The notes under the pieces were generated by a model, which was given only the letters and a program-made list of their open reading frames with translations, was not told the DNA's origin and did no database searches. From Clostridia bacterium (lineage in GTDB: Bacteria; Bacillota; Clostridia; UMGS1883; UMGS1540): a stretch of 51,586 bases of DNA. Positions 1 through 51,586 of this stretch are shown here, piece by piece. A program made the translations under genes and the position numbers. How positions within the stretch are numbered: the first letter of the stretch is position 1; every line of letters begins with the position of its first letter. Location of the stretch: NCBI GenBank assembly GCA_017436645.1, contig JAFSCR010000010.1, positions 1-51,586 of the forward strand, in the 5' to 3' direction.

Positions 1-55
1 CCTCATTTTGCTATAAATTTTAGACTTTAAATGAAAATTGAGCTTGTTCTTTTTG

Positions 56-115
56 CAAAACAAAAAGAGACAAGTCTTCGAAACCCTTGAAATATCAAGG
101 TTTTCTTGACTTGTC
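56..115 (-). terminator. Terminator-like hairpin with U-tract, left edge
   Basis: Read leftward, GACAAGTC (108-115) pairs with GACTTGTC (69-76). An inner stem forms around ACCTTGA/TCAAGGGT, and a T-rich run follows at 57-68. It lies immediately downstream of the candidate promoter at 119-146, so it could be an attenuator in the leader of a gene outside the window, or the end of a very short RNA. No coding region is recognisable in 1-118. Confidence 0.5.
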
Positions 116-118
116 CCT

Positions 119-146
119 ATTATAGCACAATGATAAAATCAGTGAA
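119..146 (-). promoter_or_regulatory. Candidate leftward promoter
   Basis: On the minus strand TTCACT (141-146) and TATAAT (119-124) are separated by 16 bp. It would fire toward the left edge of the window, straight into the hairpin at 56-115. The assignment rests only on the two hexamers. Confidence 0.4.
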
Positions 147-166
147 CGATTTAGATGCCTATTTTC

Positions 167-362
167 AGCTAAATTTTGAACTAAAGTTCAAAGCTAAATT
201 ATTTCGCTTCGCTCCATAGCTAAATAACTCCTTCGGAGTAGCTAAATTAAATTCGCCGTTTAGCTGACCGAAGGTCAATTTAGCTACGAAGTAATTTAGC
301 GTGCGTCAGCACATTTAGCTCGCCGTCAGGCGAATTTAGCTGAATTCAACTTTGTTGAATTC
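167..362. repeat. Array of short hairpins spaced by AGCTAAAT/ATTTAGCT
   Basis: AGCTAAAT occurs at 167-174, 192-199, 218-225 and 240-247. After a central flip its reverse complement (ATTTAGCT or one-base variants) occurs at 258-265, 278-285, 294-301, 313-320 and 334-341. Most spacers are small palindromes of different sequence: TTGAACT/AGTTCAA, ACTCC/GGAGT, GACC/GGTC, GTGC/GCAC, CGCC/GGCG, and a longer GAATTCAAC/GTTGAATTC at 342-362. Left and right repeat units can pair, giving a branched tree-like fold with hairpin side arms. No ORF fits it. It fills most of the gene-free stretch 1-452; its function is unknown to me, and I judge it a dispersed-repeat type element. Confidence 0.85.
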
Positions 363-421
363 ATTATACCATAAACAAAAAAATATTTCAACATTCTTCC
401 ATATCCTGAATGAAACAATGT

Positions 422-450
422 AAAAAACCACTCATCTGAGTGGTTTTTTT
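422..450. terminator. Bidirectional terminator after the ECF transporter gene
   Basis: AAACCACTCA (425-434) pairs with TGAGTGGTTT (437-446), with A-rich and T-rich flanks so it can work on either strand. It sits just beyond the stop codon of the leftward ECF fusion gene at 453. Confidence 0.8.
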
Positions 451-452
451 GT

Positions 453-2891
453 TTAGTCGAGGCCGTATTTTATCTTTACTCTTTCCAGTTTCTCTATCAT
501 GGGGCCGGAAAGCACCCACAGAAAAAATGCAGTTGACAGGCCATGAATGATATCGAGGGGCAGCCCCGCCATGAAAGAGGCGGCAATCATTTCCCATTTA
601 ATTTTATCCTGCCACATGATGATGGATGCCGGATTCATAATGCCGCCGTAAAGAACGAGGGCGCTCAGTATGCCAAATATAGAAAGCGGTCCTTTTGTTT
701 TTGGGATAAGCCTTTTTTTGAAAAGGATGCCTGCCAGAAATCCGATAATGCCGAAAGCAAACATCTGCCATGGAGTCCACGGGCCCTGCCCGAAGAAAAA
801 GTTTGAAACAAAGCTTGTGACGGCGCCAACCAAAAATCCGGCCTCCCCGCCAAAACACACGCCCGATAAAATCACAAGGGCCAGCGTAGGTTTAAACTGG
901 GGAACCATAAAAAAGGCGGCACGTCCGATTACACCAATTGCACACAGGACGCTGATTGTAATCAGCTCTCTTGCTTTTGGTTTCCTTGACTCAAAGGATA
1001 AAAAGAAAGCAAAAATCGTTTCCAGAATTATAAGAAGGCTTATAAAATAATACTTTCTGTTATCGAGAAACGAAGTACCGATATAAATGGTGAGCGGAAT
1101 AAGTAGAAGTATAAAAAGCGGGGATAGTTTTCTTTTTTTCGTCCGTTTCGCAGTGGCTTTGGGTACCTTGGTTTCTTCCTGTTTCGTTTCAACCACCTTT
1201 GGCAGGGCAGGCTTTTCCGCATTTTCTTTTACGCTTCCCCCCAGGGCCCGAATAATATCCTCTGCCAAAACTGCATGTGGAAGGCTTGTTCTTGCCATAC
1301 GGTTTGCCGCCGTCGTGTAAAAATTCTTTCCGCTGAAAAACGCTCTCGGTGCGCCTTCGGATGTGATGCTGCCATCAAAAAAGAGGGCGCATCTGTCAGC
1401 GTACTCGGCGCAAAATTCTATATCGTGCGACACCATAATAACCGTTTTGCCGCTTGCCTTCAGCTTTGCAAGAATACGGGCAAATTCCGCTTTAAAATGC
1501 GCATCCATACCTTTTGTGGGCTCGTCCAGAAGCAAAATCTCAGGGTCGGTGAGAAGAATTTTTGCAAGGGCGGTTCTTTGCTGTTCTCCGCCCGACAGGT
1601 CATACGGGTGCATATTGAGAAGATAATCAATTTCGCAAAAAGCGGCAACCTTTTTAACCCTTTGTTCTTTCTCTTCTTTGGAAAGTGTTTGGGCGGAAAG
1701 CATGTCCACCAGATCAAGAAAAACTGTATTTTTCAAAAATACGCTCTGTGGATTTTGCGGCAGTACGCCGAGAACGCCTCCATAAAGATGGGGCACTTTG
1801 GAAAGCGGCATCCCTTTTATATATACATCGCCTCTTTGCGGTGTGTTTAGTCCCGCAATGAGGGAAAGTGCCGTCGTCTTCCCTGTGCCGTTACCGCCTA
1901 CAATGCAGTACAGCTCGCCTTTTTTGACACGTAAATTTAACCCTCGGATTACATCGGGCACATCTCTTTCGTACCGAAACCATGCCTCCCGAATTTCGAT
2001 GACGGTTTCCCCGTCTTTCTCAGGGGCATCTGCAGGAATAGCGTCAGGATTTATAGTGTTTTCTTTCCCGTAGGCTTCGAGCCACAGTCTGCCGTCTTTG
2101 ACATGCACGGGGCAAGGAAGATGATTTGGGACTGCACCGTGCACCCGCATGGGCGTCGGCAATGCTTTATACATGCTGTGGCCTGTTTCATGAAGGGTTT
2201 TCCCCACCATTTCAGGGGTGCCTTCGGCGACAATTTTACCGCCGTCCAGTACGATGACTTTATCTGCCTGCGGAAATGCATCCTCCAGACGGTGCTCCGT
2301 GAGAATCACGGTAACGCCAAGCTCACGGTTTATTTTTTCAAGCGCCTTTAAAAACTCTGCGGCCGAGATGGGGTCAAGCTGACTTGTGGGCTCGTCCAGT
2401 ATTAAAACGGACGGCTGCATAACCATTACGGCGGCGAGATTTAAAAGCTGTTTCTGGCCGCCTGAAAGCTCACTTACATTTTTATGAAACCAGGATTCCA
2501 GACCAAAAAATGATGCCATTTCGGATACCCTTGCCCGAATTTCCGGCGTTTTGTATCCGAGGCTTTCAAGCCCGAAGGCAAGCTCGTGCCATACCTTGTC
2601 GGTTACAATTTGGCTTTCCGGATTTTGCATCACAAAACCGATGCGAGCCGCCTGTTCTTTCTCATCCCATTCCAAAAGCGGTTTTCCTTCGAAATCTATA
2701 TTGCCGCAGAGCGTACCAAATGGCGAAATGGCCGGCTTTAAAAGCCGCAAGAGCGTGGTTTTTCCGCATCCCGACCTGCCGCAAATCAGCAAAAATTCGC
2801 CTCGATTGACGGTAAAACTGACCGTATCAATTGCTTTCTTCTCCCTTTTAGGATAGGTAAAGCTCAGATTTTCGAGCTTAAAGCTTTCCAT
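453..2891 (-). CDS. ECF transporter: two ATPase domains fused to an S-component-like membrane domain
   Basis: A protein of about 812 residues. It has two ABC ATPase domains in tandem, then a linker rich in Lys and Glu, then a membrane region of several helices over roughly the last 220 residues. Domain 1 shows Walker A GRSGCGKTT near residue 38, signature LSGGQKQ and Walker B LILDEPTSQLD. Domain 2 shows GGNGTGKTT, LSGGEQQR and LLLDEPTKGMD, so both nucleotide sites look intact. The tail has the glycine-rich helix pattern of ECF substrate-binding S components (for example GQGPWTPWQMFAFG). ATP hydrolysis would drive vitamin uptake together with the EcfT encoded just upstream. The start is the ATG at 2891, because GGAGGTGAG lies 3-11 bases before it and an upstream GTG would place that site inside the gene. 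It overlaps ecfT by 28 bp. The upstream riboswitch suggests cobalamin or a precursor as substrate, which is inference. Confidence 0.85.
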   Translation of the reverse strand: MESFKLENLSFTYPKREKKAIDTVSFTVNRGEFLLICGRSGCGKTTLLRLLKPAISPFGTLCGNIDFEGKPLLEWDEKEQAARIGFVMQNPESQIVTDKVWHELAFGLESLGYKTPEIRARVSEMASFFGLESWFHKNVSELSGGQKQLLNLAAVMVMQPSVLILDEPTSQLDPISAAEFLKALEKINRELGVTVILTEHRLEDAFPQADKVIVLDGGKIVAEGTPEMVGKTLHETGHSMYKALPTPMRVHGAVPNHLPCPVHVKDGRLWLEAYGKENTINPDAIPADAPEKDGETVIEIREAWFRYERDVPDVIRGLNLRVKKGELYCIVGGNGTGKTTALSLIAGLNTPQRGDVYIKGMPLSKVPHLYGGVLGVLPQNPQSVFLKNTVFLDLVDMLSAQTLSKEEKEQRVKKVAAFCEIDYLLNMHPYDLSGGEQQRTALAKILLTDPEILLLDEPTKGMDAHFKAEFARILAKLKASGKTVIMVSHDIEFCAEYADRCALFFDGSITSEGAPRAFFSGKNFYTTAANRMARTSLPHAVLAEDIIRALGGSVKENAEKPALPKVVETKQEETKVPKATAKRTKKRKLSPLFILLLIPLTIYIGTSFLDNRKYYFISLLIILETIFAFFLSFESRKPKARELITISVLCAIGVIGRAAFFMVPQFKPTLALVILSGVCFGGEAGFLVGAVTSFVSNFFFGQGPWTPWQMFAFGIIGFLAGILFKKRLIPKTKGPLSIFGILSALVLYGGIMNPASIIMWQDKIKWEMIAASFMAGLPLDIIHGLSTAFFLWVLSGPMIEKLERVKIKYGLD

Positions 2892-3751
2892 TTTCTCACC
2901 TCCCACACATCAATTATAACAGGGCACATAAAAAGAAGAAACTGTGCCGCAAATACGCTTATACCAAACGGAGAAACGGCTGACATTCTGAGAACCGGGA
3001 AAAAGCTGAAATAAGTGCTGCCCCAAATGGCCCCGAATAAGGTATACATGCCTAAAAACAGAATGCAAATAAGCGCTTTTTTATCCCTTCTATCAAATTT
3101 ATAAACAGAAAAGGCTGTTCTTTCCGGGATGCCGTATCCACGGGCTTTCATGCTGTCCGCCGTTTCAATGGAATTTTCCAGCGCCCATGTGGTCATAATG
3201 GACAAAACCGCCAGGCCATGCCTTATGCGGCGGAAGAAGTTTCTGCCTCCTATTGCCTGCCCCATACATTTTTGTGCAGTCCGGACTTCTTTCAGCTGTG
3301 CAGAAAACCGCGGCACAAAACGAAGCGTCATAGAAATGACAAGTGACATTGCCGGCATGATTTTTCCGAAAAGATACATAAACTTATCACTTGTCATAAC
3401 CGCATTATAGGAAGAGAAGTGACAGATTACACTAACTATCATGGTGCCGGCAAAAAGGCCGTACAGAATAGCTTCCAGCGTCAGCGGGTTTCCGCTTGGA
3501 AAATAGGCAAGTGTGGTAACCCCTTCATGATTAAATGCAGAATTGAAAAGCCCCATCAACAAAAGCATGGAAATCATAGATATTAAATTCCGCCCTGCCT
3601 GTTTTTTGCCTTTCAGCATCACAGAATATGTAAACCCCGAAAAGAGAGAGATCAAAAGATGCACCGGATGCATCAAAAAGCAGGAAAAACCGATTACAAA
3701 AACGAAATAAGTGAAATTCACAATCGGATGATAGGTTTTAAATGCATGCAA
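2864..3751 (-). CDS. ecfT: ECF transporter transmembrane component EcfT
   Basis: A membrane protein of 295 residues from the CbiQ/EcfT family, the scaffold that links the S component to the ATPases. Hydrophobic helices fill the first 120 residues and the C-terminal part. The cytoplasmic stretch between them carries the family's Ala-Arg-Gly coupling motif (SMKARGYG). The start is a TTG at 3751, preceded at good spacing by GGAGG; no in-frame ATG is available nearby. It is the first gene after the cobalamin-type riboswitch and its terminator, and its end overlaps the ATPase/S fusion gene, so the two are co-translated. Reads as complete. Confidence 0.85.
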   Translation of the reverse strand: MHAFKTYHPIVNFTYFVFVIGFSCFLMHPVHLLISLFSGFTYSVMLKGKKQAGRNLISMISMLLLMGLFNSAFNHEGVTTLAYFPSGNPLTLEAILYGLFAGTMIVSVICHFSSYNAVMTSDKFMYLFGKIMPAMSLVISMTLRFVPRFSAQLKEVRTAQKCMGQAIGGRNFFRRIRHGLAVLSIMTTWALENSIETADSMKARGYGIPERTAFSVYKFDRRDKKALICILFLGMYTLFGAIWGSTYFSFFPVLRMSAVSPFGISVFAAQFLLFMCPVIIDVWEVRKWKALSSKI

Positions 3752-3773
3752 CCTTTTCCCCTCCTTTCTCTTT

Positions 3774-3822
3774 CAATAAAAAAGCCGCAGTAATTTTACT
3801 AAAAAAATTACCACAGCTGCGT
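3774..3822 (-). terminator. Riboswitch-controlled intrinsic terminator
   Basis: On the minus strand a G/C-capped stem (arms 3803-3819 and 3783-3796, with AAAATTAC in one and GTAATTTT in the other) is followed by a run of Ts at 3777-3782. It lies between the riboswitch core and the ecfT ribosome-binding site, where an expression-platform terminator belongs. Confidence 0.75.
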
Positions 3823-3884
3823 TTTCCTGTGACAGGCACAATTTGTTCAAATACAAAAACGCTATCCATTGCCTCTTTAAAATA

Positions 3885-4098
3885 CAGGATAGCATCAGAG
3901 CAGGTCTTGTGACTCGCACCATATAGACGATATCGTCCACGTTTTTACAGTCTGCCTTCTCAGTTTCCCAATGACTATCTTTCGATAACGGCTATAAAAA
4001 CTTCGGTGCACACACCGACAGGTATCGCAGGGGATTCTCGCCCCATTCCCTTTTCACCGGCTATGCCTTTTTCTGCGGCATAGCCGACACTCTGTGTG
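3885..4098 (-). ncRNA. Cobalamin-type riboswitch
   Basis: The minus strand shows the conserved order of the cobalamin aptamer: a 9-bp hairpin GGCTATGCC/GGCATAGCC, then GGTGAAAAGGGAA, a GGGG...AATCCCC helix, a CATTGGGAAACTG/GGCAGACTG region, and near the 3' end GAGTCACAAGACCTGC, the hallmark of the family's P3/J6-3 closing part. A promoter lies upstream and a terminator plus ecfT downstream. Known members repress vitamin B12 transport or synthesis genes when the cofactor is abundant. The subclass (adenosyl- or aquo-cobalamin) was not determined. Confidence 0.85.
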
Positions 4099-4118
4099 CA
4101 ATTATTTACTTTTAAATT

Positions 4119-4147
4119 TATTCTAGCATAACCATTTGGAAAATGCA
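4119..4147 (-). promoter_or_regulatory. Promoter of the riboswitch-ECF transcript
   Basis: TTGCAT (4142-4147) and TAGAAT (4119-4124) on the minus strand with exactly 17 bp between them, about 20 bp upstream of the riboswitch. I saw nothing else in the rest of 4099-4265. Confidence 0.7.
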
Positions 4148-4265
4148 AGGGCTGTTGTTAAAATGGAAACGATAAAATTGGCGCTTGCACATCCGTTTGC
4201 AAATGCGGAAAACCCAAAAACCGCTTTCGTTCGTTTTCCCCTGTCAGCTTGTGACTGTATCAAAA

Positions 4266-4961
4266 TTAGCCTCGTAAGCTTAGAATATCCTCAAGTTTTC
4301 CAAGCCGGTCGATTTCATATGTAACGGAAACACCTGACGTGTTCGGTTTATGCGCCGGATTAAACCAGCATGTATCAATCCCTGCCATGGCGCCTCCCTT
4401 CATATCGCTGGTAAGGGAATCTCCAATGAGCAGTACTTCTTTTTTATCGGTAACGCCGATTTTCTCAAAGACGTAATCAAAATACGCTTTGCTTGGCTTT
4501 TCTGCGCCTACACAGTCTGATATAAATATTCCATCAAAAATTTTATCAAGACCGGAAAGTCGTAATTTCTTTTCCTGTGCAATCTTCGTGCCGTTGGTAA
4601 CGGCTGCAAGTGTATATTTTCCTTTTTGGGAAAGGAGAATTTCCTTTGCATTTTCTATAAACACCACATAGTCCCCAAGTGCCACCTGATAATCGCGGTT
4701 AAAGTTTTCCGCAAGGGAAACATCCGCTCCGATGATTTCAAAAAACTCCCGAAACCTTCCCACTAAAATTTCCGCCTTTGTAAGCTCGTTTCTCTCCAGC
4801 ATCTGCCAGTACTTTAAGTTAATATCCGAATATAACTTAATCTTGTCTTCACTGATTTCGCCAAGATTATATTTTTGAAAAAGAGCACGCATGGCACACG
4901 CCTCAGCGGCAAGAAAATCAAGCACGGTTCCGTCTATATCCCATAGTAAGTATTTATACAT
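4266..4961 (-). CDS. YjjG-family HAD hydrolase (noncanonical pyrimidine nucleotidase type)
   Basis: A cytoplasmic protein of 231 residues, close to the usual length of YjjG. The haloacid dehalogenase motifs are in order: DIDGTVLD near residue 8 (nucleophile Asp and acid/base Asp), TNGT in the middle (motif II Thr), a conserved Lys in GAEKPS, and GDSLTSD near residue 175 (metal-binding acid residues). YjjG enzymes dephosphorylate pyrimidine nucleoside monophosphates and help clear damaged ones; this specificity is inferred from family resemblance. The start at 4961 fits MYKYLLWDIDGT with GGAGAAAG upstream; an in-frame start at 5009 would add 16 unlikely residues. It stands alone between the BMP importer and the riboswitch unit. 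Confidence 0.8.
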   Translation of the reverse strand: MYKYLLWDIDGTVLDFLAAEACAMRALFQKYNLGEISEDKIKLYSDINLKYWQMLERNELTKAEILVGRFREFFEIIGADVSLAENFNRDYQVALGDYVVFIENAKEILLSQKGKYTLAAVTNGTKIAQEKKLRLSGLDKIFDGIFISDCVGAEKPSKAYFDYVFEKIGVTDKKEVLLIGDSLTSDMKGGAMAGIDTCWFNPAHKPNTSGVSVTYEIDRLGKLEDILSLRG

Positions 4962-5065
4962 ATCCACTCTTTCTCCATTCACAAAATGCTTTTCTTTCCA
5001 TTGACACACAGAGTATTCTCATATGCATGCAAAGAAAGTTCCAAATGTGTTTTTATGCACATAAT

Positions 5066-5103
5066 TGTAAAACAATCCCGGAACTTATAAAAATTCCGGG
5101 ATT
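5066..5103 (-). terminator. Terminator of the BMP importer operon
   Basis: AATCCCGGAA (5074-5083) pairs with TTCCGGGATT (5094-5103). On the minus strand it is followed by GTTTTAC. It lies just past the stop codon of the last permease gene at 5109. Confidence 0.75.
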
Positions 5104-5108
5104 ATATA

Positions 5109-6095
5109 TTACCGTTCTTCGCGGAAGTAAGGCAAGCCTAAAGCCGCAGGGGGCTGATTCTCTTTTTTATTCCGGACGCTGGTGATAATCAGTACCACAA
5201 TGGTAACCACGTACGGAAGCATTTCAAAAAGCTTTTTCGCACTGACGCTGATATTCGGTATATAGGTAGGGATTACATACAGGAAACCGAAGAGTATGGA
5301 ACCGAGGATACTGAGAGACGGTCTCCATACAGAAAAGATAACGAGGGCAATGGAAAGCCAGCCTCTGTCACCAAAACCGTTGTTAGACCAGACGCCGTTG
5401 GCATAGTCCATTACGTAGTACAGACCGCCAAGACCTGCAATGGCACTACCGATGCAGGTGGAAAGGTATTTATACTTTGTAACGTTGATACCTGCAGCAT
5501 CTGCCGTTTCCGGACTTTCCCCGACAGCTCTAAGGTGGAGCCCCATACGGGTTTTCTTCAAAATAAAAGAGGAAATCACGGCAACAATAATGGCCAGATA
5601 TACCAAAAAGCCGTAAGAAAGGAATATGTCCCCGAACCAGCCGAGCTTTTCGGCAAAGGGCAGACTGGTTTTAAATGCATTACTCGTGTTGGAAAGTGCA
5701 ATGGAAGGAACATCGGTATTTACAAGTTTAATAAGGGAACCGCCAAAGAAGTTACCGATGCCGATACCAAAAGTGGTGAGCGCAAGGCCTGTTACATTCT
5801 GATTCGCTCTTAATGTGACCGTCAAAAAGCAATAGATAAGACCCATTAAAACCGAGCCGACGATGGAACACAAAAACGGAATCAGCACGGCGAGAAGCGG
5901 GTTTATCATTGTGGGAGATGCAAAGCTCTGTTCATACAAGAAAGACCCTGCAACACCGCTAATGGCGCCCACATACATAATACCGGGAATCCCCAGATTC
6001 AGGTGGCCTGCTTTTTCCGTAAGGATTTCACCCGTGGAACCGAAGAGAAGAGGTGTGCCCTGCATTACGGCACGCTGAATAATCGTTGTAATCAT
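5109..6095 (-). CDS. BMP-type nucleoside ABC transporter, permease 2
   Basis: A membrane protein of 328 residues in the BPD_transp_2 (RbsC/YufQ-like) family, with about nine hydrophobic segments. The cytoplasmic loop GESPETADAAGINV matches the equivalent loop of the partner permease and is the likely contact with the ATPase. Together with the other permease it forms the channel of a nucleoside importer of the Bmp/Yuf type. The ATG at 6095 overlaps the stop of the upstream permease (ATGA), with AGGAGAAG before it, so translation is coupled. It is the last gene of the operon. Confidence 0.88.
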   Translation of the reverse strand: MITTIIQRAVMQGTPLLFGSTGEILTEKAGHLNLGIPGIMYVGAISGVAGSFLYEQSFASPTMINPLLAVLIPFLCSIVGSVLMGLIYCFLTVTLRANQNVTGLALTTFGIGIGNFFGGSLIKLVNTDVPSIALSNTSNAFKTSLPFAEKLGWFGDIFLSYGFLVYLAIIVAVISSFILKKTRMGLHLRAVGESPETADAAGINVTKYKYLSTCIGSAIAGLGGLYYVMDYANGVWSNNGFGDRGWLSIALVIFSVWRPSLSILGSILFGFLYVIPTYIPNISVSAKKLFEMLPYVVTIVVLIITSVRNKKENQPPAALGLPYFREER

Positions 6096-7198
6096 ACGTT
6101 CTTCTCCTTTCTTGCAAGCTTAATTCTGTAATTAATGAAAAACTCAGAACCGATAATAAAGAAAATGATGATACCGGTTATAATATCGGAAAACGAAGAG
6201 TTGAGCCTGTAAACTTCCGAAATTTTTGAAGCACCTTTTTGCAGGAACACGATAAGAAGCGAGGTGACTATCATAAATACGGGATTGAATTTTGCAAGCC
6301 ACGATACCATAATGGCCGTAAAGCCACGTCCGCCGGAGGTGTCACTTTTAAGTGAATGGTCCGTCCCCGCCACGAGCAGGAAACCTGCCACGCCACAGAG
6401 GGCACCGGAAATTGCCATAGTTCTTAAAATGACTTTTTTTACGTTGATGCCGATGTATTTTGCTGTTTTTTCGCTCTCACCGACAACGGAAATTTCATAG
6501 CCCTGTTTGCTGTACTTTAAATAAATATACAAAAGCACCGTAAGGACAATAACCACCAGAATATTGATTAAGTATTTTTGCCCAAGCAGGGTGGGAAGCT
6601 GACCGAATTCCAGTGTTCTCGGTGTACCCGAGCCCTTGGGAACAGACCACTCCAAAGTGAAATATGCAACGAGCTGAATGGCTACATAGTTCATCATAAG
6701 GGTAAAGAGGGTTTCATTTGCATTAAAACGGGTTTTAAAATACGCAGGAACGAGAGCCCAGATAGAGGCTGCCACCACACTTGCCAGGAACATAATGGGA
6801 ATTAAAACCCCGTTTGGCAATTTTCCGCCAAGGAAAATCATGCAGCTTGCCGTGGCGAGACCGCCAATCAGAATCTGCCCTTCCCCGCCGATATTCCAGA
6901 ACTTCATTTTGAAAGCCGGGGTGAGCGCCAGAGAAACACAGAGAAGAATTGCTGTATTCTGGAAAAGATTCCAGGTAAGACGGGGTGTGCCCACAGCACC
7001 TTCTACCATGGTAACGTACATTTCAATGGGATTGAGATCCGTCAGGGAAACGGTTACGAAGCCACACACGATAAGTGCGAAAAAGACGGAAAGGATGCGG
7101 ATTCCCCATGCCTTCCACCAGATGATATCGTCACGTTTGATAATGTGGCCATAGGAACCGGAGGCGACTTTTAAAAAGAAATTATCGAGTTTACGCAT
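6092..7198 (-). CDS. BMP-type nucleoside ABC transporter, permease 1
   Basis: About 368 residues, a YufP-like permease of the BPD_transp_2 family. It has a longer N-terminal cytoplasmic stretch than its partner, then multiple membrane helices and the loop GESEKTAKYIGINV. The start is the ATG at 7198, placed after GGAGGAGAAGG; it overlaps the end of the ATPase gene by 8 bp. An in-frame upstream extension to 7234 is unlikely because the ribosome-binding site would fall inside it. Pairs with the permease that follows. Confidence 0.88.
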   Translation of the reverse strand: MRKLDNFFLKVASGSYGHIIKRDDIIWWKAWGIRILSVFFALIVCGFVTVSLTDLNPIEMYVTMVEGAVGTPRLTWNLFQNTAILLCVSLALTPAFKMKFWNIGGEGQILIGGLATASCMIFLGGKLPNGVLIPIMFLASVVAASIWALVPAYFKTRFNANETLFTLMMNYVAIQLVAYFTLEWSVPKGSGTPRTLEFGQLPTLLGQKYLINILVVIVLTVLLYIYLKYSKQGYEISVVGESEKTAKYIGINVKKVILRTMAISGALCGVAGFLLVAGTDHSLKSDTSGGRGFTAIMVSWLAKFNPVFMIVTSLLIVFLQKGASKISEVYRLNSSFSDIITGIIIFFIIGSEFFINYRIKLARKEKNV

Positions 7199-8750
7199 TT
7201 TCACCTTCTCCTCCTTCCTGCATACATGCGGCATCTGATTTCGTCATCAAAATGCCGATTTCTTCTTTCGTAGTATTTCTGCCATCCACAATACCGGTAA
7301 TTCTGCCGGAGCCGATAACCATGATTCTGTCACAAAGCTCAATTAAAACGTCCAGATCCTCGCCGACAAAAATAACCGCAACGCCACTCTTCTTCTGTTC
7401 ATTGAGAAGATTATAAATGGTATAGGAAGAGTTAATGTCAAGGCCACGGACAGGATATGCTGCCATAAGCACCGTGGGAGAAGATGCGATTTCACGACCA
7501 ACGAGAACCTTTTGCACGTTACCGCCGGAAAGTCTTCTGACGGGGGTTGCAAGAGAAGGCGTGGAAACCTCAAGCCTGTCCACAATTTCTTCTGCAAGAC
7601 CCTTGGGTGCTTTTCGCTGTAAAAACAAAGACTGTCCCTTATTATAGCTTCTGAGCATCATATTATCTACAATATCCATGTTGCCTACAAGGCCCATGCC
7701 GAGTCTGTCCTCCGGCACAAAAGCAAGCCTTACGCCCATCTGTCGAATTTCAAGAGGCGTCCTGTCACGGAGATCCTCTTCTTCGCCTGTTTTGGGGTTA
7801 TGATAGATAACCTTTCCCTCTTCCAGATGCTGCAACCCTGCAATGGCTTCTAACAGTTCACGTTGTCCGCTGCCTGCAATCCCTGCAATGCCGAGAATTT
7901 CACCGGAGCGGACCGAGAAGGATACGTTGTCCAGAAGCTTTACGCCTTCACGGTTTATACAGCTGATGTTTTCCACCACCAGACGGTCTTCCCCGCCTTC
8001 GACAGCACTTCGTTCAATATTTAAAGAGATTTTCTTACCTACCATCATTTCCGTAAGCTCGGCTTCGTTTGTTTCGGCGGTTTTTACGGTGCCGATATAT
8101 TCGCCCTTCCGAAGAACGGCAACATTATCGGAAAGGGACAGTACTTCGTGCAGCTTATGGGTGATGATGATAATTGCCTTGCCATCCTCACGCATGTTGC
8201 GAAGCACCTTAAAGAGTTTTACCGTTTCCTGGGGCGTTAGTACTGCGGTAGGCTCGTCCAGTATGAGGATGTCCGCCCCACGATACAGTACCTTAATAAT
8301 TTCAACAGTCTGTTTTTCGGAAACAGACATTTCATAAATCTTTTTATAAGGGTCCAGCTCAAACCCGTACTGTGCGGTGATTTTCTGAATTTTTTCAACA
8401 TATTTCGGCATATCGAAGCCTTTTTCATCTTCAAGCCCGAGAACAATATTCTCCGCAGCAGTAAAAACATCAACAAGCTTAAAGTGCTGATGTATCATAC
8501 CGATTTTATGCTGAAATGCATCCTTTGGCGAGGCGATTACAATTTCTTCGCCGTCGGCAAAAATCTGTCCGCTGTCCGGAAAATAAATGCCGGCAACCAT
8601 GTTCATAAGGGTTGTTTTACCGCTGCCGTTTTCTCCGAGAATTGAAAGGATTTCGCCCTTTCGAACTTTCAGAGAAATATCTTTGTTGGCAACAACACTG
8701 CCGAAGGTTTTCGTAATGTTTTTAAGTTCAAGCGCAACATTCTTTTCCAT
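7191..8750 (-). CDS. BMP-type nucleoside ABC transporter, double ATPase
   Basis: About 519 residues with two ABC domains, as in RbsA and YufO. Domain 1 is complete: Walker A GENGSGKTT, signature-like VSEKQ and Walker B LILDEPTAVL. Domain 2 has a degenerate Walker A (GIAGSGQRE, no Lys-Thr) and a weakened Walker B (AAYPVRGLD), but a good LSGGNVQK signature. That asymmetry is normal in this family and implies one active hydrolysis site. The start is the ATG at 8750, with GGAGAG close upstream; the reading frame is open to 8816 without a better site. Energises the two permeases encoded downstream. Confidence 0.88.
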   Translation of the reverse strand: MEKNVALELKNITKTFGSVVANKDISLKVRKGEILSILGENGSGKTTLMNMVAGIYFPDSGQIFADGEEIVIASPKDAFQHKIGMIHQHFKLVDVFTAAENIVLGLEDEKGFDMPKYVEKIQKITAQYGFELDPYKKIYEMSVSEKQTVEIIKVLYRGADILILDEPTAVLTPQETVKLFKVLRNMREDGKAIIIITHKLHEVLSLSDNVAVLRKGEYIGTVKTAETNEAELTEMMVGKKISLNIERSAVEGGEDRLVVENISCINREGVKLLDNVSFSVRSGEILGIAGIAGSGQRELLEAIAGLQHLEEGKVIYHNPKTGEEEDLRDRTPLEIRQMGVRLAFVPEDRLGMGLVGNMDIVDNMMLRSYNKGQSLFLQRKAPKGLAEEIVDRLEVSTPSLATPVRRLSGGNVQKVLVGREIASSPTVLMAAYPVRGLDINSSYTIYNLLNEQKKSGVAVIFVGEDLDVLIELCDRIMVIGSGRITGIVDGRNTTKEEIGILMTKSDAACMQEGGEGENA

Positions 8751-8826
8751 AATACTCTCCATTATAAATAATCTTGTGTTTTCTGATAAATACACCTTCA
8801 ATTTATAACAAAACACAAGGTATAAA

Positions 8827-8863
8827 TCGAATAAAGGGCGGAGAAAACCCCGCCCTATATCGA
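8827..8863 (-). terminator. Intercistronic hairpin between the lipoprotein and ATPase genes
   Basis: AGGGCGG (8835-8841) pairs with CCGCCCT (8850-8856), and outer TCGA boxes at 8827-8830 and 8860-8863 extend it. Only a weak T-run follows on the minus strand. Such structures often let the binding-protein message outlast or outnumber the downstream transporter message; partial termination is my inference. Confidence 0.6.
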
Positions 8864-8873
8864 ATAGTTTTAA

Positions 8874-10088
8874 TTAAAATGCGCTGTTTAAGAGTGTGAT
8901 ACCATCGATCTGGAGATCGAAGTAAGGTGCGCTGCGGAATTCGGATTCATGGAAGTAACCGTCTTTGATAACTTCAGTATCCGGTGTGTAATCAGCGTCG
9001 GTATCAACGTCAGCTTTGTAAGAATCAAGCTTTTCGCCCTTGACGGTGAAGGTGTTTACGTCAAATACGTGAAGTTCGCCGGAGATAAGCTTTGCTTTTG
9101 CAGCTTCGATAGCTTCTTTTGTGCCAGCTGCTGCAACTTTATCGTTGATTTCGGTAAGTTTAACGGAACCTGCTTCAAAACCTTCGCACCAGTCAGCTGC
9201 GATAGCTTCGCCCTTAAGATCGGTCTCGATCATGTACTTGAAGTAAGGTGTCCAGTCGATTCTGGAAGAAACGATGAAGGTGTTGGGGCAAGCTGCCAGT
9301 GTGCTGCCGTTGTAGGAAACGTTGGGAACGCCTGCGTTTTCACAAGCTGTGGGAGCACCCATGGAGTCAGCATGCTGGCTGATGAGTACACAGTTGTTGG
9401 AAAGGAGCTTTGTTGCAGCTTCTTTTTCAAGCGCTTCGTCATACCAGCTGCCTGTAAACTGAACTTCCATTGTTACTGTGGGGCAAACAGACTTTGCACC
9501 GAGGTAGAAGGAAGTGTAACCGGACATAACTTCAGCGTATGTAAATGCACCAACATAACCCATCTTAGCCTGTTCTGCGGTGATTTTGCCTGCTTCGATC
9601 ATTTCGTTGAGCTTCATGCCTGCAGCAATACCTGCGAGGTATCTGCCTTCGTAAATGGAAGCAAATGCATTGTGGAAATTAGCAACCTTTTCTGTGTGAG
9701 CAGTTGTACCGGTTGCATGGCAGAACTGTACTTCAGGGAATTCTTTTGCTGCCTTCAGCATGTAAGGTTCATGACCGAAGCTGTTTGCAAAAACGATGTC
9801 ACAGCCCTGGTCTGCAAGGTCTGCTGCTGCTTCATAGCATTCATTACCTTCGGGGATATTGGTCTTGAAGATAACCTGTTCGGGCTTAAGACCCATTTCA
9901 GCTGTTGCTTGTTCTGCTGCTACAAGGAAGTTCTTGTCATAGGTAGAGTTTTCATCGTGTAAGAAAATGAAACCAACCTTGAAATCAGCACTTACCTCTG
10001 CGCCTTTTTTGTCGCTGCAAGCTGTGAAGCATACTAAGGATGCTACGAGCATTACGGCAACGAGAAGAATAGAAAGCGTCTTCTTCAT
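8874..10088 (-). CDS. BMP family ABC transporter substrate-binding lipoprotein
   Basis: A lipoprotein of 404 residues. The start MKKTLSILLVAV at 10088 follows AAGGAGGG. The signal peptide ends in the lipobox FTAC, with Cys24 as the predicted lipid anchor, followed by SDKKG. The body has the periplasmic-binding-protein fold of the Bmp/Med/PnrA family (for example VGFIFLHDENSTYDKNF, and the later NCVLISQHADS). Known members bind purine nucleosides; the ligand here is inferred from that and from the matching ATPase and permeases. First gene of the operon, directly behind a strong promoter. Confidence 0.88.
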   Translation of the reverse strand: MKKTLSILLVAVMLVASLVCFTACSDKKGAEVSADFKVGFIFLHDENSTYDKNFLVAAEQATAEMGLKPEQVIFKTNIPEGNECYEAAADLADQGCDIVFANSFGHEPYMLKAAKEFPEVQFCHATGTTAHTEKVANFHNAFASIYEGRYLAGIAAGMKLNEMIEAGKITAEQAKMGYVGAFTYAEVMSGYTSFYLGAKSVCPTVTMEVQFTGSWYDEALEKEAATKLLSNNCVLISQHADSMGAPTACENAGVPNVSYNGSTLAACPNTFIVSSRIDWTPYFKYMIETDLKGEAIAADWCEGFEAGSVKLTEINDKVAAAGTKEAIEAAKAKLISGELHVFDVNTFTVKGEKLDSYKADVDTDADYTPDTEVIKDGYFHESEFRSAPYFDLQIDGITLLNSAF

Positions 10089-10158
10089 AAGTAAATACCC
10101 TCCTTGCCTTATCGGCAAAAAATTTTTTGGCACGTTTTCAAGTCGCACCAACAGGTAA

Positions 10159-10187
10159 ATTATATCACCAAATTTTTAGAAAGTCAA
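10159..10187 (-). promoter_or_regulatory. Promoter of the BMP importer operon
   Basis: TTGACT (10182-10187), a 17-bp spacer and TATAAT (10159-10164) on the minus strand. A short inverted repeat GTCAA/TTGAC (10183-10198) covers the -35 element and could be an operator. I looked for a purine riboswitch in the leader and saw none. Confidence 0.75.
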
Positions 10188-10259
10188 CATTTTTTGACCT
10201 CTCGTTACATTTTTTTACAATGTTTTCGAACAGCGTGTGGAAAACCGTGCCACATTCTA

Positions 10260-11375
10260 TTATTTTTTATCTTTTTCACCTAAAAGGTAGCCGAGTTTTG
10301 CCCACTGAATGGCTTCTTTCCCCTGTTCTACGGGAATGCCGTCCTCAATCCAGGCGCCGCCGTTTTCGGTGGAAAGCGCCTGCGGACAGTTAGAAAACGC
10401 CATATATAGGTCGCCGCGGATATTGACAAGTTCATGCTCCACGATGCCGTATTTTGTAAAGAAATCAAAAATCACTTCCCCGTCATAAACCATTTTGATG
10501 GAATTACGGAAGTTATGCATATGGGGGAAATTCTCAATGGATTTATCGCTTTTATAGTTATAAACAAGCAGCGGTTTTCCGTAGTACTCCGTAATATCAA
10601 GGCGGGACTGCACGCCATCCTCATATATTTTTGTTTCCCAGGTTTTGCCGCCGTCCTTTGAAACGGTAAAGCCTGCGTGACCTGTAAGATGGTTATCCGG
10701 CGGAATACGGAGGGTGCCGAAAATCCCGTCATCACTTACATAATAGCGGAATTCATAGCAGGTTTCCTCGGAGCAGATGGCAAAGGGCACCAGAATGTTA
10801 TCTTCAATTTTGCAAAGGGTGGGGTTTGATTTGTCGTCAAGGGTAATGGCGGTATAAAGCTCGCCTTTATATGTGGTTACCTTATTGACAATGGGCTCCA
10901 TTCCGGGGTGCACATCGTGAACAACCTTATACCCATGGTCTTCCAAATATGCCACATAGGACTCGTTGTTGAGACGGACATCTCCTTTTTCCGTGCGGAA
11001 GAAAACTTCTCTTCTTTCGGAAAGGGTATCATTATAAAAGTCATAATCACGGCAATATGTAGCAAGTTCCCCACGGGAAGTGGTGAAAATAAGCCGGACC
11101 TTGGCGTCACCGATCAGATAAATAGCAGAGCAGATTACGCCTCTGGACTGTCCCACGCCTTCGTCGATAATGCGGCGGCGGCAGTTTTCGGGCTGAGAAG
11201 GCGAGAAAACAGACAGGCAGATTTTACCTGTGGATTCGCCGTAACGCTTGGGAAGCCCCGTCATATAGCTGACAAACATAAGGCCGTTCGCCTTATCATA
11301 TAACGTGGCGCATCCACATGCCGCTGTTTCTGTCAGTCCATCGCTGATTTGAACCATATCCATTTCGTAAAACAT
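10260..11375 (-). CDS. Sialidase-fold (beta-propeller) protein, function uncertain
   Basis: A protein of 371 residues with no signal peptide, so probably cytoplasmic. Near residue 240 it has a clear Asp-box, SKDGGKTW, the structural hallmark of sialidase-type six-bladed propellers and related BNR-repeat proteins. Other blades are only suggested by repeating strand-turn patterns. I cannot identify the Arg triad or the Tyr/Glu nucleophile pair of true sialidases, so the reaction is unknown; it might bind or hydrolyse a sugar or phosphorolyse a glycan. It is the last gene of the glycan operon, starting at ATG 11375 after AGGAGAAA. No strong terminator is visible between it and the BMP promoter. 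Confidence 0.6.
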   Translation of the reverse strand: MFYEMDMVQISDGLTETAACGCATLYDKANGLMFVSYMTGLPKRYGESTGKICLSVFSPSQPENCRRRIIDEGVGQSRGVICSAIYLIGDAKVRLIFTTSRGELATYCRDYDFYNDTLSERREVFFRTEKGDVRLNNESYVAYLEDHGYKVVHDVHPGMEPIVNKVTTYKGELYTAITLDDKSNPTLCKIEDNILVPFAICSEETCYEFRYYVSDDGIFGTLRIPPDNHLTGHAGFTVSKDGGKTWETKIYEDGVQSRLDITEYYGKPLLVYNYKSDKSIENFPHMHNFRNSIKMVYDGEVIFDFFTKYGIVEHELVNIRGDLYMAFSNCPQALSTENGGAWIEDGIPVEQGKEAIQWAKLGYLLGEKDKK

Positions 11376-11414
11376 CTTTTTTCTCCTTTTATTTTAAATT
11401 TTTTAAAGATAACA

Positions 11415-12686
11415 CTATTCGCTTGTAATAACAGCCGTTTTTTGAATGAGCTTAGAAACATACAGCACCAAAAAAGCAGCCCCTAAAAAGGAAATAAACG
11501 AAAGAACCTGCTGTGCATATATATGCACACCGAAAAGAGAAATCTCGGCACTTTGGAGAACAGCCAAAAGGGGTGTGGCCAAAAGTGTGGCCAAAAATCC
11601 GAAAAGACCGCAGATTGTATCCTTTACGCACAAAACATTTCTTCTCTTTTCAGGTGGGACAAGGTCGAAAACAAGATTAAACTGTGCACTGTTTATGCCA
11701 CCCATAGCTGCTGAATACAATATGTTATGAATCAAAAACATAACATGTCCGTTTTTGGGGGTGGTAAATGCCGTTGCCAAAAAGGAGGCACCTACAATAA
11801 AGTAACAAATGCGAAGCATTTTTGAAAAAGAGTTTTTATCTGCATATCTGCCGAGAAATACAGAGGCCAAAACTCTGGAAATTGCACCAAAAATGGACAA
11901 AAGCCCTATATAGGTCATACTGAAATGCAGTTCCTTTACCTGATACACGCCAAAAAATGGTACGGAAAAAGCACTGCAGCACGCCCATAAAACGCCCTGA
12001 CCGATAATATAAATAATGGTCTTATCCGAAAAAACATCCTTGGTGCTTTTAAAGAAGGAAACACGGGGCGCAGGTTCTGTTTCCTTTTCTTTTGCACATA
12101 TAAGGGACAGGGTATGTACCACCGTCAGAAAGAATATGATGCCGCCGCAAAAAATCATGGAAGCGGTTTCGTTTCCCATAGCATCAAAATAATCGACAAG
12201 CGAGCCGAGTAAAAACACGAACACCATACCGCTGACTAAGGATACTGCCTCTTTAAATGCGGTAAAACTTCCTCTTTTTTCGTTTGCAACCAACTGCATA
12301 AACCAGTTTGTTCTGGCGGCGGTGGCCATATTCAGAAGAAAATAGCCGCCTAAAAGCGCCACTACAAAAATGGCGGTACGGATGCCATGGGGCACATTTA
12401 TAAACGGCGTAAGATACAAAAGAACGAACAAAAGCTCGTTTATCGTATAAAAAAGAGTTACTTTGCGCTTTACGCTTCCGCCTTTAAAAACTGCAATCCC
12501 GAAAAGCTGGAACACACAGCCAAGATTGACAAAGGAACTTAAAAGGGCGGTAAGGCCATCGGAAAATCCAAGGGAAAGTGTAAGCTTTGCAAGGTATGCC
12601 CCTGTTATGAGAAGGGAAATCAGATAATTCGCCGTCTCCTCAATGATATAACAAATTCTGCCGGTTCTGTAAATATCCTTTTGCAT
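11415..12686 (-). CDS. MFS transporter
   Basis: A membrane protein of 423 residues with about twelve hydrophobic helices in two halves and a basic central loop (residues about 190-215). It belongs to the major facilitator superfamily. Segments such as NLVFDLVPPEKRRNVLC resemble MFS carriers found in sugar operons of Firmicutes. It is the second of two adjacent MFS genes; it shows little similarity to the first, so they are not a recent duplication. Substrate is inferred to be a product of the glycan enzymes in the operon. Start ATG 12686 follows AAGGTGTAG. Confidence 0.75.
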   Translation of the reverse strand: MQKDIYRTGRICYIIEETANYLISLLITGAYLAKLTLSLGFSDGLTALLSSFVNLGCVFQLFGIAVFKGGSVKRKVTLFYTINELLFVLLYLTPFINVPHGIRTAIFVVALLGGYFLLNMATAARTNWFMQLVANEKRGSFTAFKEAVSLVSGMVFVFLLGSLVDYFDAMGNETASMIFCGGIIFFLTVVHTLSLICAKEKETEPAPRVSFFKSTKDVFSDKTIIYIIGQGVLWACCSAFSVPFFGVYQVKELHFSMTYIGLLSIFGAISRVLASVFLGRYADKNSFSKMLRICYFIVGASFLATAFTTPKNGHVMFLIHNILYSAAMGGINSAQFNLVFDLVPPEKRRNVLCVKDTICGLFGFLATLLATPLLAVLQSAEISLFGVHIYAQQVLSFISFLGAAFLVLYVSKLIQKTAVITSE

Positions 12687-12718
12687 TTTCTACACCTTTT
12701 TCAGTATATTAGATTTTT

Positions 12719-13990
12719 TTAATGAAGGGCTTCCTTTTCCTTAAATCTTGCCCATACGGGAATGATAAAAGCCGTAATCAGAACAGAGAGAACCACAATG
12801 GCAATATAAAGGACAGTTACTGCCTTCCAGCCAAAATGATCTGCGACAAACCCGGTACCGTAGCTTTGCACCACAACGCCTAATGACGCCGCCATATTAT
12901 AAATTCCTGCTGCTGTACCGCTTTTCCCGAAAACGGAAAAATAACCGGTTATGAAGTTACAAAGGAGCAATATGCCGCTGAGAATGGCAGAAACCATACA
13001 AACAGCAAAAATAATGAGTGCCACCGGGGCTTTCCCCGTCAGAAACAGCAGACCGAGAAACGGAAGCACCGCCACAAATAAAACCGCTACGGTCTTCATT
13101 TCATTTTTAACTGTTTTACCGCTTGTCCATTTTCTTGTAAGGACTGTACCGATTACACCTGCCAAAATAACAAAGGTGGTGAGAAGGTTACTGACCGTAA
13201 CACCAAGACCGGGATACGATTCCATCAGCATTGGTGCCGTGAAGGTTTTCACCGCAAGGTCTGCAAAGGTACGCAGAAGAAACACAGGTAAAATTCCTAT
13301 AAAGCCGCTGATGGCAAAAAGCTTGAAAACAGAGCCGCCCGGAATAGGTTTTGTCTCTACAGTAATAGTGTCCCCCGCTTTTACATCCTCTGTAAGATCC
13401 TTATCAGACCGCTTATAGGCAATTTCAAGTGCAAAAACCATCGCCACAATGGAGATGGCGGCAACAAGGAAATTATATTGCCACTTTGTAACAAAGGCGG
13501 CAATGATATAACCGAATATGAGACCGATGCTCCCTGCAAAGCTAATGCAGAAAATGCCTCGTTTACGCCAGGATGGAGCAAGGCGGCTTGTCAGAATTTT
13601 AAAAACGCAGGGATAGTTTGCCATCTGAATGATGCCGTTTAAAGACCAGAGAATAAGCATCTCATAAAAGCCGTTAAAGAAGAAAATGAGACTGTTTATA
13701 ATTGCCGAAAGAAAAAGTCCGATTTTCAGTATGGTTTTGGGGTTATATTTATCGGCAAGCATTCCCCCTGTAAGCTGGAGAGCACCATAGAAAAGATAGA
13801 AGCCGCTGGTCATAAGCCCCGTCTGCGCCTTCGTCATCGTCCCTTCCGCCACAATCTGGGCAAGGGCGGCGGAAAAACAGTTGTTGGTCATATATATAAC
13901 AGCATAGAAAAAAACAATAAAAAGAAGAAACAGAAGATTCGATTTATCGTTTTTCAGATATGCATTTCTAAAATGACTTTCATTTTTCAA
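12719..13990 (-). CDS. MFS transporter (GlpT/hexuronate-like)
   Basis: A membrane protein of 423 residues with about twelve helices. The N-terminal motif QLTGGMLADKYNPK matches the conserved cytoplasmic loop 2-3 of MFS carriers (G-x-x-x-D). The start appears to be TTG at 13990, behind AAGGAAGTGAT; no in-frame ATG lies close. Its pairing with a second, unlike MFS protein suggests uptake of two different sugars, or uptake plus efflux. It shares an operon with mannosidase and beta-helix genes. Substrate not determined. Confidence 0.75.
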   Translation of the reverse strand: MKNESHFRNAYLKNDKSNLLFLLFIVFFYAVIYMTNNCFSAALAQIVAEGTMTKAQTGLMTSGFYLFYGALQLTGGMLADKYNPKTILKIGLFLSAIINSLIFFFNGFYEMLILWSLNGIIQMANYPCVFKILTSRLAPSWRKRGIFCISFAGSIGLIFGYIIAAFVTKWQYNFLVAAISIVAMVFALEIAYKRSDKDLTEDVKAGDTITVETKPIPGGSVFKLFAISGFIGILPVFLLRTFADLAVKTFTAPMLMESYPGLGVTVSNLLTTFVILAGVIGTVLTRKWTSGKTVKNEMKTVAVLFVAVLPFLGLLFLTGKAPVALIIFAVCMVSAILSGILLLCNFITGYFSVFGKSGTAAGIYNMAASLGVVVQSYGTGFVADHFGWKAVTVLYIAIVVLSVLITAFIIPVWARFKEKEALH

Positions 13991-14021
13991 AAAATCACTT
14001 CCTTGTTTTAAGAAGGGCTAC

Positions 14022-14999
14022 TTAGAAATCCGCTTTATAGGAAACACCGATTTGTTTCCTGATTTCGTCCATAAGAGAAAGAATGCGAAGGGTTTCACTA
14101 TGGGGAAGGCGGTCACTTTCCGTTCTGCTTTCCCTGATGCATTTGCAGACTTCTATAATTTCTTCCTCAAACCCTTCCCCGATGGAGGGGTTTTCTATGG
14201 GTTTCCCTATGCCGTCTTTATAAACGGTAAAGGAGTTAGCACCATAAAAGGCAGGAATGTGAATATAGCCTTTTGTGCCGTAAATATAGGCGTCCTCCGG
14301 TTTTAAAAGGCTTATCGCAGAGGAAACGGATGCTGTTTTTCCGCCTTCATAGGAAAGAAGGACTTTCGTGTGCAAATCCACGCCATCCTCCACTTTTCCT
14401 GCGGCTTTTACCGAAAGTGGGTTACTGCCAAAGAAAAGAGAAACAAAATGGAGACCGTAAACCCCCACATCAAGAAGGGAGCCGCCTGCCATCCGGTTTT
14501 GGAAAAGCTTTTCTTCCTCCTCGGGACCTATCGCATAACAAAAGTCGGCACGGATATCTAAAACCTCACCGATTTCACCGCTTTTTACGGTTTTTTCAAG
14601 TTCGATTACGGCAGGGATAAAGCGTGTCCACATGGCTTCCATTAAAAAAACACCGTTTTCTTTTGCCGTTTTACAAAGTGCCTCCCCTTCCTTTGCATTG
14701 ACACAAAGGGGCTTTTCGCACAAAACGTGCTTTTTATGTTTCAGAAAAAGCTCGGCGCATCCTTTGTGAAAAGGATGGGCGGTGGACACATACACCGCAT
14801 CCACCGCATCCGATTTCGCCATTTCTTCATAAGAATCAAAAACGAGGGGAATATTGTAGGTTTTTGCAAAGGCTTCCCCACGGCGTCTGTCACGGGAAGC
14901 TACAGCCGAAAGGGTTGCCCCTTCCACATTCCCGATAGCCTTGGCGAATTTATTTGCAATGATTCCCGGTCCTGCAATTCCGAAACGAATTTCTTTCAT
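14022..14999 (-). CDS. Gfo/Idh/MocA family NAD(P)-dependent oxidoreductase
   Basis: A cytoplasmic protein of 325 residues. An N-terminal Rossmann fold begins FGIAGPGIIANKFAKAI, followed near residue 95 by the family hallmark CEKPLCVN, whose Lys contacts the cofactor and substrate, then a C-terminal alpha/beta substrate domain. Members oxidise or reduce sugars, inositols and some glycosides. In this operon it could act on a sugar released by the mannosidase or the beta-helix enzymes. Starts at ATG 14999 with AAGGATAG before it. The exact substrate cannot be read from the sequence. Confidence 0.82.
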   Translation of the reverse strand: MKEIRFGIAGPGIIANKFAKAIGNVEGATLSAVASRDRRRGEAFAKTYNIPLVFDSYEEMAKSDAVDAVYVSTAHPFHKGCAELFLKHKKHVLCEKPLCVNAKEGEALCKTAKENGVFLMEAMWTRFIPAVIELEKTVKSGEIGEVLDIRADFCYAIGPEEEEKLFQNRMAGGSLLDVGVYGLHFVSLFFGSNPLSVKAAGKVEDGVDLHTKVLLSYEGGKTASVSSAISLLKPEDAYIYGTKGYIHIPAFYGANSFTVYKDGIGKPIENPSIGEGFEEEIIEVCKCIRESRTESDRLPHSETLRILSLMDEIRKQIGVSYKADF

Positions 15000-15018
15000 G
15001 GCGTTATACTATCCTTTT

Positions 15019-16086
15019 TTAAATTCCGCTTGTCAGTTCGCCTTCAGGGTTATCCTGATAAACGTCTTCGACGGTTACGTTTTCAACCTCAGCCGCTACC
15101 ATAACGGCGTAATGGGCGCTTTTTGAACGGATATTCTTAAGGTGAATATCGTGAATATCGCCTTTTGTATAGCCTGTGCCGTAGCCTGTGTAAAGTTTTA
15201 CTGTGGCTTCTCTGCCGCCATCTGCCACTTCACAGATATCTTCAATATTGATGTTATAAACCTTGTTGCCGTTTGCCGCCAGAACGATTACGCCGTGCAT
15301 TCTGCCGCCGGTGGTAACGTTGCGGATGGTGATATCGTGAATATCACGGTTATCGCTGGGCACAAGGCGGTGATAGGGTTCCCCGGGGTATACGCCTTTT
15401 CCGAGGGGCATGGGATTCGGGTATTCACGCTTTGCAAGGGCGGTGCAGGCGATTGTATCGTCTGAGGTGGTACCGCTGATATTTTCTACGAGGCAGTGGT
15501 GGCAACCGCTACGGAAGTCAATGCCGTCACCGTTTTTCACGTGGGAATGAATTTCCAAGTCGTGAATATGTACGTTGCAGGATTCTTCAAAGCTCAGCGC
15601 CCAGCCCATGGTCTGGCGAAGGAGGAAACCGCCGATTTCCATAGTATCTGCAAGAGCAAAATTAAACATATGGGTTCTGTAGCCCCAGAAATCGCCAACC
15701 ATCAGCTGATCCTGTTCAAAGAAAGGATGGTAGCCTACACGGGGCCATGCGGTACCATAAAGTGAAGCACCGTTTCTTCCTAAAATTTTAACATTTTTAA
15801 CAGGGTTTACTTCGAGAGGAACGCCGTAAGGATTTTCGGGATCTACGATAAAGTTTTCACTACGGAAAAAATTATCAAAAACGTGCTTTTTCTGTTTCAG
15901 CATACAGCCGTCAACAATTACTTCCAAATCGTCAAAAACCAAAATTGCACGGTCAAGATAATAATCTTCTCCGTCGAGTATTACGGTTTTTACACCTTCT
16001 GCCTTTTTAGCCTCTGCTAAACACGCATCAATCGCATCGCTGTCGGCAATGCCGGCTCCTCTGTAGTTTTTTACATAGAATTCCAT
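15019..16086 (-). CDS. Right-handed beta-helix protein, GH28-like (paralogue 2)
   Basis: A protein of 355 residues without a signal peptide. Its repeated pattern of short strands (VKILGRNGASLYG, VHIHDLEIHSH, HDITIRNVTTGG, VENVTVEDVY) is that of parallel beta-helix polysaccharide enzymes. NGDGID near residue 185 followed by TSDDT near residue 208 resembles the Asn-x-Asp and Asp-Asp acid motifs of GH28 polygalacturonases, although the classic Arg-Ile-Lys is not evident. Activity on a glycan or oligosaccharide in the cytoplasm is inferred. It is a tandem copy of the gene upstream: same length, 20-bp gap, roughly three quarters identical by eye. Confidence 0.65.
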   Translation of the reverse strand: MEFYVKNYRGAGIADSDAIDACLAEAKKAEGVKTVILDGEDYYLDRAILVFDDLEVIVDGCMLKQKKHVFDNFFRSENFIVDPENPYGVPLEVNPVKNVKILGRNGASLYGTAWPRVGYHPFFEQDQLMVGDFWGYRTHMFNFALADTMEIGGFLLRQTMGWALSFEESCNVHIHDLEIHSHVKNGDGIDFRSGCHHCLVENISGTTSDDTIACTALAKREYPNPMPLGKGVYPGEPYHRLVPSDNRDIHDITIRNVTTGGRMHGVIVLAANGNKVYNINIEDICEVADGGREATVKLYTGYGTGYTKGDIHDIHLKNIRSKSAHYAVMVAAEVENVTVEDVYQDNPEGELTSGI

Positions 16087-16105
16087 TTTTCTCTTCCTTT
16101 CAAAT

Positions 16106-17173
16106 TTATATTCCGGTTGTCAGTTCCCCTTCGGGGTTATCCTGATAGATTTCTTCAAGGGTTACATTCGCGACCTCCGCCGCTACCATTACGGCATAAT
16201 CGGCACTCTTGGAACGGATGTTGCGAAGGCGGATGTCGTGCAGGTCACCTGCGCGGTAATTTGTGCCGTAACCTGTATAGATTTTAACGGTGGACTGTCT
16301 TGCCCCATCCACATCTTCTACGATATCTTCAATGTCGATATCATACACCTGATTTTCATTTGCCGCAAGGCAGATAACGCCGTGCATTCTGCCGCCGGAG
16401 GTAATATTCCGGACGGTGATGTGATGAATATCTCTGTCTTCTGTGGGGAAAAGACGGTGATAGGGTTCGCTTGTAAGGTAATATTTACTCAAAGGTGCAT
16501 TGGGGTCATAGTTCTTTTTTGCGGTGGCGTTTAAGGCAACCGTATCATCAGAGGTGGTACCGCTGATATTTTCTACCAGACAATGATGACAACCGCTTCT
16601 GAGATCAACGCCGTCACCGTTTTTCACGTGGGAACGAATCTCCAGATCGTGAATATGTAAGTTGCAGCATCTTTCAAAGCTCAGTGCCCATCCCATGGTC
16701 TGGCGGAGAAGGAAACCTGCAATTTCCATGGTATCGGTAATGCAAAAATTAAACATATGGGTTCTCCAGCCCCAGAAATCACCAACCATGCACTGATCCT
16801 CTTCAAAGAAAGGATGATACCCTACTTTAGACCAGGCGGTGCCGTAAATAGAAGCGCCGTTTTTACCTAAGATTTTTACGTTTTTAGTAGGTTTTATATC
16901 GAGGGGCACACCATAGGGGTCCTCCGGATTTACGATAAAGTTTTCACTACGGAAAATATTATCAAAAACGTGATTTTTCTGTTTCAGCATACAGCCGTCA
17001 ACAATCACTTCCAAATCGTCAAAAACTAAAATTGCGCGGTCAAGATAATAATCTTCCCCATCGAGAATTACGGTTTTTACCCCTTCTGCCTTTTTGGCTT
17101 CGGCAAGGCAAGCATCGATAGCATCGCTATCCGCAATGCCGACTCCTCTGTAGTTCTTTACATAAAAGTTCAT
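16106..17173 (-). CDS. Right-handed beta-helix protein, GH28-like (paralogue 1)
   Basis: A protein of 355 residues, paralogue of the next gene in the operon. The first 66 residues differ at only two or three positions, while the middle (residues about 215-240) differs strongly, including the stretch after TSDDT. NGDGVD and TSDDT are conserved in both, supporting a catalytic role for those acids. The ATG at 17173 overlaps the stop of the GNAT gene (ATGA). The two copies may act on related but distinct substrates. Alternative: pectate-lyase-like or epimerase activity, which share this fold. Confidence 0.65.
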   Translation of the reverse strand: MNFYVKNYRGVGIADSDAIDACLAEAKKAEGVKTVILDGEDYYLDRAILVFDDLEVIVDGCMLKQKNHVFDNIFRSENFIVNPEDPYGVPLDIKPTKNVKILGKNGASIYGTAWSKVGYHPFFEEDQCMVGDFWGWRTHMFNFCITDTMEIAGFLLRQTMGWALSFERCCNLHIHDLEIRSHVKNGDGVDLRSGCHHCLVENISGTTSDDTVALNATAKKNYDPNAPLSKYYLTSEPYHRLFPTEDRDIHHITVRNITSGGRMHGVICLAANENQVYDIDIEDIVEDVDGARQSTVKIYTGYGTNYRAGDLHDIRLRNIRSKSADYAVMVAAEVANVTLEEIYQDNPEGELTTGI

Positions 17174-17700
17174 AATGACACCCCTTCTTTATAATCATAT
17201 ACTTTTTCATAAAGTTCTTTTTTTATATTCGCAAAGGATTCTTCATCCAGTGCCCCGCCTGTCGTCATAATCTGCAAAGGGACGGGATTCTTCCCTTCCG
17301 AAAGCGATGGTTGGAGATACGGAAAGAGATTCCTCGAAAAACCGCTGCGCTCATAAAAGGCGATTCTGCGCCTTGCAATTTCCGTTTCCGGCGGCTCCAC
17401 TTCAAGGCAGATGCGCCTTCCTGCTTTTTCTGAAAGAAGGGCCAGAAGACGGGCCCCGAGTCCCTTGCCTCTGTACTTTGAAAAAACGGCAAAATGCTCC
17501 AAAAACAAAGCGCTGTCGAGATTCCACGTAAGCATTGCGGCAAGAATTTCGCCATCTTCCTCATAAGTAAATACGGTATACCTTGCATCTTTCAAAAGTG
17601 CTTTTTGCCCTTCATAGGTCCGCCGTTCATCAGGCGGAAAGCTTTCTTCCAAAAGAGCATAGACGGTATCAAATTTTTTTGCATCAAGTATCGTAAGCAT
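17170..17700 (-). CDS. GNAT family N-acetyltransferase
   Basis: About 176 residues of the Gcn5-related acetyltransferase fold. The acetyl-CoA motif A is visible as YRGKGLGARLLALL near residue 85, preceded by the core strands AAMLTWNL and LEHFAVF, and followed by RIAFYERSGF. The start is taken as the ATG at 17700, six bases past the stop of the mannosidase gene; an in-frame TTG at 17721 is possible. Placed in the middle of a glycan operon, it might acetylate a sugar or amine, but may also be an unrelated passenger. Substrate unknown. Confidence 0.75.
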   Translation of the reverse strand: MLTILDAKKFDTVYALLEESFPPDERRTYEGQKALLKDARYTVFTYEEDGEILAAMLTWNLDSALFLEHFAVFSKYRGKGLGARLLALLSEKAGRRICLEVEPPETEIARRRIAFYERSGFSRNLFPYLQPSLSEGKNPVPLQIMTTGGALDEESFANIKKELYEKVYDYKEGVSL

Positions 17701-17705
17701 TTTGT

Positions 17706-19913
17706 TTATTTTCTTGCCCAATCTGACGGTTCTTTGCCCATTACAAAATGAAGCTCGCCGCCTTCAAGAAGCTGCTTGTGGGTGATTTTACATTCGTTAT
17801 AGGGTTTTCCCTGCCACGAGGCAGACTGGACGTAAATATTTTCCCCTCCCGTGTTTTCACCGGTAATCATAAACGTTTTACCGTTGCCGAGGCGGAAGGT
17901 GATTTTTTCCACTCTTGTGCCGTGGAGATAATAGTTCTCCGTGGTGGCATAGGGGAAGAATCCGCACATTAAAAATACATAGAAGGAGGACATACCGCCA
18001 TTATCTTCGTCCCCGGGGTAGTCATTCGGAAGGGAAAAACGCCCGATTACGCTGTCAATAACCTTTGCGGCAAGGTCCGGTCTTCTGATTTCATCCGTGC
18101 AGAAAAGCCAGGGAATCTGGAAAGAAGGTTCGTTTGTAAAGTTTAAGTACCCTTCTGCGCCAAGGTCATCGTTATAATAGTTTTTGCTGTGTTCACAGGC
18201 CCAGAGAAGACGCTTACAGAATGTTTCCGCACCGCCCATGGTTTCTACAAGGCGTGCGGAGTCATTATAGGGAATGTAAGAAGCGTCCCAGCCGGTAGCC
18301 TCATAAAAATGGGTGTTATAGCCTTTGTGGGCATCAAAGCCTTCTTCAAAAGTGCCGTCTGGCTGTCTTTCCTGCGGAAAACCGAAAAAGCCTTCGCTTT
18401 CCACTTTTTCGTTCCAGACGTTTCGCCAGTTTGCACTTCTCTTTTCATATTTTTCGTATTCCTCGGGTGTGCCAAGCTCTTTTGCCACCACCGCCACAGC
18501 CTTATCGTTGACGGCATACCCGAGGGTTGCCGCCGCCGGTTTAAAGCGGAAGGAATATGCCTGCCCTGCGGCGTTTACGGCGTCTCCTCTTATGGCAAAG
18601 CCGTTTTCTATGTAGCTTTTGGTTCGCATTTTCTCTGCGCTCCAAAGAAGAACTTTATAAGCCTCTTCCCAGGTATGCTTTTTGAGAGGAACACCTTTAA
18701 GGTAAGCATCGGCAATCACGTTGTCTGCATCGTTACCACCTTGGCCTGCGAGCATTTCCTTACCTGCCACAAAATCCTCGCCCAGCACAACGCCTGTGTT
18801 TTCATCATCGTTTTTAAAGGCACGGTCAATAAAGGAATCGATAATGGAACCCATTTTTTCGGGATACAAAAGAGAATACAGGGGAAATGTAGATTTCCAC
18901 GTATCCCAAAGCGTATGAAAATCGTCCCAGTTGCCGTGGTCGCTTATTCGGTTTCTCGGCTGAACGTGCATATGGTACATGGCCGTATAAAAGCGACGGA
19001 GAAGAGCTTTATCATCTGAGCGAAGGTCAATGGCACCTAAAATTTTACGCCATTCTTCCTTTGCAAGGTTTTCTACCTGCTCCATATCCCAATCGGGAAT
19101 CTGCTCTTTTAAATATTCCATGGCCTGTTCGGTGCTTTTCAGAGAGATTGCAACTTTTACTTTTACTTCTCTCTCCTCTTCCGCCTTGCCAAATTTTGCA
19201 TACATACCGAGGCGAATAGCGTCTTCTATGGAAACGGTAACGGTATCCGCTACGGGAATCATTTCATCCCCTTTGAAAATACCGATTTCCGTAAAATCTG
19301 CATCAAATGTAAGGGCGAAGAACATTTCCCATTCTTTTCTGTTCCAGTTGCCCGTAAAAAGGCCGCCGCCCACTACGGTTTTTTCTTTGGGATTTACCGT
19401 AATCGAGCCATGGAGCATCGCCGCTTCCATATCAAGCTTTCTTGCGGCATCAAAAAGAATGGAGGCTTCTTTCCCCCCAGGAAATACAAAGGAATGGATT
19501 GCGGCATCATGGGTAGGTGTCACCCTTGTACGGATGCCGTTTTCAAATTCTGCGCCATAAGCGTAGCAGTTTGCTTTTTCCCTTTTTGCAAAAACGGCAC
19601 GTTTTTCATCGGAAAGCTCCACACCGTCTACCATCGGCGCCAGAAGGAAGTTACCATAGCACTTCATGCCACCGGAGCCGGAAGTATATGCATGGCCGAA
19701 GCCACGGATGGGCTGAGACCTTCTGTAACCGCCATTATCGGGGTCCAGCGTTTCGGGGCTGGGATGAATGGAGCCGCCGGGAAGGGTGGGCCCTGCACTT
19801 GTTGCACTGCCTACACCAAAAAGCGGATCTGCATATTCTACACATTCCATAGGGTAGGATGTGTTTTTGTCCGGATTTTGCATTAAAGTTTCCATACATT
19901 TACGAATTTTCAT
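17706..19913 (-). CDS. GH92 family alpha-mannosidase, cytoplasmic
   Basis: A protein of 735 residues, normal for glycoside hydrolase family 92, calcium-dependent exo-acting alpha-mannosidases. Family landmarks run in order: a Gly/Pro-rich N-terminus leading to GFGHAYTSGSGG near residue 70, MYHMHVQPRN near 310, WDTWKSTFPL near 340, TNEPSFQIPWLF near 615 (Glu is the expected general acid) and GDEDNGGMSSFYVF near 660 (acidic residues of the general base and metal site). There is no signal peptide, unlike many Bacteroidetes GH92 enzymes, so the substrate must be imported first. Linkage specificity (alpha-1,2, -1,3, -1,4 or phosphomannan) cannot be told. The isomerase gene just upstream in the operon suggests released mannose is turned into fructose. 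Confidence 0.88.
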   Translation of the reverse strand: MKIRKCMETLMQNPDKNTSYPMECVEYADPLFGVGSATSAGPTLPGGSIHPSPETLDPDNGGYRRSQPIRGFGHAYTSGSGGMKCYGNFLLAPMVDGVELSDEKRAVFAKREKANCYAYGAEFENGIRTRVTPTHDAAIHSFVFPGGKEASILFDAARKLDMEAAMLHGSITVNPKEKTVVGGGLFTGNWNRKEWEMFFALTFDADFTEIGIFKGDEMIPVADTVTVSIEDAIRLGMYAKFGKAEEEREVKVKVAISLKSTEQAMEYLKEQIPDWDMEQVENLAKEEWRKILGAIDLRSDDKALLRRFYTAMYHMHVQPRNRISDHGNWDDFHTLWDTWKSTFPLYSLLYPEKMGSIIDSFIDRAFKNDDENTGVVLGEDFVAGKEMLAGQGGNDADNVIADAYLKGVPLKKHTWEEAYKVLLWSAEKMRTKSYIENGFAIRGDAVNAAGQAYSFRFKPAAATLGYAVNDKAVAVVAKELGTPEEYEKYEKRSANWRNVWNEKVESEGFFGFPQERQPDGTFEEGFDAHKGYNTHFYEATGWDASYIPYNDSARLVETMGGAETFCKRLLWACEHSKNYYNDDLGAEGYLNFTNEPSFQIPWLFCTDEIRRPDLAAKVIDSVIGRFSLPNDYPGDEDNGGMSSFYVFLMCGFFPYATTENYYLHGTRVEKITFRLGNGKTFMITGENTGGENIYVQSASWQGKPYNECKITHKQLLEGGELHFVMGKEPSDWARK

Positions 19914-19928
19914 TTCATTGCCCCCATT

Positions 19929-20459
19929 TTAGTCCTCAATTACAGTTTCTCTTTGAATGTTTTTATCGGTAAAGACGTCAGTTTCGTCCGTACTTTTTGT
20001 GGAAAACTCGGAAATCACAGCGCCTTCCGGCCCTGCCTGGAACCAGTGAAGCGTTCCCGGGTAAAGCGTGTGCTGGTCACCGGGATTTAAAATAATTTCG
20101 TGGTAAACAGTGGTATCTGTGGAGGGTAATTTACCTTTGATATCCTCTTTCTTGCCTTCCCCTTCCACATAAAGATAGCAGGTGCCAAAGCGAACACGGA
20201 AGGTTTCTTCCTTTCCTTCCATGCCGGCCGTTTCCACGTGTTTGTGTTCTGGGCAGGTCTGGTAAGGCAGAAGCACCATTTCCTTGGCGCACACTCTTTC
20301 CGTGTTTATGTAAACACAAAGCTGAAGCCCGATTTCCTCGACTTTGTTAAGACCAAAATCGGCAACCTCGATCGCTTCATCTTCCCTTACGACGATACCT
20401 GCTTTTTTAAAATACTCTCTTGCTGTTTTTTCCATTTTTTCGTAAACTGCTTTTTTCAT
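19929..20459 (-). CDS. D-lyxose/D-mannose ketol-isomerase (cupin)
   Basis: A cytoplasmic protein of 176 residues in the D-lyxose ketol-isomerase family. The metal site of the cupin is visible: CPEHKH (two His) and EETFR (Glu) near residues 80-95, and the later His of GDQHTLYPGTLHWFQ. The C-terminal EFSTKSTDETDVFTD is typical of the family. Known members interconvert D-lyxose with D-xylulose and D-mannose with D-fructose. Next to an alpha-mannosidase the mannose activity is the better guess. The start MKKAVYEKM at 20459 follows GGGAGAG; a longer in-frame reading has no such site. Gap to the lipoprotein gene is 13 bp. Confidence 0.85.
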   Translation of the reverse strand: MKKAVYEKMEKTAREYFKKAGIVVREDEAIEVADFGLNKVEEIGLQLCVYINTERVCAKEMVLLPYQTCPEHKHVETAGMEGKEETFRVRFGTCYLYVEGEGKKEDIKGKLPSTDTTVYHEIILNPGDQHTLYPGTLHWFQAGPEGAVISEFSTKSTDETDVFTDKNIQRETVIED

Positions 20460-20472
20460 AAATTCTCTCCCT

Positions 20473-20904
20473 TTACTGTTTTGTGTAAACAATGGAGTAG
20501 CGGTCCCCGTCCGAAATTTCGGCACCGTCCACCCCCGTCATCATACCCTCACCGTTTTTATTAAAGCCCCAGTAGCATCCGTTAATGTCGTAATCGGCTA
20601 AAATGCCGTTTACCTTTTTCACATAAAGGCCGTATGCTCCCTTTTCTCCTTCAATCAGGTTATGGGAAAGCAGTGCTTCGCCTAAAGTTCTTTCATCAGT
20701 ATGAAGGGTAAATGTAACCGTTTTTTCTGGCGTTATCACTTCGACTTTTATGGTCTTTTCACCACTTCCGAGCTCCGCATCATCCGTATACATGGCTTCA
20801 GACCATAAATCAGCCTGCACCTCTTTTTTTTCGCAAGCTGAAAGGCAGACAACAAGTGATAAAATAAGTATCCATACGGTTAAAACGGCAATTTTCTTTT
20901 TCAA
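20473..20904 (-). CDS. DUF4430 (transcobalamin C-terminal-like) lipoprotein
   Basis: A small lipoprotein of 143 residues. A basic, hydrophobic signal peptide ends in the lipobox CLSAC with the anchor Cys near residue 24. The remaining domain, with FTLHTDERTLGEALLSHN, YGLYVKKVNGI and a C-terminal DRYSIVYT, matches DUF4430, a fold related to the C-terminal domain of transcobalamin and often on secreted proteins. The start is a TTG at 20904 because GGAGGG sits just before it; the TTG further upstream would leave that site inside the gene. It is the first gene of the glycan operon. Its ligand is unknown; a sugar- or cofactor-binding role is possible. Confidence 0.75.
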   Translation of the reverse strand: MKKKIAVLTVWILILSLVVCLSACEKKEVQADLWSEAMYTDDAELGSGEKTIKVEVITPEKTVTFTLHTDERTLGEALLSHNLIEGEKGAYGLYVKKVNGILADYDINGCYWGFNKNGEGMMTGVDGAEISDGDRYSIVYTKQ

Positions 20905-20944
20905 TTCTGTCCCTCCACGATATGGCAATTTTTACTTTTTATTC

Positions 20945-20973
20945 ATTATAGCATAGGCGAATGCAAAATGCAA
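20945..20973 (-). promoter_or_regulatory. Promoter of the ten-gene glycan operon
   Basis: On the minus strand TTGCAT (20968-20973) and TATAAT (20945-20950) with 17 bp between. Its -35 edge lies 19 bp from the centre of the nearer operator half at 20992. Confidence 0.8.
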
Positions 20974-20983
20974 GGCAAAACGC

Positions 20984-21021
20984 ATCGAAATTCATTCGAT
21001 TTGATTTCGAATTTAATTCGA
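20984..21021. promoter_or_regulatory. Double operator with four TCGA boxes at 11-bp spacing
   Basis: TCGA occurs at 20985, 20996, 21007 and 21018, one helical turn apart. The pairs form two palindromes: ATCGAA/TTCGAT at 20984-21000 and TCGAAT/ATTCGA at 21007-21021, with centres 22 bp apart. The block is centred between the two divergent promoters, so it is the likely binding site of the LacI-family regulator encoded to the right. Binding is inferred, not shown. Confidence 0.7.
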
Positions 21022-21032
21022 TTGAATTTATG

Positions 21033-21061
21033 TTGCATCTTGTAAAAAAATCTTGTATAAT
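21033..21061 (+). promoter_or_regulatory. Promoter of the LacI-family regulator gene
   Basis: TTGCAT (21033-21038), a 17-bp spacer and TATAAT (21056-21061). The -35 edge is 19 bp from the centre of the nearer operator at 21014, mirroring the opposite promoter. Confidence 0.8.
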
Positions 21062-21084
21062 GGGGGTTGAAAGAGGTGATCAGC

Positions 21085-22062
21085 ATGAATCAACGGCTTA
21101 TTGCCAAGCTCGCTTGTGTATCCCCCTCCACCGTTTCCAAAGCCCTTTCGGGAAGTGCGGAAGTAAACCCCGAAACTGCCGAGAAAATCCGGCGGATTGC
21201 AATGGAAACCGGGTACTTTAAAGAGAAAAGTAAACGAAAACGCCACTATACCAATAACAAATCCACACTTCTCGCCTTCCTTGTGCCGGAAGTGCTGGGA
21301 TATTATTACGCCAGCATTATCACCTGTCTTAAAAACGAAGCAGAAGCACAGGGCGCACACGTGGCTGTTTATATTTATGACTTTGATAGCAAGAAATGTC
21401 GGGACCTTATTTCCTCCATCCTCCTCCGCAACGCGGCCGACGGCATTATCCTGTTTTCCAACTTAAAGTTTAATGAAAAGCCCGATATCCCCATTTTGTG
21501 CTTCAGCAACAGCGGAGAAGCAGAATTTGATTCCATAGGGCATAATACAAAAGGCATTGTAAGTGATGCCATTGATTATCTCAAATCGCTTGGACACAGC
21601 AAAATTGGTTTTGTTGGCGAACTGCACACTATGGGAATGGAACAGACGTTCGAAAAATGTATGCAGGAAAAGGGACTGCCTTTCCGCGAGGATTTCATCT
21701 ATGTGATAAATGACAGATTTGAGGGCATCGGCATCAAAGCGGCTGAAGAAATTTTATCGCAAAAAGAACGCCCCACCGCCATTATGACTGCCTATGACGA
21801 AATTGCCATTGCCTTAATTCACGTTCTTATGAAGAACGGCATCAAGGTGCCGGATGATATTTCCGTGATGGGTATACATAATATTCCTTCTACCATTTAT
21901 ACTCCCCTCCCCCTTACTACCGTTGAAACATTTTCCGAAGCGGACTACAAAGCGGCAGTCCGCACACTTCTTGACAAGATTCACAATGAGTCGCGAGGCG
22001 TCAAACACATTGAAATCAAACATCAAATTATCCCGAGAGAAACAACGAAGGAGCTCAAATAA
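21085..22062 (+). CDS. LacI-family transcriptional regulator
   Basis: A protein of 325 residues. The helix-turn-helix starts almost at the N-terminus (LIAKLACVSPSTVSKALSG), followed by the hinge helix region EVNPETAEKIRRIAMETGY, then a periplasmic-binding-protein-like effector domain from about residue 60 (LLAFLVPEVLGYYYASII, DGIILFSN, SVMGIHNIPSTIYTPLPLTTVE). The ATG at 21085 is preferred over the in-frame TTG at 21067 because GAGGTGATC lies before it. Divergent from the glycan operon and facing the double operator, so it probably controls that operon and itself in response to a sugar. Whether it represses or activates is not visible, since the operators lie upstream of both -35 boxes. Confidence 0.85.
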   Translation: MNQRLIAKLACVSPSTVSKALSGSAEVNPETAEKIRRIAMETGYFKEKSKRKRHYTNNKSTLLAFLVPEVLGYYYASIITCLKNEAEAQGAHVAVYIYDFDSKKCRDLISSILLRNAADGIILFSNLKFNEKPDIPILCFSNSGEAEFDSIGHNTKGIVSDAIDYLKSLGHSKIGFVGELHTMGMEQTFEKCMQEKGLPFREDFIYVINDRFEGIGIKAAEEILSQKERPTAIMTAYDEIAIALIHVLMKNGIKVPDDISVMGIHNIPSTIYTPLPLTTVETFSEADYKAAVRTLLDKIHNESRGVKHIEIKHQIIPRETTKELK

Positions 22063-22097
22063 AAAACCCGCAAGGAATTTTTCCTTGCGGGTTTTTT
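22061..22097. terminator. Bidirectional terminator between lacI-type gene and putP
   Basis: AACCCGCAAGGAA pairs with TTCCTTGCGGGTT around a 3-base loop, with A- and T-runs on the two sides. It serves the convergent regulator and symporter genes. Confidence 0.9.
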
Positions 22098-22112
22098 ATT
22101 ATGTAGGCAACT

Positions 22113-23645
22113 TTAATCGTCAATGCTGTTATCGGTAGCACGTGCGTAAATTGCTTCAACTTCCTGGGAGGGTTTTTTATCGAGAAGCGTAACAACCACC
22201 GCGGCAACAGCACCGAGAATAAAGCCGGGAATGATTTCGTAAATGCCGGTGGATGCGGTAAGCGTCGCACCGCCGATGGGAAGCCACAGCCAAGCCATGT
22301 CAACTACGGCACCGACTACGATACCTGTAACAGCGCCCTTATATGTAAACCGCTTCCAGAAGAGAGAAAGCAGTACCGCAGGGCCAAATGCTGCACCGAA
22401 AATACCCCATGCATTGGATACAAGGTCCATAATTGCCTGTGCGGCCTTTCCTTTGCTGCTTGCTATAAAGAAAGCAACAACTGCAATGACAAGCACAACT
22501 ATGCGGCTTACCCAGAGCATTTCTTTGTTAGAAGCATTTTTGCGAACAAGGGGCTTATAAAGGTCGCTGGAGAAGGAAGACGCTGCGACAAGAAGCTGAG
22601 AGTCTGCCGTGGACATGGATGCCGCAATAATGGCTGCAAGGAGAAGTCCTGCAATAAATGCGGGGAATACGTCACGAGCAAGTTCAACAAAAATGAGGGA
22701 CTGCTTGCCTTCTGCAAGAAGTTTTGCAGAAAGATCAACGCCATCAGAATAAACGAACATTCTGCCAAGATATGCAATCACAATGGTGGCTGCCAGAGAA
22801 AGAACGACCCAAATGATTGCAACGGTTGCCGACTTTTTAACCATAGACGGCTTTTTGATTGCCATAAATCTTACGATAATATGGGGCATACCGAAGTAGC
22901 CGAGACCCCATCCAAGGCCGGAAACAATGTCCTTCCAGCTTGCGCTGAAGAAGTCAGCCACAAATTTAAATTCTTCACCTTTAGGACCTGTATACACCGT
23001 CCGGAGCGCTTCCGGGTCAAGGGTTCTTGTGAAGCCGATAACAATAGGAACTATCAAAAGTGCCGCAATCATTAAAAGACCTTGGAAAAAGTCCGTCCAG
23101 CAAACGGCAGAAAAACCGCCGAGGAAGGTGTACAGCACAACGATTGCCGCAAAAATAAGCATAGCATCAGAACGAGAGAGTGTGGGAACGAGCGTTGTAA
23201 ATACGTCAGCCCCTGCAACGAATGCGCTGGCTACATAAATCGTAAAGCATACGAGAAATACAACTGCACAGATAATGCTTACTGCATGACTTTTGGATGC
23301 AAATCTGTTGGAAAGATACTGCGGAAGCGTAATCGCATCACCGGAAGCTTTGGAGAACTTACGAAGTCTCTTTGCAACAAGAATCCAGTTCGCCGCCGTA
23401 CCGATTGCAAGACCGATACCAATCCATGCCTGCCCGAAACCAAACGCCAATATGCTGCCGGGGAGACCCATTAAAAGCCAGGCGCTCATATCTGATGCCT
23501 GTGCGCTCATTGCCGTGACATACGGCCCCATGGCACGACCGCCGAGGAAGTAGTCTTTTTCTGTTACAGCTTTCGACTTAAAGAAAAAGAATACGCCAAT
23601 TGCAATCATGGTTACAAAATAAAGTGCAAATGCCAAAATATCCAT
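22113..23645 (-). CDS. putP: Sodium/proline symporter PutP
   Basis: A membrane protein of about 510 residues in the solute:sodium symporter family, with about thirteen helices. The N-terminal block DYFLGGRAMGPYVTAMSA followed by SDMSAWLLMGLPG is characteristic of PutP, which takes up proline with sodium. The start MDILAFALYF at 23645 follows AAGGAGAAATG; an upstream in-frame start at 23693 would lie within the promoter. A monocistronic unit with its own promoter and terminator. It could supply proline as osmolyte, carbon source or Stickland electron acceptor. Confidence 0.88.
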   Translation of the reverse strand: MDILAFALYFVTMIAIGVFFFFKSKAVTEKDYFLGGRAMGPYVTAMSAQASDMSAWLLMGLPGSILAFGFGQAWIGIGLAIGTAANWILVAKRLRKFSKASGDAITLPQYLSNRFASKSHAVSIICAVVFLVCFTIYVASAFVAGADVFTTLVPTLSRSDAMLIFAAIVVLYTFLGGFSAVCWTDFFQGLLMIAALLIVPIVIGFTRTLDPEALRTVYTGPKGEEFKFVADFFSASWKDIVSGLGWGLGYFGMPHIIVRFMAIKKPSMVKKSATVAIIWVVLSLAATIVIAYLGRMFVYSDGVDLSAKLLAEGKQSLIFVELARDVFPAFIAGLLLAAIIAASMSTADSQLLVAASSFSSDLYKPLVRKNASNKEMLWVSRIVVLVIAVVAFFIASSKGKAAQAIMDLVSNAWGIFGAAFGPAVLLSLFWKRFTYKGAVTGIVVGAVVDMAWLWLPIGGATLTASTGIYEIIPGFILGAVAAVVVTLLDKKPSQEVEAIYARATDNSIDD

Positions 23646-23681
23646 TTTACATTTCTCCTTTTCTATTTTTAGTACTTTGCT

Positions 23682-23710
23682 ATTGTACCACACTTTTTTA
23701 TAGAATGCAA
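23682..23710 (-). promoter_or_regulatory. putP promoter
   Basis: Minus-strand TTGCAT (23705-23710), 17 bp, TACAAT (23682-23687). Confidence 0.7.
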
Positions 23711-23755
23711 TACAGAATTTATTACAGAATTCATTTTATACTATTTTTTATCACA

Positions 23756-23790
23756 AACGAAAAATAGCCTTGAAATTCAAGGCTGTTTTA
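23756..23790 (-). terminator. Terminator of the TetR-family gene
   Basis: AGCCTTGAA (23766-23774) pairs with TTCAAGGCT (23776-23784), followed on the minus strand by ATTTTTCG. Lies 50 bp past the TetR-family stop codon. Confidence 0.7.
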
Positions 23791-23836
23791 TTAGACGATT
23801 TATAAACTTTTTTATAGTAAAAAATCTGTAAAAAAA

Positions 23837-24421
23837 TTAATTTTTAAATTTCCCCAGAAAAATCGGGAACATGTCGGCAGCATAACGGGAAAGCGAATAG
23901 TCCCCGTTTGAGAGGCACCAGTCATATAAAAGTGCCCGCTCGCAGAGGGCATAAACTCTTACAAGTTCGTTTACAGAAGGGTCCTTCACGATTTCTCCTC
24001 TCTCCTGTCCCTCGGAGAAAATTCGTTTTAAAAGCTTGTAGTAAATCCGGTTATGGTCGAGAAGATGCTTTTCCCCTTTTGTGATAAGTTGGGAGGAATA
24101 TAGCTTTGCCAGAAGATCCATGGGGATTTTATTTTCAATCATACGGAACAGCTCACGGTTTAAGTACATCAGCTTTTCAAAGCTGTGCATCCCTTCATCC
24201 ATATTTTCCATCAGTTCCTCGTACTTTTCGTCAAACATATAGGACAGGGAGCTGAGAAGGGAATCCTTGCCGGTGAAATAGTGATAAAAGGAGCCTTTGG
24301 AGGTGCCGGATTCCTCAATGATTTCTTCGATGGTCGTGTCGTCATAGCCCTGCTCATAAAACAGCTTCCACGCCGCCACAATGATTTTTCCTTTTGTGTT
24401 TCTTCCACTCTTTTTTGCCAC
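23837..24421 (-). CDS. TetR/AcrR family transcriptional regulator
   Basis: A protein of 194 residues. The N-terminal helix-turn-helix is clear: ILIE-type tetR domain with NTKGKIIVAAWKLFYEQGYD, TTIEEIIEESGTSKGSFYHYF and KDSLLSSL. The C-terminal ligand-binding domain shows no recognisable signature. Starts at GTG 24421 after AGGGGATA. The palindrome over its own -10 element suggests autorepression. Candidate targets are the adjacent malonate carrier genes or putP, but no second copy of the palindrome was seen in front of them. Confidence 0.85.
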   Translation of the reverse strand: MAKKSGRNTKGKIIVAAWKLFYEQGYDDTTIEEIIEESGTSKGSFYHYFTGKDSLLSSLSYMFDEKYEELMENMDEGMHSFEKLMYLNRELFRMIENKIPMDLLAKLYSSQLITKGEKHLLDHNRIYYKLLKRIFSEGQERGEIVKDPSVNELVRVYALCERALLYDWCLSNGDYSLSRYAADMFPIFLGKFKN

Positions 24422-24447
24422 TTTTTTATCCCCTTTTTAGTTCTGTA

Positions 24448-24484
24448 TGTGTTCAATTATATCATAACACAAAAAGAAAGACAA
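24448..24484 (-). promoter_or_regulatory. Promoter and probable operator of the TetR-family gene
   Basis: Minus-strand TTGTCT (24479-24484), 17 bp, TATAAT (24456-24461). The -10 is covered by an inverted repeat TGTGTT (24448-24453) and AACACA (24466-24471), a size and spacing typical of TetR-family operators. The -35 overlaps the madM terminator stem. Confidence 0.6.
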
Positions 24485-24512
24485 CCTTTTTTCGGGAAAA
24501 GGTTGTCTTTTA
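24471..24512 (-). terminator. Terminator of madLM
   Basis: AAAGACAACCTTTT (24477-24490) pairs with AAAAGGTTGTCTTT (24497-24510), with a T-run at 24471-24475 on the minus strand. It is about 90 bp beyond the madM stop; nothing else is seen in between. Confidence 0.75.
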
Positions 24513-24599
24513 ACTTTACTTTACTTAACGTTTCCGATTCCAAGCATATCGGCAAAAAAGTTTCCGCGTTCCATGCAAAACTCTTTAATATGTAATACT

Positions 24600-25373
24600 T
24601 TACCGCAAAACAAGGCTTACAATAAAATATAAAACAGAGGGACAGAGAAGGCAACCAAGCCCTGTGTAGAACGTAGCCGTCATAGCGCCATAGGGTACAA
24701 GGCTCGGGTCTGTTGCCGCAAGGCCGGCAGATGTGCCGCTTGTCGTCCCGATGAGACCGCCGAATACCATTGCCGCACCGGGTGTGGTAAGACCAATCTT
24801 TTTAGCAAACAGCGGTGTAAGAAGCATAACCGCCACGGACTTTACAACACCTGCCGCAATAGAAATGGCAATTACGGTAGATTCAGCACCAAGCGCCGCA
24901 CCGGTAACAGGACCCACAACAAAGGTAACCGTTCCTGCCGCAATGGTAGAAACGCTGACCGCATCGGTGTAACCAAAGGCATATGCAGTAATTGCACCTA
25001 CAAAGAAGGTTAAAACAACGCCTGTCAAAAGTGCCAGAACACCAATAAGACCGCATTTTTTGATTTCAGACATTTTTGCACCGTAAGAGGTGGCAACAAT
25101 GGTAAAGTCACGAAGTGAGGAGCTGCCAAGGATACCGATACCAGCAAAAACACTTATATCAGAAAGACCTTTTGAACCGCCTGTTACTTTTCCGCCCACA
25201 TATGCAAGAATGAGTGCAATAAAAATTGCGATTGCCGATGCATGAATTCTGCCACGTGTTACCTTGGCTGCAACAAAATTAGAAAACAGAGAAATAATGC
25301 CGACAATCAGAAAGGACATAACGAATGCATTGGCTGTGAATAATTTTACAATGATATCTAAAACGTCTTTCAT
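24600..25373 (-). CDS. madM: Malonate transporter subunit MadM
   Basis: A membrane protein of 257 residues, the larger subunit of the two-part sodium:malonate carrier. It has about eight glycine-rich helices and motifs such as GIGILGSSSLRDF and GGLIGTTSGTSAGLAATD that match MadM. The ATG overlaps the madL stop (ATGA), so the subunits are made together. Complete length. Neither malonate decarboxylase genes nor an acyl-carrier-protein subunit lie in the window. Confidence 0.85.
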   Translation of the reverse strand: MKDVLDIIVKLFTANAFVMSFLIVGIISLFSNFVAAKVTRGRIHASAIAIFIALILAYVGGKVTGGSKGLSDISVFAGIGILGSSSLRDFTIVATSYGAKMSEIKKCGLIGVLALLTGVVLTFFVGAITAYAFGYTDAVSVSTIAAGTVTFVVGPVTGAALGAESTVIAISIAAGVVKSVAVMLLTPLFAKKIGLTTPGAAMVFGGLIGTTSGTSAGLAATDPSLVPYGAMTATFYTGLGCLLCPSVLYFIVSLVLR

Positions 25374-25759
25374 GCCTGTCCCTCCTTTTCTGCATCTTTT
25401 GCAATTTCTTTCGGCGTAAACTTATTGAAAACAGGCACTAATATAAACGCCATAATAACAACGGCAAGACCTGCCGTAATTGCCAAAACACCGCCATCCA
25501 GTGCGCTGACTACATTTTGCGAAGCTGACATGGCAACAATAACGGGAATAAACATTTCCCTCCAGAAATTGAGACCCTTTTCATAATCTTTCGGTAAAAT
25601 GGCAGTTGCCTTTTTTGAGTTGGTAATTATTAATAGTAACAACATTGCAAAACCGACACCGCCAATATCGGAACCGAGTCCTGTCAAAAGACCAAGAAGA
25701 TTCCCGATAAATGAGCCAACCAGCATACACCCTGCCAATAGGGCCACCCCATAAATCAT
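25370..25759 (-). CDS. madL: Malonate transporter subunit MadL
   Basis: A membrane protein of 129 residues, the small subunit of the malonate carrier. It begins MIYGVALLAGCMLVGSFIG and contains DIGGVGFAMLLLL, as MadL does, with four hydrophobic helices and a charged C-terminal tail (KEIAKDAEKEG). First gene of the madLM pair. Start ATG 25759 follows AAAGGGAATGG. Confidence 0.85.
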   Translation of the reverse strand: MIYGVALLAGCMLVGSFIGNLLGLLTGLGSDIGGVGFAMLLLLIITNSKKATAILPKDYEKGLNFWREMFIPVIVAMSASQNVVSALDGGVLAITAGLAVVIMAFILVPVFNKFTPKEIAKDAEKEGQA

Positions 25760-25813
25760 TTTTGCACCATTCCCTTTCTTTATATATCTCTTTCGAATGA
25801 AACTTTAATCCAT

Positions 25814-25842
25814 ATTATAACATTTCGAAATCCTTTCGTCTA
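25814..25842 (-). promoter_or_regulatory. Possible madLM promoter
   Basis: Minus-strand TATAAT (25814-25819) with TAGACG (25837-25842) 17 bp upstream. The -10 is perfect, the -35 weak, so activation or an alternative site is possible. Confidence 0.4.
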
Positions 25843-25923
25843 CTGTGTTTGTGACCAAAGCATAATTGTATAGTGATTTCAGAAGTCACATTATTCTGAT
25901 TTTAAAAAAAACTAAAAAGTTCT

Positions 25924-25951
25924 TTCTTTTCCCCTTTAATAGTGATATAAT
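25924..25951 (+). promoter_or_regulatory. Possible nfo promoter
   Basis: TATAAT at 25946-25951 with TTCTTT (25924-25929) 16 bp before it, 27 bp ahead of the nfo start. Confidence 0.45.
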
Positions 25952-25978
25952 ATTTTATAGTTTAAAGGAGGCATTTTT

Positions 25979-26818
25979 ATGTTTTATATAGGATGTCATT
26001 TATCAGCATCGGGCGGTTTTCTCAAGATGGGTAAAACAGCACTGGAGCTTGGCGCAAACACGTTTCAGTTTTTTACCCGTAACCCTCGGGGCGGCAGCGC
26101 AAAACCCATGGACCCGGAAGATGCAGCTTCCCTTATGGCACTTTGCAAAGCGCATAATTTCGGCCCCCTTCTTGCCCATGCCCCCTATACTTTAAATGCA
26201 TGTTCAAAGGACGAGAAAATTCGGGATTTTGCATACCGTACATTTGTAGATGACCTTGAAAGGCTTGAATATCTTCCGGGAAGTCTTTATAACTTCCACC
26301 CCGGAAGCCACGTAGGGCAAGGAATGGAAGTGGGCATTGCACAAATTACGGACATTTTAAACCGTGTTCTTTCTCCTTCGCAAAAAACAACGGTACTTCT
26401 CGAAACCATGGCAGGAAAAGGTTCCGAGGTTGGCAGCCGTTTTGAAGAAATCAGAGCGATTATTGACGGCGTAAAGGTTTCTGAAAAAATCGGCGTTTGT
26501 CTGGACACCTGCCACGTACATGATGCAGGATATGACATTGTCAATAATCTTGACGGTGTTTTAGATGAATTTGACCGTATTATCGGTCTTGACCGGCTGT
26601 GTGCCGTTCATTTAAATGACAGCATGAATCCTTTTGAAAGCCACAAGGACCGTCACCAAAAAATCGGCGAAGGTGCGCTTGGTCTTGACGCTGTAAGAGA
26701 AATCATTAATAATCCGCGGCTTCGCCATTTGCCCTTTTATCTGGAAACGCCAAACGACGAAGCAGGCTACGGAAGAGAAATTGAACTTCTTCGCAGTATT
26801 TACAAGGAAAGCTTATAA
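25979..26818 (+). CDS. nfo: Endonuclease IV (AP endonuclease)
   Basis: A cytoplasmic protein of 279 residues, family length. It cleaves DNA 5' to abasic sites in base-excision repair. The three-zinc site signatures are all present: FHPGSHVG near 105, [13 protein letters not shown] near 140, [13 protein letters not shown] near 178 and [16 protein letters not shown] near 215, ending with the IGEGALG block. Start ATG 25979 follows AAAGGAGG. It sits upstream of an S24-type repressor with a separate promoter. Confidence 0.95.
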
Positions 26819-26824
26819 TTTTTC

Positions 26825-26853
26825 TTGCTTTTCCGCTTATTATCGTGTATACT
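26825..26853 (+). promoter_or_regulatory. Promoter of the XRE-S24 regulator gene
   Basis: TTGCTT (26825-26830), 17 bp, TATACT (26848-26853), just past the nfo stop codon. Confidence 0.65.
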
Positions 26854-26873
26854 GTTAGGAAAGGAGGTAGGGT

Positions 26874-27497
26874 ATGGCATTTGACAAATCAGTTTTTGGA
26901 AACCGTCTGCGAACGCTGATGCACGAAGGCGGTGACACAATTTATACCCTGGCGGCATATCTAAACCTCCGACCCAGCACCATTTCAAGGTACACCAGCG
27001 GCATGTATGTTCCCAAAGCGCCCACGCTTTCTTTAATGGCAAAGCGCTATGGTGTGAACCCCGCCTGGCTTATGGGTGAAGAGGAAAATAAAGCGCCCTC
27101 CTCCCCCTTCACATCTTCCTTAAGTGTTCCCATTTTGGGTGACGTTGCAGCAGGCACGCCCATTTGGGCAGAAGAAAACTATGAGGGAAGAGTCTCCATT
27201 GACGAAGGCGAACACATCGATTTTGCTCTTCGTGTACGTGGGGACAGCATGACAGGCGCTCGCATTTTCAGCGGCGACATTGTGTATGTAAGGCGGCAAC
27301 CCAAGGTGGAAAACGGCGAAATTGCTGTTGTTTTGGTAGATAATGAAGCTACGGTGAAACGGGTTTTTCTTCACTCGGATAAAGTAGTTCTAAAGCCCGA
27401 GAATGACGCATATCAAGATATGGTATACTATAACGGAGACGGGCATGACGTATGCGTTTTGGGCAAAGTTATTTTTGTCAAGGGACGTGTAGACTAG
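26874..27497 (+). CDS. XRE-family repressor with S24 (LexA/CI-like) autocleavage domain
   Basis: A protein of 207 residues. The N-terminal helix-turn-helix (TLAAYLNLRPSTISRYTSG) is followed by a linker and an S24 peptidase domain. The self-cleavage site is visible as VAAGTP near residue 90, the catalytic Ser in RGDSMTG near 126 and the catalytic Lys in EATVKRVF near 158. Such repressors cleave themselves when RecA is activated by DNA damage. Start ATG 26874 follows AAAGGAGGTAG. It is not the standard LexA, whose winged-helix N-terminus differs. Targets are unknown; no prophage genes are nearby, so a cellular stress regulator is likelier than a phage repressor. Confidence 0.8.
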   Translation: MAFDKSVFGNRLRTLMHEGGDTIYTLAAYLNLRPSTISRYTSGMYVPKAPTLSLMAKRYGVNPAWLMGEEENKAPSSPFTSSLSVPILGDVAAGTPIWAEENYEGRVSIDEGEHIDFALRVRGDSMTGARIFSGDIVYVRRQPKVENGEIAVVLVDNEATVKRVFLHSDKVVLKPENDAYQDMVYYNGDGHDVCVLGKVIFVKGRVD

Positions 27498-27498
27498 T

Positions 27499-27519
27499 CC
27501 GCCCGCACCTTTAAGGCGG
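27499..27519 (+). promoter_or_regulatory. Hairpin sequestering the mecA-like ribosome-binding site
   Basis: CCGCC (27499-27503) is complementary to GGCGG (27515-27519), which is the core of the Shine-Dalgarno-like AAGGCGGTGAT ahead of the next gene. The hairpin would hide the site until opened, for instance by ribosomes finishing the upstream gene 2 bp away. Confidence 0.5.
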
Positions 27520-27528
27520 TGATTTATT

Positions 27529-28122
27529 ATAAAAATTGAAAAAATCGGTTTTAATAAAATTAAAGTTACAGTTTCGCAGGAAGAGCTTTTTCTCCATGGC
27601 ATAACGCCGGAAACCCTTTTAAACGGTGCACCCGGCGTGCAGGATTTCTTCCGCAATATATTACGGCAAGCTGAAAATGAGGCTGATTTTCTTCTGGAAG
27701 AAGGCAGCGTGATGATTGAGGCCGTGCCCCTTAAAAATGACTGTATTGCATTTATTCTTACAAAGCCTTCTGGCATGGAAAATGGCGAAACAAAAGTAAG
27801 GCGGGGACGTTATCGCATTAAAGGCGTCCGAAAGCCCGACTCTTCTTTTCTGTATCGTTTCGATTCTTTTGAAGATGTTTGTGCTTTTGCAAAAGAATGG
27901 CGATATATGGGCGAGGCAAGCAGCTTATATCATCTGGAAGAAAACTATTATCTTTCTTTCTCCTTTAACGGAGTTGCTTTTGACAAAACATATGTTGAAG
28001 CACAAATTTTGGAATTTGCTTATCCCGAAAAAAAGCTGACGGAAAGTTATCTTTCCGAACACGGCAAAAAAATATGCGATGGCGATGCAATCGCCTCACT
28101 TTTACGATATTTTAAAGATTGA
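27529..28122 (+). CDS. mecA: MecA-like adaptor protein with a non-AUG start
   Basis: About 197 residues. The N-terminus reads KIEKIGFNKIKVTVSQEEL and continues into GVQDFFRNILRQAENEADF, the pattern of the MecA N-terminal domain; the C-terminal half carries YRFDSFEDVCAFAKEW, as in MecA. MecA hands unfolded or regulatory proteins to the ClpC ATPase. The reading frame has no ATG, GTG or TTG between the in-frame stop at 27520 and codon 37 (a GTG at 27637, too late to keep the domain). The best start is ATA at 27529 or ATT at 27526, both correctly spaced from AAGGCGGTGAT. Either a rare start codon is used, as known for infC, or a single base (ATG to ATA) has changed. Confidence 0.7.
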   Translation: MKIEKIGFNKIKVTVSQEELFLHGITPETLLNGAPGVQDFFRNILRQAENEADFLLEEGSVMIEAVPLKNDCIAFILTKPSGMENGETKVRRGRYRIKGVRKPDSSFLYRFDSFEDVCAFAKEWRYMGEASSLYHLEENYYLSFSFNGVAFDKTYVEAQILEFAYPEKKLTESYLSEHGKKICDGDAIASLLRYFKD

Positions 28123-28132
28123 GGAATTTACT

Positions 28133-28414
28133 ATGCTAAAACAACCCGAAACACTCCAAGCACTTTATAAGGCGCTCATTTCTCTTGAAACAGAAGAGGA
28201 CTGCCAAAAGTTTTTAGAGGACCTTTGTACCATCCCCGAACTCCACTCCCTTTCTCAGCGTTGGAGCGTGGCACAGCTTCTCCACGAAGGAAAAACATTC
28301 AATGAGATTATGCAGGAAGTCGGGGCATCTTCTGCTACCATTTCCCGTGTAAACCGTTGCCTTTTATACGGAAGCGGCGGCTACAGGGAAATGCTCCAGA
28401 AACAAAGCAAGTAA
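28133..28414 (+). CDS. YerC/YecD family TrpR-like DNA-binding protein
   Basis: A small protein of 93 residues. The TrpR-type helix-turn-helix is visible as LSQRWSVAQLLHEGKTFNEI followed by VGASSATISRVNRCL. Family members are DNA-binding proteins of largely unknown regulon. The start MLKQPETLQ at 28133 follows GAGGAATTT; a longer frame would run back into the mecA-like gene. It lies 10 bp after that gene, so the two are probably co-transcribed. Confidence 0.8.
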   Translation: MLKQPETLQALYKALISLETEEDCQKFLEDLCTIPELHSLSQRWSVAQLLHEGKTFNEIMQEVGASSATISRVNRCLLYGSGGYREMLQKQSK

Positions 28415-28428
28415 AGAGGAAATGATAA

Positions 28429-28956
28429 ATGGGTAATTTATGGAAGCATTATTCCACCATCACTCGGCATAGACATGCGGTGATTCGTCACTGCGCCCGT
28501 GCCGGCATTTTGTGGCGTGGGCTTATGCATGACCTTTCAAAATACAGCCCTACAGAGTTCTGGGCAGGTGTCAAGTACTACAAAGGCACCAAAAGCCCCA
28601 ACGAAGGCGAACGTGAAGCCTACGGTTTTTCGAGGGCCTGGATTCATCACAAGGGCAGGAACCGACATCACTTTGAATACTGGACGGATTATGACAGGGT
28701 AACCCATGTTATGAGTCCCGTTAAAATGCCACTCATCTTCGTAAAAGAAATGTTTTGCGACAGAGTGGCAGCCAGTAAAATTTATCAAGGGCAGAACTAT
28801 TCCCCCGCCCATCCCCTGGCCTATTTTCAAAGAGGCACGGCAAACCGTGCCATTCATCCGGAAACGGCAAAACTGCTTGAAGGCTGGCTTGTCATTTTAG
28901 CAGAGGAAGGAGAAAAGGCTGCTTTTCGGGAGATACGAAATTGTAAATCTTATTAA
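28429..28956 (+). CDS. DUF5662 family protein
   Basis: A protein of 175 residues rich in His and aromatic residues. It begins WKHYSTITRHRHAVIRHCARAG and has HDLSKYSPTEFW near residue 37 and HHKGRNRHHFEYW near 70. The several HD and HH pairs look like a metal site of an HD-type hydrolase, but no reaction is known to me. It shares the DUF5662 pattern seen in many Firmicutes and phages. Last gene of the small operon, followed directly by a terminator. Confidence 0.7.
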   Translation: MGNLWKHYSTITRHRHAVIRHCARAGILWRGLMHDLSKYSPTEFWAGVKYYKGTKSPNEGEREAYGFSRAWIHHKGRNRHHFEYWTDYDRVTHVMSPVKMPLIFVKEMFCDRVAASKIYQGQNYSPAHPLAYFQRGTANRAIHPETAKLLEGWLVILAEEGEKAAFREIRNCKSY

Positions 28957-28989
28957 AAAAGCGTTGACCCAAAGGTCAACGCCTTTTTT
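28955..28989. terminator. Bidirectional terminator
   Basis: GCGTTGACC (28961-28969) pairs with GGTCAACGC (28974-28982) around CAAA, flanked by A and T runs. Shared by the DUF5662 gene and the convergent Ldh_2 gene, whose stop codon touches it. Confidence 0.9.
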
Positions 28990-30008
28990 TATAAACTGAA
29001 TATTTCTTCCAGCACCGCTTCATCCACAAGCACCGTTCCCGATTCCATACACTTAGCACGTGCATTCTTTTCAATTTCACCGGGATAGAAAATTTCAGAT
29101 GCTCCCTGGGCTTTTTCGGAAGCCTTAATGTCATCGATAATGCCTTCGATACGCATTTCATATTCTTTTACATCGCCCATTTTTGAAATATCAATTGCCA
29201 TAAAGAAATGCCCTACGCCACCGGTTTCACCGGGGACTTGATTCCAAGCATGCACATCCTTTGTGGTGTGGGAACCGGAAAGGACACCTGCAAACATTTC
29301 CACCATAAGCGCAAGGCCGTATCCCTTATAGCCGCCAAAAGGCAACAGCACGCCACCGTCCAGATAATCAGAAGGATTATCGGAGGGAATTCCGTTTTTG
29401 TCAACCATCCATCCGGGAGGCACCTTTTTGCCCTCTTTCCCCATCTGAATAATTTTCATATCGGAGCCCATACTGATGGCAACGTCATATATAATCTTAT
29501 CGTATTTTCCCGCAGGCACTGAATATGCAAAGGGGTTATTGCCGATATTCTTTTCACGGCTACCTGTTGCCGCAAGCATGACATCACCGTTACTCATTGC
29601 CATGCCGAACATTTTTTCGTCCGCACATTTTGCGGCATAATATCCCACAGGGCCAAGATGATGGCTGTTTTTTACGTTGACGATGCCAATGCCTGTTTCT
29701 TTTGCCTTTTGAATGGCAAGGTTTACGGCATTCAGAGCGATGAGAATGCCGAGACCTCCTTCCCCGTCCACCACGGCCCAAGAGGGAAGCTCGGAAAGAA
29801 TTTTAATATCCCCCGAAGGACGGATGCCACCCTTCCGGATACAATCCACATATTTTTTAACGCGGACAAATCCATGGGTGCGAATCCCCTTCATTTCTGC
29901 ATCTAATAACACTTCAGTAATTTTTTCCGCGTCCGAGAAGGAAAGTCCTGCATTTTCAAAAACACGCTGTACCCTTTGTTTGATTTTGAAAATTGAAATT
30001 TCTTTCAT
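28989..30008 (-). CDS. Ldh_2 (malate/L-lactate/sulfolactate dehydrogenase) family oxidoreductase
   Basis: A cytoplasmic protein of 339 residues with the YlbC/Ldh_2 fold. Typical blocks are GIRTHGFVRVKKYV near 38, the conserved NSHHLGPVGYYA near 115 (His of the active site), NPFAYSVPAG near 160 and LLPFGGYKGYGLALMVE near 230. Members use NAD(P) to oxidise malate, L-lactate, ureidoglycolate or sugar-acid intermediates; the substrate here is unknown. It starts 13 bp after the SLH-anchored glycosidase-like gene and is probably in the same transcript. Confidence 0.8.
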   Translation of the reverse strand: MKEISIFKIKQRVQRVFENAGLSFSDAEKITEVLLDAEMKGIRTHGFVRVKKYVDCIRKGGIRPSGDIKILSELPSWAVVDGEGGLGILIALNAVNLAIQKAKETGIGIVNVKNSHHLGPVGYYAAKCADEKMFGMAMSNGDVMLAATGSREKNIGNNPFAYSVPAGKYDKIIYDVAISMGSDMKIIQMGKEGKKVPPGWMVDKNGIPSDNPSDYLDGGVLLPFGGYKGYGLALMVEMFAGVLSGSHTTKDVHAWNQVPGETGGVGHFFMAIDISKMGDVKEYEMRIEGIIDDIKASEKAQGASEIFYPGEIEKNARAKCMESGTVLVDEAVLEEIFSL

Positions 30009-30021
30009 TTGAATTCTCTCC

Positions 30022-33000
30022 TTATCGATTCAAAATACGCTGACAAAGAACAGCCGCTTCTGCGCGGGTGGTATTGCCGAGCGGATTGATGGTGCCGTCG
30101 GCATTTCCCTTTATAAGGCCTTCCGCTACCATTGCGGATACATGGGCATAGGCATAGTCAGCGATAGCGCCGCTATCGGAAAATGCGGAAAGGTCGGTTT
30201 CTCCTACAAGGGACATGGCGCGTGAAGTCATGGTCATCATATCCTGGCGCGTAATCTGCGCTTCAGGATTAAACTTGTTATCCCCTACGCCGTTTAAGAT
30301 ACCTGCGGCACGGCCGACAGCAAGTTCCTTAGCGTATTCTGCTGTGGGGTCGACGTCAACAAAGTTTTCGCCTGCGCCATCGGTTAAACCTAATGTGCGG
30401 ACGAGGAACATGGCATAGTCGCCACGGGTGATGTTTTCCCCGGGACCGTACCACACATTGGAAACACGGTTTACAATTCCCTTTTCCTCGAGGGTGGCAA
30501 TGGCGTTATATGCCCAAGGATAGTACATAATATCCCTAAAGGAGGAATTTTTCAGGTGCCTACTATTTAAAGGTGTGCCCAGCGGCGTTATTTTCCAAAC
30601 AACGACCTCTAAGGGTGCAAGTTCTACATGGAGGGTGCCGTCACCCTTGAGGGTCTTTGTGTCCCCCGTCATCGTCCTTGCCGTAAATTCGCCGACCTTA
30701 AGGGTGCCTGTGCCATCAGAAAGGGGAACGGACGCATTGGTGCCCGTGGTCTTATTTCTATTTAAAACAATGGCATAAATATCGGTGCCGTCTGTAAATG
30801 TTCCCCAGAGGACATCTTCCGTTTTTTGGTAGTTTACAAACTTATATTTACCCGTAATAAAGCAGCCAACTGCAAAATCCTGCTCCCAGGGCGCCCATTT
30901 TTCGATAACCGCCTGCCAACGGTCCGTATCAATACCTTTTACGCCGTTCGACTCACTGCTGCTACTTAAGGTAAAGTAGGAAAAGCCCGTGGCACCGGAG
31001 AAGAGGCTCTGGTAAATCTGATGGCGGGTTTCGTCAAAGGAGGGGACATAGCCGCTCATGGGCATATACTGGAGGAGTACACCGAAGGGCTTGCGACCCT
31101 TGGATGCCTTTTGTACAAGCTCTATACGCTCCGTGAACACTCTGCCGGCGTCAGCGCTGTTGCCGCCGTAATAGTCACATTCAAAAATATCACAGAATTT
31201 AAAGAGGAAATCGTAAGCGCCTACGGGGGAGTCATCAATATAAATGGGATGGTAGGGGTCAACATCACGGATGGACTTATACCCTGCTATGAGTTCTTCT
31301 TTGGAGATGCCCTTCTGGTACGGCTCGTCGATGAGCTTATAGCCAAGGAGAGCAGGATGTTTCATGGTTTCTTTAATGCCTTCCACAACCTGAGCATTCA
31401 AATCGGGATGTCCTGCAGATTTATTGCCTGTATAACAGTTTACGAGAACGAACATTCCCTGCTCATAATAGGCGTCCATTCTTTCCTTTAGTGTCAACCC
31501 AAGATCCGGATTATCCGCATTGAGCTGCGCAACGGTAATGCCACCCTTTTCGGGATGACGGTCAATAACGTGCATATTAAGGCCGGAACCCATAATGAAG
31601 GGAACTTCCTTTCCGTTTTTACGGAAAATACCGTCGGCGCCGAGATATAAGGGACGGTCATACCGGTAAACAGGGTAGTTTTCTTCCTGAATAACTGCAC
31701 CGGATGCATCACAAATCTTCATGTTAATGGTGTATCTTTCGCCTTTTTTTGCCATAAAGCTTGTGGGGAATTCATAATCGAAAGCCTCGCCAATACCCGT
31801 AAAGGTTTTCTGGTCTAAGGTTTCACCATTAAGACCCATAAATGTAAAGGTTGCGGTGGAATTTGCAGGGTCCATGGGATACAGCGGAGAAACGTTTACA
31901 TAACCTTTATCCCATTCTGTGTAGTAAAAGACCCAGTCCGTGTCCGCTTTTACAGGATTTGGCGGTTTTACCATGTTGATTTCCACGTCATCCATAAAGA
32001 TGGAACCGGGGCAAAGTCGGTGACGGAAATAGAGCATTGCACTCTTTGCGCCTTGGGGTGCCACAAATTCTGCAACATATTCCTGCCACTGGAATGACGT
32101 TTTTACAGCCCAGCGGGGTTTGGAGGATTCCAGCTGGGCCGCAGCTTCTGAAGTATATTCTTCTGCCGAACACCAGGTCAACCAGTAACCCATATCGATG
32201 CTAAGCTCAGAGGGGTTCATAAGCCAGGAAGAAACCTGATACGTTGCGCCTTCCATAATGTTTGTAAGATACATAACGCCAATAGAGTCCTTGCTGGTGT
32301 CCACATTTTTCAGCTCTACGCTCTTTGTGCCGGTGTGGGCGTACTGGTCGGTAATTTTCGCATCACCGATTGTTTGGTCCCACTGGGGCACTGTATCAAT
32401 CAGCGCACCGACGGCAGCGTTTTCAAAGGAGGGGTCTTCCGTAATTAAAGCCTTCATTGCCGGTAATTTATCGGGCATTTCGGGTTTTGGCATTTCGTTT
32501 GTGATGCAGAGCGCAGAAATATCATCGAGCAAGAATTCGCCGGGGCCGGTGAAACGAACCTGTGCGGATACGCTGGTAGCAAACTGCGGTGCTACGAAAC
32601 GCACCGACTTTTGCACCCAGCCGTCTTTTACCTCAGAGGGTAAATCGAGTTTCGGGCGGGCATAGGTTTTTGCAATGCCTTTGTCTTTACCGGAAAAAAG
32701 AAAATGTACAGCGGAACCGCCGCCCTCTTTCAGTCTCTTATACCAAAACGTAATTTCATATGTTTGACCGGGGATAATGGTAACACCGGGTCCAACATAA
32801 AGGTGCTGCCCTTTTTCAAGCGTTACATGTATGGATTGATTGCCGGAATGGGCGTCACTTGATAAATCCACAAAGTCGCAGCCGAGATACGTATAGTCAC
32901 GACCGGCGTGGCTCGTCCAGCCCCAGCCGTAAACCTTCTTCCCTCCATTGTCTAAAATTTCGGCGCTTGTGTTTTCGTTTGCTGCATAGCAGTCAAGGCC

Positions 33001-33138
33001 GATGGTTCTTTCAGGAATTTCTGCCATCTCCTCATACTGCACACTGATAGTTTCCTGTTCTTCGGCAGCGGCCACGACAAAGGGTGCCACAAGACCGAGA
33101 CAAAGTGTGAGGGCGAGAAATAATGCGATTTTTTTCAT
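30022..33138 (-). CDS. Surface-anchored glycosidase-like protein with two carbohydrate-binding-like domains and SLH repeats
   Basis: A secreted protein of 1038 residues. A signal peptide (MKKIALFLALTLCLG, cleavage near VAAAEEQ) is followed by two jelly-roll domains like CBM4/9: about 60-210 (ending FLLDDISAL) and about 230-390 (ending SIFMDDVEIN). A middle domain of about 490-790 resembles a TIM-barrel glycosidase, with GYKLIDEPY where clan-A enzymes carry their acid Glu. The C-terminal 180 residues hold three S-layer-homology repeats (DIMYYPWAYNAIATL, FVDVDPTAEYAKEL, AFSDSGAIADYAYAHV) that bind cell-wall polymer. The substrate is unknown. Start ATG 33138 follows AAGGAGAG. A divergent AraC regulator lies next to it. 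Confidence 0.75.
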   Translation of the reverse strand: MKKIALFLALTLCLGLVAPFVVAAAEEQETISVQYEEMAEIPERTIGLDCYAANENTSAEILDNGGKKVYGWGWTSHAGRDYTYLGCDFVDLSSDAHSGNQSIHVTLEKGQHLYVGPGVTIIPGQTYEITFWYKRLKEGGGSAVHFLFSGKDKGIAKTYARPKLDLPSEVKDGWVQKSVRFVAPQFATSVSAQVRFTGPGEFLLDDISALCITNEMPKPEMPDKLPAMKALITEDPSFENAAVGALIDTVPQWDQTIGDAKITDQYAHTGTKSVELKNVDTSKDSIGVMYLTNIMEGATYQVSSWLMNPSELSIDMGYWLTWCSAEEYTSEAAAQLESSKPRWAVKTSFQWQEYVAEFVAPQGAKSAMLYFRHRLCPGSIFMDDVEINMVKPPNPVKADTDWVFYYTEWDKGYVNVSPLYPMDPANSTATFTFMGLNGETLDQKTFTGIGEAFDYEFPTSFMAKKGERYTINMKICDASGAVIQEENYPVYRYDRPLYLGADGIFRKNGKEVPFIMGSGLNMHVIDRHPEKGGITVAQLNADNPDLGLTLKERMDAYYEQGMFVLVNCYTGNKSAGHPDLNAQVVEGIKETMKHPALLGYKLIDEPYQKGISKEELIAGYKSIRDVDPYHPIYIDDSPVGAYDFLFKFCDIFECDYYGGNSADAGRVFTERIELVQKASKGRKPFGVLLQYMPMSGYVPSFDETRHQIYQSLFSGATGFSYFTLSSSSESNGVKGIDTDRWQAVIEKWAPWEQDFAVGCFITGKYKFVNYQKTEDVLWGTFTDGTDIYAIVLNRNKTTGTNASVPLSDGTGTLKVGEFTARTMTGDTKTLKGDGTLHVELAPLEVVVWKITPLGTPLNSRHLKNSSFRDIMYYPWAYNAIATLEEKGIVNRVSNVWYGPGENITRGDYAMFLVRTLGLTDGAGENFVDVDPTAEYAKELAVGRAAGILNGVGDNKFNPEAQITRQDMMTMTSRAMSLVGETDLSAFSDSGAIADYAYAHVSAMVAEGLIKGNADGTINPLGNTTRAEAAVLCQRILNR

Positions 33139-33210
33139 ACATAGCTCTCCTTTTGTTAAAATTTTCAAGTTGAATTACGCAAAATGTTCTTGCATTTTTC
33201 CTTTATGTAT

Positions 33211-33239
33211 ATTATAATTTAAAAAAATAGTGCATTCAA
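33211..33239 (-). promoter_or_regulatory. Promoter of the SLH glycosidase-like operon
   Basis: Minus-strand TTGAAT (33234-33239), 17 bp, TATAAT (33211-33216). The leader to the start codon is about 70 bases. On the plus strand the divergent AraC gene has TATAGT at 33261-33266 but no good -35. Confidence 0.65.
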
Positions 33240-33287
33240 TACAATATCAGGTTTATTTTTTATAGTATTGGGTCAAAGGAGACTGCT

Positions 33288-34085
33288 ATGAAAAATCCGC
33301 TACAAATCACAAAACTAATCAATTACCGCCACATCCACCATGAAAACGACTATGTTTTCGGCGGACACAGTCACACGAATTGGGAGGTTAATATCATATT
33401 AAAGGGGACTTTTGAAGTTACATATGATGATACAGTATATACCCTCGAAGAAAATATGCTGATTATTTACGAGCCGGATATATTTCACAGAAGCCACGTC
33501 ATTTCTGCCGAGCGAGCAGAGGTTTTTATCTTTCATTTCATGACCGAGGATATCCCAAAACGAAAGGGTGCCGGCATATTCGCTCTTTCGGAGCTGGATG
33601 CAAGTCTTGCGCGGATTGTGATGGAGGAGGCGGAAAAAAATGCCAACCCAAAAGATACGCAAACACTTTTGGCGAACACCTTCAATTATGAAGTGCAAAA
33701 ATTTTTGGAGCTTCTCTTAATTCGCAGCATGCGTAGCAAAACGCTCCCGCCCGTCAAACAAAGTGCGGAGGAAAAACTATACCGCCAAGCTGCCACCTAT
33801 ATGAAAGAAAATATTGAAAAAAATCTTACCATGAATGAAATTGCAAAACATTGCCGTACCAACACAACAAAACTAAAAAGAGTTTTTAAAAAATTTACCG
33901 GCTCAGGCGCAATGACCCATTTTGCCGGCATGAAAATCACCGCTGCAAAAATGCTTTTAAGGGAGGACCTCTCCGTTTTGGAAATCAGCGAACGGCTGGG
34001 GTATTCCTCCCAAGCCTATATGTCTCTCTGCTTTAAAAAAGAGACGGGGATGTCGCCCCTGCAATACAGAAAATCTCTTTTATAA
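33288..34085 (+). CDS. AraC-family transcriptional regulator
   Basis: A protein of 265 residues. The N-terminal cupin (GGHSHTNWEVNIILKGTFEV, then LEENMLIIYEPDIFHRS) is the effector-binding part. The C-terminal double helix-turn-helix has LTMNEIAKHCRTNTTKLKRVF and VLEISERLGYSSQAYMSLCF, ending with the family signature KKETGMSPLQYRK. Start ATG 33288 follows AAAGGAG. Divergent from the SLH glycosidase-like operon, which it probably activates in response to a sugar. It is a clear paralogue of the frameshifted regulator at 36079. Confidence 0.85.
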   Translation: MKNPLQITKLINYRHIHHENDYVFGGHSHTNWEVNIILKGTFEVTYDDTVYTLEENMLIIYEPDIFHRSHVISAERAEVFIFHFMTEDIPKRKGAGIFALSELDASLARIVMEEAEKNANPKDTQTLLANTFNYEVQKFLELLLIRSMRSKTLPPVKQSAEEKLYRQAATYMKENIEKNLTMNEIAKHCRTNTTKLKRVFKKFTGSGAMTHFAGMKITAAKMLLREDLSVLEISERLGYSSQAYMSLCFKKETGMSPLQYRKSLL

Positions 34086-34089
34086 AAAA

Positions 34090-34115
34090 GGAGGTGTAAT
34101 AAAAATTACACCTCC
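34090..34115. repeat. 26-bp terminator palindrome, copy 1
   Basis: GGAGGTGTAAT and ATTACACCTCC pair around AAAA. Directly follows the AraC stop codon. An identical copy lies at 34360-34385. Only this copy has the A-run on its left and lacks a T-run on its right. Confidence 0.9.
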
Positions 34116-34359
34116 CAGACTGTCGAAAAAGTCGTTCTACCGCAAGAACAGAGAATGATTGCAAAAGCCAAAGTGGAGTTACCTTTCTCGATAAACAACA
34201 AATTAACCACAAGGGAAACATCGAATTTCCCTTGTGGTTTCTTGCTTTTTACGAAGTTGAACTCTGGCGTACCATCGTACGCCGACGAATTCAACTTCGC
34301 AAAAGATAACTTCCTTTTTCGAAGTCTGCCAGCGTGTCGATAGGTTTATCGACACGCTG
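34116..34359. mobile_element. Hairpin-rich element inserted in a terminator (MITE-like)
   Basis: About 244 bp with imperfect terminal inverted repeats (AGACTGTCGAAAAA at 34117-34130 and TTTTTCGAAGTCT at 34315-34327). It also has strong internal hairpins: AACCACAAGGGAAA with its complement (34205-34239); CGAAGTTGAA/TTCAACTTCG enclosing GGCGTA/TACGCC (34252-34299); and CCAGCGTGTCGATA with its complement (34329-34360). It lies between identical copies of a terminator palindrome. A 62-codon leftward open frame spans much of it (34106-34294) but has no ribosome-binding site, so I do not call it a gene. Mobility is inferred from this layout. Confidence 0.65.
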
Positions 34360-34385
34360 GGAGGTGTAATAAAAATTACACCTCC
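34360..34385. terminator. 26-bp terminator palindrome, copy 2
   Basis: Same palindrome as 34090-34115, here followed by a T-run at 34386-34392. It serves the rightward direction after the element, and the MBL gene (leftward) ends just beyond it. With the A-run beside copy 1, the two halves look like one ancestral bidirectional terminator that was split. Confidence 0.85.
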
Positions 34386-34390
34386 TTTTT

Positions 34391-35182
34391 TTATGCCTGA
34401 TTTTCTTTTTCCAACATGGCATCCAAAGCGTTTTCAGTTGTAAGAAGGAACCTTTGCCACTCTTCCCTATCAAGAATGCTTTCGCCCGCCAATACTTTTT
34501 CCCGTTTTTCTTCGGTTCGGTTTTGGCCGGGATGATTGCCGAGCACCAAATCCACGTGCTCTTTTGCGAGCTTATGAAGCGCTTCTCTGAATTTATCACG
34601 GCAAGTAAACGGCAGGTTATAATGATTTAAAAAGTCCCGTTCCATACTGTTGAGCCCTGCGCCACCCTGCATTGCCGCAATAATCTTCTCCCCATTTTCT
34701 TCGCTGTTTATGAAGAAGGAAAGAACGCCATCTGTGTGACCGGGTGTTAAAACACAACGGATTTTGGTAGAACCGAAGGTAAAAACATCACCATCCTCCA
34801 CCAGAACATCGCAATTAAAAGGCGGCAAGCGGTCATAACCGAGTTCCACTGCCCAGGAAAGGTCATACGTTCCGTTTACAATATCATTATCAATGCGGCT
34901 TATGTATGTTTTAGCACCACTTAATGCTTTGAAACGCTCGGTACAACCGAAATGATCATAGTGACCGTGAGAATGAAAAATGGCGCAAACATCCTTTATA
35001 TCAAGGCCCATTTCTTCCATGCTGGAAAGGATTTGATCGTACATATCAGGATATCCCGTATCAATCATGACAAGACCGCATTCTGTTTTGATAATATGCA
35101 CAGAAACCTGCCGGCTGCCAACGAAATAAATGTTTCCGAACATTCTGAAAGGCAAAATGCTTGATTTCACTTTTTTAAACAT
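34391..35182 (-). CDS. Metallo-beta-lactamase-fold hydrolase
   Basis: A cytoplasmic protein of 263 residues. The zinc motif is HSHGHYDHFG near residue 72, with the preceding strand MIDTGYPD, the later His in LTPGHTDGV near 148, and a final His in VLGNHPGQ. This is the glyoxalase II/MBL fold. Known members cleave thioesters, lactones or other esters. In an operon with an HpcH/HpaI aldolase it could open a sugar lactone, which is inference. Start ATG 35182 follows AAGGGGGATTG, 15 bp after the aldolase stop. Confidence 0.8.
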   Translation of the reverse strand: MFKKVKSSILPFRMFGNIYFVGSRQVSVHIIKTECGLVMIDTGYPDMYDQILSSMEEMGLDIKDVCAIFHSHGHYDHFGCTERFKALSGAKTYISRIDNDIVNGTYDLSWAVELGYDRLPPFNCDVLVEDGDVFTFGSTKIRCVLTPGHTDGVLSFFINSEENGEKIIAAMQGGAGLNSMERDFLNHYNLPFTCRDKFREALHKLAKEHVDLVLGNHPGQNRTEEKREKVLAGESILDREEWQRFLLTTENALDAMLEKENQA

Positions 35183-35197
35183 TCAAATCAATCCCCC

Positions 35198-35959
35198 TTA
35201 AAATTTTTCGATTTCTTTCTTGTTTCGCATAAGCTCTGCAGCTAAAAGTGTAATCTCCGTACCAATCCAGTAGATGTTCATTCCTCTGTCGTGCCAATAC
35301 TTTGCTTCTTTATCGTCATTCATAAACATACCAATGGATTTTTTGTATTTCTGACAGATTTCTACCGTTTTTTCTATGTTTGCAACAAGCGGTTCTGCTT
35401 GCATATCCAGGCCACAACCCATAGAAACAGCCATATCGCAGGGGCCGATAATAATGCCGGCAACGTGCTCTGCGTATTTTTCAAAAATATCCCCAAGAAG
35501 CTCTGTTCCCTTTTTAGACTCAATCTGCAAAAAGAGAAGGCGGTTTTCATTGATATCATAAATATCTTCTCCTTTTCGAAGAAGCGCTCTGCCGCCTACA
35601 CCCTTTTTACCGTAAGGGTAAAAGCGCATAGAGGAAATTGCCGTTTCTACTTGTTCAAAGGATTCGGTTCTGGGAATCAGCACACCGTCTGCGCCCATGT
35701 CAATAGGTTTGGAAATACAGTGGTATTCGCAGTCCTGTACTCTTGTAATAACGGGCAAATCTACCATATGGCACATCTGAACGAAGTCGCCTATATTTTC
35801 GGGATAGAAAGACCCGTGTTCCAGATCCATTACGAGAAAATCCATTCCTGCATTTTTATATACGGCAGGAAGACCCGTAAAGCCGATATGGCAAAGCATA
35901 GAGGAATACAGTTTATCTCTGTTTTCCAGTTTCTTTTTCAGTTCCTGTATTGCATTCAT
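35198..35959 (-). CDS. HpcH/HpaI family class II aldolase
   Basis: A cytoplasmic protein of 253 residues. It has the TIM-barrel signatures of this family: DFLVMDLEHGSFYPENIGDF near residue 40, the metal/Arg strand VITRVQDCEY, GADGVLIPRTESFEQVE near 92, and IESKKGTELL then GIIIGPCDMAVSMG near 175. Members cleave 2-keto-3-deoxy sugar acids or related 4-hydroxy-2-oxo acids to pyruvate and an aldehyde. The start is ATG 35959 because TAGGAGG lies before it. Divergent from the second AraC gene, and paired with the MBL hydrolase. Confidence 0.82.
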   Translation of the reverse strand: MNAIQELKKKLENRDKLYSSMLCHIGFTGLPAVYKNAGMDFLVMDLEHGSFYPENIGDFVQMCHMVDLPVITRVQDCEYHCISKPIDMGADGVLIPRTESFEQVETAISSMRFYPYGKKGVGGRALLRKGEDIYDINENRLLFLQIESKKGTELLGDIFEKYAEHVAGIIIGPCDMAVSMGCGLDMQAEPLVANIEKTVEICQKYKKSIGMFMNDDKEAKYWHDRGMNIYWIGTEITLLAAELMRNKKEIEKF

Positions 35960-36078
35960 TATCAAAGCCTCCTAAAAAACTATTGAAATTTATTTCTATT
36001 TATATTATAATTATAAAAAACAGACAGGTCTATATAAAATCAGCCAGAAATTTTATAATATCAGTCAGGAGCCTAACT

Positions 36079-36869
36079 ATGCAATCACAAATCAAACCAA
36101 ATGCGCTTCTTCGCTACCGCAGGTATAACAGAGAACACAATTTCATTTTCGGCGGTCACAGCCATGCAAACTGGGAAATTGATATTATTCTGAAAGGTAC
36201 TTTTGAAGTTACAGTGGATGATTCAGTTTTAATACTACCTGAAAATACGCTCATTTTATACGAATCAGACGTTTTTCACAGAAGCCGTATTATCTCCAAA
36301 GGGCGGGCGGAAGACGTTGTAATCCATTTCACATGCAAAACTCTTCCAAAAAACGTTTTTACAGGCGTTTATGAGCTTTCCGATACCGATATGGGGCTTA
36401 TGCAAGTTCTGATGGAAGAAGCTGAAAAAGAGCCACGGAGCGGGATGAATTTTGTATGTCGGCAGATGAATTCACCGAGCGCGTCAAAACGCTTTTTGAA
36501 ATATTCCTTGAAAGAATTACGGAAAATCAAATTAAACCCTCCGTTTTAAAACACCCCATGGAGCAGACCTATCGGCAAGCTGTAACTTTTATGAAACAAA
36601 ATCTCGAAAAGTCGCTTACCATTTCGGAAATTGCAAAGCACTGCCACGTTTCCGATACAAAACTGAAAACTATTTTCCAGCACTTTACGGGAACAGGTAT
36701 AATTTCTTATTTTTCTTCCCTGAAAATCAGCGAGGCAAAAAAACTTTTAAAAAGTGGTGCCTCCGTTTATGAGACAAGCGTCCAACTAGGGTACTCTTCA
36801 CAAGCCTATTTTTCTATCTGTTTTAAAAAAGCGACGGGGATGACACCATTACAATATAAAAAGGCATAA
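36079..36869 (+). pseudogene. AraC-family regulator, frameshifted
   Basis: The start at 36079 (after AGGAG) gives the same cupin as the regulator at 33288 (FGGHSHANWEIDIILKGTFEV). The frame then slips: the matching C-terminal part, with LTISEIAKHCHVSDTKLKTIF, VQLGYSSQAYFSICF and ATGMTPLQYKK, lies in the -1 frame from about 36430. Comparison with the paralogue puts the break at a run of five As (36425-36429) in the EEAEK region; one extra A would restore one 263-residue protein. It could be a real mutation, a sequencing error, or -1 slippage on the AAA codon. The two fragments would otherwise be a lone cupin and a lone DNA-binding domain. Confidence 0.75.
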
Positions 36870-36899
36870 AAAAGGAACTGCAAAATGCAGTTCCTTTTT
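36868..36899. terminator. Bidirectional terminator: AraC pseudogene / ribosomal operon end
   Basis: GGAACTGCA (36874-36882) pairs with TGCAGTTCC (36886-36894) around AAA, with A-run left and T-run right. It ends both the rightward AraC gene and the long leftward ribosomal operon after rplQ. Confidence 0.9.
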
Positions 36900-36905
36900 A
36901 GTTCA

Positions 36906-37238
36906 TTAAACGAGTTCGATAATCGCCATGGGTGCAGCGTCACCGCGTCTTACACCAGCCTTAATAATTCTGGTATAACCACCGTTTCTTTCTGCATATT
37001 TCGGTGCGATTTCTGCGAACACCTTATAAGATACGTCTTTCTTGGTAACGTAGCTCATGACCTGACGTCTTGCATGCAGAGTGTTCTGCTTGCCAAGGGT
37101 GATCATTTTTTCAACGATGGGACGGATTTCCTTTGCACGGGTTTCCGTTGTCATCATCTTACCGTTTTCAAGAAAAGCTGTAACAAGACCTCTCAGCATA
37201 GCTCTGCGCTGATCGGTCGGTCTTCCTAACTTTCTCAT
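36906..37238 (-). CDS. rplQ: 50S ribosomal protein L17
   Basis: A protein of 110 residues that begins [19 protein letters not shown] and carries [20 protein letters not shown], the L17 core. Binds 23S rRNA near the exit tunnel. The start at 37238 follows AGGAGAG; the in-frame start at 37259 puts the site inside the gene. Last gene of the alpha operon, after rpoA, as in most Firmicutes. Confidence 0.95.
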
Positions 37239-37292
37239 AGTGAAACTCTCCTTTCGCAAAACTTGGTCGTTGCCACAAAAGCAACGTACGGA

Positions 37293-38243
37293 TTAGTCTT
37301 CTACCGGTGCCAGGGTAAGACCGAGGCTTAAAAGCTTGTTGATAACTTCTTCCAAAGACTTTCTGCCGAGGTTTCTGACGTTCATCATATCCTCTTCTGT
37401 CTTCTGAATCAAATCTTCAACGGTATTGATGCCTGCGCGCTTTAAGCAGTTATACGAACGAACGGAAAGATCCAGTTCTTCGATGGTCATTTCAAGCACT
37501 TTTTCCTTCTTGGTTTCTTCTTTTTCAACCATGATTTCGACATCTTTCGTGCCGGCAGCAAGGTCGATAAAGAGGTTTAAGTGTTCATTGAAAATCTTAG
37601 CGCCAAGGCTTACTGCTTCGTTCGGCGTAAGTGTTCCGTTTGTCCAAATTTCAAGTGTAAGCTTATCGAAATCTGTCACCTGACCTACACGGGTGTTTTC
37701 AACTTCGAAATTTACCTTCGGTACAGGTGTGTAAATCGAGTCTACCGGGATAAGACCAATCACCGGCTGGCTGATTTGTTTATTGCGCTCTGCAGATACG
37801 TAACCTCTGCCTTTGTTAATTGTAATTTCCATGTACAGCTTTGCATCTTCGTTTAAGGTTGCGATATGGAGATCCGGGTTGAAAATTTCAACGTTTGCAT
37901 CCCCTTTAATATCGCCTGCAGTAATTTCGCAGGGACCTTTTGCGTCAATGTATACCGTTTCAGGTCCATCGGAATGGAGCTTAACGATAAGCTGCTTTAT
38001 GTTCAGAACAATTTCCGTAACATCTTCTTTTACGCCGGGAATGCTTGAAAATTCATGCAGCACCCCGTCGATTTTAATAGATGTAACAGCGGCTCCCGGC
38101 AGTGAGGATAACATAATCCTGCGCAGAGAGTTTCCGAGGGTTGTACCGTAACCTCTTTCCAAAGGCTCGAGTACGAACTTGCCGTAGCACTTGTCCTCTG
38201 CGGATCCGATACATTCTACTCTCGGCTTCTCGATTTCTATCAT
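37293..38243 (-). CDS. rpoA: RNA polymerase subunit alpha
   Basis: A protein of 316 residues. The N-terminal assembly domain begins [12 protein letters not shown] and has [19 protein letters not shown], which docks beta and beta'. An acidic linker at about 230-250 precedes the C-terminal DNA- and activator-binding domain ([19 protein letters not shown] and [19 protein letters not shown]). Canonical length and position between rpsD and rplQ. Confidence 0.97.
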
Positions 38244-38290
38244 GATATAATACCCCCTTCTGAATTTTAATTAAATTGCGAGGGTCAGGC

Positions 38291-38917
38291 TTATTTCGAG
38301 TACAACTCGACGATAAGCGTTTCCTGAATGGGAAGATCAATGTCTTCACGTGCAGCTAATGTAACAACTTTAGCTACAGCGTTTTCACGATCAAGTTCGA
38401 GCCATTTCGGAATTACCTTCGTTGCTGTATTCTCTAATACTGCCTTCATCTTAGCGGAGCTCTTGGACTTTTCACAAACAGCAATCACATCGCCTTCTTT
38501 TACGAGGAAAGAAGGAATGTTAACGCGACGGCCGTTTACGGTGAAATGACCGTGTGTAACGAGCTGACGAGCTTCTGCACGGGAAAGTGCAAAGCCAAGA
38601 CGGTAAGCAACGTTGTCAAGACGGCTTTCGAGAATCTGGAGAAGATTTTCACCTGTTACGCCGTGCTTTTTGCTTGCCATTTCGTAGTATTTTGCGAACT
38701 GGCTTTCAAGTACGCCGTAGTATCTCTTTGCCTTCTGTTTTTCACGAAGCTGCAGACCGTATTCGGACTGCTTTTTGCGTCCCTGGCCGTGCTGACCGGG
38801 TGCATAGCTTCTTCTTCCAATTGCACATTTATCTGAATAGCAGCGATCGCCCTTGAGGAAAAGCTTAAGGCCTTCTCTGCGGCACATTCTGCATACAGAA
38901 CCTGTATATCTGGCCAT
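38291..38917 (-). CDS. rpsD: 30S ribosomal protein S4
   Basis: A protein of 208 residues. It has the primary 16S rRNA-binding N-terminus with [18 protein letters not shown] (an intact Cys-rich zinc-type start) and the S4 RNA-binding domain [20 protein letters not shown]. In many Firmicutes S4 also represses translation of its operon. It lies between rpsK and rpoA. Confidence 0.96.
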
Positions 38918-38934
38918 ATTATTTCACCTCCAAA

Positions 38935-39333
38935 TCAAACTCTTCTACGCTTCGGCGGACGGCAACCGTTATGGGGAATCGGGGTTACGTCCTTGATCAT
39001 GCTAACTTCGAGACCTGCAGCCTGCAGAGCACGAATTGCAGCTTCACGACCCGCACCGGGGCCTTTTACGTAGACTTCAACGGTCTTAAGACCATGTTCC
39101 ATAGCAGCCTTTGCAGCAGTTTCTGCAGCAGTCTGTGCAGCAAACGGTGTGCTTTTTCTGGAGCCACGGAAACCGAGACCGCCGGCACTTGCCCAAGAAA
39201 GTGCGTTTCCTGCGGTATCTGTAATGGTTACAATCGTATTGTTAAAAGAAGAACGAATATGTGCTGCGCCACGTTCAATATTTTTACGTTCACGCTTTTT
39301 TCTGGTCGTTCTTTTTACAGCTGTTTTAGCCAT
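38935..39333 (-). CDS. rpsK: 30S ribosomal protein S11
   Basis: A protein of 132 residues. The core has [18 protein letters not shown] and [20 protein letters not shown], and the basic tail ends [13 protein letters not shown]. Forms the platform of the small subunit with S18 and S21. Follows rpsM at 13 bp. Confidence 0.96.
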
Positions 39334-39346
39334 TTGACCTTACCTC

Positions 39347-39715
39347 CTACTTCTTCTTATTTGCAATTGTGCGCTTGGGTCCTTTGCGTGTGCGCGCGTT
39401 TGTCTTTGTTCTCTGTCCGCGAACGGGCAAACCTTTTCTATGTCTTGTACCCCGATAGCATCCGATTTCTACCAAACGCTTAATGTCAAGCGCTACACTG
39501 CGACGGAGGTCACCCTCAACCTTATATTCTTTATCAATAATGTCTCTGAGCTTTGCAACCTCGTCTTCGGTCAGGTCTTTTACACGTGTATCAGGATTGA
39601 TGCCTGTTTCCTCCAGGATTTTTGTTGCACTTGTTCTGCCTATGCCGAAAATATAAGTGAGTCCGATTTCAACTCTTTTTTCTCTCGGCAAGTCAACACC
39701 GGCAATTCTGGCCAT
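39347..39715 (-). CDS. rpsM: 30S ribosomal protein S13
   Basis: A protein of 122 residues beginning [19 protein letters not shown], with the H2TH region [13 protein letters not shown] and the basic tail [15 protein letters not shown] that contacts the P-site tRNA. Standard place after rpmJ. Confidence 0.96.
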
Positions 39716-39733
39716 ACTTACACCTCCTATTTC

Positions 39734-40082
<349 letters not shown>

Positions 40083-40098
40083 GTTAGTTACCTCCTTC

Positions 40099-40377
40099 TC
40101 AGCTCGACTGATTACTTTCCTCGTGGTAAACGCTGATCGCTCTCCGGACTTCGGAGTTTGTCGGGCGCTCCCCGAGGGCAATCTTTTCTTTCAAAGCATG
40201 CGCCACAGAACCGAGCGGTTCCACGTGCTTCAGCTTCTTCTTTTTCGGGGTGTCCGTTTTCCGGTTCTTCCCGTTTGCAAGATAGCAGTATATGCCCGAA
40301 AGATGCATAACCACAAACACTTCGCCTTTATCTCTGCCGGCAATAGCTTTTACTAAACTGCCCGCGTCAATATCCAA
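40099..40377 (-). CDS. KOW-domain RNA-binding protein (L14e-like)
   Basis: A small basic protein of 92 residues. It begins with a KOW-type strand ([18 protein letters not shown]) as in archaeal/eukaryotic L14e, with a Lys-rich patch [15 protein letters not shown]. Such a gene sits between map and infA in many Clostridia. A role in RNA or ribosome binding is inferred from the fold. TTG start at 40377, after GAGGTGAT. Confidence 0.8.
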
Positions 40378-40383
40378 AATAAA

Positions 40384-41148
40384 TCACCTCTGCAATTTTC
40401 TGGGGCTGATTGTCAGAATCTCAGCCGCCGTATCGGTTATGGCCACAGTGTTTTCGTAATGTGCGGCAAGAGAGCCGTCACATGTTTTAATAGTCCAGCC
40501 GTCATCCATAACTTCTACTTTATGGGAACCGGCACAAATCATGGGTTCAATGGCGATGGTCATACCTGTACGCAATCGGACGCCGCGCCCGGCTGTTCCG
40601 AAATTCGGAACGTCCGGATCCTCATGCAAAGCACGACCTATGCCATGGCCGACAAGTTCCCGTACTACGCCGTAATTCTCTGCCTCGGCAACACTCTGAA
40701 CGGCGGCGGAAATATCTCCAATTCGATTTCCGTCTAAAGCGTTTTCGAGTCCTGCAAAGAAACACGCCTTTGCGGTGTCAATCAGCTTTTGTGCCTCTTG
40801 GCTGATTTTACCGACAGGGAAGGTACGGGCAGCATCGCTGTAGTATCCATCGAGACAGACGCCTACATCGATGCTGATAATGTCTCCCTCATGTAGTATT
40901 TCGTTCCCCGGAATTCCATGAACGACGACAGAATTAACTGAAGTACAAATTGATTTAGGGAAACCGTGATAGTTTTTAAAGGCAGCCCTTCCGCCGTTTT
41001 TGTTAATGTAGAGCTCTGCCATATCATTCAGCTCCAATGTGGAGATGCCGGGCTCTATCTGCTTTTCCAAATACGTAAGAAGTGAAGCAGTAATACGACC
41101 GCTTTGCCGCATGGCTTCTATATCCTGACTGTCCTTAACCCAAATCAT
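40384..41148 (-). CDS. map: Methionine aminopeptidase, type I
   Basis: A protein of 254 residues without the N-terminal zinc-finger extension. It removes the initiator Met from nascent proteins. The metal site is visible: SIDVGVCLDGYYSDAART (two Asp), then GHGIGRALHEDPDVPN (His) and the C-terminal Glu residues (TIAIEPM, AHYENTVAI). It directly abuts adk and is part of the secY-adk-map block. Confidence 0.95.
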   Translation of the reverse strand: MIWVKDSQDIEAMRQSGRITASLLTYLEKQIEPGISTLELNDMAELYINKNGGRAAFKNYHGFPKSICTSVNSVVVHGIPGNEILHEGDIISIDVGVCLDGYYSDAARTFPVGKISQEAQKLIDTAKACFFAGLENALDGNRIGDISAAVQSVAEAENYGVVRELVGHGIGRALHEDPDVPNFGTAGRGVRLRTGMTIAIEPMICAGSHKVEVMDDGWTIKTCDGSLAAHYENTVAITDTAAEILTISPRKLQR

Positions 41149-41784
41149 TTATTTCACCTCAAGTGCTGTCTGTATCGCCATTGTGGTGTCTTCCACACTG
41201 CCTTCGCTCACAATATTAATGAGCTTTCCGGCTTTCTCGTAGTAAGCGATGAGCGGTTCTGTCTGTGCATGGTACACATCCAGACGCTTTTTGATGGTTT
41301 CCTGTGCATCATCCGGACGGATAATGAGGGCATCGCCACAAGTGTTGCATTTGCCTTCCACCGCCGGCGGATTAAAGGTGACGTGATAGGTTGCACCACA
41401 TTTTGTGCAAACACGTCTCCCACCGAGACGACCCAGGATTTCTTCATCCCCTACCGAGATGTTCAAAACAATATACTCGCCAAGGTCCATTTTGTCAAGC
41501 GCCTCTGCCTGGGGAATCGTTCTCGGAATACCATCCAGAATGAAACCGCCTTCGCAGTCGGGCTTTGCAAGTCTGGATTCCACAATCGCCATGATAATTT
41601 CATCCGGAACAAGCTGCCCTTCGTCAATATACTGTTTTGTTTTCTGACCCAGCGGTGTACCTTCACGAATTTCTGCACGAATCATGTTTCCTGTAGAAAT
41701 TGTGGGAATGTTATACCGCTCGGCTAAGATTTCCGCCTGTGTGCCTTTGCCGGCACCCGGCGGGCCTAATAAAATTATTTTCAT
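41149..41784 (-). CDS. adk: Adenylate kinase
   Basis: A protein of 211 residues converting ATP and AMP to 2 ADP. P-loop GPPGAGKGTQ at the N-terminus, AMP-binding GFILDGIPRTIPQAEALD near 82, and a zinc lid with CTKCGATYH and CNTCGD (two Cys pairs), the long Gram-positive form. The start is ATG 41784, the fourth codon of the longer frame, with GGAAGTGAT before it. Confidence 0.96.
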   Translation of the reverse strand: MKIILLGPPGAGKGTQAEILAERYNIPTISTGNMIRAEIREGTPLGQKTKQYIDEGQLVPDEIIMAIVESRLAKPDCEGGFILDGIPRTIPQAEALDKMDLGEYIVLNISVGDEEILGRLGGRRVCTKCGATYHVTFNPPAVEGKCNTCGDALIIRPDDAQETIKKRLDVYHAQTEPLIAYYEKAGKLINIVSEGSVEDTTMAIQTALEVK

Positions 41785-41796
41785 TGTAATCACTTC

Positions 41797-43083
41797 CTAC
41801 TCTAAAAAGCCCTTGTAGTGACGCATGAGCATCTGGGATTCCATCTGCTTTACTGTTTCCAGTGCAACACCAACAACGATCAGAAGAGAAGTACCGCCAA
41901 TACTGATGGTGGACAGCTTCGGATCAATAATTGCAAGCACGATAGGCAATATTGCAATAAAGCCAAGGAAGAATGCACCAACCAGTGTAATGCGGGAAGA
42001 TACCTTTGCGATAAAATCGCTGGTGGGCTTGCCGGGGCGAATGCCCGGAACAAAGCCGCCGTTCTTCTTCATATTGTTCGCAATTTCAATGGGGCTAAAG
42101 GAAATAGCCGTATAGAAATATGTGAACGCTACAATGAGAATAAAGTAAATAACTGCATACCACGGATTGCCCTGATTAAAGAACTTCATAACCCAGAGAC
42201 CAAAACCGCCTGTGGGATTGGGGTTAACAAGCGAAACGATTGTGCTCGGGAAAGCCAGAAGGCTCATTGCGAAGATAATCGGCATAACGCCTGCCATGGT
42301 AACTTTAATCGGAATATGCGTGGACTGGCCGCCGTACATCTTTCTGCCGACGACACGCTTTGCATACTGAACCGGGATTCTTCTTTCACCGTTGTTAAAG
42401 AGAACAACGAGACCGATAACCAGTACTGCAAAAACAAGAATAAGAAGCACTGCCAGGTAGTTCTTCGATTCGCCACCTGTAAAGGTCTGCCATACGGAAA
42501 CTGCCATATGGGGAATACGAGAAACGATACCTGCGAAAATGATCAGGGAAATACCGTTACCAATGCCCTTTTCGGTGATTTCTTCACCAAGCCACATAAG
42601 GAATGCGGTACCTGCAGTGAAGCTCAGTACGATTACAAAGAATGTAAACACACCGGGATTCATAACTGCGCCTGCGCTGTTAAGGCCGATATAAAGACCT
42701 GCTGCCTGCACGAAAGCAAGAACAACTGTCACATATCTTGTTATTTTTGCAATTTTCTTTCTGCCTTCTTCGCCTTCCTTGCTCAGTCTTTCCAGTGCCG
42801 GAATGGCAACTGTTAAAAGCTGAATGATAATGGAAGAGTTAATGTAGGGAGAAATACCCATTGCAAAAACCGTTGCCTGACTGAATGCACCACCGGAGAA
42901 CATATCCATGATATTGAAGATTGTGTTCCCGCCCTGCTGCACCCAGGAAGCAAGTGCTTCGGAATAAAGCCACGGAACCGGAATTACGGAACCGAAACGG
43001 AAAATAACCAGAAGTAATAACGTGTAAAGCATTTTCTTGCGGAGCTCAGGGATTCCCCAAGCGTTCTTCAGAATCTTAAACAC
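41797..43083 (-). CDS. secY: Preprotein translocase subunit SecY
   Basis: A membrane protein of 428 residues with ten helices, the channel of the Sec translocon. Conserved blocks are the plug-region helix GGAFSQATVFAMGISPYINSS, the helix with TAFLMWLGEEITEKGIGNG and the FVPGIRPGKPT loop. Immediately follows rplO, standard for the spc operon. Confidence 0.96.
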   Translation of the reverse strand: MFKILKNAWGIPELRKKMLYTLLLLVIFRFGSVIPVPWLYSEALASWVQQGGNTIFNIMDMFSGGAFSQATVFAMGISPYINSSIIIQLLTVAIPALERLSKEGEEGRKKIAKITRYVTVVLAFVQAAGLYIGLNSAGAVMNPGVFTFFVIVLSFTAGTAFLMWLGEEITEKGIGNGISLIIFAGIVSRIPHMAVSVWQTFTGGESKNYLAVLLILVFAVLVIGLVVLFNNGERRIPVQYAKRVVGRKMYGGQSTHIPIKVTMAGVMPIIFAMSLLAFPSTIVSLVNPNPTGGFGLWVMKFFNQGNPWYAVIYFILIVAFTYFYTAISFSPIEIANNMKKNGGFVPGIRPGKPTSDFIAKVSSRITLVGAFFLGFIAILPIVLAIIDPKLSTISIGGTSLLIVVGVALETVKQMESQMLMRHYKGFLE

Positions 43084-43524
43084 TTAGATCACCTCTGCCT
43101 TCCCGCCTGCTGCTTCGATTTTTTCAGCAGCAGTTTTAGAGAACCGTGCTGCTTTAACAGTAAGCTTTTTGGTAAGCTCTCCACGGCCCAGGATAACAAC
43201 GCCATCCTTTGCCTTGCTAATAATATTTTTTTCAACAAGTGCTGCGGCCGTAACCTCTGCACCATCTTCGAACTTGTTGAGTTCTGAAACATTTATCGAA
43301 ACATACTGCTTTGCAAATATGTTTGTAAAGCCTCTTTTCGGTAAACGTCTGTATAAAGGCATCTGACCGCCTTCGAAACCGGGACGTACGCCGCCACCGC
43401 TTCTTGCGTTCTGGCCCTTATGACCTCTACCTGCTGTTTTACCGTTACCGGTACCTGCACCTCTGCCCTTGCGCTTGCCTTCAGTCTTTGCGCCTTGTGC
43501 GGGACTCAGTTCATACAGCTTCAT
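43084..43524 (-). CDS. rplO: 50S ribosomal protein L15
   Basis: A protein of 146 residues. It begins [20 protein letters not shown], with the extended Gly/Arg-rich arm ([19 protein letters not shown]) that runs into 23S rRNA. Start ATG 43524 follows AAGGAGGTG; the frame open to 43557 has no such site. Only 1 bp from secY. Confidence 0.95.
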
Positions 43525-43543
43525 ATTACTACACCTCCTTTTT

Positions 43544-43723
43544 TTATGCTTCTTCAACCATCAATAAGTGAGAAACCTTATTGATCATTCCTCGAATCTG
43601 AGGCGTATCCGCATGTTCTTTCACATCGCGAATTTTTTTAAGACCAAGTGCTTCAACTGTTGCAATCTGATCTTTCTTTCAACCGATAACACTCTTTGTC
43701 AGGGTAACCTTGAGTTTAGCCAA
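43544..43723 (-). pseudogene. rpmD: 50S ribosomal protein L30, interrupted by in-frame TGA
   Basis: A frame of 60 codons in the place of rpmD between rpsE and rplO. It reads MAKLKVTLTKSVIG, then TGA (43679-43681, codon 15), then [19 protein letters not shown] and a normal end ([16 protein letters not shown]). The residue lost is normally Arg (the family's IGR-x-x-DQ), so a CGA to TGA change is enough. The TTG start is well placed after GGAGGG. Everything else about the gene looks intact. L30 is dispensable in several bacteria, so the change could be tolerated. Read-through, recoding or a sequencing error are alternatives. Confidence 0.8.
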
Positions 43724-43740
43724 TGCAAACCCTCCTTTAC

Positions 43741-44238
43741 TTACAGTTCTTCCACTGTCTTGCCACGAAGACGTGCCACGTCAGCAGCATTCTTTAAATT
43801 TTTAAGACCCGCAATTGTTGCATCAACAACATTCTTCGGATTGTTGCTGCGAAGGGACTTGGTACGAACGTTCTTAACGCCTGCAAGTTCCATAACCGCA
43901 CGAACACCGCCGCCGGCGATAACACCGGTACCTTCTACAGCGGGTTTAATGAGTACACGGCCTGCGCCACATTCACCAACGATTTCGTGGGGAACTGTAC
44001 CATCAACCAAAGGAACCGAAATCATGTTCTTCTTCGCATCTTCAATACCCTTGCGGATTGCATCCGGGATTTCAGCTGCCTTGCCGAGACCGCTGCCGAC
44101 ATGACCGTTTTCGTCACCGACAACTACTAAAGCTGTAAAGCGGAAGTTTCTACCACCCTTAACAACCTTTGCAACACGGTTGAGGCAAACTACTTTTTCT
44201 TTAATATCTAATTCTGTGGGATCGATTCTGTCTGCCAT
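43741..44238 (-). CDS. rpsE: 30S ribosomal protein S5
   Basis: A protein of 165 residues. The double-stranded-RNA-binding-like N-terminal domain ([20 protein letters not shown]) is followed by the S5 C-terminal domain ([19 protein letters not shown]). Helps decoding accuracy. Follows rplR by 14 bp. Confidence 0.96.
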
Positions 44239-44252
44239 GATATCCCTCCTTC

Positions 44253-44612
44253 TTAAAATTCCAGACCGCCTTCGCGAGCACCTTCTGCAAGTGCTGCGAC
44301 GCGTCCATGGTAAAGATAACCGCCACGGTCAAATACAACCGTCTTAATGCCCTTATCCAGTGCTGCTTTCGCTACCATTTTACCAACTTCGCGAGCAGCA
44401 TCGGCATTACCGCCGTAACCCTGGAAATCCTTGTCCAAGGAAGAGGCAGCGGCCAGCGTTACGCCCTTTTCATCGTCGATGATCTGTGCGTAGATGTTAT
44501 TTGCGCTGCGAAAAACGTTCAAACGGGGACGTTCGCATGTACCCACAATGTTCTTGCGGATGCGGCCGTGGCGTTTGATTCTCGCCTTATTGCTAGATGC
44601 TTTATTAATCAT
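44253..44612 (-). CDS. rplR: 50S ribosomal protein L18
   Basis: A protein of 119 residues. It has the basic start [17 protein letters not shown] and the core [21 protein letters not shown], ending with the family's [19 protein letters not shown]. Binds 5S rRNA. Between rplF and rpsE. Confidence 0.96.
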
Positions 44613-44630
44613 CTCTTACTGCTCCTCTCA

Positions 44631-45179
44631 TCAACCTTTGCCCTTACCGGCTTTACCCTCTTTGCGACGGATATGTTCATCAATATACTTAATACCCTTG
44701 CCCTTGTAGGGTTCCGGCAGTCTCTTTTCGCGGATAATAGCCGCTACGTGACCTACCAGCTGCTTGTCAGCACCACGAACAATGATTTTGTTCGGAGCCG
44801 GTACTTCAATTTCAATGCCCGGAATCTCGTCGAATTCTACCGGGTGAGAATAACCCAGGTTCAGAACGAGTTTCTTGCCCTGCATCTGTGCTCTGTAACC
44901 AACACCGTTGATTTCCAGTTCTTTCTGGAAGCCTTCAGAAACGCCGATTACCATGTTTGCAAGAAGCGAACGCGTGAGGCCGTGCAGTGCTTTATGTTTC
45001 TTTTGCTCAGAGGGACGAATGATTTCAACCACGCCGTCCTTCATCTCAATTTTCATTTCGGGATGAAGCGTCTGTGTGAGAGTCCCTTTGGGGCCTTTTA
45101 CTGTAACGTCATTGTTTGCGCCGATTTTTACATCAACACCAGCCGGTACAGCAATAGGCATTCTACCTATTCTTGACAT
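44631..45179 (-). CDS. rplF: 50S ribosomal protein L6
   Basis: A protein of 182 residues with the usual two repeated alpha/beta domains. It begins [20 protein letters not shown], and the second repeat ends [17 protein letters not shown] then [20 protein letters not shown]. Sits near the L7/L12 stalk and the sarcin-ricin loop. Confidence 0.96.
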
Positions 45180-45204
45180 TGCGTCTCACCACCATTTCTT
45201 AAAA

Positions 45205-45603
45205 TTACCAAATAAATGCCAGAACTTCGCCGCCAACGTGCATTGCGCGTGCCTTCTTATCGGTCATAATGCCCTTAGAAGTGGAAACAATCGCAATACC
45301 GAGACCCTTCAGTACACGGGGAATCTCGTTGTGACCTGCGTATACGCGCAGACCGGGTTTAGAAATTCTGATAAGACCGGACAGAACACGTTCCTTATTT
45401 GCACCGTATTTCAGTGTAATGCGGATAATGCCCTGCTTATTATCATCTATAATCTGATATCCTTTGATATAACCTTCTTCGTTTAAGATAGCTGCAATAG
45501 CCTTCTTCATGTTGGAAGCAGGAATATCAACTGTTTCATGCCGTGCGGAATTTGCATTTCTGATACGAGTAAGCATATCAGCAATGGGATCTGTCAACTG
45601 CAT
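45205..45603 (-). CDS. rpsH: 30S ribosomal protein S8
   Basis: A protein of 132 residues. It begins [20 protein letters not shown] and ends with the RNA-binding motif [19 protein letters not shown]. In E. coli S8 represses spc operon translation; whether so here is not visible. Follows the zinc-type S14 gene. Confidence 0.96.
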
Positions 45604-45632
45604 GGTACTACCTCCTTTTCCGTAGCTTTAAA

Positions 45633-45818
45633 TTACCAACTTGCCTTCTTTACACCGGGAATCTGCCCTTTGTATGCCAATTCCCTGAAGCAAATACGGC
45701 AAATGCCGAACTTTCTCAGGTATGCGTGGGGTCTGCCGCAGATTTTGCACCGTGTATAAGCTCTAGTGCTGTATTTCGGTGTAGCCTGCTGCTTTAAAAT
45801 CATGGATTTCTTTGCCAT
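45633..45818 (-). CDS. rpsZ: 30S ribosomal protein S14, zinc type
   Basis: A protein of 61 residues, the short zinc-binding form. The Cys pairs are CKIC and CRIC in [20 protein letters not shown], and the tail is [10 protein letters not shown]. Intact zinc ligands distinguish it from the longer zinc-free paralogue that some Firmicutes also carry. Confidence 0.95.
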
Positions 45819-45835
45819 TTTTCAGTTCCCTCCCC

Positions 45836-46378
45836 TCAGTTTTTGGCAAACGGAGCGCCCATAAGTGTTAAGAACTCACGTGCTTCTTCGTCGGTTTTGG
45901 CAGTGGTAACAAAAATGATATCCATGCCTCTTACCTTATCAATTTTATCATATTCGATTTCCGGGAAAATCAGCTGTTCCTTTACGCCCATGGTGTAGTT
46001 ACCACGGCCATCGAAGGAGTTCGGATTGATACCACGGAAGTCACGAACGCGGGGAAGCGCTACGTTAAAGAGTCTGTCTACAAACTCATACATTTTTTCG
46101 CTTCTGAGCGTTACTTTGCAACCGATGTTCATGCCCTGTCTGAGCTTGAAGTTTGCAACAGACTTTTTAGCCTTTGTAATAACAGGCTTCTGACCGGTAA
46201 TCTTTGCAAGATCGCCGCATGCTGCTTCGATTGCTTTCGGGTTTTCCTTTGCCTCACCAAGACCAATATTAATAACGACTTTTTCAAGGCGCGGGATTTG
46301 CATCGGGCTCTTGTAAGAGAACTTGCTCATCAGTGCCGGTGCTACTTCTTCTTTATACTTTACCTGCATTCTGGACAT
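45836..46378 (-). CDS. rplE: 50S ribosomal protein L5
   Basis: About 180 residues. It has [15 protein letters not shown] at the start, the core [20 protein letters not shown], and [18 protein letters not shown]. Binds 5S rRNA and contacts the P-site tRNA. GGAGG lies only two bases from the ATG at 46387, so the ATG at 46378 is the likelier start. Confidence 0.94.
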
Positions 46379-46399
46379 CTTTTGCATATCCTCCTTTCA

Positions 46400-46714
46400 C
46401 TAGTCGTTAAAGGTTTCATTGCAATGTTTGCAAATTCTTACCTTCTTACCGTCTTCTAAAACTTTTCTGCCGATTCTGGTCGGCTTATTGCACTTTGTGC
46501 AAATGTGCATTACCTTCGAAGCATCAATTGCAGCCTCTTTCTTAATAAGACCGCCAACTTCGCCCTGTTTGCGGGGTTTGGTATGCTTTGTTACCATACC
46601 AACACCTTCAACAATAACTTTGCCTTCAGAAGGAAGCACTTCGAGGACTTTACCGGTCTTATTTTTATCTACGCCGGCAATGACCTTAACCATATCATCT
46701 TTCTTAATATGCAT
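46400..46714 (-). CDS. rplX: 50S ribosomal protein L24
   Basis: A protein of 104 residues. The KOW motif is DMVKVIAGVDKNKTGKVLEV near the start. The C-terminal part carries two Cys pairs (CTKCNK and CKHCNE), probably a zinc site. Early assembly protein that starts 50S folding. Between rplN and rplE. Confidence 0.95.
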   Translation of the reverse strand: MHIKKDDMVKVIAGVDKNKTGKVLEVLPSEGKVIVEGVGMVTKHTKPRKQGEVGGLIKKEAAIDASKVMHICTKCNKPTRIGRKVLEDGKKVRICKHCNETFND

Positions 46715-46728
46715 TACTTGCTACCTCC

Positions 46729-47097
46729 TTACAGTACTTCCGGTGCCAAGGATATAATCTTCATATAGTCCTTGTCACGGAGCTCACGGGCAACCGGGCC
46801 AAAAATACGGGTGCCTCTGGGGTTTTTATCTTCTTTGATGATAACAGCCGCATTTTCATCAAAACGGATATAGCTACCATCAGGTCTGCGGAGACCTTTT
46901 ACACTGCGAACAACAACGGCTTTTACAACATCACCCTTTTTAACAACTCCGCCGGGCGTTGCTTTTTTAACCGAAGCTACGATAACGTCTCCAACGTTTG
47001 CATATCTTTTCAGAGAGCCGCCAAGACAACGGATGCACATAAGTTCTTTTGCGCCCGTATTGTCGGCTACCTTGAGCAGCGTTTGCTGTTGAATCAT
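46729..47097 (-). CDS. rplN: 50S ribosomal protein L14
   Basis: A protein of 122 residues. It begins [20 protein letters not shown], with the conserved [15 protein letters not shown] and ends [20 protein letters not shown]. Lies at the subunit interface. Confidence 0.96.
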
Positions 47098-47118
47098 TTG
47101 CGCTCACTCCTTCCGCGA

Positions 47119-47376
47119 TTATTTCGCCTTTTCTACAATCTCAACTAATCTCCAACGTTTATCACGGCTTAAGGGTCTGGTTTCCATAACCTTTACCTTA
47201 TCCCCTACGCCACATACATTCTCAGCATCATGTGCCTTGAGTTTATATGTTCTCTTTACGATTTTTCCATAAAGCGGATGCTTTACATGGTTTTCGATTG
47301 CAACAACGATGGTCTTATCCATTTTGTCACTTACAACCATACCAATTCTGACCTTACGTGTATTTCTTTCAGCCAT
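47119..47376 (-). CDS. rpsQ: 30S ribosomal protein S17
   Basis: A protein of 85 residues with an OB-fold. It begins [20 protein letters not shown] and has [20 protein letters not shown] near the end. The ATG at 47376 is preferred because GGAGG lies before it; the frame is open to 47394, where it would overlap the rpmC stop. Confidence 0.95.
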
Positions 47377-47393
47377 TTCGCTTCCTCCTTTCA

Positions 47394-47597
47394 TTAAACG
47401 GTTTCGCTCTTAATTTCGAGCTCTTTGATGACCGTCTTAATCCGTGCAATTGTCTTCTTTACTTCGGCAATGCGCATCGGATTTTCCAGTTGGTTGGTAG
47501 CGTGCTGAAAACGTAAGTTAAAAAGTTCCTTTTTGAGATCTGCAAGCTTTTCCTGCAGTTCTTCTATCTTTAAATCACGGATTTCATTAACTTTCAC
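47394..47597 (-). CDS. rpmC: 50S ribosomal protein L29
   Basis: A protein of 67 residues, two long helices: [19 protein letters not shown] then [17 protein letters not shown], as in L29. Lies at the polypeptide exit, where SRP and trigger factor dock. The start is GTG 47597 after GGAGGGTG, inside the end of rplP (11-bp overlap). Confidence 0.94.
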
Positions 47598-48027
47598 TAG
47601 AATCACCCTCCGTTTCCTGGGACTCACGGGTAAGGAACTTACACTTTACGGGAAGCTTGTGCATAGCAAGACGCATAGCTTCTCTAGCGGTTTCTTCACT
47701 TACGCCGCCGATTTCAAACAAAACTCTACCGGGCTTTACAACTGCTACCCAGTATTCAGGCGAACCTTTACCACTACCCATACGAGTTTCAGCAGGTTTT
47801 TCTGTTACCGGCTTATCGGGGAAAATCTTAATCCAAACCTGACCGCCACGCTTGATGTAACGTGTCATGGCAATACGAGCTGCTTCGATCTGGTTGGAAG
47901 TAATCCAAGCGGGTTCCAGTGCCTGCAGGGCAAAATCGCCGTATGCAATCTTGTTACCACGTGTTGCAGCACCTTTCAGTCTGCCACGCATAACTCTTCT
48001 GTATTTTACTCTTTTAGGCATTAACAT
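47587..48027 (-). CDS. rplP: 50S ribosomal protein L16
   Basis: A protein of 146 residues. It begins [19 protein letters not shown], the standard N-terminus, with [20 protein letters not shown] and the C-terminal [17 protein letters not shown]. Binds near the A-site tRNA elbow. Start ATG 48027 follows GGAGGGAGG; it overlaps the end of rpsC by 14 bp. Confidence 0.95.
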
Positions 48028-48694
48028 TTTTCTTGCCTCCCTCCGTTTTGGGCGCTTTCTTGGCTGCGGGAAGGACTTCACCTTTGTAAATCCAAACCTT
48101 TACGCCAATCTTACCGTAGGTCGTGTCTGCTTCATAAAAGCCGTAGTCAATGTCTGCACGAAGTGTCTGCAGAGGAATTGTGCCTTCATGATAGTGTTCT
48201 GTACGAGCAATTTCTGCGCCACCCAGACGACCGGAACAAGAAGTCTTGATACCTTTTACGCCAAGACGCATTGCACGCTGCATGGTGGACTTCATAGCAC
48301 GACGGAAAGAAGTTCTCTTTTCGAGCTGTGCTGCGATGTTTTCAGCAACGAGCTGTGCGTTTGCATCAGCATTCTTAACTTCAACGATGTTGATATTTAC
48401 GGACTTGCCCGTAAGTGCTTCGAGCTGACCCTTCAGCTTTTCAATGTCTGCACCGTTCTTACCGATAACGATACCCGGCTTTGCAGCGTGAATGAAAACT
48501 CTGATTTTATTTGCATCCTTTTCGATTTCGATGCGCGGAATGCCAGCTGCGAACAGCTTTTTCTTAATAAATTTTCTGATTTCCTGGTCCTCAATCAGAT
48601 AATCGGCAAAGGAGCGGTCATCCGCGAACCAGCGCGAATCCCAATCCTTGATAACGCCAACTCTAAGACCATGGGGATTTACCTTCTGACCCAT
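48014..48694 (-). CDS. rpsC: 30S ribosomal protein S3
   Basis: A protein of 226 residues. It begins [20 protein letters not shown]; the KH domain has [19 protein letters not shown], and the C-terminal domain [20 protein letters not shown]. Forms the mRNA entry gate with S4 and S5. Ends with a basic tail. Confidence 0.96.
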
Positions 48695-48706
48695 GCGCTC
48701 TCCTCC

Positions 48707-49054
48707 TTACTCTTTCTCAGAGACCACTAAAGTGATGTGGCTCGTTCTCTTATTGATTCTGAACGCTCTACCCTGTGCTCTGGGCTGAATACGCTTTAAG
48801 GTAGGCCCTTCATTGGCATATCCTTCTGTTACGTACAGTTTGTCGGCACTGAGACCAAAATTGTTTTCGGCATTAGCAATCGCAGAACCGAGAAGCTTAA
48901 TTAAAAGCTCGCTTGCTGCTTTGGGTGTGTTGTTCAGGATTCCCATCGCCGTACCGACAGGCTTATTTCTGATAAGATCTATAACAAGCTTTACCTTACG
49001 CGGCGAAATTCTTGCATGCCGCAGTGTGGCGCTTGCAGATGTTCTTGCATCCAT
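48707..49054 (-). CDS. rplV: 50S ribosomal protein L22
   Basis: A protein of 115 residues. It has [20 protein letters not shown] at the start and the beta-hairpin loop [20 protein letters not shown] that lines the exit tunnel, where macrolide-resistance changes arise in other species. Start ATG 49054 follows AAAGGG. Confidence 0.96.
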
Positions 49055-49077
49055 AGATACCCTTTCCTTTCGCTTTC

Positions 49078-49353
49078 TTATTTGCCGGTTGTTTTAGAAC
49101 CTGCATGACCCTTATACGTTCTTGTCGGTGCAAACTCACCGAGTTTATGACCAACCATATCTTCTGTAACATAAACGGGTACATGCTTGCGACCGTCGTG
49201 TACAGCAATTGTATGGCCAACCATTTCAGGGAAAAGTGTCGAGCTTCTCGACCAGGTTTTTACAACCTTTTTATCGCCGCTTTCGTTCATTGCAACGATG
49301 CGTGCTAAAAGGCGTTCTTCCACAAACGGTCCTTTTTTTACTGATCTACCCAT
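49078..49353 (-). CDS. rpsS: 30S ribosomal protein S19
   Basis: A protein of 91 residues. It begins [20 protein letters not shown], with [20 protein letters not shown] and ends [18 protein letters not shown]. Pairs with S13 in the head of the small subunit. Confidence 0.97.
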
Positions 49354-49377
49354 GTGTTAATCCTCCTCTCAATCAGA

Positions 49378-50211
49378 TTACTTCTGATTCCGGCGTTTTA
49401 CAATAAACTTGTTCGATTCCTTGTTTTTCTTTCTGGTCTTCAGACCCAGCGCCGGCTTGCCCCACGGTGTTACCGGGCTCGGCATACCGATAGGAGACTT
49501 ACCTTCACCACCGCCGTGGGGGTGGTCATTCGGGTTCATAACAACACCGCGGACGGTGGGTCTGAAGCCCATGTGGCGCTTTCTGCCTGCTTTACCGATA
49601 GAAATGTTTTCATGGTCGAGGTTACCAACCTGGCCGATTGTAGCCATGCAGTTGATACGAACCATTCTAACTTCGCCCGAGGGGAGACGTACCTGTGCGT
49701 ACTTGCCTTCCTTTGCCATCAGCTGTGCGCTGTTACCTGCGCTTCTTACGAGCTGACCGCCCTTGCCGGGAGAAAGTTCAATGTTGTGAATCAAAGTACC
49801 AACCGGGATGGAGCTAATGGGCAGTGCATTACCGGGCTTAATATCAGCCGTTGCACTGGAGATAACTACGTCGCCGTCGGTAAGACCTAAAGGTGCAATG
49901 ATGTAGCGCTTTTCGCCGTCTTCGTACTGAAGAAGAGCAATGTTTGCGCTTCTGTTCGGATCGTATTCGATACCGATAACCGTTGCCGGCATGTCCATCT
50001 TATTGCGCTTAAAGTCGATTACTCTGTATTTCTGTCTGTTTCCGCCGCCGCGATGACGAACGGTAATTCTACCGTAAGAGTTTCTGCCGGCATGCTTTTT
50101 GAGGGGTTCAAGTAAAGAACGTTCCGGTTCTTTCTTAGTAATTTCATCAAAAGCGGATACCGTCATAAATCTGCGCGCCGGAGAAGTTGGTTTAAATTTC
50201 TTAACTGCCAT
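49378..50211 (-). CDS. rplB: 50S ribosomal protein L2
   Basis: A protein of 277 residues. It begins [20 protein letters not shown] and has the conserved [19 protein letters not shown] and the C-terminal [18 protein letters not shown] with the peptidyl-transferase-linked His. Required for subunit joining. Confidence 0.97.
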
Positions 50212-50228
50212 CTTATTCCCTCCTTAGC

Positions 50229-50525
50229 TTATATAAGACCTTCGAAGAACTCAATGGTCTTACTGCTTTCTGTGAGCGTTACGATGGCTTTCTTCCAGTT
50301 GTTTCTTCTGCCTTCGCTTCTGCCCATACGCTTAATTTTACCAAGCATGTTCATGGTTGCAACCTTGTCAACCTTAACGCCCGGGAAAATTTCTTCGATC
50401 GCTTTTTTGATTTCTACCTTGTTTGCAGTCTTTGCAACTTCAAAGGTGTACTTCTTTTCTGCAAGCTGATCCATACTGCTTTCCGTAATAATCGGACGAA
50501 TGATAATATCATGTACGTTTTTCAT
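50229..50525 (-). CDS. rplW: 50S ribosomal protein L23
   Basis: A protein of 98 residues. It has [20 protein letters not shown] and the conserved [20 protein letters not shown]. Docking site for trigger factor and SRP at the exit. Abuts rplD. Confidence 0.96.
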
Positions 50526-50526
50526 A

Positions 50527-51150
50527 TTATGCGTAAACCTCCTCCAGTTTTTCTACGGCGTTTTTCGCAATAATAAGCTTTCCGTGATTGAGAATGTCAT
50601 ACACATTCAGCATACCAACATACGAAACGTCAACGCCATAAATGTTTCTTGCCGATAAATAGAGGTTGTCGTTCTTATCACATGTTACGAAGAGTGCCTT
50701 GCCTTCTACGCCGAGAGCAGCAAGCATCTTTGTAACCTGCTTTGTTTTAATGTCCTCCAGCTCCAGAGTTTCCATAACCATGATTTCGTTTTCTAAAACC
50801 TTAGAGCTCAGAGCAGAACGCATTGCAACGTCCTTAACCTTTTTATTGATAGAGAATCTGTATTCTCTGGGCTTCGGAGCAAAAATGATGCCGCCCTTAA
50901 TCCACTGTGCAGCTCTTGTAGAACCCTGACGTGCACGGCCTGTACCTTTCTGTCTGAAAGGCTTTGCGCCACCGCCGGAAACTTCAGAACGAGTCTTTGC
51001 ACTCTGTGTACCCTGTCTCTGATTTGCGAGATAGTTCACAATTACTGTGTGCAGGACAGCTTTATTAACTTCCTGACCGAAAACAGCATCAGACAATGTA
51101 ATTTCGCCTGCTTTACTGCCATCCATCTTGTATAAATCTGCTTTAGGCAT
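50527..51150 (-). CDS. rplD: 50S ribosomal protein L4
   Basis: A protein of 207 residues. The extended tunnel loop is [20 protein letters not shown] followed by [12 protein letters not shown], and the globular part has [20 protein letters not shown]. In E. coli L4 represses the S10 operon; not visible here. Confidence 0.96.
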
Positions 51151-51177
51151 GTCAAATCCTCCTTTCCAGGTAATTCA

Positions 51178-51586
51178 TTATTTCTTAACTGTATCTTTAA
51201 CCGTTACGATGCTGCCGCGTGCACCGGGAACAGCGCCCTTAACGAGAAGAAGATTTCTTTCGGAATCTACTTTTACAATGTCAAGGTTCTGAACCGTTAC
51301 ACGGTCAACACCCATATGACCAGGGAGCTTCTTGCCCTTCATTACCTTGGAAGGTGTGGAGCAAGCACCCATGGAACCGGGGCCACGATGATACTTGGAA
51401 CCGTGTGCCATAGGACCACGGTGTGTGCCGAAGCGCTTTACAGTACCTGCATAGCCTTTACCTTTGGAAATACCTGTTACATCGACCTTATCGCCTTCTG
51501 CGAAGATTTCGACGCTAACTGTATCGCCAAGGCCCAGGTCTGCACAGTTTGCAAGACGGAATTCCTTGAGCACACGTGTGACCGCA
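51178..51586 (-). CDS. rplC: 50S ribosomal protein L3, 5' end outside the window
   Basis: The C-terminal 135 residues or so of L3, cut by the right edge. It reads [16 protein letters not shown], the family's [20 protein letters not shown] and [20 protein letters not shown], and ends [15 protein letters not shown]. The rest, and probably rpsJ, lie beyond 51586. The frame is open to the last base. Confidence 0.96.

Follow-up and report, generated by a model that had tools for sequence, protein, structure and literature searches.

How did two identical terminator palindromes come to flank a short element between two convergent genes, and what moved the element there? The locus lies in a 51,586-nucleotide stretch of Clostridia bacterium DNA (contig JAFSCR010000010.1; hereafter the window), between a + strand gene for an AraC-family regulator (33288-34085) and a - strand gene for a metallo-beta-lactamase-fold (MBL-fold) hydrolase (34391-35182). 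As the initial annotation of the window had it, the palindrome GGAGGTGTAATAAAAATTACACCTCC occurs at both 34090-34115 and 34360-34385 with 100% identity, enclosing 244 bp (34116-34359, + strand), and we read the duplicated 26-bp palindrome as a target-site duplication. An A-run (34084-34089) adjoins the left palindrome only and a T-run (34386-34392) the right palindrome only, a division that the annotation had also noted and that we see both in the sequence and in a terminator scan of the window. In that scan, the full + strand terminator uses the right copy only (34359-34386), with the T-run as its U-tract, and the full - strand terminator uses the left copy only (34116-34089), with the A-run 5' of the left palindrome as its U-tract. 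A third, internal terminator (34205-34239) scores in both orientations. Further along the window, at 35950-36869, lies a second AraC-like gene that is split over two overlapping frames (199 + 137 aa); its DNA is about 70% identical to that of the AraC gene at 33288-34085, of which it resembles a frameshifted paralogue.

Ends and fold of the element

The 244-bp element begins with the left terminal repeat CAGACTGTCGAAAAA (34116-34130, + strand) and closes with a right terminal repeat at 34345-34359 (+ strand), so that the imperfect terminal repeats of the initial annotation are borne out (CAGACTGTCGAAAAA versus CAGCGTGTCGATAAA). The left end matches ends of IS1182-family insertion sequences (ISs) at 15/15 positions in three genomes (G254, G151, and G061) and at 14/15 in two others (G053 and G102), and the right end matches IS1182 ends at 11-13/15 positions, including 12/15 against the left ends of G254, G151, and G061. 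Beyond these ends the interior has no recognizable IS1182 sequence, and no transposase gene is found among the open reading frames of 34116-34359; because of this the element is classed as a non-autonomous derivative and not as an IS.

Its interior is highly structured. The right terminal repeat is the 3' arm of a right-end hairpin, H (CAGCGTGTCGATA..TATCGACACGCTG; 34330-34359, + strand), and the left end recurs internally in inverted orientation (CTTTTTCGAAGTCTG; 34314-34328, + strand), where it pairs with 34116-34131 to close a large stem. Within that stem lie hairpin P4 (34251-34303, + strand) and, at 34205-34239, the internal terminator of both orientations, whose sequence varies among host lineages. 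In our alignment of copies (A1, columns 125-160) this terminator-like hairpin is lineage-specific in sequence and constant in its position beside GCTTGC. The single-strand fold of the element is far better than that of shuffled sequences (z = -10.4), and the stem of P4 is retained in relatives through compensatory changes: 13/14 pairs of its outer stem are altered on both sides, as are three pairs of hairpin H, in each case well above shuffled and slid controls. The covarying fold may act as RNA, may form as a hairpin in the DNA, or may insulate transcription. A search of 15 loci returned 0 Rfam matches at gathering score, and the element was not taken to be a structured RNA of riboswitch-like kind on that account, though its stems covary.

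Copies in other genomes and the extent of the duplication

The window's own genome holds only one copy of the element. DNA searches recovered further copies in related genomes of the same family, order, and class, and a single-copy curiosity could therefore be dismissed. The end pattern matched 22/391 sampled genomes of the class, several of them with 10-35 copies, and named public matches with the mini-element architecture were mostly Clostridia and Oscillospiraceae MAGs. Ructibacterium gallinarum (G102) carries 26 right-end hairpins and at least 20 copies of the mini-element. Nearly all copies examined are directly preceded by a terminator-like palindrome that is repeated directly after the element; across many Clostridia genomes, this palindrome abuts the element and varies from copy to copy. 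Both ends are present in 113 copies, and near-identical palindromes of 20-49 bp (median 26 bp) flank 90 of these on the two sides, each copy being set in a different terminator-like palindrome, as the initial annotation would have predicted for further copies. Such an architecture, shared by so many copies with a different palindrome each, is not due to chance. The duplication is centred exactly on the dyad in 82/90 copies and to within 1 nt in 89/90; the duplicated segment has A as its first base in 76 and T as its last base in 81 of these 90, and the sequence outside the duplication is A-rich on the left and T-rich on the right, like that of bidirectional intrinsic terminators. In several targets the palindrome extends as A/T pairs past the duplicated part, and thus the cut is not always made at the outermost pair.

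Most DDE transposases cut with a fixed stagger and leave short duplications. The median of 26 bp could suggest an ordinary DDE transposase with a simple preference for palindromic DNA and a long, nearly constant stagger of some 25 bp, as the IS1202 group gives duplications of 24-29 bp (PMC10045372). We consider this improbable: the lengths run from 17 to 49 bp and are centred on the dyad throughout, including 35-49 bp in long stems. Moreover, no protein exceeded the cut-off of the ISNCY/IS1202-type model NF033594 in any of 18 carrier genomes (0/18), whereas searches did find IS1182 transposases, in ISs that share the ends of the element. An IS1202/ISNCY mobilizer was rejected on this result.

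The remaining 23/113 copies mostly vary by loop indels, by an inverted loop, or by paired changes that affect the two arms. In about seven the left and right palindromes are unrelated, which misassembly or recombination between copies would be expected to produce, and one (L186) has no right-hand palindrome. A few copies with recombined or unequal flanking palindromes, along with tandem arrays, might suggest that the second palindrome arose by recombination or gene conversion after insertion. We give this essentially no credence, since independent insertions in dozens of different palindromes are all duplicated, the sample size by itself refutes it, and a pair of empty and filled sites (described below) shows the same. 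Copies without the duplication would have spoken against the initial reading, and some do lack the right palindrome: in eight (L132, L180, L187, L192, L196, L202, L203, and L204) the left palindrome and the element are followed directly by flanking, often T-rich, sequence. These same copies, however, also lack hairpin H, whose 3' arm carries the right terminal repeat, and so they look like right-end deletions.

Several other arrangements were seen among the copies. In five mini-elements (L128, L254, L179, L043, and L158) and in one intact IS1182 (L474), the two flanking palindromes have loops that are reverse complements of each other, as if the hairpin had flipped during or after insertion. 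Ructibacterium contig ends (L242, 4995-5523, and L251) contain a tandem palindrome-element-palindrome-element-palindrome array in one terminator. A 48-bp mini-element (L455, in G053 C53, ~11647-11694) consists of just two facing IS1182 ends between two different palindromes, and in a Candidatus Gemmiger sequence (L260, from 338 onward) a GC-rich palindrome is followed by a different short sequence that starts with CAGACTGTCGAAAAA and for which no right end was located. Fragments of IS256-type and IS3-type transposases fused to two copies (L240 and L042), identified by eye, were taken to be chance neighbours. Autonomous copies with the same interior were not present among the 26 Ructibacterium right ends or among 123 contigs from public scans.

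IS1182-family partners and an empty site

When the carrier genomes were searched with an IS1182 transposase model, five contained matches. In one (G053), a multicopy IS1182-type IS with perfect 15-bp ends (CAGCCTGTCGAAAAA) is preceded by terminator palindromes. The assembly is broken at its copies, but 16/20 right junctions can be matched to a left junction that has the same palindrome (17-36 bp). This IS has a terminator-like hairpin directly inside the terminal repeat at both ends. In R. gallinarum, an IS1182 copy with these ends is co-resident with the mini-elements. A protein search of other Clostridia recovered intact IS1182 elements of 1.5-1.7 kb with whole-palindrome direct repeats of 25 bp (G278), 24 bp (G400), 24 bp (G121), 30 bp (G099), 23 bp (G286), 35 bp (G361), 22 bp (G201), 30, 24, and 24 bp (three copies in G205), 25 bp (G363), 20 bp (G257), and 17 bp (G176). 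Six intact transposases score 386-461 bits on NF033551 (transpos_IS1182; curated cut-off, 270 bits), and the IS1182 transposases have DUF772 and DDE_Tnp_1_6 domains. One locus (L472, in G278) joins both kinds of element in tandem, as palindrome-IS1182-palindrome-mini-element-palindrome. The window's own genome (~94% complete) yielded no transposase gene of the IS1182 family.

An autonomous IS1182 also provides a natural empty site. Where one species (G361) has palindrome-IS-palindrome, its sister species (G241) has a single palindrome; the left flank is identical over 220 bp, and the right flank is shared for about 18 nt, with one T fewer, up to the point of divergence. Nothing is missing from the filled site relative to the empty one. 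Relatives with empty sites, which the initial annotation had suggested seeking, were thus found for an autonomous IS1182 and not for the window copy, whose AraC-MBL neighbourhood was not found intact in 39 relatives; none was found for other mini-elements either, including a glmS-adjacent copy, where flanks are too divergent within the genus. The proposal that the element targets terminator stem-loops and duplicates the whole stem is upheld by this empty site and by the 90/113 copies. By contrast, the suggestion of a mechanistically isolated element did not survive: it is a non-autonomous derivative of IS1182, a family known to target hairpins (PMC5678879; PMC4923244).

This family connection brings in another outcome, in which the target hairpin is replaced by the element's own hairpins and nothing is truly duplicated, as happens with IS1272 of the same family (PMC5678879; PMC4923244). 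Such replacement is extremely unlikely here, given that the flanking palindromes are specific to each target and identical on both sides, and that the empty site has one palindrome of which nothing was lost on filling. The conserved fold and the location in terminators also led us to consider an RNA-based or structure-dependent mobile element, whether akin to a group IIC intron or moved by a Cas1-like integrase that duplicates whole repeats. Although covariation in the hairpins, the single-strand fold (z = -10.4), and the copies in which one hairpin precedes the element and the second is absent would suit this idea, the ends and the mode of duplication are common to IS1182 ISs that encode a DDE transposase, and together with the lack of Rfam matches at the 15 loci this leaves it very unlikely.

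We conclude that the window element very probably descends from a stem-loop-targeting IS1182 IS as a non-autonomous, MITE-like form, inserted in a bidirectional terminator common to the convergent AraC and MBL-fold genes. This conclusion draws on the 15/15 left end, the same duplication by intact IS1182 elements, the empty site, and the tandem locus. What we observed directly comprises the family, its ends, the intact elements related to it, and a palindrome duplicated exactly where the insertion lies; the element was apparently moved by IS1182-family enzymes.

Proposed mechanism and known systems

We propose that an IS1182 DDE transposase, acting in trans, would bind the CAGnCTGTCGAAAAA ends and join them to the target stem-loop at both of its 5' feet; the stem-loop would probably be exposed by cruciform extrusion or by the opening of the DNA in replication or transcription. 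The entire stem-loop would then be copied to either side by gap repair, and the length of the duplication would therefore track the hairpin (17-49 bp) and not a fixed stagger. These steps, from mobilization in trans and the recognition of an extruded stem-loop to 5'-foot joining and hairpin-copying repair, are the ones we infer. Copying of the complete hairpin would let a transcript from either side cross the element and reach, in the distal copy, a stem-loop that has kept its U-tract. Both neighbouring genes would in this way retain termination, and the insertion should be nearly harmless. We hold the balance to be even on a broader proposal: that IS1182 transposases of Clostridia read structure and not sequence, that the hairpin sets the duplication length, and that structured mini-elements have specialized on terminators as safe sites in which termination is preserved.

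In reference tables the direct repeats of the IS1182 family are variable, and a review is cited for the statement that some members target palindromes; for these reasons, whole-hairpin duplication may in part already be known to IS curators. The variant described here is best read as a structured non-autonomous derivative of IS1182-family elements with whole-hairpin target duplication. A duplication that tracks a hairpin of variable length is an outcome only drawn as hypothetical by Wan et al. 2017, as pathway b, the alternative outcome of 5'-foot joining (PMC5678879). The elements described here offer a natural, well-sampled system for how a transposase measures a stem-loop, provide ends and a duplication signature for annotating such elements in Clostridia, and may illustrate how a terminator can host an element and still function in both directions.

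Among known systems, IS1272/TnSha1 of staphylococci has a transposase of the same family and targets potential stem-loops with no primary sequence preference; several of the hairpins into which it is reported to insert are confirmed terminators (PMC4923244). IS1272 is reported to target stem-loops and to replace them (PMC5678879), and IS1272/TnSha1 insertion reportedly deletes the stem-loop without duplication (PMC4923244), whereas the window element retains it twice; the loss of the target stem-loop without duplication that marks IS1272-type insertion is not what we found. From autonomous IS1182 ISs (NF033551) the window element differs in its length of 244 bp, its lack of a transposase gene, its structured interior, and its extra right-end hairpin. 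The IS1202 group (IS481-like) likewise makes long target duplications of about 25 bp, but in discrete length classes that are not linked to hairpins, and its transposase family went undetected over cut-off in the carriers. Group IIC introns also insert at intrinsic terminator hairpins; they make no target duplication, have no DDE-type ends, and require a ribozyme and a reverse transcriptase. Bacterial MITEs (RUP, Chunjie, QMITE, and others) are similarly short, ORF-less, and dispersed, with the ends of autonomous ISs and a target duplication. The element described here shares these features, being short, non-coding, and multicopy with IS terminal repeats and a target duplication, dispersed in R. 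gallinarum and single in the window genome. Unlike those MITEs, elements of the window type duplicate a whole hairpin of 20-49 bp and keep their interior stems by compensatory change.
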